Under the pieces are notes generated by a model that was given only the letters and a program-made list of their open reading frames with translations, did not search any database and was not told where the DNA came from. The position numbers and the translations under genes were made by a program. Of a stretch of 46,541 nucleotides of DNA, positions 1 through 46,541 are shown one piece after another (position 1 is the first letter of the stretch; each line of letters opens with the position of its first letter). Source of the DNA: Thermovirga sp. (GTDB taxonomy: Bacteria > Synergistota > Synergistia > Synergistales > Thermovirgaceae); NCBI RefSeq assembly GCF_017656375.1, contig NZ_JACDOB010000013.1, positions 1 through 46,541 of the forward strand. Reading direction: 5' to 3'.

Positions 1-3
1 CCT

Positions 4-91
4 TGGCGGAGGGCGAGGGATTCGAACCCCCGGAAGGTTGCCCTTCAACTGATTTCAAGTCAGCCGCCTTCGACCGCTCGGCCAGCCCTCC
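4..91 (-). tRNA. tRNA-Ser (anticodon UGA)
   Basis: Read on the minus strand, the acceptor arms GGAGGGC (91-85) and GCCCTCC (14-8) pair perfectly. They are followed by discriminator G and an encoded CCA at 6-4. The anticodon is TGA (complement of tca at 55-57), reading UCA serine codons. The length of 88 nt with a long variable arm and the G discriminator are typical of serine tRNA. It is the only minus-strand gene in the window. Confidence 0.96.
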
Positions 92-118
92 GCTCTAACC
101 CATTATACGCGAAAACCT

Positions 119-147
119 ATTATAATAATAAGTGGAGATAATGCCAA
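119..147 (-). promoter_or_regulatory. Promoter for tRNA-Ser
   Basis: On the minus strand there is a -35 box TTGGCA (complement of 142-147), a 17-base spacer and a perfect -10 TATAAT (complement of 119-124). Transcription would start near 112, about 20 bases before the tRNA. A second TATAAT lies at 107-102 on the same strand without a good -35. The element shares the short divergent gap with the gene starting at 181. Confidence 0.6.
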
Positions 148-180
148 CCTCCAGAATGAAAATTAGAAAGGGTGAAAATA

Positions 181-570
181 ATGTATAGAAAATTGATGTA
201 TATTTGTGCAATGAGTTTAGTGCTATTGTTTGTAGCAGGGTCAGCTTTCGCTGCTGGAACTAGTTCTTGCTCAGTGCCTGAAGATATGTCCCTGGTGATA
301 GTATCTGCTAGTTGGGAGTTTGACACCGAAAGGGGTACCATCAACGGTAAGGCAGTAGTGAAAAACATATCCGATAGGGAACTGACTGCTCCTGGGGTGA
401 TAGTAAGTTTTTATGACGTAGAGGGAAAACAGTTGAGCCAGACCCCAATTAGGGGAAATTCGGCTAAGCTGGAACCTGGCAAGATTGCGCAAATAGAGAT
501 AAAGGTTAAGCTAAAAGAACTTCCTCAGACAATAATGCTAGCTCCTTTTGAAGGATTGTGGTCCACTTGA
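181..570 (+). CDS. Small secreted protein, FxLYD-like domain
   Basis: A 129-residue protein beginning with a signal peptide: basic start, hydrophobic core about residues 5-20, and an AFA-type cleavage site near residue 23. The mature part is one small beta-rich domain. Its pattern of an early hydrophobic strand, 'KAVVKNISDRELTAPGVIV' and 'LEPGKIAQIEI' resembles FxLYD/DUF3426-type extracytoplasmic domains (inference from pattern only). I start it at ATG 181 because the ribosome-binding sequence at 167-174 is well spaced for it; GTG 172 would overlap that sequence. A cysteine follows shortly after the predicted cleavage site, but the context is not a clear lipobox. The exact role is unknown. 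Confidence 0.7.
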   Translation: MYRKLMYICAMSLVLLFVAGSAFAAGTSSCSVPEDMSLVIVSASWEFDTERGTINGKAVVKNISDRELTAPGVIVSFYDVEGKQLSQTPIRGNSAKLEPGKIAQIEIKVKLKELPQTIMLAPFEGLWST

Positions 571-655
571 GGTTAGGCTTTTTCCGCGTTGCGGGAAATT
601 TAAACGCTGCATAATTTATATAACTTGTCGTAGGTCGTAGAAAGAGGTGACGATT

Positions 656-1075
656 ATGAACATGGAAGAAATAATAGAGAGCTATGTTTGCAATCCATGC
701 AAAGTTGCAGTAATAGGCGCTTCGCAGAAACAAGATAGACCGGTTTTTGGGGTCATGGAATACCTAAAAGGACAAAATTTTGACCTCTATCCGGTAAATC
801 CTTCAATTGCTGGAGAAGAGGTGCTTGGTTTTTTGTGTTACGCGTCCATAAGCGAAGTTCCTGAGAATGTAGATGTGGTGTGCCTTTTCATATCCCCTAA
901 ACATCAGGGCCCAGTGTTGGAAGAGATAAGGAGACTGCCCTACAAACCGGTAGTATGGATGCAGCCAGGCGCCGAGAACGATGAGGCTGAAAAAAAACTG
1001 ACAGCCGAAGGATATTCGGTTGTTAAGGGTGCCTGTATCATGATGACCCATCAAGTCTACTGTACTGCTGATTAG
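656..1075 (+). CDS. CoA-binding domain protein (YccU type)
   Basis: A 139-residue protein with one CoA-binding Rossmann fold. The N-terminal motif 'VAVIGASQKQDRP' (about residues 17-29) is the family's nucleotide-binding turn, and 'YPVNPS' and 'VVWMQPGAENDEA' are further signatures. These small cytoplasmic proteins resemble the N-terminal part of succinyl-CoA synthetase alpha subunit, but their substrate is usually unknown. ATG 656 is preferred because AGAGGTGA at 643-650 is correctly spaced for it; GTG 647 lies inside that sequence. It precedes the iron-sulfur operon but is separated from it by a promoter-like region. Confidence 0.85.
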   Translation: MNMEEIIESYVCNPCKVAVIGASQKQDRPVFGVMEYLKGQNFDLYPVNPSIAGEEVLGFLCYASISEVPENVDVVCLFISPKHQGPVLEEIRRLPYKPVVWMQPGAENDEAEKKLTAEGYSVVKGACIMMTHQVYCTAD

Positions 1076-1104
1076 ATTTGATGCCCTAAATAGCAGATTG
1101 GGTG

Positions 1105-1133
1105 TTGATATTTCCGGCAGAGGGGTGTAGTAT
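1105..1133 (+). promoter_or_regulatory. Promoter of the iron-sulfur cluster operon
   Basis: A -35 TTGATA (1105-1110), a 17-base spacer and a -10 TAGTAT (1128-1133) give a near-consensus sigma-70 promoter. It is about 50 bases upstream of the desulfurase start, and transcription would begin near 1140. Confidence 0.55.
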
Positions 1134-1134
1134 A

Positions 1135-1166
1135 GCCTAGAAAGTTAGGCCAACCTAATATTAGGC
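1135..1166 (+). promoter_or_regulatory. Candidate operator: nested palindromes
   Basis: Just after the -10 box there are two inverted repeats: GCCTA (1135-1139) with TAGGC (1146-1150), and a perfect 12-base palindrome CCTAATATTAGG (1154-1165). TTAGGC recurs directly at 1145-1150 and 1161-1166. The position over the start site suggests a repressor site, plausibly for an Rrf2/IscR-type regulator since the operon makes iron-sulfur clusters. That identity is inference; no such regulator is encoded in the window. Confidence 0.4.
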
Positions 1167-1183
1167 AATAAGGGGAGATTAAA

Positions 1184-2362
1184 GTGAAACGTAAAGTTTA
1201 CATGGATCATTCGGCTACTACACCTCTCGCTTCTGAAGTATTAGAAGCTATGGAGCCTTATTTGAAGGAAACCTTTGGCAACCCCAACAGCATTCACGCG
1301 TGGGGCAGGGAAGCCAGGAAAGCTGTGAGCGAGGCTAGAAATAAAATAGCCGAACTTATCAATGGGGAAGCGAGGGAAATAATAATAACAGGTGGAGGCA
1401 GCGAAGCTGACAACCTGGCCATTAAGGGGTCAGCTTTTGCGTTGCAAGACAAAGGGAGACACATTATAACCTCCGCGATAGAGCACCACGCTGTGCTGGA
1501 TACCTGCGATTGGCTGCAGAAAATGGGTTTTGAGGTTACAGTCCTTCCCGTGGATTCCAACGGAATTGTAGACTTGGAAGAATTGAAACGCTCAATCAGG
1601 AATGACACAATTTTAGTTACCATCATGTACGCCAACAACGAAGTTGGGACCATTCAGCCAGTTAAAGAAATTATAAACATAGCGAAAGAACGAGGTGTCA
1701 GAGTCCATCTAGACGGGGTACAGGCGGTAGGGCATATCCCTGTTGACGTTAAAGAGTTAAACGTAGACCTGATGACCCTCTCGGCCCACAAAATGTATGG
1801 TCCTAAAGGAGTAGGAGCTCTCTACGTTAAGAAGGGGACCAAACTGGTTCCATTGGTTCATGGTGGAGGGCAGGAATATAACCTCCGGTCAGGCACAGAG
1901 AACACAGCTGGGATAGTTGGATTTGGTGCTGCCTCGGAGCTTGCCAAAAGAAGGCTGGAAAACGGGGAGCACCTCAAAGAAGCTCAACTCAGAGACAAGC
2001 TTCTCTCTGGCATAATGAAGAAAATTCCTCATGCCCATATTACGGGGCATCCCACTCAGAGACTCCCTTTCCATGCCAGTGTGTGTTTTGATTTCATAGA
2101 AGGCGAGTCTCTACTCTTGAGGCTTGACGCGGAAGGTATAGGAGCGTCAAGTGGATCGGCTTGTACTTCTGGAAGCCTGGAAGCGAGTCACGTACTGTTG
2201 GCAATGGGAATAAGCCATGAGAGAGCCCATGGGTCTTTGCGGTTGACTCTGGGCAAGGATACTACTGAAGAAGATATAGATTATATCTTAGAGATTCTTC
2301 CTAAGGTAGTTGAAGATTTGAGAGCCCTTTCTCCATTAGGGAAAGATATGAATAAGAGGTGA
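1184..2362 (+). CDS. iscS: Cysteine desulfurase (NifS/IscS family)
   Basis: A 392-residue PLP enzyme that converts cysteine to alanine and passes the sulfur to a scaffold protein. Visible: the pyridoxal lysine in 'SAHKMYGPKG' (K203), the persulfide cysteine in 'SSGSACTSGS' (C327), the His pair in 'AIEHHAV' (about 101-102) and 'RSGTEN' (about 235-240). The length is normal for the family. It starts with GTG at 1184 after AGGGGAG. The U-type scaffold gene begins right after the stop, so sulfur is probably handed directly to it. The catalytic loop alone does not separate IscS-like from NifS-like use. Confidence 0.95.
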   Translation: MKRKVYMDHSATTPLASEVLEAMEPYLKETFGNPNSIHAWGREARKAVSEARNKIAELINGEAREIIITGGGSEADNLAIKGSAFALQDKGRHIITSAIEHHAVLDTCDWLQKMGFEVTVLPVDSNGIVDLEELKRSIRNDTILVTIMYANNEVGTIQPVKEIINIAKERGVRVHLDGVQAVGHIPVDVKELNVDLMTLSAHKMYGPKGVGALYVKKGTKLVPLVHGGGQEYNLRSGTENTAGIVGFGAASELAKRRLENGEHLKEAQLRDKLLSGIMKKIPHAHITGHPTQRLPFHASVCFDFIEGESLLLRLDAEGIGASSGSACTSGSLEASHVLLAMGISHERAHGSLRLTLGKDTTEEDIDYILEILPKVVEDLRALSPLGKDMNKR

Positions 2363-2367
2363 AGCAA

Positions 2368-2745
2368 ATGTATTCAGAAAAGGTAATGGAGCTTTTTATG
2401 AACCCTAAAAATGCAGGCAAACTAGAAGATGCTGATGGTATTGGGGAAGTTGGAAACCCTCAGTGTGGAGACATAATGAAAATATATATCAAAGTAGAAA
2501 ATGACGTGATAACAGACATAAAGTTTGAAACTTTTGGATGTGCTTCGGCCATAGCTTCAAGTTCCATGGTAACTGAAATGGTAAAAGGGAAAACCATTGA
2601 TGAAGCTCTTAAGGTCACCAATAAGGATGTTCTTGAGGAGCTTGGTGGCTTGCCGCCCCAGAAGATTCACTGTTCTCTTCTTGCAGAAGAAGGAATAAAA
2701 GCTGCAATAGAAGATTACAGAAAGCGTAAGGAGGGCAAGAAATAA
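2368..2745 (+). CDS. iscU: Iron-sulfur cluster scaffold (NifU-N/IscU)
   Basis: A 125-residue U-type scaffold on which 2Fe-2S and 4Fe-4S clusters are assembled from desulfurase-derived sulfur. All three ligand cysteines are present: 'NPQCGD' (C33, with the conserved Asp at 35), 'FGCASAIASSS' (C58) and 'IHCSLLAEEG' (C102). It contains only the scaffold domain, without the extra NifU C-terminal domains. ATG 2368 is chosen because AGAGG at 2355-2359 is well placed for it. It forms an operon with the desulfurase upstream and the MOSC gene downstream. Confidence 0.94.
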   Translation: MYSEKVMELFMNPKNAGKLEDADGIGEVGNPQCGDIMKIYIKVENDVITDIKFETFGCASAIASSSMVTEMVKGKTIDEALKVTNKDVLEELGGLPPQKIHCSLLAEEGIKAAIEDYRKRKEGKK

Positions 2746-3179
2746 TGGCTGGTGTGGTCGTAGCAGTATGTGTCTCTGAGCGAAAGGGAACTCCCAAGCA
2801 GAATATAGGCGAGGCTTACCTGGAGGAAGGGGTAGGGATACCACAAGATGCCCATGCATCCTTTGGACATCGCCAAATAAGCATGCTTGCTCTTGAAGAC
2901 ATAGAGGAAGCTAAAGTTAAGCTGCCGGAGCTTGAGCCAGGGAGCTTTGCTGAAAACATAACTGTAAAGGATTTTGACTTAAAGAGTTTAGAGATTGGCG
3001 ACCGCGTTCAGGTTGGCAAGGCCATTTTAGAGCTTTCTCAAATAGGTAAGGAGTGCCACACCAAGTGCGCAATTTACCATAAGACAGGAGACTGCATAAT
3101 GCCCACAAGAGGGATTTTTTTCAAGGTTGTTAAAAGTGGCCGTGTGATGGCGGGAGATAGGGTTTTTAAGCTCAACTGA
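2745..3179 (+). CDS. MOSC domain protein
   Basis: A 144-residue single MOSC domain (the domain named after molybdenum cofactor sulfurase C-terminus), thought to bind or transfer sulfur to metal centres. The conserved cysteine region is 'GKECHTKCAIYHKTGDCI' with cysteines at 104, 108 and 117; the N-terminal strand is 'GVVVAVCVSERKGTPK'. Its ATG overlaps the scaffold stop by one base (TAATG), so the two are translationally coupled. This supports a role in sulfur trafficking, though the family is often linked to molybdenum cofactor enzymes and no such gene is in the window. Confidence 0.85.
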   Translation: MAGVVVAVCVSERKGTPKQNIGEAYLEEGVGIPQDAHASFGHRQISMLALEDIEEAKVKLPELEPGSFAENITVKDFDLKSLEIGDRVQVGKAILELSQIGKECHTKCAIYHKTGDCIMPTRGIFFKVVKSGRVMAGDRVFKLN

Positions 3180-3213
3180 GATGGTTTTCTTAGTTTAAAT
3201 AAATAAATTTAAA

Positions 3214-3254
3214 GCGGGGTGGCAGTTTAGCTGTCCGCCCCGTTTTTATTTTTA
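3214..3254 (+). terminator. Rho-independent terminator after the iron-sulfur operon
   Basis: A GC-rich hairpin (left arm from about 3214 GCGGGGTGGCAG, right arm CTGTCCGCCCCG to 3242) is followed by a T-rich run (3243-3253). It separates the iron-sulfur operon from the thioesterase gene. Confidence 0.85.
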
Positions 3255-3307
3255 CACTTCATGAATTATAATCAAAGAGCTTATGGTTAATGTAAGGGGG
3301 TAAGCAA

Positions 3308-3715
3308 TTGAAAGCTATAGAGACAAGAATCCGCGTCAGGTATGGTGAAACAGACCAGATGGGGATTGCCTTTTATGCCAATTATCTATCGTGGTTTGAG
3401 GTTGGTAGGACTGAGTTCTGTAGGGCCCTTTCTCGACCATACAGGAGCTGGGAAGAGAAAGGGATAATATTGCCAGCAGTAGAGTCCTATGTGAGATACA
3501 AACATCCATTGCGTTATGATGACGTGGCCATAATTAAGACGAGCGTTCAGGAGGTGAAGCCTTATTCTGTAACTTTCTCTTACGAGGTCTCGCTAGAGGA
3601 GAGTGGGAGACTTGCTGCTGAAGGGTGGACCAGGCATGCTTTTTGTGACCCCTCGGGGAAACTTATGAAAGAGCCTGAACCTTTCTACAGCTGGATAAAG
3701 GAACAGTTGGAATAA
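3308..3715 (+). CDS. ybgC: Acyl-CoA thioesterase, YbgC/4HBT family
   Basis: A 135-residue hot-dog-fold thioesterase hydrolysing acyl-CoA. The family signature runs 'RYGETDQMGIAFYANYLSWF' (residues 11-30) with the catalytic Asp at 16, followed by 'EVGRTEF'. It starts at TTG 3308 after TAAGGGGG. A TATAAT at 3267-3272 may be its -10 box, but I see no convincing -35. It lies 24 bases ahead of iorA and may be co-transcribed with it, which would fit removal of acyl-CoA made during amino-acid fermentation (inference). It is not next to tol-pal genes, the usual proteobacterial setting. Confidence 0.9.
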   Translation: MKAIETRIRVRYGETDQMGIAFYANYLSWFEVGRTEFCRALSRPYRSWEEKGIILPAVESYVRYKHPLRYDDVAIIKTSVQEVKPYSVTFSYEVSLEESGRLAAEGWTRHAFCDPSGKLMKEPEPFYSWIKEQLE

Positions 3716-3739
3716 AGAAGAATAAAGAGGTGATTCCGT

Positions 3740-5599
3740 GTGGGCAAGAAAATGATATTGTTAGGAAATGAGGCCATAGCCCGCGGAATAGTCGAAGCGG
3801 GATGCGAAGTGGCCTGCGCTTATCCAGGCACTCCCTCTTCGGAGATTCTGCCAGCAGTTGCAAAATGGGCTGACGAACTGGAAACAAAGACGGTTGTCGA
3901 GTGGGGAGCCAACGAGAAAGTAGCCTTTGAGATGGCAGCTGCGGCATCCTTCGCTGGAAAAAGGACTTGCGCCGTTATGAAACAGGTAGGGCTCAACGTG
4001 GCGGCCGATCCATTCATGAGCGTCGCTCATTTTCAGTTGAAGGGAGGCTTTCTTCTGGTAGTCGCAGATGATCCAGGTCCCCACAGCTCACAGACAGAGC
4101 AGGATAGCAGGTTCTTTGCCATGTTTGCCAAGGTCCCTTGTTTCGACCCTTCCACTGCGGCAGAAGCCAAAGAGATGGTTTTCGACGCTTACGACCTTTC
4201 AGAGAGGCATGGAATAGTAACGATGTTGCGTCCTTCTGTGAGAGTCGACCACTGTAGGCAGGATGTTGAATTGCTGGATGTGCTCCCTATTGAACGTCCA
4301 GCTTCGTTCGAGAAGGATGTCAAAAGATGGGTTTGTCTGCCTGCTCATGTGAAGATAAACCATCCTCTGCTCAATAAGAAAAATGACGCCATAAGGGAAG
4401 AGTTCGAAAAAGACTTTTCTAAATACAACTACGAAGTGCCTGCTGAAGGGAAAGCTAGCCTAGGTATCATAGCAGGGGGCATATCTTTTGCCGTTGTAAT
4501 GGATCTTTTAACATCCATGGGGCGCAAGGATGTTTCTGTCCTTAAGATAGGAACCCCCTATCCCCTTCCAACTAAGCTGGTAGGTGATTTTATTGCAAAG
4601 CACGATAAAGTCTTGGTGTTAGAGGAAACCTATCCAGTGATAGAGACGCAGATAATTGACAGGAGCAAGGTCTTGGGAAGGCTGAACGGATGGGTTCCAA
4701 GGGCAGGGGAATTACTGCCTGAGGTAGTGGAGGAGGTAATCTTAAAGGCCTTAGGAGAAGAAGTTGTTTCATCCTCGGAGGAGGAATACCTAAAGAAGGC
4801 TTTGGAGGAGCTCAAGATAGCGCCTCGTAAACCTATGCTCTGTCCTGGTTGTCCCCACAGGGCGAGCTTTTTCTCCATAAAACAGGCCCTACCTAACGCT
4901 ATTTATCCCTCTGATATAGGTTGTTATACGCTGGGAGTTAACCAAAAGACAGTGGATGCGGTTATAGATATGGGCGCCTCCATAACTCAGTCTTCTGGCT
5001 TTTATTTAGCCCACAAGGTTGATGGTGCAGAAAGGCCCATAGTTGCCACCATAGGTGACTCTACGTTCTTCCATATGGGCTTGCCGGGTCTCGCCAGCGC
5101 GGTGTACAACAAGCATGCATTTGTGCTAGCCATATTGGATAACAGCATTACCGCGATGACTGGCGGGCAGTCCCACCCAGGAGTTGGAGAGAAGCTACGG
5201 AAAGAAGACGAAGGCAGGCGAGTGGACCTGGAGGGCGCTGTGCGTGGATGCGGAGTGAAATGGATTAAAACCGTGGAGGCTTACGACGTAAGAGAAAACA
5301 AAGATTTGGTCAAGGAAGCTTGGGAATATGCAAAGGCAAATAAGGAGCCTGCAGTTTTAATATTCAAGCACCCATGCATGCTGCTTAGAGTAGAGCAGGA
5401 CAAAATTCCTGTAAAAGTGGACCAAGATAAGTGTATAGGATGCAAGTTCTGCATTGACTTCTTCAACTGCCCAGGTTTGGTCTTTGATGAGGAGAAAAAG
5501 AAGGCGTATATCGACGAGAGATTCTGCGTCCAGTGTGGCGTTTGTATAAATGTATGTCCCCATGGAGCTATTCTTGGGTCGAACGGGGAGGAGGCTTAG
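3740..5599 (+). CDS. iorA: Indolepyruvate ferredoxin oxidoreductase, alpha subunit
   Basis: A 619-residue thiamine-diphosphate enzyme that oxidatively decarboxylates aryl 2-oxoacids from aromatic amino acids to aryl-acetyl-CoA, reducing ferredoxin. Order of domains: N-terminal pyrimidine-binding domain ('GNEAIARGIVEAG', 'YPGTPSSEI'), a middle domain, the TPP domain with 'GDSTFFHMG' and 'LDNSITAMTGGQSHPG', and a C-terminal double ferredoxin domain. Cluster ligands are in 'CIGCKFCIDFFNCP' and 'CVQCGVCINVCP'. GTG 3740 follows AAAGAGGTGA. iorB begins directly after the stop, completing the two-subunit enzyme. It is a marker of amino-acid-fermenting anaerobes. Confidence 0.96.
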   Translation: MGKKMILLGNEAIARGIVEAGCEVACAYPGTPSSEILPAVAKWADELETKTVVEWGANEKVAFEMAAAASFAGKRTCAVMKQVGLNVAADPFMSVAHFQLKGGFLLVVADDPGPHSSQTEQDSRFFAMFAKVPCFDPSTAAEAKEMVFDAYDLSERHGIVTMLRPSVRVDHCRQDVELLDVLPIERPASFEKDVKRWVCLPAHVKINHPLLNKKNDAIREEFEKDFSKYNYEVPAEGKASLGIIAGGISFAVVMDLLTSMGRKDVSVLKIGTPYPLPTKLVGDFIAKHDKVLVLEETYPVIETQIIDRSKVLGRLNGWVPRAGELLPEVVEEVILKALGEEVVSSSEEEYLKKALEELKIAPRKPMLCPGCPHRASFFSIKQALPNAIYPSDIGCYTLGVNQKTVDAVIDMGASITQSSGFYLAHKVDGAERPIVATIGDSTFFHMGLPGLASAVYNKHAFVLAILDNSITAMTGGQSHPGVGEKLRKEDEGRRVDLEGAVRGCGVKWIKTVEAYDVRENKDLVKEAWEYAKANKEPAVLIFKHPCMLLRVEQDKIPVKVDQDKCIGCKFCIDFFNCPGLVFDEEKKKAYIDERFCVQCGVCINVCPHGAILGSNGEEA

Positions 5600-5601
5600 C
5601 C

Positions 5602-6159
5602 ATGCAGTACGTTATAGTAGGAATTGGAGGACAGGGGATTTTGTTTTCAAGCCGCGTTCTTGGCCATATAGCCCTCTCTAGGGGGGAAAGGGTAATAGGT
5701 AGTGAAGTTCACGGAATGGCCCAAAGAGGAGGTTCTGTAATAAGCCATTTCAAGATTGGTAAATATTCTAGCCCGTTGGTTAAGGCCAAGGAAGCAGATG
5801 TACTATTGGCCTTTGATCAAAACGAAGCCATAAGGAACCTGCATTTCTTGAAGCGTGGAGGTAAGGCAATAATAAATGTCCACGCCCCAGAGGCCTTTGA
5901 GAACGAGAGCCTAAAGCAGTTCCTCAAAGGAAGGGACATAGAGCTTTACCCTATAAAGGGCTACGAGATACTTAAAGAGCACATGAATGGGAGATTTTTG
6001 TTCCTGAACGTGCTGATTCTTGGTGCAATGTGTGGAGCCGGCATAGGTAACGTGACAATCGACGAAGTCAAAAAAGCCATAGAAGATCTTGCCCCGCCGA
6101 AACATATAGAGGCCAACCTGAAGGTGGTCGATCTGGGGTATGGGGCCATGGCAAAATAA
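5602..6159 (+). CDS. iorB: Indolepyruvate ferredoxin oxidoreductase, beta subunit
   Basis: A 185-residue gamma-type (POR-gamma) subunit that partners IorA. Signatures are 'VGIGGQGILFSSRVLG' near the N-terminus and 'GSEVHGMAQRGGSVISH' in the middle. The chosen ATG 5602 follows GGGAGGAGG and lies 3 bases after the iorA stop; a longer reading from 5533 would start inside the iorA ferredoxin domain and is not needed. A strong terminator follows the stop. Confidence 0.95.
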   Translation: MQYVIVGIGGQGILFSSRVLGHIALSRGERVIGSEVHGMAQRGGSVISHFKIGKYSSPLVKAKEADVLLAFDQNEAIRNLHFLKRGGKAIINVHAPEAFENESLKQFLKGRDIELYPIKGYEILKEHMNGRFLFLNVLILGAMCGAGIGNVTIDEVKKAIEDLAPPKHIEANLKVVDLGYGAMAK

Positions 6160-6174
6160 AAGGACACAAGAATC

Positions 6175-6207
6175 TAGGGGCCCCACAAGGGGCCCTAAAT
6201 TTTTTTT
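6175..6207 (+). terminator. Rho-independent terminator after iorB
   Basis: The arms TAGGGGCCCC (6175-6184) and GGGGCCCTA (6189-6197), with loop ACAA and one bulged G, are followed by eight T residues (6200-6207). This is a textbook terminator for the ybgC-iorAB unit. It lies immediately against, or inside, the start of the next reading frame. Confidence 0.88.
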
Positions 6208-6700
6208 GTCGTTACGCAAAAACAAGGCTTTTTGCCTTTTGGAATTGCTGTTATGTGTTGCCATGTGGTCTATCCTGGCGGGGATAGTCTTTATCACTTT
6301 TGACGAAGGGCTTTTGGGTATCAAAAGCGAAACGCAGATGGTCAAGCCCAGTGTAGCCTTAAGAGAAGCGAAAAATATACAGCGGTGGCTTCAGCGGAAT
6401 ATCATAAAAGCCTGCATGAAAAGAAGGGCCTTTCAGGTAAAGTATTACAGTGGGTACAGGGACTACATTAGAATTCAGTGGTTTGATCCTATAGAGACGG
6501 AAACTTACAGGACCGAAGGCAGATGTTGGGTGGCCTTCGAATCCTCTAAAAACTTTTTTTACAGCTATAACCCTTCCTGGCACACCATGACACCAGCCTT
6601 TACCTTGAAGATAAGAAATGGGAAAAATAAAGGAAGTGTGGTTTCCAGAATATCTGTTTCAGCATATTGCCTGGTGTCCTTGAAGGAGGGGCAAAACTAA
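6206..6700 (+). CDS. Type IV pilin-like (pseudopilin) protein
   Basis: The reading frame holds a prepilin signature: basic leader 'LRKNKA', then F(+1)-C-L-L-E(+5), then a hydrophobic helix 'LLLCVAMWSILAGIVF'. This matches class III signal peptides cut by prepilin peptidase, with Ala instead of the usual Gly at -1. The rest (about 140 residues) is a globular domain with several cysteines and aromatic residues and no family I recognise. I start at TTG 6206, giving a short leader of 164 residues total. An ATG at 6140 gives 186 residues but would read through the terminator hairpin. There is no good ribosome-binding site for either start. No pilus assembly gene is nearby. Confidence 0.6.
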   Translation: MSLRKNKAFCLLELLLCVAMWSILAGIVFITFDEGLLGIKSETQMVKPSVALREAKNIQRWLQRNIIKACMKRRAFQVKYYSGYRDYIRIQWFDPIETETYRTEGRCWVAFESSKNFFYSYNPSWHTMTPAFTLKIRNGKNKGSVVSRISVSAYCLVSLKEGQN

Positions 6701-6704
6701 ATTG

Positions 6705-6733
6705 TTGCGAAGTTTGCTCGTGAAGAGTATAAA
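6705..6733 (+). promoter_or_regulatory. Promoter upstream of lepB
   Basis: A -35 TTGCGA (6705-6710), a 17-base spacer and a -10 TATAAA (6728-6733). It lies about 95 bases before lepB and probably drives the long housekeeping run that follows. Confidence 0.5.
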
Positions 6734-6832
6734 ATGTATTCAGCAATGAGAACTTTAAAACGTTTTGCTTACTTAGGCTTAGGCAAACTTTAAGGGTGAA
6801 GTTAGTTTTTAATTTGATCAGGAGGTAAAAAA

Positions 6833-7345
6833 ATGGCTGCTAAACCGTGGTGGAGAGAGACTATTGAGACAGTTTTATGGGCTTTGGTTTTGGCACTTAT
6901 TTTACGTTATTTTGTAGTACAGGCTTTCTGGATTCCAAGTGGTTCCATGATTCCTACTCTAATTCCTGGGGATAGAGTTTTGGTCTCAAAGTTCTGGTAT
7001 CACTTTCAACCGCCCAAAAGGGGACAAATAATTGTCTTTAAATATCCCCTGGATCCCAAGCGAGATTTTATTAAGAGAGTTATAGGTCTTCCAGGAGAAG
7101 TGGTGAGTATGGAGGAAGGTGTGGTTTATATAGACGGAGAGCCCTTGGCTGAGCCTTATGTAAAAAATCATGATTCCTACAATATGGAGCCGATTAAAGT
7201 CCCAGAAAAATCCTATTTTGTTATGGGAGACAACAGGCCGAATTCTCAGGATAGCCGTTTTTGGGGGTTTGTCCCTAAGGAAAACCTCATAGGTCCGGCA
7301 TTTTTCAGATATTGGCCTTTAAGCAGAATAGGTGGGATTTACTGA
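6833..7345 (+). CDS. lepB: Signal peptidase I
   Basis: A 170-residue membrane-anchored protease that removes signal peptides from exported proteins. One N-terminal membrane segment (about residues 13-33) precedes the catalytic serine in 'PSGSMIPTL' (S38) and the general-base lysine in 'RDFIKRVIGLPGE' (K81). The 'MGDNRPNSQDSRFWG' box (about 131-145) completes the family signature. A strong ribosome-binding site AGGAGG precedes ATG 6833. rbgA begins 2 bases after the stop. Confidence 0.96.
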   Translation: MAAKPWWRETIETVLWALVLALILRYFVVQAFWIPSGSMIPTLIPGDRVLVSKFWYHFQPPKRGQIIVFKYPLDPKRDFIKRVIGLPGEVVSMEEGVVYIDGEPLAEPYVKNHDSYNMEPIKVPEKSYFVMGDNRPNSQDSRFWGFVPKENLIGPAFFRYWPLSRIGGIY

Positions 7346-7346
7346 C

Positions 7347-8189
7347 ATGGCTAGGACTGTTTGGTACCCTGGGCACATGGCCAAGGGCCTGAAGCAACTC
7401 AGGGCCCTTTCGGAGAAAATTGATATAGTTATAGAGATAAGAGATGCCAGGGCGCCGGAAGTTACGGCTTCGGCTTTTTCCTCCGGGATAGCTAAATTCA
7501 AGCCCCTATGGGTCATCCTTTCTAAGAAGGACCTGGCGGACGATAAGGCGACTAAAGACTGGCTTTCTCACTATAAGAAGAAAGGAATAAATGCTTGGGC
7601 TTTCAACCTGAGGAGGCCATCCTTTGGTGGTTTTTTGAGAGCACTTTCTAAGTTGCGTCCTTCTTACAGGGAGTTAAGGCTTGTTGTGGTAGGCGTGCCA
7701 AATGTGGGTAAATCCCTTTTCTTGAATCAGCTTGTGGGTAAGAAGGCCTCTCCGGTAGGTGGAGTTCCAGGAATAACTCGGGGGGTATCATGGTATAAGG
7801 GTAAAGGCTTCATGGTGGCTGATTCGCCTGGGATAGTGGATCCAAAAGCTGGGGCGGCAGTTCATAGGTGTCTTGCCTGGCTTGCAGGATCTCGTTCTGA
7901 TGTGATAGGTGGGTACCACAATATAGCATTGGATTTTCTGGCCTATCTTGAGGAGAGGAATCTTTTAAAGGTGGCTTTAGCTTCTTGGGATATAGAAATT
8001 ACAGAGGGTGAGCCTGAAAAGGTTCTTGAGAGCATAGGTAAAAGGTTAGGGTGTCTTGCCCCAGGAGGAAGCGTAGACATGGAAAGAGCTGGAAAACTTC
8101 TTTTGGATAGTTTTTCAGCAGGCAAACTTGGCAAGATAACCCTTGAGCTTCCCGAACAGCCTTTCTGTTCACCGGAGGAAGGTAAATGA
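7347..8189 (+). CDS. rbgA: Ribosome biogenesis GTPase RbgA (YlqF)
   Basis: A 281-residue circularly permuted GTPase needed for late assembly of the 50S ribosomal subunit. The permuted order is visible: 'DARAPE' (about 33-38), G4 'SKKD' (59-62, Ser in place of Asn), G1 'GVPNVGKS' (116-123), G2-type 'GIT' (142-144) and G3 'DSPG' (159-162). The N-terminal 'WYPGHMAKGL' is the family hallmark. ATG 7347 is preferred to GTG 7332, which lies inside lepB. rnhB overlaps its stop, the same rbgA-rnhB pairing found in Firmicutes. Confidence 0.94.
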   Translation: MARTVWYPGHMAKGLKQLRALSEKIDIVIEIRDARAPEVTASAFSSGIAKFKPLWVILSKKDLADDKATKDWLSHYKKKGINAWAFNLRRPSFGGFLRALSKLRPSYRELRLVVVGVPNVGKSLFLNQLVGKKASPVGGVPGITRGVSWYKGKGFMVADSPGIVDPKAGAAVHRCLAWLAGSRSDVIGGYHNIALDFLAYLEERNLLKVALASWDIEITEGEPEKVLESIGKRLGCLAPGGSVDMERAGKLLLDSFSAGKLGKITLELPEQPFCSPEEGK

Positions 8190-8746
8190 GGATAGTAGGT
8201 GTAGATGAAGCGGGAAGGGGGCCGTTGGCAGGGCCGGTGATTGCCGCAGCGGTTTATCTTGAACTCTGGCAGATGAAAAAGCTAATATCTTTGGGATTGA
8301 CTGACTCTAAAAAGCTATCTCCTAAAAAAAGAGAAAAGCTTTTTCAAGCTATATTGGATATGGAAGTATGTTTTAGGGCTCAGGCAGCAAGTCCCACTAG
8401 GATAGATAGGAATAACATACTGAAAGCAACATTATGGGCCATGAAAAGGGCGGTTATAAGCCTTCCTTTAAGACCAGATCTGGTTATAGTTGATGGCAAT
8501 AGGCCCATAGGGCTGAGTGTATGTAAAGAAAAGCCCCTGCCTGGAGCTGATAGTAAGGTTCCATCCGTTGCGGCTGCATCGGTAATAGCCAAGGTTCTTA
8601 GAGACAAGGTGATGATAAATCTATCCAGGGTGTACCCTGGATACGGTTTCGAAAAACATAAAGGGTATCCAACTAGTGAACACTACGAAGCCCTGAAAAA
8701 ATTAGGGCCATGCCAACTCCACAGAAGGAGCTTTCGCCTCGTGTAA
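8186..8746 (+). CDS. rnhB: Ribonuclease HII
   Basis: A 186-residue enzyme that cuts the RNA strand of RNA-DNA hybrids, including single ribonucleotides in DNA. The N-terminal 'GVDEAGRGPLAGPV' carries the first two acidic catalytic residues (D7, E8); 'DSKKLSPKKRE' and 'VIVDGNRPIG' give the others. The length is normal. Its ATG overlaps the rbgA stop as ATGA. Confidence 0.95.
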   Translation: MRIVGVDEAGRGPLAGPVIAAAVYLELWQMKKLISLGLTDSKKLSPKKREKLFQAILDMEVCFRAQAASPTRIDRNNILKATLWAMKRAVISLPLRPDLVIVDGNRPIGLSVCKEKPLPGADSKVPSVAAASVIAKVLRDKVMINLSRVYPGYGFEKHKGYPTSEHYEALKKLGPCQLHRRSFRLV

Positions 8747-8775
8747 TTTACACAATTTTATTCCATCAGTATTGA
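8747..8775 (+). promoter_or_regulatory. Possible promoter before yraN
   Basis: TTTACA (8747-8752), a 17-base spacer and TATTGA (8770-8775) lie in the only gap between rnhB and yraN. The -10 box is weak, and the transcript would begin very close to the start codon. Confidence 0.3.
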
Positions 8776-8793
8776 ACAAAGGCGGTGAAATCT

Positions 8794-9165
8794 ATGTCTG
8801 GCCATCTAAAGTTAGGTTCGGCGGGAGAAGATTTTGCTTGTCGGAAATTGGAAGAGATGGGGTATGAGATCATTTCTCGCAACGAGAGGTTTAAGGCTGG
8901 TGAGATAGATATAGTGGCCATGGAATCTGGTGAATTGGCCTTTGTGGAAGTGAGGACGAGAAGTATAGGTGTCATGTCTCCACCTGAAGCTACGGTGGGG
9001 CCAAGGAAGCTTAGAAAACTGGTGAAGTGCGGTCAAATTTATGTTGAGAACACAGGATGGGAAGGACCATGGAGGGTAGATATAGCAGCGATAACTGTTG
9101 ACAAAAAGGGCTCCATGAAGTTTGAGCTTTTTAAGGATGTAACGGTTGGGTTGGTGGAATTATGA
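8794..9165 (+). CDS. yraN: YraN/UPF0102 family endonuclease-like protein
   Basis: A 123-residue protein with a restriction-endonuclease-like fold. Family motifs are 'GSAGEDFACRKLEEMGYEI' near the N-terminus, 'GEIDIVA' (the acidic site) and 'FVEVRTR'. Its function is not settled; neighbourhood with rnhB, comM and dprA supports a role in DNA processing. ATG 8794 is preferred because AGGCGGTGA at 8780-8788 is well spaced; GTG 8785 overlaps that sequence. Confidence 0.88.
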   Translation: MSGHLKLGSAGEDFACRKLEEMGYEIISRNERFKAGEIDIVAMESGELAFVEVRTRSIGVMSPPEATVGPRKLRKLVKCGQIYVENTGWEGPWRVDIAAITVDKKGSMKFELFKDVTVGLVEL

Positions 9166-10673
9166 GACCAGTCATAGGTGTTACCCTTCATGGTGTGGAA
9201 GCGAGAAAAGTGGAAGTTGAGGTGGAGATAACAGGCGGTTTGTTTTCCATCTCAATAGTAGGTTTGCCCGATACTGCTGTAAGGGAGGCTAAAGAGCGGG
9301 TAAGAGCAGCTCTCAGGTCGGTAGGACTGAACGTTAGGGGAAGGGTGGCCATAAATCTAGCACCGGCAGACCTGCCCAAAGAAGGGGCTCTGCTAGATTT
9401 GCCTATGGCGGTAGGCATTGCAGTCGCCATGGGTGAGGCTAAACCACCTGAAAGAGCCATTCTCATGGGGGAGTTGGCCCTTGATGGAAGGGTTAGAAAG
9501 GCAAGGGGCGTTGTGCCTGCAGCTGTTTTAGCTCTTAAGGAAAGGTTTAAGATTTTCGTGCCCAAGGAAAATATCGGCGAAGTGTCTCTCGTAAAGGGAG
9601 TGGAAGCTTATGCCGTTGAAAGCTTAGGAGAGCTTTTGGCCCATTTGAGGGGTGATATGGCTCTTAAGAGAGTGGAAGAATATCAAGAAACAGGAGAGCT
9701 TCCTAAGGCAGATCCTGATTTGTCGGAGATAAAAGGCCATACTCAGGCAAAAAGAGCCCTTGAAATAGCAGCAGCGGGGCATCATAACGTCTTCATGATT
9801 GGGTCACCTGGTTCTGGTAAGACCATGCTTGCTAAAGCCCTACGGGGGATACTTCCTCCCCTTTCAGACCAGGAGGCCATGGATGTCTTGTTGATAAAAA
9901 GCACCCTTGGCCTTCCTCCAGGAAATATAAGGGAGAGACCTTTCAGGATAGTTCATCACACTGCAAGTACTGTAGCGGTGTGTGGAGGAGGCCCAAACTT
10001 GCGGCCGGGAGAGATAAGCCTAGCCCATAGAGGGGTTCTGTTCCTTGACGAGTTTACCGAATTCAGGAGGGAACTGGTGGAGGCCTTGAGGCAGCCCCTG
10101 GAAGATGGTGCTATTGTCGTGAGCAGAGCCTCCGGAAGCGTGTCTTATCCGGCACGGGTATTGTTGGTGGCGGCCTGTAACCCATGTCCTTGTGGGTATT
10201 TAGGTGACCCCATAAGACAATGCAGATGCTCGGCATCAGCTATAGAGAGGTATCAGAGGAAAATTTCAGGTCCCATAGTTGATAGGATGGATCTGTACGT
10301 ATCGGTTCCAAGGCTTTCTCCTCAGGAGCTGGTCTCTATTAATCCCGCTGATTCTACAGACAGTGCTACTGTGAGGCAACGGGTGATTAAAGCCAGAACC
10401 CTGCAACTTGCTCGCTGGGAAAAGTGGGGGTATTCCTGCAACGCCGAAGTTCCGGAAAAGATACTAAGAAAACATCTGAGCCTTTCTGGTGATGCATTAA
10501 CTTTTCTGGAGAAAATGGCCGGGAAGTTGCAGCTTACCGGAAGGGGCATAACGAGAATTCTCAGGGTGGCGCGAACTATAGCTGATTTGGACGGTTCTAG
10601 TGACGTGGGTATAGGGCATCTTTCCGAGGCTTTAGCGTATAGGAAAGGAGCAAGCATGTTGTGGATGAGCTGA
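9162..10673 (+). CDS. comM: ComM/YifB-type Mg-chelatase-like AAA+ ATPase
   Basis: A 503-residue ATPase. The N-terminal Lon-protease-like domain includes 'SIVGLPDTAVREAKERV' (about 31-47). The AAA+ core has Walker A 'GSPGSGKT' (214-221) and a Walker B 'LFLDEFTEF'; 'ACNPCPCGY' is the family's cysteine-rich motif. In naturally competent bacteria ComM is a helicase helping integrate incoming single-stranded DNA. The ATG overlaps the yraN stop (ATGA), and dprA, the loader of RecA on such DNA, overlaps its 3' end. Confidence 0.92.
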   Translation: MRPVIGVTLHGVEARKVEVEVEITGGLFSISIVGLPDTAVREAKERVRAALRSVGLNVRGRVAINLAPADLPKEGALLDLPMAVGIAVAMGEAKPPERAILMGELALDGRVRKARGVVPAAVLALKERFKIFVPKENIGEVSLVKGVEAYAVESLGELLAHLRGDMALKRVEEYQETGELPKADPDLSEIKGHTQAKRALEIAAAGHHNVFMIGSPGSGKTMLAKALRGILPPLSDQEAMDVLLIKSTLGLPPGNIRERPFRIVHHTASTVAVCGGGPNLRPGEISLAHRGVLFLDEFTEFRRELVEALRQPLEDGAIVVSRASGSVSYPARVLLVAACNPCPCGYLGDPIRQCRCSASAIERYQRKISGPIVDRMDLYVSVPRLSPQELVSINPADSTDSATVRQRVIKARTLQLARWEKWGYSCNAEVPEKILRKHLSLSGDALTFLEKMAGKLQLTGRGITRILRVARTIADLDGSSDVGIGHLSEALAYRKGASMLWMS

Positions 10674-11773
10674 AGGCTTTGTTGCTTTTAAACGCTACAG
10701 GTGTTTTGACTGCAAAACTTCTTTTGGGAAGCCCTTTAAGGCCAGAGGAGGTAATACGAGAGGGACAGAAGCTTTGGAAGTGCATGGGTTTTTCCGAACG
10801 AGTTATTAATTTTCTAGATATGGCCATCAAAGATGGATGGGCAGAACGAGAAATAGAGCGTTGTAACGTTTTAGGCATAAAACTCATAACGTGGGGCAGT
10901 AATGAATATCCTGCGCCACTAAGAGATTTGGGTGATCCACCTCTTTTGTTGTACGCTTCAGGTACTAAGCTTCCTTCTGGAGGGATAGGTGTAGTAGGAA
11001 CCAGGCGATGCAGCGCCTATGGTCGAAAGGTAGCAGCCCTTATAGGAGAAGTGATTGGCTCTTCTGGCATCGGGGTGGTAAGTGGAGGGGCTTTAGGGAT
11101 AGATGCTGCAGCTCATGAAGGATGCCTTGATTCAGGAGGTATGACTGTTGCAGTTTTGGGAACTGGTGTAGATGTAGTGTATCCGTCAAGCCACAGATGG
11201 CTTTTTGAGAAAATAAAGGAGAAAGGAGCTTTGATAAGCGAATATCCTTTGGGCACCAAGGCAAGGCCATGGGCATTTCCCAGGAGAAACCGGATAATTT
11301 CAGGGCTATCGGATAGATTGGTCATAGTGGAAGCACCCCTAAAGAGCGGAGCCATGATAACTGCCAAAATAGCCTTGGAATTGGGGCGGGAAGTTTGGGC
11401 AGTCCCGGGTCGTATCACTGAGGAAAACTCTCGAGGGACGAACGCGCTCATAGCAGATGGTGCTCATGTGCTTTACGATGTGGATGCATTTAGGGAGACT
11501 TTTAGGGAGCATCAACTTTTGTTTGAGGGTATGGATGTTGTAGTATCGAGAGAGAGAACCTTGACGAATTTTTCGAAAAAACAGATAAAAATTTACGAAT
11601 TTTTGTGCAAATATGGCGAGCAGACAGTTGACAACATCGCTGGCGGTTGTAAAATGAGCGCCGCTGAGGTTTTACAGGAATTGGGCTTTCTTAGCCTTGA
11701 GGGAATGGTATTTCCTTCTGGGCCGGGACGGTGGAGTGCCAGCCCACGAGGCCTGATGGCAGAAAAAAGATAG
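10661..11773 (+). CDS. dprA: DNA processing protein DprA
   Basis: A 370-residue protein that protects incoming single-stranded DNA and loads RecA. The central Rossmann-fold domain shows 'GVVGTRRCSAYGRKVA', 'SGGALGIDAAAHEGCL', 'VAVLGTGVDVVYP', 'FPRRNRIISGLSDRLVIVEA' and 'SGAMITA'. A C-terminal winged-helix-like domain (from about residue 300) follows. GTG 10661 overlaps the comM 3' end by 13 bases, with GGAAAGGAG upstream. The comM-dprA pair suggests at least the DNA-handling half of a competence system. Confidence 0.93.
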   Translation: MDELKALLLLNATGVLTAKLLLGSPLRPEEVIREGQKLWKCMGFSERVINFLDMAIKDGWAEREIERCNVLGIKLITWGSNEYPAPLRDLGDPPLLLYASGTKLPSGGIGVVGTRRCSAYGRKVAALIGEVIGSSGIGVVSGGALGIDAAAHEGCLDSGGMTVAVLGTGVDVVYPSSHRWLFEKIKEKGALISEYPLGTKARPWAFPRRNRIISGLSDRLVIVEAPLKSGAMITAKIALELGREVWAVPGRITEENSRGTNALIADGAHVLYDVDAFRETFREHQLLFEGMDVVVSRERTLTNFSKKQIKIYEFLCKYGEQTVDNIAGGCKMSAAEVLQELGFLSLEGMVFPSGPGRWSASPRGLMAEKR

Positions 11774-11798
11774 TATAAACAGGATAAGGAGAAGGGAT

Positions 11799-12068
11799 AT
11801 GGCGGTTAGATGTATAAGCGAATATGAGAGGCGTTTCCTCACAGAAGGAGCTTTGAGCTTGGCCTATAGTATGTTTGCGGAAAAGATTTTTCCTGATCAT
11901 GTCGTCGAGGCGGTAATGACGGAAGCGATAAACTACGGTCACGGTGGCTATACTGTAGATGAAGAACTATTGTATGCCATTTTGTGGGCTATTTGTGAAA
12001 GACACGTTAAAAATCCCCAAGCCCAGGAAACCTGGGACCATAATAGAAACGATTTTCGCCTTTCGTGA
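11799..12068 (+). CDS. Small conserved-looking protein between dprA and topA
   Basis: An 89-residue acidic, mostly helical protein of no family I recognise. It has no signal peptide or membrane segment. A clear ribosome-binding site (AAGGAGAAGGG) precedes ATG 11799, and the stop abuts the topA leader, so it is probably a real gene in the same transcript. Notable residues are 'NYGHGGYTVDEELLYAILW' and a C-terminal 'WDHNRNDF'. It lies where gamma-proteobacteria have smg (DUF494), but length and sequence do not resemble that protein. Confidence 0.65.
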   Translation: MAVRCISEYERRFLTEGALSLAYSMFAEKIFPDHVVEAVMTEAINYGHGGYTVDEELLYAILWAICERHVKNPQAQETWDHNRNDFRLS

Positions 12069-12083
12069 TTGGAGGTTTTCTGG

Positions 12084-14231
12084 GTGGCTGTGAAAAAAGA
12101 GAAGAAATCAAAAAAAGGCAAAAGAAAGACACTTGTGATAGTGGAGTCCCCTTCCAAAGCTAAAACCCTTACAAAATTGTTGGGAAGGAATTATGAAGTA
12201 AAAGCCAGCGTTGGGCATGTTAGGGACCTCCCGAAAAGCCGGCTTGCGGTGGATATCGAAAACAATTTTCAGCCAGATTACATAGTGGTAAGAGGTAAAG
12301 GGCCGGTTGTCAAGGAGCTTAAGAAAAGGGCGTCAGAGAGTTCCAAGGTTATTTTGGCTTCTGACCCTGACCGGGAAGGAGAAGCTATCGCCTGGCATCT
12401 TGCGGAGATACTGGGGATATCGGCGGAAAGCCCGTGCAGGATGAGGATGTATGAGATTACGCCTAAAGGTGTGAAGGAAGCGTTGGGCAGCCTGAGTTCT
12501 ATAGACATGAACAAGGTGTATGCCCAACAGGCAAGAAGGATAATGGACAGGTTAGTGGGATATACGATAAGTCCGCTTCTATGGAGGAAAATAAAGTGGG
12601 GGCTTTCGGCAGGTAGAGTCCAGTCAGCTGCTTTGAAAATTATATGTGACCGGGAAAGAGTCATAGAGGATTTTGTCCCGCAGGAATATTGGAACATATC
12701 AGTTGAGGCTCAAAAGGAAAACGGCGCCCTATTCAACCTTAAGGTTGAGAAAAAAGAAGGTAAAACTCTACTCAAAGAAGGCAAGACCTTACTCATCGAC
12801 AGCGAGAAGGCGGCTGATGAGATTATAGGGCATATTCGCTCTAATCCTTTGATAGTTAAAAATTTTACCTCAAAGGAAGGAACGAGAAAGCCTTTAGCTC
12901 CATTTAAGACCAGTACCTTGCAGCAGGAAGCGGCAAGAAGGCTCAAGTTTTCCCCGAGGAAGACTATGTCAGTAGCGCAGGAATTGTATGAAGGTGTTGA
13001 AATTCCTGGAAGAGGAGTTATGGGCCTTATTACCTACATGAGAACTGACAGCCTCAGGGTTTCCCCCATGGCAATAGAGGATGTAAGATCATTCATAGGT
13101 GGAGCATTTGGGCAGGAGTATCTTCCGGAAAAACCCAATAATTTTGAAAGCAAAGTAAGGTCGCAGGATGCTCACGAGGCTATAAGGCCTACAGACGTAA
13201 AACTTCTTCCTGCAGAGATAAAACAGTACCTTTCCCGCGACCAATATAGGTTGTACGAGCTTATATGGAAGCGATTTGTGGCATCCCAGATGAGCCCTTC
13301 AATTGTAGCAAGGGTTACTTTGGAGGCCGAGGCCGGGAATATTGGGTTGAAGCAATCTGGAGTTAAGGTGATTTTTGACGGCTGGAGCAAGCTGTGGCCA
13401 TCGGATTTACAAGAGGCCCTTGTGCCGGAGGCTTCTCCAGGAGAAAAGTTGGAGATCCTTAGTGTAGATAAAGAACAGAAGTTCACCGCTCCTCCATCAA
13501 GATATACTGAGAGCGGCCTAATAAAGGTTCTGGAGGATAAGGGCATAGGCCGCCCATCTACTTATGCCACCATATTGCAAACTTTGAGCGACAGGCGTTA
13601 TGTTGGTAAAGATGAGGAGAAGAAATTAAAGCCAACAGATCTTGGCAAGTTGGTTAATGGTTTCCTTGAAAATCATTTTCCAGAGATAGTAGATGTAGGG
13701 TTTACGGCGAAAATGGAAGAAGAGCTGGATGAGATAGAGAGTTCAGAGAGAAAATGGGATGAGGTTATAGGAGAGTTTTGGTCGGCTTTTGAGCCTACGC
13801 TGCGCACTGCTGAGAAAAACGCGGAGAAGATTTCTGCCCCTCAAGGAGAGCCCATAGGAGAAAATTGCCCATTGTGCGGATCTCCTCTTGTTAAGAGGTA
13901 CAGCAGATACGGTGAATTTATAGGTTGTTCCGCTTATTCTGATCCAGAAAAAAAATGTACGTATAGCCGTCCGATAGTTGACAAGATAGGAGTTACGTGT
14001 CCCAAATGTGGCCAGGGTGAAGTTATAAGGCGCAAAGGGAAAAGGGGCAGGACTTTCTACGGATGCTCCAGGTATCCAGAATGTGATTATGCCTCCTGGT
14101 ACGAGCCGACGAATGAACGTTGCCCTGAGTGTGGAGGAGTAATAGTTTTGAAGGGAGCCAAGAGAACCAAGGTGTGTGAATCTTGTGGTTGGAAAGAGGG
14201 TAAAGTAAAGGATGGCTCAAATGAAGATTGA
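12084..14231 (+). CDS. topA: DNA topoisomerase I
   Basis: A 715-residue type IA topoisomerase that relaxes negative supercoils. Visible: the TOPRIM start 'LVIVESPSKAKT', the metal-binding 'ASDPDREGEAIAWHL', and the active-site tyrosine in 'GLITYMRTDS' (Y318 from this start). The C-terminus holds three four-cysteine zinc ribbons beginning 'CPLCGSPLVK', 'CPKCGQGEVI' and 'CPECGGVIVL'. GTG 12084 is chosen because GGAGG at 12071-12075 is 8 bases ahead; TTG 12069 lies upstream of that site. Confidence 0.95.
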   Translation: MAVKKEKKSKKGKRKTLVIVESPSKAKTLTKLLGRNYEVKASVGHVRDLPKSRLAVDIENNFQPDYIVVRGKGPVVKELKKRASESSKVILASDPDREGEAIAWHLAEILGISAESPCRMRMYEITPKGVKEALGSLSSIDMNKVYAQQARRIMDRLVGYTISPLLWRKIKWGLSAGRVQSAALKIICDRERVIEDFVPQEYWNISVEAQKENGALFNLKVEKKEGKTLLKEGKTLLIDSEKAADEIIGHIRSNPLIVKNFTSKEGTRKPLAPFKTSTLQQEAARRLKFSPRKTMSVAQELYEGVEIPGRGVMGLITYMRTDSLRVSPMAIEDVRSFIGGAFGQEYLPEKPNNFESKVRSQDAHEAIRPTDVKLLPAEIKQYLSRDQYRLYELIWKRFVASQMSPSIVARVTLEAEAGNIGLKQSGVKVIFDGWSKLWPSDLQEALVPEASPGEKLEILSVDKEQKFTAPPSRYTESGLIKVLEDKGIGRPSTYATILQTLSDRRYVGKDEEKKLKPTDLGKLVNGFLENHFPEIVDVGFTAKMEEELDEIESSERKWDEVIGEFWSAFEPTLRTAEKNAEKISAPQGEPIGENCPLCGSPLVKRYSRYGEFIGCSAYSDPEKKCTYSRPIVDKIGVTCPKCGQGEVIRRKGKRGRTFYGCSRYPECDYASWYEPTNERCPECGGVIVLKGAKRTKVCESCGWKEGKVKDGSNED

Positions 14232-15570
14232 TGGAGCGAAGAGCGTGCCTGAGGTGATGGTTATAGGTGCCGGTCTAGCAGGAAGCGAGGCTGCATGGCA
14301 GTTAGCTACAAGGGGGATTAAGGTAAAGCTTTTTGAGATGCGCCCTAAAAAGTACACCCCTGCTCATAAAACCGACAAATTTGCCGAATTGGTGTGCAGT
14401 AATTCTCTTGGTTCTAACGTGGAGGAAAGCCCTGGTGGAATATTAAAGAGTGAATTAAGGCGACTTGGAAGCCTCATAATGGAGTGTGCCGATCGGAACG
14501 GAGTTCCCGCTGGAAGGGCGTTGGCCGTTGATAGAGAGCTTTTCTCTCAATGCGTGACTGAAAAATTGAAGGAACATCCTCTTGTTGAAATACGTCATGA
14601 AGAAATAGGTTATCTTCCTCATAGCTTGGCGATAGTCGCAACAGGCCCTTTGACTAGTGATGCCATGGCGAAGAGCCTGAAGAGCGTGGTGGGGGAAGAT
14701 TTCCTTTATTTTTTTGATGCTGTTGCTCCCATAGTGACAGCTGAGTCCATCGAGATGTCAAAAGCTTACAAAGCCAGTCGCTATGGGAAAGGTGAGGACT
14801 ACATAAATTGTCCTCTTACTGAAGAGGAATATTATGCCTTTTGGGAGGCTCTGGTATCGGCAGAGAGGGCTCCCCTGGAGGAGTTTGAAAGGGACAGCAA
14901 GTTTTTCGAGGGGTGTTTGCCGGTAGAAATCTTGGCTAAAAGGGGGAAGGACACCCTACGATATGGGCCTATGAGGCCTGTAGGGTTGGAAAACCCGCAT
15001 GATGGCAAAAGGCCTTTTGCCGTTGTCCAATTGCGGCAGGAGAATAAGGCAGGTACTTTATACAACCTTGTGGGCTTTCAGACCAATCTGAGGTGGAAAG
15101 AGCAAGAGAGGGTTTTCAGGATTATCCCAGCCTTAAGGGGCGCGGAGTTTGTCCGCTTTGGCGTGATGCATAGGAATATATATGTGAATGCTCCTAGGGT
15201 GCTGGATGGATCCCTCAGGCTGAGGGAAATGAGATACATCTACCTGGCGGGCCAGATTACTGGTGTGGAAGGATATGTGGAAAGTACGGCCATGGGTTTA
15301 GTGGCTGGAATAAATGCTGCATGTCAGGCCTTCGGAGTAGAACTTCCTCGTTGGCCAGTGGAGACAGCCATAGGTTCCCTTATGAACCACCTTTCGGAGG
15401 AAAGACCCCACGGTTTCCAACCCATGAACATAAATTTGGGGCTTTTCCCGCCCCTAGGGGAAAGGATAAAGGATCGTTCTAAAAAATTGGCTAAGCATGC
15501 AGAAAGGGCAAAAGTTGCACTGGAAGCATTTATAAAAGAGCACAAGGAAGTTGTAGTGGAAAAAAACTAA
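14212..15570 (+). CDS. trmFO: tRNA (uracil-54-C5) methyltransferase, folate/FAD type
   Basis: A 452-residue flavoprotein that makes ribothymidine at position 54 of tRNA using methylenetetrahydrofolate. The N-terminal FAD-binding 'VIGAGLAGSEAAWQLA' and 'FEMRPKKYTPAHKTD' are diagnostic, as are 'ELVCSNSLGSN' and 'GQITGVEGYVESTAMG' towards the C-terminus. The gene overlaps the topA 3' end by 20 bases. The order topA-trmFO-xer-hslVU-codY is the same as in Bacillus. Confidence 0.95.
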   Translation: MAQMKIDGAKSVPEVMVIGAGLAGSEAAWQLATRGIKVKLFEMRPKKYTPAHKTDKFAELVCSNSLGSNVEESPGGILKSELRRLGSLIMECADRNGVPAGRALAVDRELFSQCVTEKLKEHPLVEIRHEEIGYLPHSLAIVATGPLTSDAMAKSLKSVVGEDFLYFFDAVAPIVTAESIEMSKAYKASRYGKGEDYINCPLTEEEYYAFWEALVSAERAPLEEFERDSKFFEGCLPVEILAKRGKDTLRYGPMRPVGLENPHDGKRPFAVVQLRQENKAGTLYNLVGFQTNLRWKEQERVFRIIPALRGAEFVRFGVMHRNIYVNAPRVLDGSLRLREMRYIYLAGQITGVEGYVESTAMGLVAGINAACQAFGVELPRWPVETAIGSLMNHLSEERPHGFQPMNINLGLFPPLGERIKDRSKKLAKHAERAKVALEAFIKEHKEVVVEKN

Positions 15571-15602
15571 AAATTCTCCATATAAAATATTTATATAGAA
15601 AA

Positions 15603-15633
15603 TTGTGTTTTTTCTCCAACAAAATGCTACAAT
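15603..15633 (+). promoter_or_regulatory. Extended -10 promoter of the xerC-hslVU operon
   Basis: The sequence TGCTACAAT (15625-15633) is an extended -10 element; TTGTGT at 15603-15608 could be a -35 with a long 19-base spacer. The predicted start of transcription, about 7 bases after the -10, falls on or next to ATG 15640. Confidence 0.5.
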
Positions 15634-15639
15634 ATATCC

Positions 15640-16536
15640 ATGTCCATGAAGGTAGAAGAAGCGGTAGATTTGTATTTGAACTGGCTTAAGTATGGCTGTG
15701 GGAAGTCTGAGAACACCACCATCAATTATGCTGTGGACTTGTGTCAGTTTGTCGATTATTTGATGTCCCAGGGGATAAATGATGTTGGAGACATAGAGTC
15801 CGCTCATGTTAGGGCTTTTTTGCGGGATGTAGTGGGCTTTGGCTATGCGAGAACATCTGCGGCAAGGAAGCTTTCTGCTATAAAGGGCTTGACTTCATTT
15901 TTAAAAAAAAGAGGGCTAGTTGAGTCAGATGTTGCTGCCAGATTGAAGGGACCAAGGCTCCCAAAACGGCTTCCGAGGGCTTTGCCATATGAGGATGTGG
16001 TTAAGCTCATAGAAAAAGGTCCTAGAGGTGACAAGACACTAAGGGATAAGGCTGTGCTTGAGCTTCTTTATGGGTGTGGATTGAGGATAGCGGAGGCATC
16101 TGCCCTGAAGTGGGAGCAGGTGGACCTAAAAGAGAGATGGATAAGAGTTGTAGGTAAAGGAGATAAAGAGAGGATAGTGCCGATGGGCCGTTATGCCGTC
16201 AAAGCCTTGAAAGATTGGAAAGATTCAGGCGAATCTTCGGATACTTATGTTTTCCCTGGGGAGAAAGGCGGTTTTATAACGGTTCGAACTTTGCGCCGAA
16301 TAGTGGCAAGATGCGCAAAAAACGCAGGTTTAAGTGGTGTAACTCCTCATGCTTTAAGGCATAGTTTTGCTACCCACATGCTGGAACGAGGTGCAAACTT
16401 GAGGGTTTTGCAGGAACTTTTGGGGCATGAAAGCTTGATGACCACTCAGCGGTATCTCAAAGTGACTGCTGAGCAACTCAAGAAGAGTTATATAAAGGCC
16501 CATCCCAGGGCTGTGTTCGGAGGGGAAGATGTTTAA
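15640..16536 (+). CDS. xerC: Tyrosine recombinase XerC/CodV
   Basis: A 298-residue site-specific recombinase that resolves chromosome dimers at a dif site. The N-terminal SAM-like domain (about 1-90) precedes the catalytic domain with the R-H-R-H-Y set: '[10 protein letters not shown]', '[12 protein letters not shown]', 'LGHESL' and the nucleophile in 'TTQRYLKV'. By its position ahead of hslV-hslU-codY it corresponds to Bacillus CodV. No ribosome-binding sequence precedes ATG 15640 or ATG 15646, and the promoter is only a few bases upstream, so the mRNA may be leaderless. It overlaps hslV by 8 bases. Confidence 0.93.
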
Positions 16537-17062
16537 GGGAACTACTATTTTATGTATTAGAAAAAATGGCAAGGTTGCTATGGTCGGGGACGGCCAGGTT
16601 ACTTTGGGCGATCAAGTAGTCAAAGGCAGTGCAAGGAAGGTAAGACGCCTATATCACGACAAAGTTTTGTGTGGTTTTGCCGGCGCTACAGCAGATGCCA
16701 TGACTTTGTTGGAGCGTTTCGAGAGGCAGCTGGATGAGCAGTCCGGAAACTTGATGCGAGCTGCGGTAGCTCTGGTCAAGGATTGGAGAACCGATAAAGC
16801 CCTTCGTAGGCTTGAGGCTATGATGCTAGTAGCAGACATAAACCAGACCCTCCTGTTATCAGGAGCAGGAGACATTATCGAGCCTGAGGGGGATGCTTCT
16901 TCCATAGGATCTGGGTCGGGTTACGCGCTGGCGGCAGCCAGGGCGTTTATAGAGGCTGGTCTGACAGATGCTGAGTTGATAGCCAGAAAATCTTTAGAGA
17001 TTGCTGCTGGGATATGTATTTATACCAACAGCGTTTTGACCGTGGAGGTGCTTGAGTCTTGA
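16529..17062 (+). CDS. hslV: HslV (ClpQ) protease subunit
   Basis: A 177-residue threonine protease forming double hexamer rings. After a four-residue prosequence (MFKG) comes the nucleophile Thr in '[20 protein letters not shown]' (T5), with the conserved lysine in 'GSARKVRRL'. This short prosequence is common outside Proteobacteria, whereas Bacillus uses Ser. The HslU ATPase gene follows with a TTGA overlap, giving a complete HslVU protease. Confidence 0.95.
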
Positions 17063-18468
17063 ATTTTTACAATGAAGATGCTTTAACTCCGCGAAAGATA
17101 GTTGAATATCTTGGCAGGTACATAGTTGGGCAGGATAGGGCAAAGAGAGCTGTAGCTATAGCCCTTAGGAACAGGGTGCGCAGGAGAAAGTTGCCCGAGG
17201 AAATGGCAAGGGAGATTACTCCCAAAAATATACTTATGGTTGGGCCTACTGGAGTGGGAAAGACGGAGATAGCCCGAAGGCTGTCCCAACTTGTCAATGC
17301 ACCCTTCGTTAAAATCGAAGCAACCAAATACACAGAGGTGGGTTACGTGGGCCGTGATGTTGAGTCCATGATTCGTGACCTGGTTGAAAAGGCATATCAT
17401 ATGGTGAAGGAAAGGCATTTGCAAGAAGTTCAGGAAGAAGCTGCTAGGAGAGTGGAGGAGAGGCTTCTTGATGCCCTTCTGCCTAGGCGGAAAACCAAAG
17501 AGCGAGTCTCGGATATGGTAGGGTTCTTCCTTGGCCAAAGTGACACAGGGGAAGTTGAGCATGAGGAGCCCGAAGACACGAAAAGGCAGGCCACCAGGGA
17601 AAAACTTAGAACCCTCCTTAGAGAAGGCAAATTGGATTCAAGGGAGATAGAAGTTGAGTTAACTGAATCTGCCCAGGTGGGCATCCCTGTTTTAGGAGCC
17701 CCGGGCATGGATGAGATGGGCATAAATCTTGGCGAGATGCTGAGCGGATTGTTTCCTAAAAAACGGAGAAGGGTGACAATGACAGTTGCCGAGGCGAAAA
17801 AGGCTCTGCAGGCGGAGGAGGCGGAAAAACTAATAGATCACGATGCCATATCAAAAGAAGCAGTGAGGAAAGCCCAAGAAGAAGGGATAATATTTATTGA
17901 CGAATTGGATAAGGTGGCTTCTGCCTCTAGTCCAGGATCCGGGCCAGATGTGAGCCGCGAAGGGGTTCAAAGAGACCTGCTTCCCATAATTGAGGGTTGC
18001 ACAGTAAACACCAAGTACGGCCCTATCCGCACAGATCATATTCTTTTCATAGGGGCAGGAGCTTTTCACAAAGTAAAGCCTTCTGATCTGATTCCAGAGC
18101 TTCAGGGTAGGCTTCCTCTGAGAGTTGAGCTAAACCCCCTTACGCAGGAGGACTTAGCCCGAATTTTAGTGGAACCGGAAAACAGCCTTTTGAAGCAGTA
18201 TAAGGCATTACTGGAGACTGAAGAAGTTGAATTAGTCTTTACTGAAGATGGAATAGCTGAGATAGCTTCCATAGCTGCTAGGATGAACCTGGAAATGGAA
18301 AATATAGGGGCAAGAAGGCTTCACACCATATTGGAGACCCTTTTGGAGGAGATACAGTTTGAAGCTCCGGAAAGAAAGGGAGAAGTTGTGACAGTGGATG
18401 CAAAAGTAGTGAAAGAAAAATTGCACAGCGTAGTAGCTGATACAGATCTCAGGAAGTATCTTCTTTAA
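17059..18468 (+). CDS. hslU: HslU (ClpY) ATPase
   Basis: A 469-residue AAA+ unfoldase that feeds substrates to HslV. Walker A is 'GPTGVGKT' (62-69) and Walker B is in '[11 protein letters not shown]'; an acidic intermediate domain lies between them (about 130-230). The C-terminal '...DLRKYLL' is the hydrophobic tail that docks into HslV. TTG 17059 overlaps the hslV stop (TTGA), so the pair is translationally coupled. Confidence 0.96.
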
Positions 18469-18542
18469 GTGAAGGTTTATACAAAAACGTAGTATGGTGT
18501 TGTAATTCAAATAAATGAAATATCTGGAGGGATAAGCTAGTT

Positions 18543-19373
18543 ATGAATACTCCTAAGGAACTTTATGAATCAAGAGCTAAAATTAAAGATATCACAGCAA
18601 TGGAAGACCTTTTGGAAAAGGCCCGTGTAGTGAATAAGATATTACAAAACAAGAAGGATACGTCCATACAGGAATTTCAGAAACTGGCTAAGGTTTTATG
18701 CGACCTTTCCACTGCGAACGTTTACATGATAGATGGCAAGGGGAAAATTTTAGGTTATGCGTGGGTTGGTGAATATGATTGTCCTATAATGACGGATCTT
18801 CTGGAAAAAGGGTATATGCCCGAAAGTTATGTGGAGAGGCTTAATAGGTTAAATGAGTCGGTTCTCAACCATACTGACCACGGCCTTTGTGCTTATGCTG
18901 ATCACCCTTGCACTAACTCCAACAAGCATGTGGTCTATGTTCCTATATATGGCGGAGGAGATCGATTGGGGACCTTAATTTTGGCTCGTTTTGGCTATCC
19001 TTTTGACACCAGGGACCTGGTGCTAAGCGAATATTTGGCCACAGTAGTGGGTTTAGAGATGCTCAATGCGAAGGCCAGAGAGATAGAGGAAAGAGCCAGG
19101 GAGAGGCTGATCGTTCAAATGGCCATGAGAGCCTTGTCCTATTCGGAAGTTGAGTCGGTAAAGCATATAATATCCGAGTTAGGTTCTTCAGAGGGTGTAG
19201 TAGTTGCCAGTAAGGTGGCAGATAAAGCTGGCGTTACTAGGAGTGTCATTGTTAATGCCCTTAGAAAGCTTGAGAGTGCTGGAATCATAGAGAGCCGAAG
19301 TTTGGGCATGAAGGGGACCTACATAAAGATCTTGAGCCATTTATTTATGGAGGAGTTGGGTTTTTCCGAGTAA
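18543..19373 (+). CDS. codY: GTP/branched-chain amino-acid-sensing regulator CodY
   Basis: A 276-residue global repressor. The N-terminal GAF domain (about 1-160) senses branched-chain amino acids, and the C-terminal winged helix is visible in 'ASKVADKAGVTRSVIVNALR' with 'GMKGTYIKI' after it. GGAGGGATAAG precedes ATG 18543. It is in the codV-hslV-hslU-codY order known from Bacillus. In a fermenter of amino acids it would be expected to tune uptake and breakdown of peptides to supply (inference). I found no convincing CodY box in the window. Confidence 0.94.
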   Translation: MNTPKELYESRAKIKDITAMEDLLEKARVVNKILQNKKDTSIQEFQKLAKVLCDLSTANVYMIDGKGKILGYAWVGEYDCPIMTDLLEKGYMPESYVERLNRLNESVLNHTDHGLCAYADHPCTNSNKHVVYVPIYGGGDRLGTLILARFGYPFDTRDLVLSEYLATVVGLEMLNAKAREIEERARERLIVQMAMRALSYSEVESVKHIISELGSSEGVVVASKVADKAGVTRSVIVNALRKLESAGIIESRSLGMKGTYIKILSHLFMEELGFSE

Positions 19374-19390
19374 TGACCTTGTAGAGTTAA

Positions 19391-19405
19391 GATGATATAA
19401 TCATC
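19391..19405 (+). promoter_or_regulatory. Extended -10 box inside a 15-base palindrome
   Basis: GATGAT-ATA-ATCATC (19391-19405) is a perfect 6-3-6 inverted repeat. It contains TGATATAAT, an extended -10 promoter element (TATAAT at 19396-19401). No standard -35 is seen at 16-18 bases. A protein bound here would block the promoter of the S1-domain gene. Confidence 0.4.
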
Positions 19406-19519
19406 GACGTGATAAAGCAGTTCATGGAGGTGGTTGGGGGGCAAAAAGAGGCTTTTTGTGGTCTTCTTGGTTTTTACAATAATTATTTATTATCCAAAAA
19501 ATGGAGGTATCTGAACTGC

Positions 19520-19930
19520 ATGATTCAACAGAAAAGTCCCCATTCTGAGACGCTGAAAGTCGGGGATGTCGTAGATGGAACAGTTGAGCAAATTGTCCCC
19601 TACGGGGTCTTCGTTAGGTTGGAGAATGGTAAGCGGGCAATGATACACATATCAGAGCTCTCTAAGGGGTATGTCAAGAAGGTTGAAGATGTGATGGAAT
19701 TGAATCAGAAAGTGAAGGCCAAGGTTATAAAAATAGATGAACGAGGCCGAATAGATCTTTCCATCAAAAAGCTTCAGGAAGAAAGGGTGCGTCCAGCGAG
19801 GGCGAGTTCGCCAGCGGAAGACTTTGAAAAAAAATTAGCATCCTTTCTTAAAGAAAGTGAGCAGAGGATAATGGACCTCAACAAAAAATCCAGAGAAGGA
19901 AAGGGCAGCAGGGGTCGTGGCAAAAAATAG
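19520..19930 (+). CDS. S1 RNA-binding domain protein (YabR-like)
   Basis: The product has one S1/OB-fold RNA-binding domain, 'KVGDVVDGTVEQIVPYGVFV' followed by 'MIHISELSKGYV' and 'RIDLSIKKLQEE'. A basic, probably disordered tail ends in 'GKGSRGRGKK'. From ATG 19520 it is 136 residues; GGAGGT at 19503-19508 is 11 bases upstream. A GTG at 19409 in frame would add 37 residues with no similarity to the domain. This family (YabR, general stress protein 13) is thought to act on ribosomes or mRNA. It is followed by a terminator-like hairpin. Confidence 0.85.
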   Translation: MIQQKSPHSETLKVGDVVDGTVEQIVPYGVFVRLENGKRAMIHISELSKGYVKKVEDVMELNQKVKAKVIKIDERGRIDLSIKKLQEERVRPARASSPAEDFEKKLASFLKESEQRIMDLNKKSREGKGSRGRGKK

Positions 19931-20531
19931 CGAAGTGGTGTTATTGGGTAGTGGTTTGAGGGGGGAAAAATTACCCCCTCTTTTTTTTGACAGGATCACA
20001 CAAAGGGACTTAGTGGTCATAAAGAAACAGGTGAAAAATCGTAAGTTTGATGCCTCTTTGGTTTTAGGTGTGGCCAAAAGATGCGCATGGGGTATGCCTG
20101 CTGTCATAGTGTGCAGGCCCATGAAGGCTTTAGAGCCTTTCCCAACTTCATTTTGGCTTACATGTCCTTATATGGTCAAAGCTTGCGATAAGTTGGAGTC
20201 TGTTGGTGGGGTGAGGCAACTGGAGGAATACTTGAAGGGAAATTCCCAAAAGTGGAAGGCCTTTATAGTAGCCCATGCATTGGTTCGTATGGCCCTGCTT
20301 GATGAAAGTCAGAAGAATTTTCTAATCTCCAGAAAGAGGCGTATGTGGGACCTGATGCGCAAAGGGGGCCCAGGAGGAATTATGCCTAAGGACAAAGTAA
20401 CGGTAAAATGCCTTCACCTGCAGGTGGCTTCGTGGGCGGCTTTAGGATGGCATCCAGGGGAATTATGGTTTAAAACAAGCTTGCCAGCTTTTAAATGTCC
20501 CGTGTATAAGGAAAGGCCGTGTTTTTATTAG
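19917..20531 (+). CDS. DUF501 family protein
   Basis: A 204-residue cytoplasmic protein of the DUF501 family, function unknown. Recognisable pieces are 'AKRCAWGMPAVIVCRP', 'EPFPTSFWLTCPYM' and 'LESVGGVRQLEEYL'. Conserved sequence begins about residue 26. Actinobacterial members also sit next to a Ppx/GppA gene, as here. GTG 19917 overlaps the S1 gene end by 14 bases; the first 24 codons run through a terminator-like hairpin, and no other start codon lies between the hairpin and the conserved domain. Confidence 0.8.
   Translation: MAKNSEVVLLGSGLRGEKLPPLFFDRITQRDLVVIKKQVKNRKFDASLVLGVAKRCAWGMPAVIVCRPMKALEPFPTSFWLTCPYMVKACDKLESVGGVRQLEEYLKGNSQKWKAFIVAHALVRMALLDESQKNFLISRKRRMWDLMRKGGPGGIMPKDKVTVKCLHLQVASWAALGWHPGELWFKTSLPAFKCPVYKERPCFY
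19958..19988 (+). terminator. Terminator-like hairpin at the start of the DUF501 gene
   Basis: The arms GAGGGGG (19958-19964) and CCCCCTC (19974-19980) close a short A-rich loop and are followed by eight T residues (19981-19988). The hairpin can end transcripts from the S1 gene. It lies within the predicted N-terminal codons of the DUF501 frame, so it may also act as an attenuator. Confidence 0.7.
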
Positions 20532-20543
20532 GAGGTAATTAGT

Positions 20544-21452
20544 GTGGGTACGCAGTTAGGGGCTATAGATTTAGGGTCCAACTCTTTGCGCTGCTTAGTT
20601 GTGGATTACCTTGATGGGAAACTGATGTATAAGACGTCTGGTTTGTGGATTACGCGCATTTCAGAGGGGATAAGCTCCAGCAACTTCACGGCAAGAAGGA
20701 GTGCGGTTGAGCGTACCGTAGGAGCAATGAAGGAAGCTTTGAAGTTGTTTGAAGCTTTTAGGGTAGAAAAAGATGGAATGAAGGTGTTTGCAACAGAAAG
20801 TTTGAGGGCTGCAGGCAATGGAGATTCTATCAAGAAGATGATAGAGGAGCTTTGCGAAGTACCAATACAAGTTTTATCGCCTTCAGAAGAGGCTCATTTA
20901 AGTCGGAAAGGGGCGTTATTGGGCCTTAAAGAATGTGATGTGGTTTTCGACCTTGGGGGAGGCAGCCTTGAAGTTTGTGGCGAAAATTTTGCCTATTCTT
21001 TCCCGCTGGGAGCGGTTAGAATGACGAACCGTTTTGATGAGGATTGCGAGAAGATAAAAGAAGAAACAAAAAAGGCCCTTGCTGAAGCCCAGATCAAGAG
21101 CAAGTCCCTTGCAGGTGTAGGAGGCACTTCCTCTAACCTTGCCATGATGGCTAAAGGTATTGCTAATAATGAGTACCACCCTTCAAAAATTCATGGAAGC
21201 AAGATTAATTTAGAATATTTAACTCATACTTGCAGAAGGCTGAAAGCTCTTTCATTGGAGGAACGAAAGAGCATTGTGGGGCTTGAGAGCGGAAGGGAAG
21301 ATATTATAATAGCTGGGATATGCGTTATTGAAGCTTTGTTGGGTAGCCTTAAGCATAAAGAATACACTCACAGTGAGACTGACCTGCTGTGGGCGCAATG
21401 CGCTTCTATAGCTGAAGGGTATGGCATGGAAGTTAGAGGAATCCTTTTGTAA
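20544..21452 (+). CDS. ppx: Ppx/GppA family phosphatase
   Basis: A 302-residue member of the exopolyphosphatase / pppGpp phosphatase family of the actin-like ATPase fold. Motifs are 'AIDLGSNSLRCLVVDY' (N-terminal phosphate loop), 'VFDLGGGSLEV' (second phosphate loop) and 'GVGGTSSNLAMM'. It lacks the extra C-terminal domain of the 500-residue enterobacterial forms and so resembles the short Ppx seen in Actinobacteria. Whether polyphosphate or pppGpp is preferred cannot be told. GTG 20544 follows TAGGAGGT. Confidence 0.88.
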   Translation: MGTQLGAIDLGSNSLRCLVVDYLDGKLMYKTSGLWITRISEGISSSNFTARRSAVERTVGAMKEALKLFEAFRVEKDGMKVFATESLRAAGNGDSIKKMIEELCEVPIQVLSPSEEAHLSRKGALLGLKECDVVFDLGGGSLEVCGENFAYSFPLGAVRMTNRFDEDCEKIKEETKKALAEAQIKSKSLAGVGGTSSNLAMMAKGIANNEYHPSKIHGSKINLEYLTHTCRRLKALSLEERKSIVGLESGREDIIIAGICVIEALLGSLKHKEYTHSETDLLWAQCASIAEGYGMEVRGILL

Positions 21453-21470
21453 AGTGGGGAGCTGATCATA

Positions 21471-22880
21471 GTGTGGCACGGAAGGTTTAGGGAAGACACC
21501 GCAGAGATTGTACAGAAATTTACTCAATCCCTCGATATGGACTGGCGGCTTGCCAAGTATGATATATACGGAAGTATAGCGCATGCTCGCATGCTTGGCG
21601 AGTCAGGAATCATAGCAGCAGAAGAATCTCAGCTTTTAGAAAGGGGCCTTAGGCAAGTACTTGAAGAAATTCAAAAAGGCATCTTTGTCCCCAAGGAGTC
21701 GTTAGAAGATGTTCACATGAACATCGAAGCAAGGCTCACAGAACTTATAGGCCCTGTTGGGGCTAAGCTTCATACTGGGAGAAGCCGTAATGATCAATCG
21801 GCGACGACGGTTAGGCTTTTTTTGAGAAAAGAGATGGTGGATGTTGGCGATGGGCTGTTAATGCTGATGGAATCCCTGATAGACAGAGCAACGGCCCATA
21901 GAACTACAATAGTGCCGGGATACACTCACCTTCAGCAGGCTCAGCCAATAAGCATGGGACATTACTGGATGAGCCACTTTTGGGCGTTCTCAAGGGATTT
22001 AAGGCGAGTGCTGTTTGCCTTGGAGTCCATGGACGAGTGTCCTTTGGGCGCTGGGGCCCTTGCGGGTTCTACGCTTCCTTTAGATCGAGATTTCACTGCA
22101 AAGCTTTTGGGTTTTAGAAAGCCTACAGACAACAGCCTTGATTCTGTGAGTCATAGGGATCACATGTTAGATTGCCAATACGCCCTAGCGATGATCATGC
22201 TTCATGTTAGCCGTCTTTCTGAAGACCTTGTCATATATAGTTCCAGGGAATTTGGCTGGCTTGATCTGCCCGATTCTTTCTGTACCGGGTCGAGCATGAT
22301 GCCCCAAAAGAAAAACCCTGACGTTCTTGAGCTTGCAAGAGGAAGAACAGGAGGGGTTTTCGGGGATCTTGTCAATCTTACTGTTACATTGAAGGCTCTG
22401 CCCTCAACCTACAACAGAGACATGCAGGAGGACAAGCGCCCTCTGTGGAATTCCCTGCAGGTGGTTAGAGACGTATTGGAAGTTATGCCTTCGCTAGTTG
22501 CAAGGGTTGATATAAACCAAGAGAAGGCTCTGGAGTCCTTCAGGGAAGGGTTTGCCTTGGCAACAGATGTAGCGGAATACCTGGTGATGAAAGGTGTCCC
22601 ATTTAGGGAGGCTCATGCAAAAGTAGGGCGGGCTGTAAGATGGTGTCTTGACAACTACAAGGAGCTTCAGGAACTTTCCTTGGAGGAATGGAAAAAGCTC
22701 ATACCTGAGGTGGAAGAGGACCTGATGAAGCTCTTGAGCTTGGAACAGGCTGTCAATCGTCGAAATACTTACGGAGGCACTTCTTTCAAACAAGTGTCTC
22801 TTCAGATAGAAAGAGGAGTAAAACTTTTGGAGGATTACCGGGGGCAACTTGCTTCATATCCGGCAAAATTTGTTCTCTAG
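21471..22880 (+). CDS. argH: Argininosuccinate lyase
   Basis: A 469-residue lyase that splits argininosuccinate into arginine and fumarate. Diagnostic are 'HTGRSRNDQ', 'GYTHLQQAQPISMGHY' and the fumarase/aspartase signature 'GSSMMPQKKNPD', which carries the catalytic serine loop. The length matches the family. Start GTG 21471 follows GGGGAGCTGAT. No other arginine gene is in the window. Confidence 0.95.
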   Translation: MWHGRFREDTAEIVQKFTQSLDMDWRLAKYDIYGSIAHARMLGESGIIAAEESQLLERGLRQVLEEIQKGIFVPKESLEDVHMNIEARLTELIGPVGAKLHTGRSRNDQSATTVRLFLRKEMVDVGDGLLMLMESLIDRATAHRTTIVPGYTHLQQAQPISMGHYWMSHFWAFSRDLRRVLFALESMDECPLGAGALAGSTLPLDRDFTAKLLGFRKPTDNSLDSVSHRDHMLDCQYALAMIMLHVSRLSEDLVIYSSREFGWLDLPDSFCTGSSMMPQKKNPDVLELARGRTGGVFGDLVNLTVTLKALPSTYNRDMQEDKRPLWNSLQVVRDVLEVMPSLVARVDINQEKALESFREGFALATDVAEYLVMKGVPFREAHAKVGRAVRWCLDNYKELQELSLEEWKKLIPEVEEDLMKLLSLEQAVNRRNTYGGTSFKQVSLQIERGVKLLEDYRGQLASYPAKFVL

Positions 22881-22955
22881 CGGGGTTTTTGAGTGTTATG
22901 TTTTTTGTATTTTTTCTAAGCCAAAAAAATTTTTGAAAAAATTGCTCTCACACTC

Positions 22956-22984
22956 TTGACAGAGAGGCCAATGCCGGGTATATT
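22956..22984 (+). promoter_or_regulatory. Strong promoter of the tRNA cluster
   Basis: A perfect -35 TTGACA (22956-22961), a 17-base spacer and a -10 TATATT (22979-22984). Transcription would start near 22991, about 10 bases before tRNA-Lys. Confidence 0.85.
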
Positions 22985-22999
22985 GTTCCCGCTCCGTGA

Positions 23000-23075
23000 G
23001 GGCCGTTAGCTCAGTTGGCAGAGCACCGGACTTTTAATCCGGGTGTCACAGGTTCGATCCCTGTACGGCCCACCA
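23000..23075 (+). tRNA. tRNA-Lys (anticodon UUU)
   Basis: A 76-base cloverleaf: acceptor GGGCCGT/ACGGCCC, anticodon stem CCGGA/TCCGG with loop CTTTTAA (anticodon TTT), T-loop GGTTCGATCC, discriminator A and encoded CCA. Confidence 0.97.
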
Positions 23076-23094
23076 GATGTTAGCATTTAAATGC

Positions 23095-23170
23095 GGTCCC
23101 ATCGTCTAGTGGCCTAGGACACAGCCCTTTCAAGGCTGCGGCGCGGGTTCGAATCCCGCTGGGACCGCCA
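23095..23170 (+). tRNA. tRNA-Glu (anticodon UUC)
   Basis: A 76-base cloverleaf: acceptor GGTCCCA/TGGGACC, anticodon stem CAGCC/GGCTG with loop CTTTCAA (anticodon TTC), T-loop GGTTCGAATCC, discriminator G and encoded CCA. Confidence 0.97.
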
Positions 23171-23179
23171 CTTTTTGTT

Positions 23180-23255
23180 GCCGGCGTAGCTCATTAGGTA
23201 GAGCAGCGCACTCGTAATGCGCAGGTAGGCGGTTCGAGTCCGCCCGCCGGCTCCA
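23180..23255 (+). tRNA. tRNA-Thr (anticodon CGU)
   Basis: A 76-base cloverleaf: acceptor GCCGGCG/CGCCGGC, anticodon stem GCGCA/TGCGC with loop CTCGTAA (anticodon CGT, reading ACG), T-loop GGTTCGAGTCC, discriminator T and encoded CCA. Confidence 0.97.
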
Positions 23256-23265
23256 GGGATAAACC

Positions 23266-23291
23266 AAGCCACTTATGTGGCTTATTTTTTT
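23266..23291 (+). terminator. Terminator of the tRNA cluster
   Basis: A perfect 7-bp stem AAGCCAC/GTGGCTT (23266-23272 and 23277-23283) with loop TTAT, then A and seven T residues (23285-23291). It ends the Lys-Glu-Thr transcript. Confidence 0.88.
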
Positions 23292-23306
23292 ATGGAGGAA
23301 CTCTGC

Positions 23307-23960
23307 ATGACTCACAAAGTTAGGATTCTGCTAGCCAGACATGGCCAGACGGAATGGAATGCACAAAGGAGGTTTCAGGGTAAAACTGATGTCCCCTTGA
23401 ACGAATCGGGCCTTAATGAAGCCAGGATGCTTGCCGTGCGCCTAAAAAACTGGCCAGTGGATGCCATATATACCAGCCCTTTTTCAAGAGCTCTTGAGAC
23501 AGCTAAGATCGTTTCTGATTTGAATGTAAATGCTGCTAGGCTAGAGGTTCGCAGCGAGTTAGAGGAGATGAGTTTTGGGAATTGGGAAAAGCTTTCGGTT
23601 CACGATGTAGCTAAAAGCTTTCCGGGGCGTTACGAGGCGTGGAAAGATGACCCTTCAAAAGTTGTCCCTCCGGGGGGAGAGTCTTTTGAAGATGTAGTAA
23701 AAAGAGTCAAGCCAGTTTTGGACGACATATTGAATAGAGAAGATCGGGAAGTTTTAATAGTGGCCCACGGCGGTGTCATAAGGGCTATAGTTGTATTGCT
23801 GTTGGGTTTGTCTCCTTCTGGCATATGGCACATGCGCCTCGATAACTGCGCCCTTGTGGGACTGGTCTTAAAAGATGGCAAGGCGTCCCTCCTTTTTTGG
23901 AATGACACCCATCACCTTCACTTGCCTGTCAACCTTATAGAGAAGCTGTTCATTCCTTAA
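23307..23960 (+). CDS. Histidine phosphatase family (phosphoglycerate mutase-like)
   Basis: A 217-residue enzyme with the phosphohistidine signature 'LLARHGQTEWNAQRRFQG' near the N-terminus and the second catalytic histidine in 'IVAHGGVIRAI'. Members include cofactor-dependent phosphoglycerate mutases, CobC and broad phosphatases; the short form without the mutase insertion makes a phosphatase more likely. ATG 23307 is chosen because GGAGG at 23294-23298 is well spaced; a longer frame from 23277 begins in the tRNA terminator. Confidence 0.88.
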   Translation: MTHKVRILLARHGQTEWNAQRRFQGKTDVPLNESGLNEARMLAVRLKNWPVDAIYTSPFSRALETAKIVSDLNVNAARLEVRSELEEMSFGNWEKLSVHDVAKSFPGRYEAWKDDPSKVVPPGGESFEDVVKRVKPVLDDILNREDREVLIVAHGGVIRAIVVLLLGLSPSGIWHMRLDNCALVGLVLKDGKASLLFWNDTHHLHLPVNLIEKLFIP

Positions 23961-23962
23961 AG

Positions 23963-23992
23963 ATGACAACTCCACTCGATACATGGTATAAA
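23963..23992 (+). promoter_or_regulatory. Promoter of the sigma factor gene
   Basis: ATGACA (23963-23968) as -35, an 18-base spacer and TATAAA (23987-23992) preceded by TG at 23984-23985, which makes an extended -10. Transcription would start near 24000, just before a strong ribosome-binding site at 24004-24012. Confidence 0.5.
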
Positions 23993-24019
23993 AGTCATGT
24001 GGCGAGAGGAGGCTATCGC

Positions 24020-24607
24020 ATGGCTTTGCCGGATAGTGCAGAGAAAGATAAAGCGGATGTACAAGAGGAAAGCCTTTTGTGGGAAAAGGCTTGCGAAGGT
24101 GATGAAGCCGCAAGGGAAAAGCTGATTTTGATGCACAGGCCTATGGTCTTTTGGCTGGCGAAAAAGTTCAACGTCTCTCCACAGCAGTATCCTGACCTTA
24201 TTCAAGAAGGGATGGTTGCCCTCATAGAGGCTGTGGATAGGTACGATCCCTCCAGGAATATCAAGTTTTCCACATTTGCGTATTACAGAGTGAAAGGGCA
24301 GATGGCCAATTTTCTTCAAAGAGTGGAAGCCAAGGCTCCGATGCCAATTGACGAGACCTCTGTTCAGATTGTTAGCTCTGATGATTTTGATAACCTTGAA
24401 TGGAGTATGAGCCTCATGGATGAGCTGGCCAAACTTCCTGAAAGGGAAGTTGAGATAATAAAGGCATTGGTCTTGGATAACGTAAAGGCTGCAGATTTAG
24501 CTAGGGAAAAAGGGTTTGACGTAAGCCATATATATAGATTAAAACGTAAAGCTGTGGCAAAACTGAGATTGCTCTTAGGCCTTGAGGATGCAACAAAAAG
24601 CCCCTAA
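24020..24607 (+). CDS. Compact sigma-70 family RNA polymerase sigma factor
   Basis: A 195-residue alternative sigma factor. Region 2 is clear ('YPDLIQEGMVALIEAVDRYD', then 'KFSTFAYYRVKGQM'), and region 4 is 'LPEREVEIIKAL' through 'DVSHIYRLKRKAVAKL', a helix-turn-helix for the -35 box. Regions 1 and 3 are missing or very reduced, so it is a small group 3 or ECF-like factor, not the housekeeping one. ATG 24020 follows GAGAGGAGG; the in-frame ATG at 23963 lies in the promoter. It sits directly upstream of a single-pass membrane protein and the envelope gene array, which hints at an envelope role. Confidence 0.88.
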   Translation: MALPDSAEKDKADVQEESLLWEKACEGDEAAREKLILMHRPMVFWLAKKFNVSPQQYPDLIQEGMVALIEAVDRYDPSRNIKFSTFAYYRVKGQMANFLQRVEAKAPMPIDETSVQIVSSDDFDNLEWSMSLMDELAKLPEREVEIIKALVLDNVKAADLAREKGFDVSHIYRLKRKAVAKLRLLLGLEDATKSP

Positions 24608-24612
24608 TTTGT

Positions 24613-24650
24613 GATAATTATCATGCAAGGTGTATTCTCATGATAAATTA
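24613..24650 (+). repeat. Inverted repeat between sigma gene and membrane protein gene
   Basis: TAATTATCATG (24615-24625) and CATGATAAATTA (24639-24650) are nearly perfect inverted copies. The left copy itself contains the palindrome GATAATTATC (24613-24622). There is no T run after it, so it is more likely a protein-binding site than a terminator. TGATAATTATCA at 24612-24623 resembles Fur/PerR-type half sites but is shorter than their consensus. Confidence 0.45.
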
Positions 24651-24665
24651 TTGGGGGTAAGGGCT

Positions 24666-25256
24666 TTGGAGCGAAAGCTTAAGAGGGTGCAGAATTGGAT
24701 AGAAAGGTGCATTCAAGCCTACCGGAACGGGAAGTACATGTACGCCGTATCCGAGTTGGAAAGTGCGAGGGCAGAACTTGAAGCGGCACGGCTTAAGCTG
24801 TGGGAAGAAGCGACAAAAGCAGAAAGTTCAACTGGGAAGGCAAGATTCAGTTATTTTGTTTCTTTTGGGAGCAGGTCCCTGTGTTTGGCTCTTTTGATTT
24901 TAATGGTTGCGGCCCTTCCTACGGCCACTATGAGGAACTTTCCTCTTCCTGTAGTGAAGGAAGATAATCTCTCGTTGGAATGGGTTACTTCTGATGAGAG
25001 ATCAGCTTTAGTTGCTTTGCGAAAAAGCCTAAGTGAGATGAACCTCAGAGCCAGTGCGGTAGAAGGATCAGATGTTAAGGTAAAGGCAAGGCCCGCGCCA
25101 ATTACCGTAAGGGAGGGGTTGAGCTCAAATAAGGGAAAAGGCTCCGTTTTGGTTGCTCAGAAAGCTGAGAAAAATTCCTTGAACATTGAGGATGTGTTGT
25201 ATTTGTATGAGGTTGGCCAAAGAGCTTTGAGAAAAGAGGATATAAGAATAAAATAA
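24666..25256 (+). CDS. Single-pass membrane protein, possible anti-sigma factor
   Basis: I do not recognise the family. From TTG 24666 the protein is 196 residues: an N-terminal charged helical region likely to form coiled coil ('AVSELESARAELEAARLKLW'), a single membrane segment ('SLCLALLILMVAALPTATM', about residues 70-90) with basic residues ahead of it, and an outer domain of about 100 residues. A cytoplasmic helical domain, one helix and an outer domain right behind a sigma factor gene is the usual build of an anti-sigma factor; this is inference from layout. GGGGGTAAGG (24653-24662) supports TTG 24666; GTG 24630 has no spaced ribosome-binding site. Confidence 0.6.
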   Translation: MERKLKRVQNWIERCIQAYRNGKYMYAVSELESARAELEAARLKLWEEATKAESSTGKARFSYFVSFGSRSLCLALLILMVAALPTATMRNFPLPVVKEDNLSLEWVTSDERSALVALRKSLSEMNLRASAVEGSDVKVKARPAPITVREGLSSNKGKGSVLVAQKAEKNSLNIEDVLYLYEVGQRALRKEDIRIK

Positions 25257-25299
25257 GAGCATTAGAGCCTAAGATTTTGCGGGAAGGGGTGTTTAGTTA

Positions 25300-27045
25300 G
25301 TGAGAAAGTTTTTGTCCTATCTTTTAGTGTCCAGTGCTTTGATTTTATGTTTTGCGTCATTATCGTTTGCTCAAAATCCCCTGGTGGTTGGGGTAGGTGT
25401 TTCAGGCAACAAGCAAGTGGCATCCAACTTTATACTTAGCGTCGTGGAGACGAAAGTAGGTGAACCCCTTGACCGCGAGTTGGTTCAGAAGGATATAGAC
25501 AATATTTATGGGCTAGGATTCTTTTCCTTGGTTGACGTAAGTGTTTCTCCCCAATCGGGAGGAATATATGTGGAGTACGAAGTGGTGGAAAACCCCACTA
25601 TTAAAGAGATAGTTTTTGAGGGCAACACGGTTTATCCCAGCGATGAGCTCATGGAGTTGGTTTTCTCAAAGCCTGGAAGCGTATTTAACCGAGTATTTTT
25701 CAGGCACGACCTTCAGAGAATAAAGGAAAAGTACGAGAAAGATGGCTACACTCTCGTAAGGATGGAAGACGTTACCTTTGAAGATGGTGTGGTGAAGATA
25801 AAGATAGTTGAACCCAGAGTCGGTGACATCATAATACAGGGCAACAAGAAGACCAAGACATTTGTTATAAAGAGGCAAATACTACTTAAAAAGGGAGACT
25901 TGTTCAACGCTGTCTTGGTAAGGCATTCTCTTAACAAGCTGAATCAGCTTGGGTTCTTTGAGGATGTCAGCCTTGGTTTCGAGCCCAACGAGGAAAACCC
26001 GAATATGGTAAATTTGGTGTTTACCGTCACCGAGCAGAAGACCACGAAAGTAGGCCTTTCCATAGGGCACGGCTCGAGCAGTGGCTGGACAGGTGGAGCC
26101 ACTTTGACAGAGAGCAATTACAAGGGTTTGGGGCAGCAGGCGGAGATAGGTTTTGAGACCGGTGACAGGGAGCAGTATTGGGTAAGTTTTACAGAGCCTT
26201 ACATGGATCAGGAGTATTATTCCTGGAAGGTGGGAGTGTATAAGAGGAGCTGGGAAGACCTGGAAGATTACGAGGACGGAGATCTTCAACACTACTATGA
26301 TGAAGATAAAAAGGGTTTTTATTTCGGTATAGGAAAGAAATTTCGCTCGGATGAAAAACTCAGCTGGTATGCCCTGTTAGACTGGCACGATGTGGAGATT
26401 TTCAACGTAAGGAACCCGGATGAAACGCCAGGTACCATGGTCGACGATGAGGACCGAGTTGGCACCAACTATTCTATTACCGGTACTTTGACTTACACTG
26501 ATCTCGTGAAGTTCATATCTTACCCGGATGGAGCTGTTTACAAGCTTAATGTTGAGCAGGGGTACTTTGAGCCAGATACGGGTAGTGAAATGGAGTACAC
26601 TAAATATTGGATAGAAGCCAGGTATTATCGCCCGTTGAAGGATTTCCTTTCGGGAATTATGGATAATTTAGATATTGGATCTGAGGATAACCCTGTCATT
26701 TTTGCGAGTAGATTGAGATATGGTTCATCTTCAGGTCAAGTCCCATGGGCAGAACAGTACTTCCTTGGAGGTTCTAATGACCTGAGGGGATACAATGATG
26801 ACGAGTTTGAAGGTGACGAGATGGCTTTGTTGAATGCCGAACTCAGAGTGCCGATAAAGGATGCTTTTTCAGTAGTTCTTTTTTATGACACCGGCATGGC
26901 ATCGGATAATTTCAGTTTCTCCGATATGAAGGATGCTTACGGGATTGGCGTTAGAGTGCGTACGCCTTTGGGTAACCTCAGGCTGGACGTTGCCGAGGGA
27001 GAATATGAAACTACTACTCATTTCGGATTCGGAGAGATGTTCTAG
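25300..27045 (+). CDS. bamA: Outer membrane assembly protein BamA (Omp85)
   Basis: A 581-residue Omp85 protein that folds beta-barrel proteins into the outer membrane. A signal peptide (about 1-25) is followed by what I count as three POTRA domains (about 27-245; the second starts near 'TIKEIVFEGNTVYPSDEL', the third near 'GDIIIQGNKKTKTFVI') and a 16-strand-type barrel to the end. The conserved 'EQYFLGGSNDLRGYNDDEF' is the loop-6 motif, and the terminal Phe fits a beta-signal. It is shorter than the five-POTRA proteobacterial form of about 800 residues. GTG 25300 starts it. It opens the envelope array. Confidence 0.93.
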   Translation: MRKFLSYLLVSSALILCFASLSFAQNPLVVGVGVSGNKQVASNFILSVVETKVGEPLDRELVQKDIDNIYGLGFFSLVDVSVSPQSGGIYVEYEVVENPTIKEIVFEGNTVYPSDELMELVFSKPGSVFNRVFFRHDLQRIKEKYEKDGYTLVRMEDVTFEDGVVKIKIVEPRVGDIIIQGNKKTKTFVIKRQILLKKGDLFNAVLVRHSLNKLNQLGFFEDVSLGFEPNEENPNMVNLVFTVTEQKTTKVGLSIGHGSSSGWTGGATLTESNYKGLGQQAEIGFETGDREQYWVSFTEPYMDQEYYSWKVGVYKRSWEDLEDYEDGDLQHYYDEDKKGFYFGIGKKFRSDEKLSWYALLDWHDVEIFNVRNPDETPGTMVDDEDRVGTNYSITGTLTYTDLVKFISYPDGAVYKLNVEQGYFEPDTGSEMEYTKYWIEARYYRPLKDFLSGIMDNLDIGSEDNPVIFASRLRYGSSSGQVPWAEQYFLGGSNDLRGYNDDEFEGDEMALLNAELRVPIKDAFSVVLFYDTGMASDNFSFSDMKDAYGIGVRVRTPLGNLRLDVAEGEYETTTHFGFGEMF

Positions 27046-27063
27046 GTGGTGTGCTTTTGACAT

Positions 27064-28320
27064 ATGAATGAACTTAGGAAAGCGTTGCGGCGGGTTGTTT
27101 TGGCCTCGGTCCTTGTTTTGGCCGTGGCCTTTCTTTTGAATCAAAAAGCCTATGCCTCAGTCAAGGTGGAGGGAGTTCCATCTTGGCTGTCAGGGGCTAT
27201 GCAAAGGTCCCTTGATGCAGTGTGGAATGAAGCTGCAAGACGTAATCTTTCCAACAAAGAAGAGATTTTAAGGCTGGTGGCAAAAAGGCTCTTTCCGGGG
27301 CTTGTCATCGAAAGCCTCAAAGAGGACGGCCTTAACCTTTATGTTGCTTTTGAAGTTTCTGAAGAAAATGCCTCTGGTTGGAAGGTGCTTATTGATGTGC
27401 CTAAACTCTCTGGATATCTTTCAATCCTTTTTGCAGAGGATTTAGGGACTTTACAGGAGGAACTTGAGGGAATGTTAGACCATCTTCCCTTCGATGTCTT
27501 AAGGTGGTCGGCTAGTGATTTTCGCAAGAGAGCCCAGGAAATTATTGCAAAAAACCTTCCAGGTTGGAATGGGATGCTTGTTTTTACCCAGGAGGGGGGA
27601 ATTCCTGTTTTGGAAGTGAGCTTTTCCCCAAAAGAGCCGGTCGTTGTGGCTTTCAAGACTAGTTTTACTTCCTTGTCGCTGCCCAACGTATTGCAGGCAG
27701 ATTTAGAGGAAGAGGCTCTTGAGGTTCTTTCTACCTATGTTGGGCTTCCTGTGGAATGGGTTTCAAAGCACAAAAAGGCTATTTCTCGTAAGGTGGCTTT
27801 GGATCTTGAGGATAAGTGGCAGGCTCGCAAGTTAAAGGGAAAGGTAGAAGTTAACCTTACCCCGCAGACCGTGTCGACGCTTAAGGTCAACGTGGAAAGC
27901 CAAAAATATGTCCTGAGGGCGTGGCTTGCTACCTATATAGGTGCTGAGGGAAGGCCTCCCGAAGTGGGTATTCATTTTGGCAGGAGAACTGTTCCTATAT
28001 CGGGGTTTGATCTTGAAGCTTATGGCGAGGGCATTATTAAGGTTGATGATGGAGATGTTGAGAGTCGTTTAGGAACACGATGGTTGTTGTGGAAAAACAT
28101 ATGGATCGGTGCAGAAAGGGCCTTCCCCGACGATGAATATTGGGGAAGGGTGTGGTTTGACGAAATATTTGATAAAGTTTATGGTTGGGCTCGCTACAGT
28201 GAGGAAGATGAAGTAGAGGCGGGCCTTGGATGGCGGATAAGGGAACATATCTTTTGGGAGCTGTTTTATGATAGCCGCGAAGAGGACGAATTTTGCGTGA
28301 GATTAGTGGGAAACCTTTAG
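27064..28320 (+). CDS. Unrecognised exported protein, probable outer membrane beta-barrel
   Basis: A 418-residue protein in no family I recognise. It has an N-terminal signal peptide (basic '[10 protein letters not shown]', hydrophobic '[14 protein letters not shown]', AYA-type cut near residue 31). The middle (about 35-240) is mixed; the C-terminal 180 residues are rich in alternating short strands with many aromatic residues ('[15 protein letters not shown]', '[20 protein letters not shown]'), as in outer-membrane barrels. It begins 19 bases after bamA and 20 before lpxD, the position where Proteobacteria carry the chaperone skp. It is far too long and too unlike Skp to be that. A role in outer membrane or LPS assembly is inference from place and export signal. 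Confidence 0.7.
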
Positions 28321-28339
28321 GAAGGAGCATTACGTAACA

Positions 28340-29386
28340 ATGATCGTAGAGCGTGATGTGACTATAGAAAAATTAGCTCAGCTGGTGGAAGGAAACCCCT
28401 TGGGGGACAAAGGTAGGGTTGTTAGGGGAGTGCAGCTTCCGTCAGGACAAAGGCAAGACTATATAGCTGTTGCCTGGCAGAAGGAAGATTTTAGTTTGGT
28501 GGGTGAAGCTGTAGCGGCGGTTGTTCCTGTGGGGTGGCTCCAACAGGGAAGAACGGGCATAGAAGTAAATGATCCGCAACTTGCTTTTGCTAAAATACTA
28601 GAATTTTTTGCTCCTAGAAAAGAGGTTGCACCGGGAATTCACGAAACCGCAGTGGTGGATGACGAAGCCAAAATTGACAAAACTGCAAGTGTTGGACCTT
28701 ACTGTGTCATAAAAAAAGGCGCCGATATAGGGCCTGGAGTAATTCTTGAAGCGAGAGTGTGCGTAGGTGAATTCGTTAAGATAGGAGCCCATACCAGGAT
28801 TGAAGCCAACGTGGTCCTGAATGAAGAGACAGTCATAGGAGAGGAGTGCCTTATTCATTCAGGTGTAGTGATAGGGTGTGATGGTTTCGGTTTCCTCCTC
28901 AACAGGGGACCCAAGCCTGTAAAGATACCGCAGCTTGGCAGGGTCAGGATTGGCAACAGGGTAGAGATTGGAGCCTGCTCCACCATAGATAGGGCTACGC
29001 TGGGAGAAACTGTCGTAGGGGATGACACTGTGATAGACAACCATGTTCACATAGGGCATAACGCCAAGGTAGGAAAAGGATGTGTCCTGGTAGCTATGGC
29101 AGGTATCGCGGGCAGCGCTGTCTTGGAGGATGGGGTTGTTATGGCTGCAAGAAGTGGTGTAGCAGATCATGTCAGAGTTGGAAAAGGGGCAGTGATAGCC
29201 GCCCATGGAGGCGCTACAAGAAACGTTCCTCCCGGAAAGATATATTCTGGCTTTCCAGCAAGGGAACATGAACAAGAAATGAAAAAACAGGTTGTTTTGG
29301 GCAAGCTCGTGGAGCTTTATCCTAAAATCCGAAAGTTTTTTAAATCATTAGATAAAGGCTCGGAAAGAAACGGTGAAGGTAAATGA
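28340..29386 (+). CDS. lpxD: UDP-3-O-acylglucosamine N-acyltransferase LpxD
   Basis: A 348-residue acyltransferase adding the N-linked 3-hydroxyacyl chain in lipid A synthesis. After an N-terminal uridine-binding domain (about 1-100) come left-handed beta-helix hexapeptide repeats ('[20 protein letters not shown]' and others), with 'VIGCDGFGF' and the catalytic histidine in '[15 protein letters not shown]'. The C-terminus is a short helix. The stop overlaps the lpxC start (ATGA). Confidence 0.95.
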
Positions 29387-30219
29387 TGGCAGGGAAAATT
29401 AGGAGACTGAAAAAGCCTATTACACTGGAAGGCAAGGGGCTTCATACTGGCGAGTTGTCCGTATTGAAGCTTTCCCCAACAGATGAACTAGGGATATGGG
29501 TAGAGAAAGAAGGGGAAAGATACAGGCTTCAGGACCTTGAAGCTGATGGCTCTTTTAGGGGTACTACGCTATTTTTGCCTGATGGTAGTAGTATAAAGAC
29601 CGTAGAGCATCTTTTGGCGGCTCTATCCGGGCTTGGGGTTTGGCAGGTAGCTTTTTCAATCGAAGGCTCAGAGGTGCCTGCTTTAGATGGATCGTGTCTT
29701 CCTTTAGCAGAGGAGTTAATTAAAAATGTGGAAGAATTTTCCTTGGATGAACAATTCTCTTTGGACGTTACTTTTCCTGTGTGGGTGCGTGACGAGGATA
29801 GGGGAGCTTTTGTAGCAGCTTTTCCTAGCAACACTTTTGAGTTGTCGGTGGTAGTAAATTATGGAACTGAAAGAGGCATAACCCAGGCAATGGAGTATGT
29901 CCACCAGGAGGAGAGCTTCATAAAGGAACTGGCTGGAGCGAGAACTTTTGTCTTGGAAGAGGAAATAGAGGAGATTATATCTCGAGGGTTGGGCTTGGGA
30001 GGCACAAAGGACAATACGATTGTGGTGCCTTTAAAGGGCCCCATACCAGGGCTAAGGTATCCTGATGAACTGGCAAGGCACAAGGCCCTGGATCTAATGG
30101 GGGACTTGGCTCTGTTGGGAGTTCCCTTGAAGGGGCTTGTGGTCTCTTATAAGGGTGGTCATGTGCTCAACGTGGAGCTTACAAAAAGGCTCAAGAGAGC
30201 CTGTGTTTTGGGGGAATAG
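29383..30219 (+). CDS. lpxC: UDP-3-O-acyl-GlcNAc deacetylase LpxC
   Basis: A 278-residue zinc amidase catalysing the committed step of lipid A synthesis. Zinc ligands are visible in '[13 protein letters not shown]' (His) and '[14 protein letters not shown]' (His and Asp); '[17 protein letters not shown]' is another signature. There is no fused FabZ domain; fabZ follows as a separate gene 41 bases on. Start ATG 29383 overlaps the lpxD stop; ATG 29386 is an alternative. Confidence 0.96.
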
Positions 30220-30260
30220 CTTGTTAAGAAAGATCTGAAGCGTTTGAAGGAGGCGAGGCT

Positions 30261-30701
30261 ATGGATATTCAAAAGATAAGAAGTTTCCTTCCACATCGTT
30301 ATCCGTTCCTTCTGGTGGACAGAGTTTTAGAGGTCAGTGATGATAGGGTGGTAGGGTACAAGAACGTGACCATAAATGAGCCATTTTTCATGGGGCATTT
30401 CCCCGAGGAACCGGTTATGCCTGGAGTATTAGTCCTCGAATCTATGGGGCAGGTTGCAGCCATGATGATAGCCAGCAAGCCTGAGGCCAAGGGGTTGGCC
30501 ATGTACCTTACCGGCATAGAGAAGGCCAAGCTCAGAAGGCCTGTTGTGCCTGGTGATCAGCTGGTTACGGAGGCAAAGCTTGTAAAACTTAGGGGCAAGG
30601 TTGGAAAAGTAGAAGCTGTGGCCAAGGTCGAAGGGGAAGTTGTGGCTGAGGCCATGTTCAGTTTTGTTGTGGCCGAAAGGCTGACAGGGGAGAAGGATTG
30701 A
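30261..30701 (+). CDS. fabZ: 3-hydroxyacyl-[acyl carrier protein] dehydratase FabZ
   Basis: A 146-residue hot-dog dehydratase of fatty acid synthesis that competes with LpxA and LpxD for 3-hydroxyacyl-ACP. 'LPHRYPFLLVDRVLEV' and 'GHFPEEPVMPGVLVLESMGQ' carry the catalytic His and Glu. GAAGGAGG precedes ATG 30261. Placement between lpxC and lpxA lets the cell balance phospholipid against LPS, as in many Gram-negative bacteria. Confidence 0.96.
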   Translation: MDIQKIRSFLPHRYPFLLVDRVLEVSDDRVVGYKNVTINEPFFMGHFPEEPVMPGVLVLESMGQVAAMMIASKPEAKGLAMYLTGIEKAKLRRPVVPGDQLVTEAKLVKLRGKVGKVEAVAKVEGEVVAEAMFSFVVAERLTGEKD

Positions 30702-31513
30702 TGTCAATTTTTATTCACCCAACGGCATTGGTCTCAAATAAAGCCAAACTGGGAGATGGAGTATGGATAGGCCCTTATTGTATAGTTTGTGACGACGTAG
30801 AAATTGGCTCTGAAACTAGGCTAGAGGCCTTTGTGACCGTCCGCGATCACGTCAAGATAGGGAGAAAGTGCCTGTTATGCGAGCATGTGACTTTGGGGCA
30901 GCTGCCGCAAGACTTTGGCTACAAGGGCGAACTATCCTGGGTGAGGATAGGTGATGGGGTTACCCTTAGGGAGAACGTAACAGTTCATCGGGCCAGTGGA
31001 GAGGGTAACGAGACGGTAGTAAGTGGTGGCTGCTTCATTATGGAGGGAGTCCACATAGGCCACAACGTCTTCGTAGGGCCTGATTGTGTCATAGCGAGCA
31101 AGGCTGGCCTGGCTGGATATGTTAGTGTGGGTAAAAAAGTGGTACTTGGTGGGCTCTGCGGTATTCATCAGTTTGTGCGGATTGGAGACTACTGTATGAT
31201 AGGTGGCTTGTCCAAGGTGGTGAAGGATATTCCTCCTTTTCTGATTGTTGACGGGCACCCTGCAAAGATAAGAGGACTTAATGTGGTGGGTTTGAGGAGA
31301 AATGGCTTCAATCAGCAAGAGCGTAGCCTGATAAAGGAAGCATACAAAAAACTCTTGAGAAGCAGCCTAACGTTGAAGGATGCCTTAAGTTTGCTAGAAC
31401 AGGAAAAAGGCAACTCTGCTTTAATAAGGGAAATAATAGATTTCATCAAGGGTAGCAAGAGAGGAATCTCTCCTTGGCCGAATAAGAAAGAAAAGGGGCT
31501 CGAGAATGATTAG
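30701..31513 (+). CDS. lpxA: UDP-GlcNAc acyltransferase LpxA
   Basis: A 270-residue left-handed beta-helix trimeric enzyme placing the first 3-hydroxyacyl chain on UDP-GlcNAc. It shows 'HPTALVSNKAKLGDGVWIGP' at the N-terminus, 'VTVHRASGEGN', the catalytic-His region 'GVHIGHNVFVGPDCVIAS' and 'GLCGIHQFVRIGDYCMIGG'. A helical C-terminal domain (about 190-270) follows. ATG 30701 overlaps the fabZ stop by one base. Confidence 0.95.
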   Translation: MSIFIHPTALVSNKAKLGDGVWIGPYCIVCDDVEIGSETRLEAFVTVRDHVKIGRKCLLCEHVTLGQLPQDFGYKGELSWVRIGDGVTLRENVTVHRASGEGNETVVSGGCFIMEGVHIGHNVFVGPDCVIASKAGLAGYVSVGKKVVLGGLCGIHQFVRIGDYCMIGGLSKVVKDIPPFLIVDGHPAKIRGLNVVGLRRNGFNQQERSLIKEAYKKLLRSSLTLKDALSLLEQEKGNSALIREIIDFIKGSKRGISPWPNKKEKGLEND

Positions 31514-31988
31514 GCTCTTTGTTATGGACGTGGATGGCACCATGACCGATGGAGGCATCTTGATGGATGGCCGTGGCAATGAATGGAAGCGTTTCGATGT
31601 GAAGGACGGAATGGGTATAGCAAGACTCAAAAGAAGTGGCGTTGAGGTGTGTATCATTAGTGGGCGCCCCTCAAATGCCACTGCTGCAAGGGCAGAAGAA
31701 TTGGGCATAAAAAGGGTATATCAGGGTGTAGGTGATAAGTTGGCTCTTTTAAAGGATGTAGCAGATGAAATGGGCTTGAGTCCACAGGAGATAGCTTATA
31801 TAGGGGACGACGTGAACGACGTTGACTGTCTCAAGTGGGTGGGCCTTAGTTTTGCCCCTTCCGATGCGCTTGTGGAGGCCAAAGAGGCAGCAGATGTTGT
31901 TACTCCGTCACGGGGAGGATATGGCGCAGTAAGAGATGCAGCCGAGTTAATACTGCAGAAAAATAAAGATGAAGGGACCTTTGTGTAA
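31506..31988 (+). CDS. kdsC: 3-deoxy-manno-octulosonate-8-phosphate phosphatase KdsC
   Basis: A 160-residue HAD-family phosphatase without a cap domain, releasing Kdo from Kdo-8-phosphate. The nucleophile motif is 'FVMDVDGTMTDGG' (Asp 8 and Asp 10), and the metal-binding motif is 'IGDDVNDVDCL'. It overlaps lpxA by 8 bases. In this locus its Kdo product is also the substrate expected by the KdnB/KdnA pair at the far end. Confidence 0.93.
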   Translation: MIRLFVMDVDGTMTDGGILMDGRGNEWKRFDVKDGMGIARLKRSGVEVCIISGRPSNATAARAEELGIKRVYQGVGDKLALLKDVADEMGLSPQEIAYIGDDVNDVDCLKWVGLSFAPSDALVEAKEAADVVTPSRGGYGAVRDAAELILQKNKDEGTFV

Positions 31989-33097
31989 TGGCCGGGAAAC
32001 GTCAGGTTTTGAGGACCCTTGATAGATATATCCTATCTGAAGTGGCAGGGGCATTCTTTTTTGGCATAGCTGCCTTTGCCGTGCTTTTGGTGGCAGGAGA
32101 CCTTCTGTTTCAAATAGCTGACCTAATAGTTGAAAAAGGCGTTTCAGCCTGGGCTGTGGCTAAGCTTTTTGCCTACAAGCTTCCTGAGGTTATCGTCATG
32201 ACTTTGCCCATGGCGTCTCTTTTGGCCTGTCTTTTGACCTTCAGCAGGCTCTCCTCCCAGAGCGAGATAGTGGCCTTGAAGGCCTCTGGCGTTGCATTTC
32301 AAAGGATAGCAATTCCCATAATAGTTGCGAGCATATTTGTATCTCTCGTGGCGCTATTTTTTGATGAGACGTTGGTCCCCCTCTCGAATAAGGCTGCGGA
32401 CAACATACTGCGTTTCGAGGTGGCGAAAGAAAAGCCCACCATGTTGAAAGAGAAGGTGTTCTTGAGGGATGAGTCCGGCGGAACCCTGAAGAGAGTGGTC
32501 TACATAGCCAAACTGCGCTACAACAAGGGCGAGATGGAAGATGTGCTCATACAGGATTTCAACAAAGGAAACCTTAACAGAATAACCAACGCAAAACGAG
32601 GTTTTTGGACGAAGGAAGGGTGGATTCTGGAAGACGGCAAAGTTTTTGAGGTGAAAGGTGGAGAAAAGGTACAGCTTCTTTTTTCTTTTGATAAGCAGAA
32701 GATGCCAGTGCTCTTAGAGCCCCATAAAATGGTTAAGCTGTCGCGGGATCCTAAGGAGATGAGCGCCTTGGAGCTTTTGGAGTACATAAAGATCATGAAA
32801 AAGCATGGTTCCAATTTGTCTCCTCTTTGGGTTTTATTCCACTTGAAGCTGGCAGTTCCGTGGGCTTGTCTTATATTGGCCCTTTTGGGGACCGTTTTGG
32901 GGGTTAGGCCTCACCGTTCGGGGCATGGTGCAGGCCTTGCAACCAGTGTCTTCATAGTCTTTTTGTACTATGTGCTCATGTCATTTTTTAGGTCTTTCGG
33001 AGAAGCTGGCCAAATAAATCCTATCCTTGCGGCCTGGATGCCCAACCTGGTATTCTTTGCCTATGCATTCAGGTTGGCCCTCAAAGCAAATAGTTAG
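31988..33097 (+). CDS. lptG: LptF/LptG-family LPS export permease
   Basis: A 369-residue YjgP/YjgQ-family membrane protein of the LPS export ABC transporter. Three N-terminal membrane helices (from 'VAGAFFFGIAAFAVLLVAG'; 'LPEVIVMTLPMASLLACLL'; 'IAIPIIVASIFVSLVALFF'), a periplasmic jellyroll (about 135-270) and three C-terminal helices are visible. Cells need two such subunits (LptF and LptG); only one is here, so the partner lies elsewhere or the protein acts as a homodimer. The choice of G over F is nominal. The start overlaps kdsC as TAATG. Confidence 0.88.
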   Translation: MAGKRQVLRTLDRYILSEVAGAFFFGIAAFAVLLVAGDLLFQIADLIVEKGVSAWAVAKLFAYKLPEVIVMTLPMASLLACLLTFSRLSSQSEIVALKASGVAFQRIAIPIIVASIFVSLVALFFDETLVPLSNKAADNILRFEVAKEKPTMLKEKVFLRDESGGTLKRVVYIAKLRYNKGEMEDVLIQDFNKGNLNRITNAKRGFWTKEGWILEDGKVFEVKGGEKVQLLFSFDKQKMPVLLEPHKMVKLSRDPKEMSALELLEYIKIMKKHGSNLSPLWVLFHLKLAVPWACLILALLGTVLGVRPHRSGHGAGLATSVFIVFLYYVLMSFFRSFGEAGQINPILAAWMPNLVFFAYAFRLALKANS

Positions 33098-33108
33098 GGG
33101 TGGTTCCT

Positions 33109-33912
33109 TTGAGTTATGAACGTATAGCACTGGTAGCGGGGGCGGGAACCTTGCCTTTAGAGATAACGAGCAGGCTGAAAGGTAAAATAGATGTTATTTA
33201 TTCTTTAAATGAGAATTTATCGCCTTGCAGTCCTGGCTTGGATGGTGTAGAAGTTGTCAATATGCTTTCACCCAATTTGGGGTGGCTTTTGAGGGATCTG
33301 AAAGAGCGAGGGATAAAAGAGCTTATAATGGCAGGGTATGTCCCTAAGAGATTGATGTATATGCCAGAAAAACTTGACCCCGCGCTGTTGGCTGTTATAG
33401 GAAAGCTTAGCTCAAGGGACGATCACAGCTTGCTGGGGGGTATAGTTAAGGCTATAGAGTCTCAGGGGATAAAAGTTCTATCTTATAGAGAAGTAATTTC
33501 AGACATATTGGCTCCTGCTGGAACAATAGCAGGTAGGCTTCCTACGGAGGAGGAAAAGGGCGACATAGCTTGGGGCGTGAATATAATGAAAAAGCTCTTG
33601 CCGTTGTCCTTTGGCCAGACATTGGTGGTAAAGGGCCGTTCTGTCGTGGCCGTTGAGGCCATGGAAGGTACTGACAAGACCATAGAAAGGGCTGGCTGTC
33701 TTGTGAAAGGTGGAGTTGTAATAAAGATGATGCGGCCTGACCAGGACGAACGATATGACCTTCCCACAGTGGGGCCTACTACGTTGAAGATGATGGCTGA
33801 AGGAGCTTTAACGTGCCTTGCTGTCGAGGCTGGAAGGACTATAATTCTGGAAAAGGAGAAAACATTTGCCATTGCAGAAGAATCGGGAATAGCCTTGTGG
33901 GGGATAGGGTGA
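33109..33912 (+). CDS. lpxI: UDP-2,3-diacylglucosamine pyrophosphatase LpxI
   Basis: A 267-residue enzyme of the LpxI (DUF1009) type, cutting UDP-2,3-diacylglucosamine to lipid X and UMP. The N-terminal 'IALVAGAGTLPLEI' and C-terminal 'VVIKMMRPDQDERYDLPTVG' are the family marks. It replaces the LpxH used by gamma-proteobacteria. TTG 33109 is preferred since AGGGGTGG lies just ahead at 33095-33102; GTG 33100 lies within that sequence. lpxB overlaps its stop (TGATG). Confidence 0.9.
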   Translation: MSYERIALVAGAGTLPLEITSRLKGKIDVIYSLNENLSPCSPGLDGVEVVNMLSPNLGWLLRDLKERGIKELIMAGYVPKRLMYMPEKLDPALLAVIGKLSSRDDHSLLGGIVKAIESQGIKVLSYREVISDILAPAGTIAGRLPTEEEKGDIAWGVNIMKKLLPLSFGQTLVVKGRSVVAVEAMEGTDKTIERAGCLVKGGVVIKMMRPDQDERYDLPTVGPTTLKMMAEGALTCLAVEAGRTIILEKEKTFAIAEESGIALWGIG

Positions 33913-35027
33913 TGTCCATTTTCTTTAGCTGTGGCGAGGCTTCTGGGGACTATTACCTTTCAAGGCTTGCCGCGGGGCTAAGAGTTAGAGGGTTTGAGGG
34001 TAAATTGTGGGGCGTGGTAGGCCCCTTGAGTGAGGCTGCAGGTGTGGAAAAGGCCTGGTCCATGAGGGAACTTCAGCTTATGGGCATAGGAGAGGTCCTT
34101 TCATCTATCCCCAGGCTTCTTTCGCTTAAAAGGAGCATTGAATCCCAGATTATTGAGAAAAAACCCAAGGCTGTAGTTGTTGTAGATAGCCCTGATTTTC
34201 ATTTAAGGTTGTTGGAAGGTTTGCGCCTTAAAGGATACAGGGGAAAAGTATTTTACATGTGTCCTCCGACTGTTTGGGCATGGAGAGGCGGTAGGGTAAA
34301 GAAGCTAAAAAAGCTTTGTGATTTATGTTTCCCTCTCTTTGGCTTTGAACATGAATTTTTGGCATCAAAGGGAGTTTCAAGTCTTTGGATTGGGCATCCA
34401 TTTTTGGATGAAGCCATGTTTTCTAAAAGCTCCTTTCCAACTTTAAATTTGGAGGGAGAGGAAAGGGTTATCGGCCTGTTGCCTGGAAGTAGGCCCTCTG
34501 AGGTAAGGAGCATATTGCCGGTGTTATTGGAAGTTGGAGAAAGGCTTCAAGGTTTGGGGTTTAAACCGGTAGTTTCCATAGCTTCTAACCTCACAGAAGA
34601 GATAAAAAATTACATTAAGCTCAATTCAAGGGCCTTTGAAACTTATTCAGGGCCTGGAGCTAAGCTGATAGAGCGTTCGGATGCCGTGGTGGGAGCCAGC
34701 GGCACGGTGGCTGTTGAAGCCCTTCTGCGCCGGAGGTTCATGGTGGTGCTATATAAGGCTTCCTGGTCTTCTTGGTTGGCGTATAAGTTATTCGTGAAAA
34801 CCCCATGGATAAGCATACCCAATATCTTGGCAGGAGGGCCCCTGTTCCCGGAGCTTTTGCAAAACGATGCAAGAGCCAACAATGTTCTGGACAACCTTTT
34901 GCCTTACCTTCAGGATGAATCAAAAAGAGCTAAGATTCATAAGGTCATGGACGAAGCTTGCGAGAAACTTGGCAAGCCTGGTGCACTCAACTTGTGGGCA
35001 GAGGCTATTTTGAAGGGTGTGGAGTGA
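33912..35027 (+). CDS. lpxB: Lipid A disaccharide synthase LpxB
   Basis: A 371-residue GT-B glycosyltransferase joining lipid X and UDP-diacylglucosamine. Marks are 'SCGEASGDYYLSRLAAGLR' at the N-terminus, 'PPTVWAWRGGRVKKLK', 'WIGHPFLDEA' and 'GLLPGSRPSEVRSILPVLL'. ATG 33912 starts it after the lpxI stop; a longer frame from 33813 overlaps lpxI fully and is not needed. This is the copy most like ordinary LpxB of the three related domains in the window. Confidence 0.93.
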   Translation: MSIFFSCGEASGDYYLSRLAAGLRVRGFEGKLWGVVGPLSEAAGVEKAWSMRELQLMGIGEVLSSIPRLLSLKRSIESQIIEKKPKAVVVVDSPDFHLRLLEGLRLKGYRGKVFYMCPPTVWAWRGGRVKKLKKLCDLCFPLFGFEHEFLASKGVSSLWIGHPFLDEAMFSKSSFPTLNLEGEERVIGLLPGSRPSEVRSILPVLLEVGERLQGLGFKPVVSIASNLTEEIKNYIKLNSRAFETYSGPGAKLIERSDAVVGASGTVAVEALLRRRFMVVLYKASWSSWLAYKLFVKTPWISIPNILAGGPLFPELLQNDARANNVLDNLLPYLQDESKRAKIHKVMDEACEKLGKPGALNLWAEAILKGVE

Positions 35028-36109
35028 TGAAAAAAGTTCTTTTGTTGGCCAACGGGCCAGGAGAGCTTTGGTGTTGGGTAAGGCCTATGGTCAAGGCTTT
35101 GAAAACTAGAGGCTACGGAGTTACTATCGGCCTTTTGCCGTGCCAATTTTCCTCTGGCGAAGAAGTGAGGCTGGCAAGCAGCTTGGGCGCCGATAGGGTT
35201 TTTGGCCCTTATTTTTTCTTAAAAAGTGCTTTCAAAATGTTGAATGATGACTCTGACCTGGTTTTGCAACTTGGAGGCGACCTTTTGTATGGCCTTATGG
35301 CCTCAAGGGGGAAAAAGCCTTTTTTCTGCTATACTTATGCTCCTAAGCCTCTTATGGAAAAAACAGATTTAGTTATGACAGCTTGGGAGTCCCCCCTTAT
35401 GCCGAAGAGCGTTCCGGTAGGTGACCTTACTTCAGATGCTTTGGCAATGGATGAGGGATCCTCTCCGTGGAAGGAGGAAGGCTCTTTTCATTTGGTGTTT
35501 TTCCCCGGAAGCAGGCCTGCCATTAGAAGGGCATCTTTCAAGTTTTTGTCGGAGGTAAAAGACGCTTTGGGCAGGTTAGTAGATAATGTGGAGATAACGA
35601 CAGCCCTTTCTCCTTTTGCTTCAGAAGGTGAGGTAAATGAATGGGAAGAAGCGGGCCTTGCTCCTTCTATTGCGGGAACAAGGGTTATCCTTGAGAGGGC
35701 AGATTTGGCCTTGACACAGCCGGGGACTAACACCTTGGAGCTCATGCATTTAGGGGTTCCGACTATTGTGGCTGTTCCTTTTCGTTTTTTGGAGCACGTA
35801 CCTCTTGGTGGTTTAAAGGGGATTTTCCTGGAGACGCCTTTTTTGGGGAAAATGATAAAGGGTAAGTTCTTGAGAAGGGCTGCTGATTCCAGAAGAGATT
35901 TTCTTGCATGGCCAAACAGGATTGCCAAAGAGATGATAATGAAAGAAGTTGTTGGAGATATTGCCCCTGCTGAGTTAGCCCAGGTGTTGGCGGAACTTAT
36001 GCTGGACAAAAAAGAGAGGCTAAGGCAAAAGGAGCGCCTTATTAGCCTTGCTGAAAGGGAAAAAGTGGCAGAGAAGATATTATTCCTTATTGAAGAGAGG
36101 ATATGCTAA
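35027..36109 (+). CDS. LpxB-like glycosyltransferase, second copy
   Basis: A 360-residue GT-B-type protein related to LpxB but divergent. The N-terminal 'LLANGPGELWCWVRPMVKAL' replaces the usual GEASGD motif; 'VFFPGSRPAIRRASF' matches the LpxB phosphate loop, and 'LALTQPGTNTLELMHLGVPT' matches the LpxB donor-binding loop. There is no signal peptide. ATG 35027 overlaps the lpxB stop by one base, so the two are co-translated. The substrate is unknown; a further sugar transfer to lipid A or core is the simplest guess. Confidence 0.75.
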   Translation: MKKVLLLANGPGELWCWVRPMVKALKTRGYGVTIGLLPCQFSSGEEVRLASSLGADRVFGPYFFLKSAFKMLNDDSDLVLQLGGDLLYGLMASRGKKPFFCYTYAPKPLMEKTDLVMTAWESPLMPKSVPVGDLTSDALAMDEGSSPWKEEGSFHLVFFPGSRPAIRRASFKFLSEVKDALGRLVDNVEITTALSPFASEGEVNEWEEAGLAPSIAGTRVILERADLALTQPGTNTLELMHLGVPTIVAVPFRFLEHVPLGGLKGIFLETPFLGKMIKGKFLRRAADSRRDFLAWPNRIAKEMIMKEVVGDIAPAELAQVLAELMLDKKERLRQKERLISLAEREKVAEKILFLIEERIC

Positions 36110-37860
36110 GTATGTTTGGTAAAAAGAAGAGCTTGTATTTAAGGCTTTTAAAATATGCCAGACCTTATAAGGGCAGGATAGGTGCTGCTCTTGTGTGTAT
36201 GGTTATGGCTTCTGCATTTACGGTTATAGCCCCATGGATTTTGAAGAACATTGTGGACGATGTTCTTATAAGTAAAAATTTGTTCATGCTGAACCTGCTG
36301 GCTTTAGGCTTGGTTCTTTTGTATTTGCTTAAGAATGTGGCCTATTACGGCCAGCAATATTTGATGAACTGGGTTGGGCAGAGAGTAGTTATGGACTTGA
36401 GGCTTGAGCTTTACGACCATATGCAGAGGATGTCGCTGCGCTACATATATGGTGCAAGGGTGGGGGAGTTAGTCTCTCGTATAACCAATGATGTGGTAAA
36501 GCTTCAAGAGATGGTTACAACAGCTGTTATAGATTTGGTTGTTCAGAGCCTTAGCTTCGTAGGAATGCTTTGCTTTTTGATCTACTTAAACTGGAAGCTT
36601 ACGGCCATAACTTTTGTGATTTTGCCCATTGCCGCGTGGGTTTTAGACAAGGCATCTAAAAAGCTCAGGGCTGTTGGCCATGATATACAGAGCCAGCTAG
36701 CGGCCCTTTCTTCCATAGCTTATGAAGCCCTTTCAAGCATAAGGATAGTTAGGTCCTTTGCAACTGAAGACGAGGAGTATGAAAGGTTCAAAAATAGCAA
36801 TCAGGCCCACTTCAAGGCCCTGATGAGGGGGACCCAGGTGAATGCGGCCCTGTCGGGGATCATAGAGGTCATATTGATAGGGGCCTTATCCCTCATTCTT
36901 TGGTTTGGCGGCCGGATAGTCGTAGCAGGCGAGATGACTCCTGGAGAGCTCATAGCCTTCTTAGGGTATTTGGCCCTTTTAGTTCAGCCAATAAGGACCT
37001 TTTCTAGGGTGGTGGCCAAGATTCAGCAGGGCATGGCCTCAGCAGAGCGTATATTCGAAGTAATAGATACTAAAAATGAAATAACTCCCCCCAAAAAGCC
37101 CATTGTTCTGTCCAGTGTAGCTGGGAAGGTGGATTATAAGGGCGTGTGCTTTGCATATCAGAATGAGCAGTGGATATTGAAGGATATCGACATTTCCGTT
37201 TATCCGGGAGAGAAGGTCGCCATAGTGGGTCCTACCGGTGCGGGTAAGTCTACATTGGTAGATATGATCCCTCGTTTCTATGATCCCCAAAAAGGTGGGG
37301 TTTTCATAGATGGGGTTAACGTTCGTAATTTAGAGCTCAAGTCCTTGAGAAGACAGATAGGCATGGTGCCTCAGGATCCCTTGCTGCTTAAAGGAAGCAT
37401 ATCTTACAACATTGCCTACGGCTTTCCGGGAGCCACCCTCAAGAGCATTAAGAAGGCAGCAGAGATGGCGGGAATAAGGGAGTTCATAGAGAGCCTTCCT
37501 GATGGTTACGATACCGAAGTAGGAGAGAGGGGAGTTACCCTAAGCGGTGGCCAGCGGCAGAGGCTTGCGATAGCCAGGGCCATAATAAGGGATCCCAGGA
37601 TATTGATACTGGATGAAGCCACTTCCTCTTTGGATGCGGTGGTGGAGCAGGAGATTCAGGCGGCATTAAGAAAAGCTTCTGAGGGTAGGACGTCGTTTGT
37701 TATAGCCCATAGGCTTGCCACGGTCAAAGAGGCAGATCGCATTTTGGTTTTGGATAAAGGGACCATAGTGGAAGAAGGGACTCATGATAGCTTGATAAAA
37801 CGCGGAGGGCTGTATGCCAGGCTCTGCGAGTTGCAGTTTGGAGATGGCAATGGTGAGTAA
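36103..37860 (+). CDS. msbA: Lipid A flippase, ABC transporter MsbA
   Basis: A 585-residue half-transporter: six membrane helices in the first about 310 residues, then an ATPase domain with Walker A 'GPTGAGKST', signature 'LSGGQRQRLAIARAI' and Walker B 'ILILDEATSSLD'. By sequence it could be any type I exporter, but its place between lpxB-like and lpxK genes identifies it as MsbA, flipping Kdo-lipid A across the inner membrane. ATG 36103 overlaps the preceding stop by 7 bases; ATG 36112 is an alternative. Confidence 0.88.
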   Translation: MLSMFGKKKSLYLRLLKYARPYKGRIGAALVCMVMASAFTVIAPWILKNIVDDVLISKNLFMLNLLALGLVLLYLLKNVAYYGQQYLMNWVGQRVVMDLRLELYDHMQRMSLRYIYGARVGELVSRITNDVVKLQEMVTTAVIDLVVQSLSFVGMLCFLIYLNWKLTAITFVILPIAAWVLDKASKKLRAVGHDIQSQLAALSSIAYEALSSIRIVRSFATEDEEYERFKNSNQAHFKALMRGTQVNAALSGIIEVILIGALSLILWFGGRIVVAGEMTPGELIAFLGYLALLVQPIRTFSRVVAKIQQGMASAERIFEVIDTKNEITPPKKPIVLSSVAGKVDYKGVCFAYQNEQWILKDIDISVYPGEKVAIVGPTGAGKSTLVDMIPRFYDPQKGGVFIDGVNVRNLELKSLRRQIGMVPQDPLLLKGSISYNIAYGFPGATLKSIKKAAEMAGIREFIESLPDGYDTEVGERGVTLSGGQRQRLAIARAIIRDPRILILDEATSSLDAVVEQEIQAALRKASEGRTSFVIAHRLATVKEADRILVLDKGTIVEEGTHDSLIKRGGLYARLCELQFGDGNGE

Positions 37861-40114
37861 GGCCCTGGTGGATTACTTACGTTTTACAAGAGGAGAAGAG
37901 TCAAGCCCCTTTTGGTGGGGCATGGTGCCGTTAGGGTGGTTGGCGGATTTTTTGTCATCTCTGCGCAACAAGGCCTACGATCACGGTATGTTTAAAAGCC
38001 TTGAAGTGCCAGTTCCAGTGGTCAGCGTGGGGAATATTACGGTAGGTGGGACCAATAAAACTCCCGTAGTGGAGATGCTGGCCGGCCTTTTCGATTCTTG
38101 TGGTCTTAAAGTGGGTATTGTTTCAAGAGGCTATGGAAAAAAGAGTAAAGGGACTCGTGTGATGAGGGAAGGGACGTCTTTTTCACCTGATGAAGTTGGC
38201 GATGAGCCGTTTTTGCTCTCTCAGAAGTTGCCGAGAGCTGTCGTTTGCGTTTCCTCCGACCGGGTTGAAGGCATCCAGATTCTTGCTAAAGACGGTGTGG
38301 ATTTAGTGATTGCAGACGATGCATTCCAGCACAGGAAGATGGGAAGGGATGTAGATGTCCTTTTGGTGGATGCTACTTGTCCTTGGGGGAGCGGTAGGGT
38401 TTTCCCAGCGGGGCTTTTGAGGGAAAACAAAAGCGCTATAAGTAGGGCTCACATTGCGATTATAACGAAAGCTGACCAGGTGGAAAGAGCAACCATTGAA
38501 AAGATCAAGGATGAACTTGCCATATACCTGGATAAGGACTTTATATTTGAGGCCCACCTTGAGCTTGATAGCTGGGCTCTTTGGGATGGCAATTGGAAGG
38601 AGCTTGAGGTTCCCCCTAAGGGTAGAGCAGTGGTTTTTTCTGCCATAGGGAACCCGGCGAGCTTTGAAGCTTTCTTGAGGCGAGTAGGGGTAGAGATCCA
38701 GGGCCACCTGGTTTTCAGGGATCATCATAAGTTCAGCAAGAAAGACCTCGTGCAGATAGAAGAGGAGTACAGGAAACAAGAAGCCCAATTTGTAGTATGT
38801 ACAGAGAAGGATATTTTGAATTTGCCTAAGGGATACAAGTTTCCCTTTGAGGTCGTTGTTCCAAAAGTTAGGACTAAAATTGCCGAAGAGGAGAGATTCA
38901 TCAAAAAATTGATTGATGCATTGAGGCCCAGGATAGTTATAGCATCCAACGGCTATGGAGAGGATGCTATAGGTTCCCTGTTGGCGGCTAAGCTGAAGGA
39001 AAAGCTGCCTGATGCAGAGGTCTTGGCTTTTCCTCTTGTAGGCAGTGGAAAGGAATACGAACAGGCAGGCGTGAAGGTTTGTGCGCCACCATATGAAATG
39101 CCCAGCGAGGGTGTGATAAAGTATCACTTGAAGGATCTTTTAAGGGATTTAAAAAGAGGGCTTTTGCGTAATCTGTCGGAGCAGATGAAAGTTTGGAAAG
39201 CTTTAAGAGGAAAAATAAGGACGGTCCTCTGTGTAGGAGACGTTTATTTGCTTCTCAACGTCTTGTGGGGGCAAGGATGTATGCCGGTTCTTTTGGCTAC
39301 TGCAAAGACGGAAAAAAATAGAGGGCATTTCAGTTTTGAGTATTTTTTGCTGCGAAAGAGGGCCAGGTGCGTATGGACCAGGGATAGCCAAACCAGGGAT
39401 AAGATGGTGAAAAGAAAGGTAAATGCCGTCTTTTGTGGTAATCCAATTATGGATCTTGCCGGTGATAATGTTTGTGAAAAGAGCATGTTTTGGAAAGAAG
39501 ATTTGCCCGGGGTGCTTCTTTTGCCTGGTAGCCGTAAGAGGGCATATCAAGATGTCAAAATGCTCCTGGAAGCTGCGGAGTTGATAAATCAAAAGAAAAC
39601 GTGTCATTTTGTAATGGTCCTAGCGGCAACTATAGATGAAAAGCGTCTTTTGGAGTCGTTGGAAGGCTGGGAAAAGTTTGAAGACTCTTTACTGATAGGC
39701 CCTTCAGGTAGGACCAAGGTGGTTCTGACCAGGGAGAAGGTTGGAATGGTAGCTCGAGGGGCTAAGGTCGTTATAGGCCTTGGTGGGACGGCCAACCAGA
39801 TCTGTGCTGGGTTAGGCGTGCCAGTGGTCTCCATACTGGAGAAGGGTAAATTGGTGCAAAAAAGGCTTCTTGGAGAATCAGAAGTTCTGGTGGGGCCCAG
39901 CAGTGATGCTTTGGCCAGAGAGGCTTTAGCCATACTTAATAATTCTGGCAGGCACGCTAGGATGTCGAAAGCTGGTGTTTCTATGATGGGACCTTCTGGC
40001 GCGGTAGAAGATGTAGTGCGCTATGCTCTAAAGGAGCTAGGATGGAAGAAAAGGTGTCAGGTGTGGAAGCACCTGGATAAGGTTTTTGTAAAAGAGGGGG
40101 AACATGTGTTATGA
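37850..40114 (+). CDS. lpxK: LpxK tetraacyldisaccharide 4'-kinase fused to an LpxB-related glycosyltransferase
   Basis: A 754-residue fusion, about twice the normal LpxK length. Residues about 1-355 are LpxK: 'VVSVGNITVGGTNKTPVVEM' (P-loop), 'GIVSRGYGKKSKGT', 'VIADDAFQHRKMGRDVDVLL' and 'TEKDILNLPKG'. The P-loop reads GGTNKT where most LpxKs have GGTGKT. Residues about 361-745 form a second domain like 'lipid-A-disaccharide synthase-related' proteins: 'IVIASNGYGEDAIGSLLAA', 'VLLLPGSRKRAYQDV' and 'VIGLGGTANQICAGLGVPVV'. The frame is continuous, with no stop or shift at the junction. ATG 37850 follows TTTGGAG and overlaps msbA. Confidence 0.88.
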   Translation: MVSKALVDYLRFTRGEESSPFWWGMVPLGWLADFLSSLRNKAYDHGMFKSLEVPVPVVSVGNITVGGTNKTPVVEMLAGLFDSCGLKVGIVSRGYGKKSKGTRVMREGTSFSPDEVGDEPFLLSQKLPRAVVCVSSDRVEGIQILAKDGVDLVIADDAFQHRKMGRDVDVLLVDATCPWGSGRVFPAGLLRENKSAISRAHIAIITKADQVERATIEKIKDELAIYLDKDFIFEAHLELDSWALWDGNWKELEVPPKGRAVVFSAIGNPASFEAFLRRVGVEIQGHLVFRDHHKFSKKDLVQIEEEYRKQEAQFVVCTEKDILNLPKGYKFPFEVVVPKVRTKIAEEERFIKKLIDALRPRIVIASNGYGEDAIGSLLAAKLKEKLPDAEVLAFPLVGSGKEYEQAGVKVCAPPYEMPSEGVIKYHLKDLLRDLKRGLLRNLSEQMKVWKALRGKIRTVLCVGDVYLLLNVLWGQGCMPVLLATAKTEKNRGHFSFEYFLLRKRARCVWTRDSQTRDKMVKRKVNAVFCGNPIMDLAGDNVCEKSMFWKEDLPGVLLLPGSRKRAYQDVKMLLEAAELINQKKTCHFVMVLAATIDEKRLLESLEGWEKFEDSLLIGPSGRTKVVLTREKVGMVARGAKVVIGLGGTANQICAGLGVPVVSILEKGKLVQKRLLGESEVLVGPSSDALAREALAILNNSGRHARMSKAGVSMMGPSGAVEDVVRYALKELGWKKRCQVWKHLDKVFVKEGEHVL

Positions 40115-40854
40115 GGACGTTAGCTGTAATTCCTGCTCGCTATCAGAGTACTCGCCTTCCAGGCAAGCCTTTGATTGAGATAGCAGGGATTCCTTTGGTC
40201 ATAAGGGTGCTGAGGCAGGCTAGAAGATGCCCTCTTTTAGATAGGGTAATAGTGGCCACAGATGATGAGCGCATAGCTGAAGTGGTTAGAGAGGACGGGG
40301 GAGAAGCCATGATGACTCCCCCTGAGCTTCCAAGTGGTGGAGACAGGGTGGCGTGGGTCGTAAGCCGAGTGGAAGATTCAGATATGGTCCTTAATATTCA
40401 GGTAGATGACCCTCTTGTGGGGCCCAAGATGATAGGTTCCCTTATAGAGGCTTTGGCGCAAGATAAGGATTGCGACCTCGCATTGGCGGTGAAGGAGATA
40501 GAGAAGCCTTCCGAGGTGGAAGACCCCAATATAGTGAAGGTGGTTTTCGACCAGTATTTTAAGGCGTTGTATTTTAGCCGTTCTGTGATTCCTTATCCTC
40601 GAGTTAAGGGTGCCTCATATTACAAGCACATAGGGCCCTACGCCTACAGGAAAGGTTTTCTGCTGGAGTTTGCCAGCTGGAAGCAGACGCCATTGGAGCG
40701 TTCCGAGAGCCTGGAGATGTTGAGGGTACTTGAACTGGGCCGGAAGATAAAGTGCGTTCCTGTAATGGAGGATACCATAGAGATAGACACGCCTGAGGAC
40801 GTCAAGAGGCTGGAGGCATATTTAAAGAAGCATGGAGATGATCTCAAATGGTAA
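40111..40854 (+). CDS. kdsB: CMP-Kdo synthetase KdsB
   Basis: A 247-residue cytidylyltransferase activating Kdo with CTP. The N-terminal '[20 protein letters not shown]' is the nucleotide-binding signature; '[14 protein letters not shown]' carries the metal-binding Asp. Its start overlaps the lpxK stop as ATGA. In Shewanella the matching enzyme prefers 8-amino-Kdo, so substrate choice here is an open question given the kdn-like genes downstream. Confidence 0.95.
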
Positions 40855-41696
40855 GAAGCTTTTCTTTGGGAAATTACAAGGTGGGCGAGGAGAGATTGCT
40901 TGTGGTAGCTGGCCCGTGTGTTCTTGAAAGCCTGGATTTGGCTCTTGAGGTAGCCCAGGTAGCTGGCAAGGTATGCAGCAGCCTGGGGATGGATTATGTT
41001 TTCAAGTCCTCTTTTGATAAGGCTAACCGAACGTCCATCCACAGCTACAGGGGGCCTGGTATGGAAAAAGGTCTCAATTGGCTTGCGGAGATAAAGGCAA
41101 AGACAGGTTACCCCATATTGACGGATATTCACGAACCATGGCAGGCAGCAAGGGTTGCCGAGGTGGCTGACGTTTTGCAGATTCCGGCTTTCTTGTGCAG
41201 GCAGACAGATCTTCTCGTGGCCGCTGCCAGGACGGGCAAGGTAATAAACATAAAGAAGGGGCAGTTCCTTTCTCCATGGGATATGGCCCAGGCTGCAAGA
41301 AAATGCCTGGAAGCTGGCAACAACAGGATAATACTTTGTGAAAGAGGAACCACTTTTGGTTACAACCAGCTAGTGGTGGACATGAGATCCCTGCCGATAA
41401 TGAGATCCTTCGGATATCCTGTGATGTTCGACGGCACCCACAGCGTCCAGATGCCTGGAGGCCAAGGAGAAAGAAGTGGTGGGGATAGGCGATTTGTGTT
41501 GCCTTTAATTAGAGCCGCAGTCGCCATAGGTATAGATGCTCTTTTCCTTGAAACTCATCCTGAGCCGGATAAGGCCAAAAGTGATGGCCCCAATATGGTT
41601 CCTCTTTCAGATCTGGAGAAGCTCCTAAAGCAGGTCAAAAAGATCCATGAGGCAGCTAGGGCCATAGGTTATGTAAACCTTGCGGAGGAGGCATAG
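40848..41696 (+). CDS. kdsA: Kdo-8-phosphate synthase KdsA
   Basis: A 282-residue aldolase condensing arabinose-5-phosphate with phosphoenolpyruvate. It shows '[18 protein letters not shown]', '[20 protein letters not shown]' and '[13 protein letters not shown]'. Ligand residues for the metal-dependent form are suggested by Cys in 'AGPCVLES' but I cannot be firm on metal use. It overlaps kdsB by 7 bases. Confidence 0.95.
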
Positions 41697-41698
41697 CT

Positions 41699-42706
41699 AT
41701 GATCGCCCTTCCATGGGAAAGAGAAAGTAAGAACTTAGAGGATAGCTATCTTCAGAGTTTGGGTAAAAATATACTTTTTTCTGAAGCGGAAGAATTAAGG
41801 CGGGCAGCAGAGCGGTTAGGTCCTGAGCTCGTGGAGGCTGCAAGGGCAATCCACGATGCCAGCGGCAGGCTTGTCGTAGTGGGCATGGGAAAGTCAGGGC
41901 TTATAGGCCGCAAGATCGCTGCTACCTTTGCTTCTTTAGGCACCCCGGCTTTTTTCCTTCATGCGGCGGAAGGAGCCCATGGAGATTTGGGCATGGTGTG
42001 CAGGGAGGATGTAGGGCTTTTTTTGAGCAACAGCGGCGAGACCAGGGAGACCTTGGAGATACTGCCTTATTTCAAGCGCCTGGGGGCCGTCATAATAGCC
42101 CTCACGGGGAACCCTACGTCCCGATTGGCCCAAAATGCCGATATAGTGATTGATACTGGTGTGACGGCAGAGGCCGATCCGTTGGGGCTTGCCCCAACTT
42201 CCAGCACTACCCTCCAGCTTGCGGTAGGAGATGCCCTGGCAGGGATGGTCACGGAGCTCAGGGGTATAAGAAAAGAGGACTTTGCCATGTTTCACCCCGG
42301 AGGCTCTCTGGGGCGAAGGCTTCTTTTAAGGGTAGAGGATGTTATGGGAAGCAAGGAGAGGCTGCCTTTGGTGGGCCCTCAGACCTTTGTGAGGGAAGCT
42401 ATATTTGAGATGACCAGCAAAGGCTACGGGGCTGCCATCGTGGTCGATGATCGAGGGAGGCTTCTGGGGATATTTACCGATGGAGACTTGAGGCGCCTTT
42501 TGGAGGACCAGGGGCCTCAGGGGATGGGGCTCAGGATAGAGGACGTCATGACTAAAAGCCCTAAATTCATACAGCCAGAGAAGCTCGCGGTGGAGGCAGT
42601 TCATATTATGGAGGAATCGGAGATATCCTGCCTTGCCGTCGTCAAAGATGAGGTTGTAGTGGGAATCGTTCACATCCACGACCTGTTGAAAGCTGGGGTG
42701 GCGTAA
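41699..42706 (+). CDS. kdsD: Arabinose-5-phosphate isomerase KdsD
   Basis: A 335-residue SIS-domain isomerase making arabinose-5-phosphate from ribulose-5-phosphate for Kdo synthesis. The SIS domain (about 40-200) has 'VVVGMGKSGLIGRKIAATFA' and 'HAAEGAHGDLGMV'; two CBS domains ('VEDVMGSKERLP' and 'IEDVMTKSPKFI') follow. It starts two bases after the kdsA stop, completing kdsB-A-D. Confidence 0.94.
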   Translation: MIALPWERESKNLEDSYLQSLGKNILFSEAEELRRAAERLGPELVEAARAIHDASGRLVVVGMGKSGLIGRKIAATFASLGTPAFFLHAAEGAHGDLGMVCREDVGLFLSNSGETRETLEILPYFKRLGAVIIALTGNPTSRLAQNADIVIDTGVTAEADPLGLAPTSSTTLQLAVGDALAGMVTELRGIRKEDFAMFHPGGSLGRRLLLRVEDVMGSKERLPLVGPQTFVREAIFEMTSKGYGAAIVVDDRGRLLGIFTDGDLRRLLEDQGPQGMGLRIEDVMTKSPKFIQPEKLAVEAVHIMEESEISCLAVVKDEVVVGIVHIHDLLKAGVA

Positions 42707-42707
42707 C

Positions 42708-43952
42708 CTGCAGAAGAAACTTTACAGGGCAGTCTCAAGCTTAGCTTATCTGGCCGCTTTTCCCTACCTTGCCCTTCGTTATAGGGAGGGGTTGGCAGAG
42801 CGGCTGGGGTACTACAAAGACTTGGAGAAAGGCTCTTTCTGGATCCACGCCGTGTCGGTGGGGGAGGTCCAGGCTGCGTTTCCCATGGTGAAAGCTATGG
42901 GAAACGCAGCAAGCTGTAGCGCTTTGCTTAGCACCATCACCCCTACGGGTAGGTGTATGGCCCGCAAGCTTTTGGGTGACAGTGTAAGGCTGATTTACTA
43001 TCCTTGGGACGCCCCATGGGTGGTGAAGAGGGCTTTGGACAGGATAAGCCCAAGGGCATATATAGCGGTTGAGACGGAAGTATGGCCTAACCTGCTTTAT
43101 GGGCTTAAGAAAAGAAACATTCCGGCTTTTTTGGCCAATGCCAGGTTTTCAGAGCGCTCATTCAGGAAGGCGCTGAAGCATAGAAAGCTTTGGTGTTCTT
43201 TGCTTGAGAATTTCAGGAAAATAATGGCCAGAACTGAAGCTGATTCAAAGAGGTTTATAGAGATAGGCGTAAGGCCTGATAAAGTTGTAGTGACTGGAGA
43301 CTGCAAAATAGATGCTCTCCTTGCAAGGCGCCAAGCTGTAGATGTAGAGGGCTTAAAGAAGAAGCTCAATCTGGAAGGGAGCAAAGTTCTCCTTGCCGGC
43401 AGCACCCATGAAGGAGAGGAAGATGTAGTGCTAGATGCCTTCAGTAGGCTTACATATAAGGGGCATAAAGTGCGTTTGATATTGGTGCCAAGGCACCCCC
43501 AGAGGGCTAAGAAATTGGCATCTGAAGCAGCTTCAAAGACGGGAAAGAGAGTTGCTCTTTTATCCCAGATGCAGCGTGATTGGGAGATAATTATAGTTGA
43601 TCAGGTCGGCGTTTTGTTTGAGCTTTACGGCGTGGTGGACGCTGCTTTCATTGGAGGGAGCCTTGTGCCTAAGGGAGGCCAGAACATCCTGGAACCTGCT
43701 TCGTGGGGGGTTCCCATACAGCACGGCCCCTTTATGGATGATTTTTATGAGGCCTCAAGGGAGCTTATAAGGCTTTCTTCTGCCAGGGTGGTGAGGACGG
43801 CAGAAGAACTGGCTTCTGAGTGGGAAGAGATTTTGAATGAGAAAAGCTTTGGGGAAGTAATGCGGCCCCAGGCAAGAGCTTATGTGGAAAACCTTGGTGG
43901 TGCCGCTTTAAGAAATTGGGAGATAATAAACGAAAGCATGATACAGGAATGA
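42708..43952 (+). CDS. waaA: Kdo transferase WaaA (KdtA), probable CTG start
   Basis: A GT-B enzyme that attaches Kdo (or Kdo8N) to lipid A. 'HAVSVGEVQAAFPMVKA', 'TGDCKIDALL' and 'PKGGQNILEPASWGVP' are family marks. From TTG 42792 only 386 residues remain, without the usual N-terminal membrane anchor. In the same frame, bases 42708-42791 encode a basic-hydrophobic stretch ('KKLYRAVSSLAYLAAFPYLA') that fits that anchor. No ATG, GTG or TTG exists between the upstream in-frame stop (42687-42689) and 42792; CTG 42708 has GGGGTGG about 6 bases upstream, giving 414 residues, the usual family length. The start codon is inference. Confidence 0.88.
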   Translation: MQKKLYRAVSSLAYLAAFPYLALRYREGLAERLGYYKDLEKGSFWIHAVSVGEVQAAFPMVKAMGNAASCSALLSTITPTGRCMARKLLGDSVRLIYYPWDAPWVVKRALDRISPRAYIAVETEVWPNLLYGLKKRNIPAFLANARFSERSFRKALKHRKLWCSLLENFRKIMARTEADSKRFIEIGVRPDKVVVTGDCKIDALLARRQAVDVEGLKKKLNLEGSKVLLAGSTHEGEEDVVLDAFSRLTYKGHKVRLILVPRHPQRAKKLASEAASKTGKRVALLSQMQRDWEIIIVDQVGVLFELYGVVDAAFIGGSLVPKGGQNILEPASWGVPIQHGPFMDDFYEASRELIRLSSARVVRTAEELASEWEEILNEKSFGEVMRPQARAYVENLGGAALRNWEIINESMIQE

Positions 43953-43964
43953 GGGGTGGAAGAA

Positions 43965-45128
43965 TTGCAATTTCAAATGCATATGGCAGGTAGGGTGTTT
44001 TTTGGTCAGGGTGCTTCCGCCAAGGTTAAAGACCTTGCGGATAGCCTTGGCGCTAAAAGAGTGGTCGTTGTGACCGACAAAACCATGCAGGAGCTTGGTG
44101 TAGCGGAAAAGATTGCGTCCTTTGTGCGAGGTACAGGAAGAGAAGTTTTTATTTTCGATGAGGTGGAGCCAGAGCCCTCCGTGGAGACAACGGACAAGGC
44201 TGCGGAGCTTGCGAGAGAGAAAAGCTGTGACTTGGTGGTTGGCCTAGGTGGTGGAAGCTCCATGGACGTTGCCAAGGCTGTCAGTGTCTTGGTGACTAAC
44301 GAAGGGTCGGCGGCTAAATATCAAGGGCTAGGTTTGGTGAAAAAGCCAGGCGTGCCCAAGATTATGATACCTACCACAGCAGGAACTGGTTCGGAGGTCA
44401 CCTTTACTGCCGTCTTGATCAGAAGGAGCGACGGCGTCAAGGGAGGCATAAACGACGACAAGCTTTACCCAGATTACAGCTTGCTTGATCCGGAGCTTAC
44501 GGTGAGCATGCCTCCTTATGTCACGGCATCTACAGGAATGGACGCGTTGGCCCACGCCCTCGAGGCGTATACCAGCCGCCAGGCATCTCCTTTTAGCGAC
44601 ATGTTTGCTGAAGAGGCCATGGTGAGGGTTGGAAGGTGGCTCAGGGTGGCCACGTGGAACGGGAGTGACATGGAGGCCAGGTCGGAGATGATGCTTGCTT
44701 CGTTCTACGGCGGTGTTGCCTTGGCCAACGCTGGGGTTGGAGCCTGCCATGCCTTGGCTTATCCTTTAGGCGGGATGTTTGGAGTATCCCATGGCGTAGC
44801 TAATGCCCTTCTTTTGCCTTATGTTGCCCGTTTCAACAGTTTGGCTGCTCCTGCAAAGTATGCCAAGGCGGCGAAGCTCCTGAGCGGGATAAGTTATGGG
44901 AATTTGGGCATACATGAAGTAGCTTTAGCCTGCAGCGAGATTTTGGATGAGATGGTAATGGACCTGGAACTTCCCAATACCTTGAGCAAACTTGAGGTGG
45001 GCATAAAGGAAGAGCATTTTGAGGAAATGGCCATAAAGGCCATGGGGGTATCAAGGCCGATGGAGAACAACCCCAGAAAGATGGACCTTGCAGATTGCGT
45101 GAAAATATACAGGGAGGCGATGGAGTAA
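43965..45128 (+). CDS. kdnB: Iron-type alcohol dehydrogenase, probable KdnB
   Basis: A 387-residue group III (iron-type) dehydrogenase. Cofactor loop 'VVGLGGGSSMDVAKAVSVL', 'PTTAGTGSEVTFTAV', and metal-binding 'DALAHALEAYTS' and 'ACHALAYPLGGMFGVSHGVA' are all present. By sequence alone it could be a fermentative alcohol dehydrogenase. Its place between waaA and a DegT aminotransferase, in a kds operon, matches KdnB, which oxidises C8 of Kdo before amination. TTG 43965 is chosen since GAGGGGTGG (43951-43959) is 6 bases ahead; GTG 43956 overlaps that site. The next gene overlaps its stop. Confidence 0.8.
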   Translation: MQFQMHMAGRVFFGQGASAKVKDLADSLGAKRVVVVTDKTMQELGVAEKIASFVRGTGREVFIFDEVEPEPSVETTDKAAELAREKSCDLVVGLGGGSSMDVAKAVSVLVTNEGSAAKYQGLGLVKKPGVPKIMIPTTAGTGSEVTFTAVLIRRSDGVKGGINDDKLYPDYSLLDPELTVSMPPYVTASTGMDALAHALEAYTSRQASPFSDMFAEEAMVRVGRWLRVATWNGSDMEARSEMMLASFYGGVALANAGVGACHALAYPLGGMFGVSHGVANALLLPYVARFNSLAAPAKYAKAAKLLSGISYGNLGIHEVALACSEILDEMVMDLELPNTLSKLEVGIKEEHFEEMAIKAMGVSRPMENNPRKMDLADCVKIYREAME

Positions 45129-46339
45129 TGCCAGGATTTGAGCTTTTTGACCAGAAGGAGATTGATGCCGTAGTAGATGTCCTGAAGAGGAAGATAGTGC
45201 ACAGATATTCTTTTCAGGATGTGAGAGATGGCATCTACAAGGTGGCGGAGTTTGAGGATGCCGTAGCGGAGAAGATGGGCTCTAAGAAGTGCCTTGCGGT
45301 CTCAAGCGGCTCTGCAGCCCTTTACGTGGCTATGAGGGCCTGCGGCATTGGGCCAGGAGATGAGATTATCACGTCGCCTTTTACGTTCATAGCGAGCATA
45401 GAGGCTATCTTGGAGTGTGGAGCTGTTCCTGTCCTGGCAGAGATAGATGAAAGCCTGAACCTTGACCCCGAATCTGTTGAGGATCTTATAACTGAAAAAA
45501 CAAAGGCCATTATGCCTGTTCACATGTTCGGAGGAGCTGCCGACATGGACAGGTTTGCCGAGCTTTGTGAGGAATACGGGCTTTACCTCTTTGAGGATTC
45601 CTGCCAGGCCATGGGCGCAACCTATAAAGGGCGCTATGTGGGGACCTTTGGGAAATGGGGAACCTACAGCCTTGACCCCTATAAGCTCCTTACGGTGGGC
45701 GAAGGCGGCCTAATAGTGACTGACGATGAGGAGCTTTACGACCGCATGAGGTATTACCACGACCACGGCCACATGCACGACATGAGCATACCAAGGGGCG
45801 CCGAGGGCAAGGCGTGCTTGGGCTTCAACTTCCGCATGGACGAGATAAGAGGCGCCCTGGGGCTAGCGCAGCTGGAGAAGCTGGACAAGGCAATAGGGAT
45901 GCTCAGGGAAAATAAGAAGAAGATCCTGGAAAATGTCACTATCCCGGAAGGCGTGAAACTTAGGGATCTGCCAGATAGAAGTGGAGAGCTTGCAACTCAG
46001 CTTGTCTTCATCTTCCCTGACGAAGATACGGCGAAGGCTTTTCAGAAGGCTGCAGGCGAAGCAGGAGCGCCTTGTGGAATATTGGCAGGCAATACGTGGC
46101 ATTACGCCAGGCACTGGCAGACGTTGAGGGAGGGCTCTTACTACAGCAGGATCAGGTGCCCTTACGACTGTCCTTATGCCGATTATGTTCCGGCATACAG
46201 GCCTGTGGAGTGGCCTAAGACCCACGACATATTGAGCAGGACTGCTGTTTATGGGCTGGACATAGTGATGGAGGATGCCAGGCTGGAGAAGATGGCCAAG
46301 GGGATAAACGAGGGCTTCAAGGCTGCCTTTGGTAGATAA
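45128..46339 (+). CDS. kdnA: DegT/DnrJ/EryC1 aminotransferase, probable KdnA
   Basis: A 403-residue PLP sugar aminotransferase. Marks are 'AVSSGSAALYVAMRACGIGP' (PLP phosphate site), 'LFEDSCQAMGATYKGRYVG' (Asp for the ring nitrogen) and the Schiff-base lysine in 'SLDPYKLLTVGEGG' (K186). Coupled by TAATG overlap to the iron-type dehydrogenase, it fits KdnA, which aminates the 8-aldehyde of Kdo to give Kdo8N. A cysteine-rich insert 'SRIRCPYDCPYADYV' (about 338-352) is unusual. An in-frame start at 45095 is possible but overlaps the dehydrogenase gene. Another amino-sugar substrate cannot be ruled out. Confidence 0.8.
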   Translation: MPGFELFDQKEIDAVVDVLKRKIVHRYSFQDVRDGIYKVAEFEDAVAEKMGSKKCLAVSSGSAALYVAMRACGIGPGDEIITSPFTFIASIEAILECGAVPVLAEIDESLNLDPESVEDLITEKTKAIMPVHMFGGAADMDRFAELCEEYGLYLFEDSCQAMGATYKGRYVGTFGKWGTYSLDPYKLLTVGEGGLIVTDDEELYDRMRYYHDHGHMHDMSIPRGAEGKACLGFNFRMDEIRGALGLAQLEKLDKAIGMLRENKKKILENVTIPEGVKLRDLPDRSGELATQLVFIFPDEDTAKAFQKAAGEAGAPCGILAGNTWHYARHWQTLREGSYYSRIRCPYDCPYADYVPAYRPVEWPKTHDILSRTAVYGLDIVMEDARLEKMAKGINEGFKAAFGR

Positions 46340-46541
46340 TGAGTCAAAATGGGCCTAAGCTGGTTGTAGTACTGAAGGATGGAATAAGGGGGCACGAGAA
46401 CCAATCCTTGGGGATTGCCCACTGGTTGAGGAATATGGGGGCCGAGGTACTTGAATTTGATGTTCCCAAGTTGAGGGGCATTGCTCGGTTTCTGAGGTTG
46501 AAAGTGGGGTCTCGTGTCCTCGCCTTTGGCTCTGGCAAGCG
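46339..46541 (+). CDS. ELM1-family putative glycosyltransferase, 5' part
   Basis: A frame open from ATG 46339 to the window edge (67 codons). The encoded start 'VVVLKDGIRGHENQSLGIAH' matches the N-terminal 'DGkpGHeNQ' pattern of the ELM1 (mitochondrial fission ELM1, DUF1022) family, in bacteria thought to be GT-B-type glycosyltransferases of LPS. TAATG overlap with the aminotransferase shows it belongs to the same operon. It is truncated only by the window. Confidence 0.75.
   Translation, partial: MSQNGPKLVVVLKDGIRGHENQSLGIAHWLRNMGAEVLEFDVPKLRGIARFLRLKVGSRVLAFGSGK

Follow-up and report, generated by a model that had tools for sequence, protein, structure and literature searches.

A predicted three-part system for 8-amino-Kdo along one Kdo operon of Thermovirga sp.

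No LPS sugar is more conserved than Kdo, and a locus of Thermovirga sp. (phylum Synergistota) raises the question of whether the Kdo made there is turned into an amino derivative, 8-amino-Kdo (Kdo8N). The window, that is, the whole 46,541-nucleotide stretch of DNA that was analyzed, carries genes for an iron-type alcohol dehydrogenase (Fe-ADH) and a DegT-family aminotransferase directly after kdsB-kdsA-kdsD-waaA and on the same strand. A preliminary description of this DNA, which had the coordinates and the gene order of the pair right, likened it to KdnB and KdnA of Shewanella and took it to point to Kdo8N. That reading is supported by the analysis presented here; Kdo8N in the LPS is predicted from sequence. 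The locus very probably encodes a three-part system laid out along one Kdo operon, in which the dehydrogenase (ADHk, a name given here to its Fe-ADH lineage), KdnA and a dedicated KdsB (class KdsB-I) would convert Kdo and activate it as Kdo8N. The third component, kdsB at 40111-40854, had been missed in the preliminary description. The genes concerned are:

31506-31988, plus strand: kdsC, Kdo-8-phosphate phosphatase, among lipid A genes (TIGR01670, 159.9 bits, above cut-off)
40111-40854, plus strand: kdsB of class KdsB-I, predicted CMP-Kdo8N synthetase (clade support 100/99 apart from KdsB-II; Glu224)
40848-41696, plus strand: kdsA, Kdo-8-phosphate synthase (NF003543, 424.6 bits, above cut-off)
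41699-42706, plus strand: kdsD, arabinose-5-phosphate isomerase (TIGR00393, 308 bits, above cut-off)
42792-43952, plus strand: waaA, transferase of Kdo, here predicted to transfer Kdo8N (PF04413, NF004388)
43956-45128, plus strand: Fe-ADH, an iron/zinc-type, group III alcohol dehydrogenase (PF00465 and PF25137; start at GTG, or at TTG 43965)
45128-46339, plus strand: kdnA, by family the PLP-dependent 8-amino-3,8-dideoxy-octulosonate transaminase (DegT family; match to PDB 5k8b, KdnA clade)

The profile scores of KdsD, KdsA and KdsC bear out the earlier statement that the steps leading up to Kdo are encoded in the window. The order kdsB-kdsA-kdsD-waaA-ADH-kdnA, or its remnant on short contigs, is found again in other genomes of the group, so that the arrangement is not one of chance; the dehydrogenase-kdnA pair is not peculiar to the window genome, and about half of the genomes in the group carry KdnA. 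Within GAGTAATGCC, the TAA stop codon of the Fe-ADH gene and the ATG start codon of kdnA have one base in common (TAATG); this overlap makes the previously proposed translational coupling of the two genes plausible. At the other end of the dehydrogenase gene, the sequence GAGGGG at approximately 43951-43956 fits a start at TTG 43965 better than one at GTG 43956.

Searched against all PDB sequences, the aminotransferase finds its best match in KdnA of Shewanella oneidensis (5k8b; 320 bits, spanning residues 1-397, with a self score of 904 bits) and its second in perosamine synthetase (179.5 bits over 219 residues); it reaches the cut-off of no NCBIfam equivalog for other DegT proteins. A maximum-likelihood tree splits 46 KdnAs from 14 other DegT proteins at 100/99 and places the window protein well inside the KdnA clade. 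The PLP lysine, K186, is kept in 60 of 60 aligned rows, and 20 positions that are kept in KdnAs and rare in other DegT proteins (for example, D183, D212, H215, H217, N322, W324 and W330) are present in the window protein. The KdnA stretch around RYxF...R (residues 26-33) lacks a counterpart in E. coli ArnB and in the other DegT protein aligned alongside. By these signs the product of 45128-46339 is KdnA, as had been proposed.

The distribution of KdnA was followed in 188 genomes of the window's phylum, representing 63 genera. At a threshold of E <= 1e-90, KdnA is present in 87 of these genomes and in 43 of the genera, with six further genomes near the threshold. The KdsBs of the phylum fall into two clades, class I (support 100/99), which includes the window protein, and class II (99/86), and it is the class of KdsB that goes with the presence of KdnA: 89 of the 97 genomes with a class I KdsB have KdnA (8 do not), as does 1 of the 72 with class II KdsB only (71 do not). 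Fisher's test, with relatedness not removed, gives p 3e-37 for this association; on a tree of KdsA and KdsD, KdsB class and KdnA switch together in all four of the supported independent contrasts, a number with which a sign test cannot reach 0.05. Contigs break beside the locus in five of the eight class I genomes lacking KdnA; in two genomes with a Glu224-bearing KdsB-I (G160 and G060), KdnA was not found. The genes for KdsB-I and for the ADH-KdnA pair come and go together despite the intervening kdsA-kdsD-waaA. For example, one member of the window's own family (G008) has neither kdsB-I nor ADHk-kdnA, and has a class II kdsB after waaA. Judged by this co-inheritance, the kdsB gene at 40111-40854 is part of the predicted Kdo8N system.

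A single residue marks the KdsBs that accompany KdnA. The window KdsB belongs to the same enzyme family as the CMP-Kdo synthetases of E. coli (PDB 3k8d) and Aquifex aeolicus (2y6p) and shares their Mg-A aspartates, but it has Glu224 in place of Gly and QVDDP in place of QGDEP. Glu224 (codon GAG, 40780-40782) lies two residues before the Mg-A ligand Asp226, the equivalent of Asp219 in the A. aeolicus enzyme (PMC3149649, a paper that says nothing on C8). It is present in 41 of 41 class I KdsBs; class II KdsBs have Gly, Asn or Ser at this position, or Cys in one genome (G127), and the PDB KdsB chains that were compared (1vh1, 3k8d, 8ees, 3jtj, 3oam, 4xwi, 3duv, 1vh3 and 1gq9) have Gly. All 53 Shewanella-type KdsBs have Glu at the equivalent position, as do the KdsBs of Aliikangiella, of one Desulfobacterales genome and of one Deltaproteobacterium, while a Thiotrichales genome has Glu in its kdnA-linked KdsB and Gly in a second KdsB. 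In the Bacteroidetes order Chitinophagales, Glu was found in 2 of the 30 KdsBs that were read, those of G189 (the seed) and G249; a search of 61 Chitinophagales genomes found KdnA in exactly two, and they are the same two. Our guess is that Glu224 contacts the 8-ammonium group at C8 of Kdo8N. This gives a specific hypothesis, confined to one residue, of how a KdsB could distinguish Kdo8N from Kdo, and the combination of KdnA with KdsB Glu224 provides a sequence rule for Kdo8N that is open to strain-by-strain chemistry. The QVDDP motif occupies residues 97-101 (40399-40413); position 100 is Asp throughout the class I set that was aligned first and Asn in a few other KdsBs.

The substrates and products of the pathway that we propose are read from the observed family membership, operon structure, co-inheritance and conserved catalytic residues, and its steps are placed in the order that Gattis and co-workers reportedly gave for Shewanella. 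KdsD, KdsA and KdsC would supply Kdo. ADHk (43956-45128), an NAD-linked and metal-dependent enzyme, would oxidize the primary alcohol at C8 of Kdo to the 8-aldehyde, 8-oxo-Kdo, which KdnA (45128-46339) would convert with an amino donor, by analogy with Shewanella probably glutamate, to Kdo8N. KdsB-I (40111-40854), with its Glu224, would then combine Kdo8N with CTP to yield CMP-Kdo8N, from which WaaA would attach Kdo8N to the lipid A precursor. The single KdsB found in the window genome is of class I, so Kdo8N should largely replace Kdo in this organism. The Shewanella KdsB is also said to prefer Kdo8N, and KdnB to hold NAD tightly; neither statement is used as support here.

The pair might conceivably make a different amino sugar, with ADHk oxidizing a lipid A or core sugar alcohol, or a relative of Kdo, and the KdnA homologue aminating the product. 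Sequence does not reveal substrate specificity, the window KdnA is well diverged from the characterized enzyme (320 bits, against 904 with itself), and ADHk scores nearer to simple alcohol dehydrogenases; we nevertheless consider this alternative improbable, since the third, co-inherited partner is a KdsB, a member of a family that handles Kdo-type sugars, and has the same Glu as the Shewanella KdsB, and since the KdnA-specific residues are common to the window and Shewanella KdnAs. 

By raw score, the best matches of the window Fe-ADH are NAD-dependent methanol dehydrogenases (278 bits), KdnB (5k8c) reaching only 136 bits. The reading that this invites, a dehydrogenase simply unrelated to KdnB, was dropped on the evidence of a tree and of a ranking centered on KdnB. 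With Shewanella KdnB as the query, kdnA-linked ADHks score 108-145 bits, and other Fe-ADHs outside the KdnB groups score at most 89. In the tree, ADHk, KdnB and a KdnB-like lineage are joined at 98/96 against 28 other Fe-ADHs, a grouping that the long branch to KdnB could render partly artefactual; KdnB and the KdnB-like lineage together make up a clade with 100/100 support, placed within or next to ADHk, and the window Fe-ADH lies outside this clade. Compared with KdnB proper (FeADH3, cd08184), the window enzyme is a member of the same group III family, has the same four metal ligands and shares D80, Q123, L127, T151, L154, N166, A257, C264 and G276, which are rare in other Fe-ADHs; it differs in length (390 against ~356 residues) and in its distance from KdnB (136-145 bits, against 538-818 within KdnB). 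All four metal ligands (D196, H200, H265 and H279) are intact, and the nucleotide motif GGGSSMD is present. A true KdnB was not found elsewhere in the window genome, where no other Fe-ADH exceeds 60 bits against Shewanella KdnB, compared with 140 for the window enzyme. By its place in the tree the window dehydrogenase is therefore assigned to a sister lineage of KdnB, ADHk, and is not a KdnB ortholog: the earlier description of it as KdnB-like stands, in that it groups with KdnB rather than with fermentative alcohol dehydrogenases, but an equation with KdnB itself does not. Phylogenies of both proteins, which the preliminary description had put forward as a check, place neither in a family of other function.

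The company that ADHk keeps bears on its role. In the window's family and most nearby families the order is kdsB-kdsA-kdsD-waaA-ADHk-kdnA; ADHk and kdnA likewise follow waaA in two deep families (f11 and f12), and the ADHk gene is kept with kdnA in 11 of 12 family codes. Four genomes (G021, G029, G063 and G068) have kdsB, ADHk and kdnA grouped as a cassette; the corresponding cassette of G036, G037 and their relatives consists of kdsB, a gene for the KdnB-like enzyme, and kdnA. The KdnAs of the latter cassettes form a sub-clade nested among the ADHk-paired KdnAs: one KdnA lineage is thus paired with either dehydrogenase, which argues that ADHk and the KdnB-like enzyme do the same job. G021, G029, G036 and G037 have an ordinary array with KdsB-II plus the separate kdsB-I/dehydrogenase/kdnA cassette. 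At a further set of loci (L188, L190, L191, L194, L205, L207 and L219-L221), kdsB adjoins kdnA with no Fe-ADH nearby, and in G127 (80% complete), in which the only KdsB detected is of class II, KdnA is present (L195, 7075-8277) with neither a dehydrogenase nor a kdsB recognized in the 16 kb around it.

One genome of the phylum, G024 (97% complete), amounts to a natural knockout. It has a class I kdsB, and ADHk is in its usual place after waaA (L156, 6440-7693), but there is no kdnA in the genome, and an hldE-like gene, so named from its start, follows ADHk instead. Three of the four metal ligands of this ADHk are replaced, D196, H200 and H265 by Ser, Asn and Ser, respectively. It is 48.5% identical to the ADHk of G015, a genome of the same family, compared with 74% between G015 and G039; the KdsD, WaaA and LpxK of G024 show the similarity that is expected. 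At positions 224 and 203, its KdsB resembles class II, with Ser and Gln, respectively. On its residues, the Fe-ADH of G024 is a decayed or repurposed enzyme, and its decay where KdnA is missing ties ADHk to the function of KdnA.

These facts weigh against reading the Fe-ADH as an unrelated enzyme, a fermentative or regulatory alcohol dehydrogenase that happens to lie in the operon, with KdnA drawing on some other dehydrogenase. Among characterized enzymes, methanol and 1,3-propanediol dehydrogenases match it best, and its best NCBIfam family is ErcA. However, it reaches no NCBIfam equivalog cut-off (ErcA, 317 against 550 bits; lactaldehyde reductase, 289 against 523), and the NAD-dependent methanol and 1,3-propanediol dehydrogenases (PDB 8zrl, 8zwd and 3bfj), for all their full-length similarity and highest raw score, form a clade separate from it in the tree. 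We know of no linkage of those enzymes to kdnA. ADHk accompanies kdnA in nearly all family codes, and its gene overlaps the kdnA start codon in the window; among other lineages a KdnB-like enzyme takes its place, and in G024, which has no kdnA, its metal site is gone. The other Fe-ADHs of the window genome do not approach its score against KdnB. An unrelated dehydrogenase is, on this balance, very unlikely. A GnnA/GnnB-like pair making GlcN3N for amide-linked lipid A, which would share the overall plan of a dehydrogenase paired with a DegT protein among lipid A genes, was set aside as exceedingly unlikely: GnnA is a GFO/IDH-type oxidoreductase, the partner here is an Fe-ADH, and the DegT protein lies within the KdnA clade.

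The system proposed here, ADHk with KdnA and KdsB-I, resembles the KdnA-KdnB-KdsB set of Shewanella (PDB 5k8b, 5k8c) in having a KdnA of the same clade, an Fe-ADH partner of the same larger clade, a KdsB that is co-inherited and has Glu ahead of its Mg-A Asp, and genes near kdsB. It differs in that the dehydrogenase is ADHk rather than KdnB, the genes are part of a kdsB-kdsA-kdsD-waaA operon, and the KdsB belongs to a clade apart, having QVDDP where Shewanella-type KdsBs have QGDQP. The chemistry is predicted to be as in Shewanella; the dehydrogenase is another one, the KdsB lineage is separate and the host group is new. Kdo8N has been called a hallmark of Shewanella (PMC6357163); the searchable literature yielded no report of it outside that genus, nothing relevant on the LPS chemistry of Synergistetes and no enzyme data on these organisms. 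PMC5125639 classifies KdnB as FeADH3 (cd08184), a group III alcohol dehydrogenase, and cites Gattis et al. 2013 for the Shewanella Kdo8N pathway, while a gene table for Leptospira uses the name kdnB, with no pathway claim in that passage (PMC8510873). We lean towards a broader proposal: that Kdo8N is an old and repeatedly exchanged modification of LPS that would occur in at least three further groups (approximately half of the genomes of the window's phylum, some Desulfobacterales/Deltaproteobacteria and some Chitinophagales), made with interchangeable C8 dehydrogenases and one KdnA, and readable from a single KdsB Glu that selects the 8-amino sugar. Kdo8N brings a positive charge to the base of the core. 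Evidence for its synthesis by many bacteria of a second phylum would revise current ideas on the places and the frequency of inner-core alterations.

Several features of the surrounding genes are recorded here in their own right. The waaA frame is open for ~33 codons 5' of its first ATG, GTG or TTG (42693-42792), the upstream part being a plausible membrane anchor; translation may start at CTG or another unusual codon near 42693. A further gene directly 3' of kdnA (46340-46541, MSQNGPKLVVVLKDGIRGHENQ...) runs off the contig, and this fragment matches no Pfam family. At 34958-36109, directly after lpxB, a second protein is encoded that weakly resembles LpxB (PF02684, 27.7 bits). Finally, lpxK (37856-40114) is a single open reading frame fused to a C-terminal domain related to lipid-A-disaccharide synthase (TIGR03492, 212.5 bits; cut-off 219.2), and the same fusion is found again in the loci of relatives.
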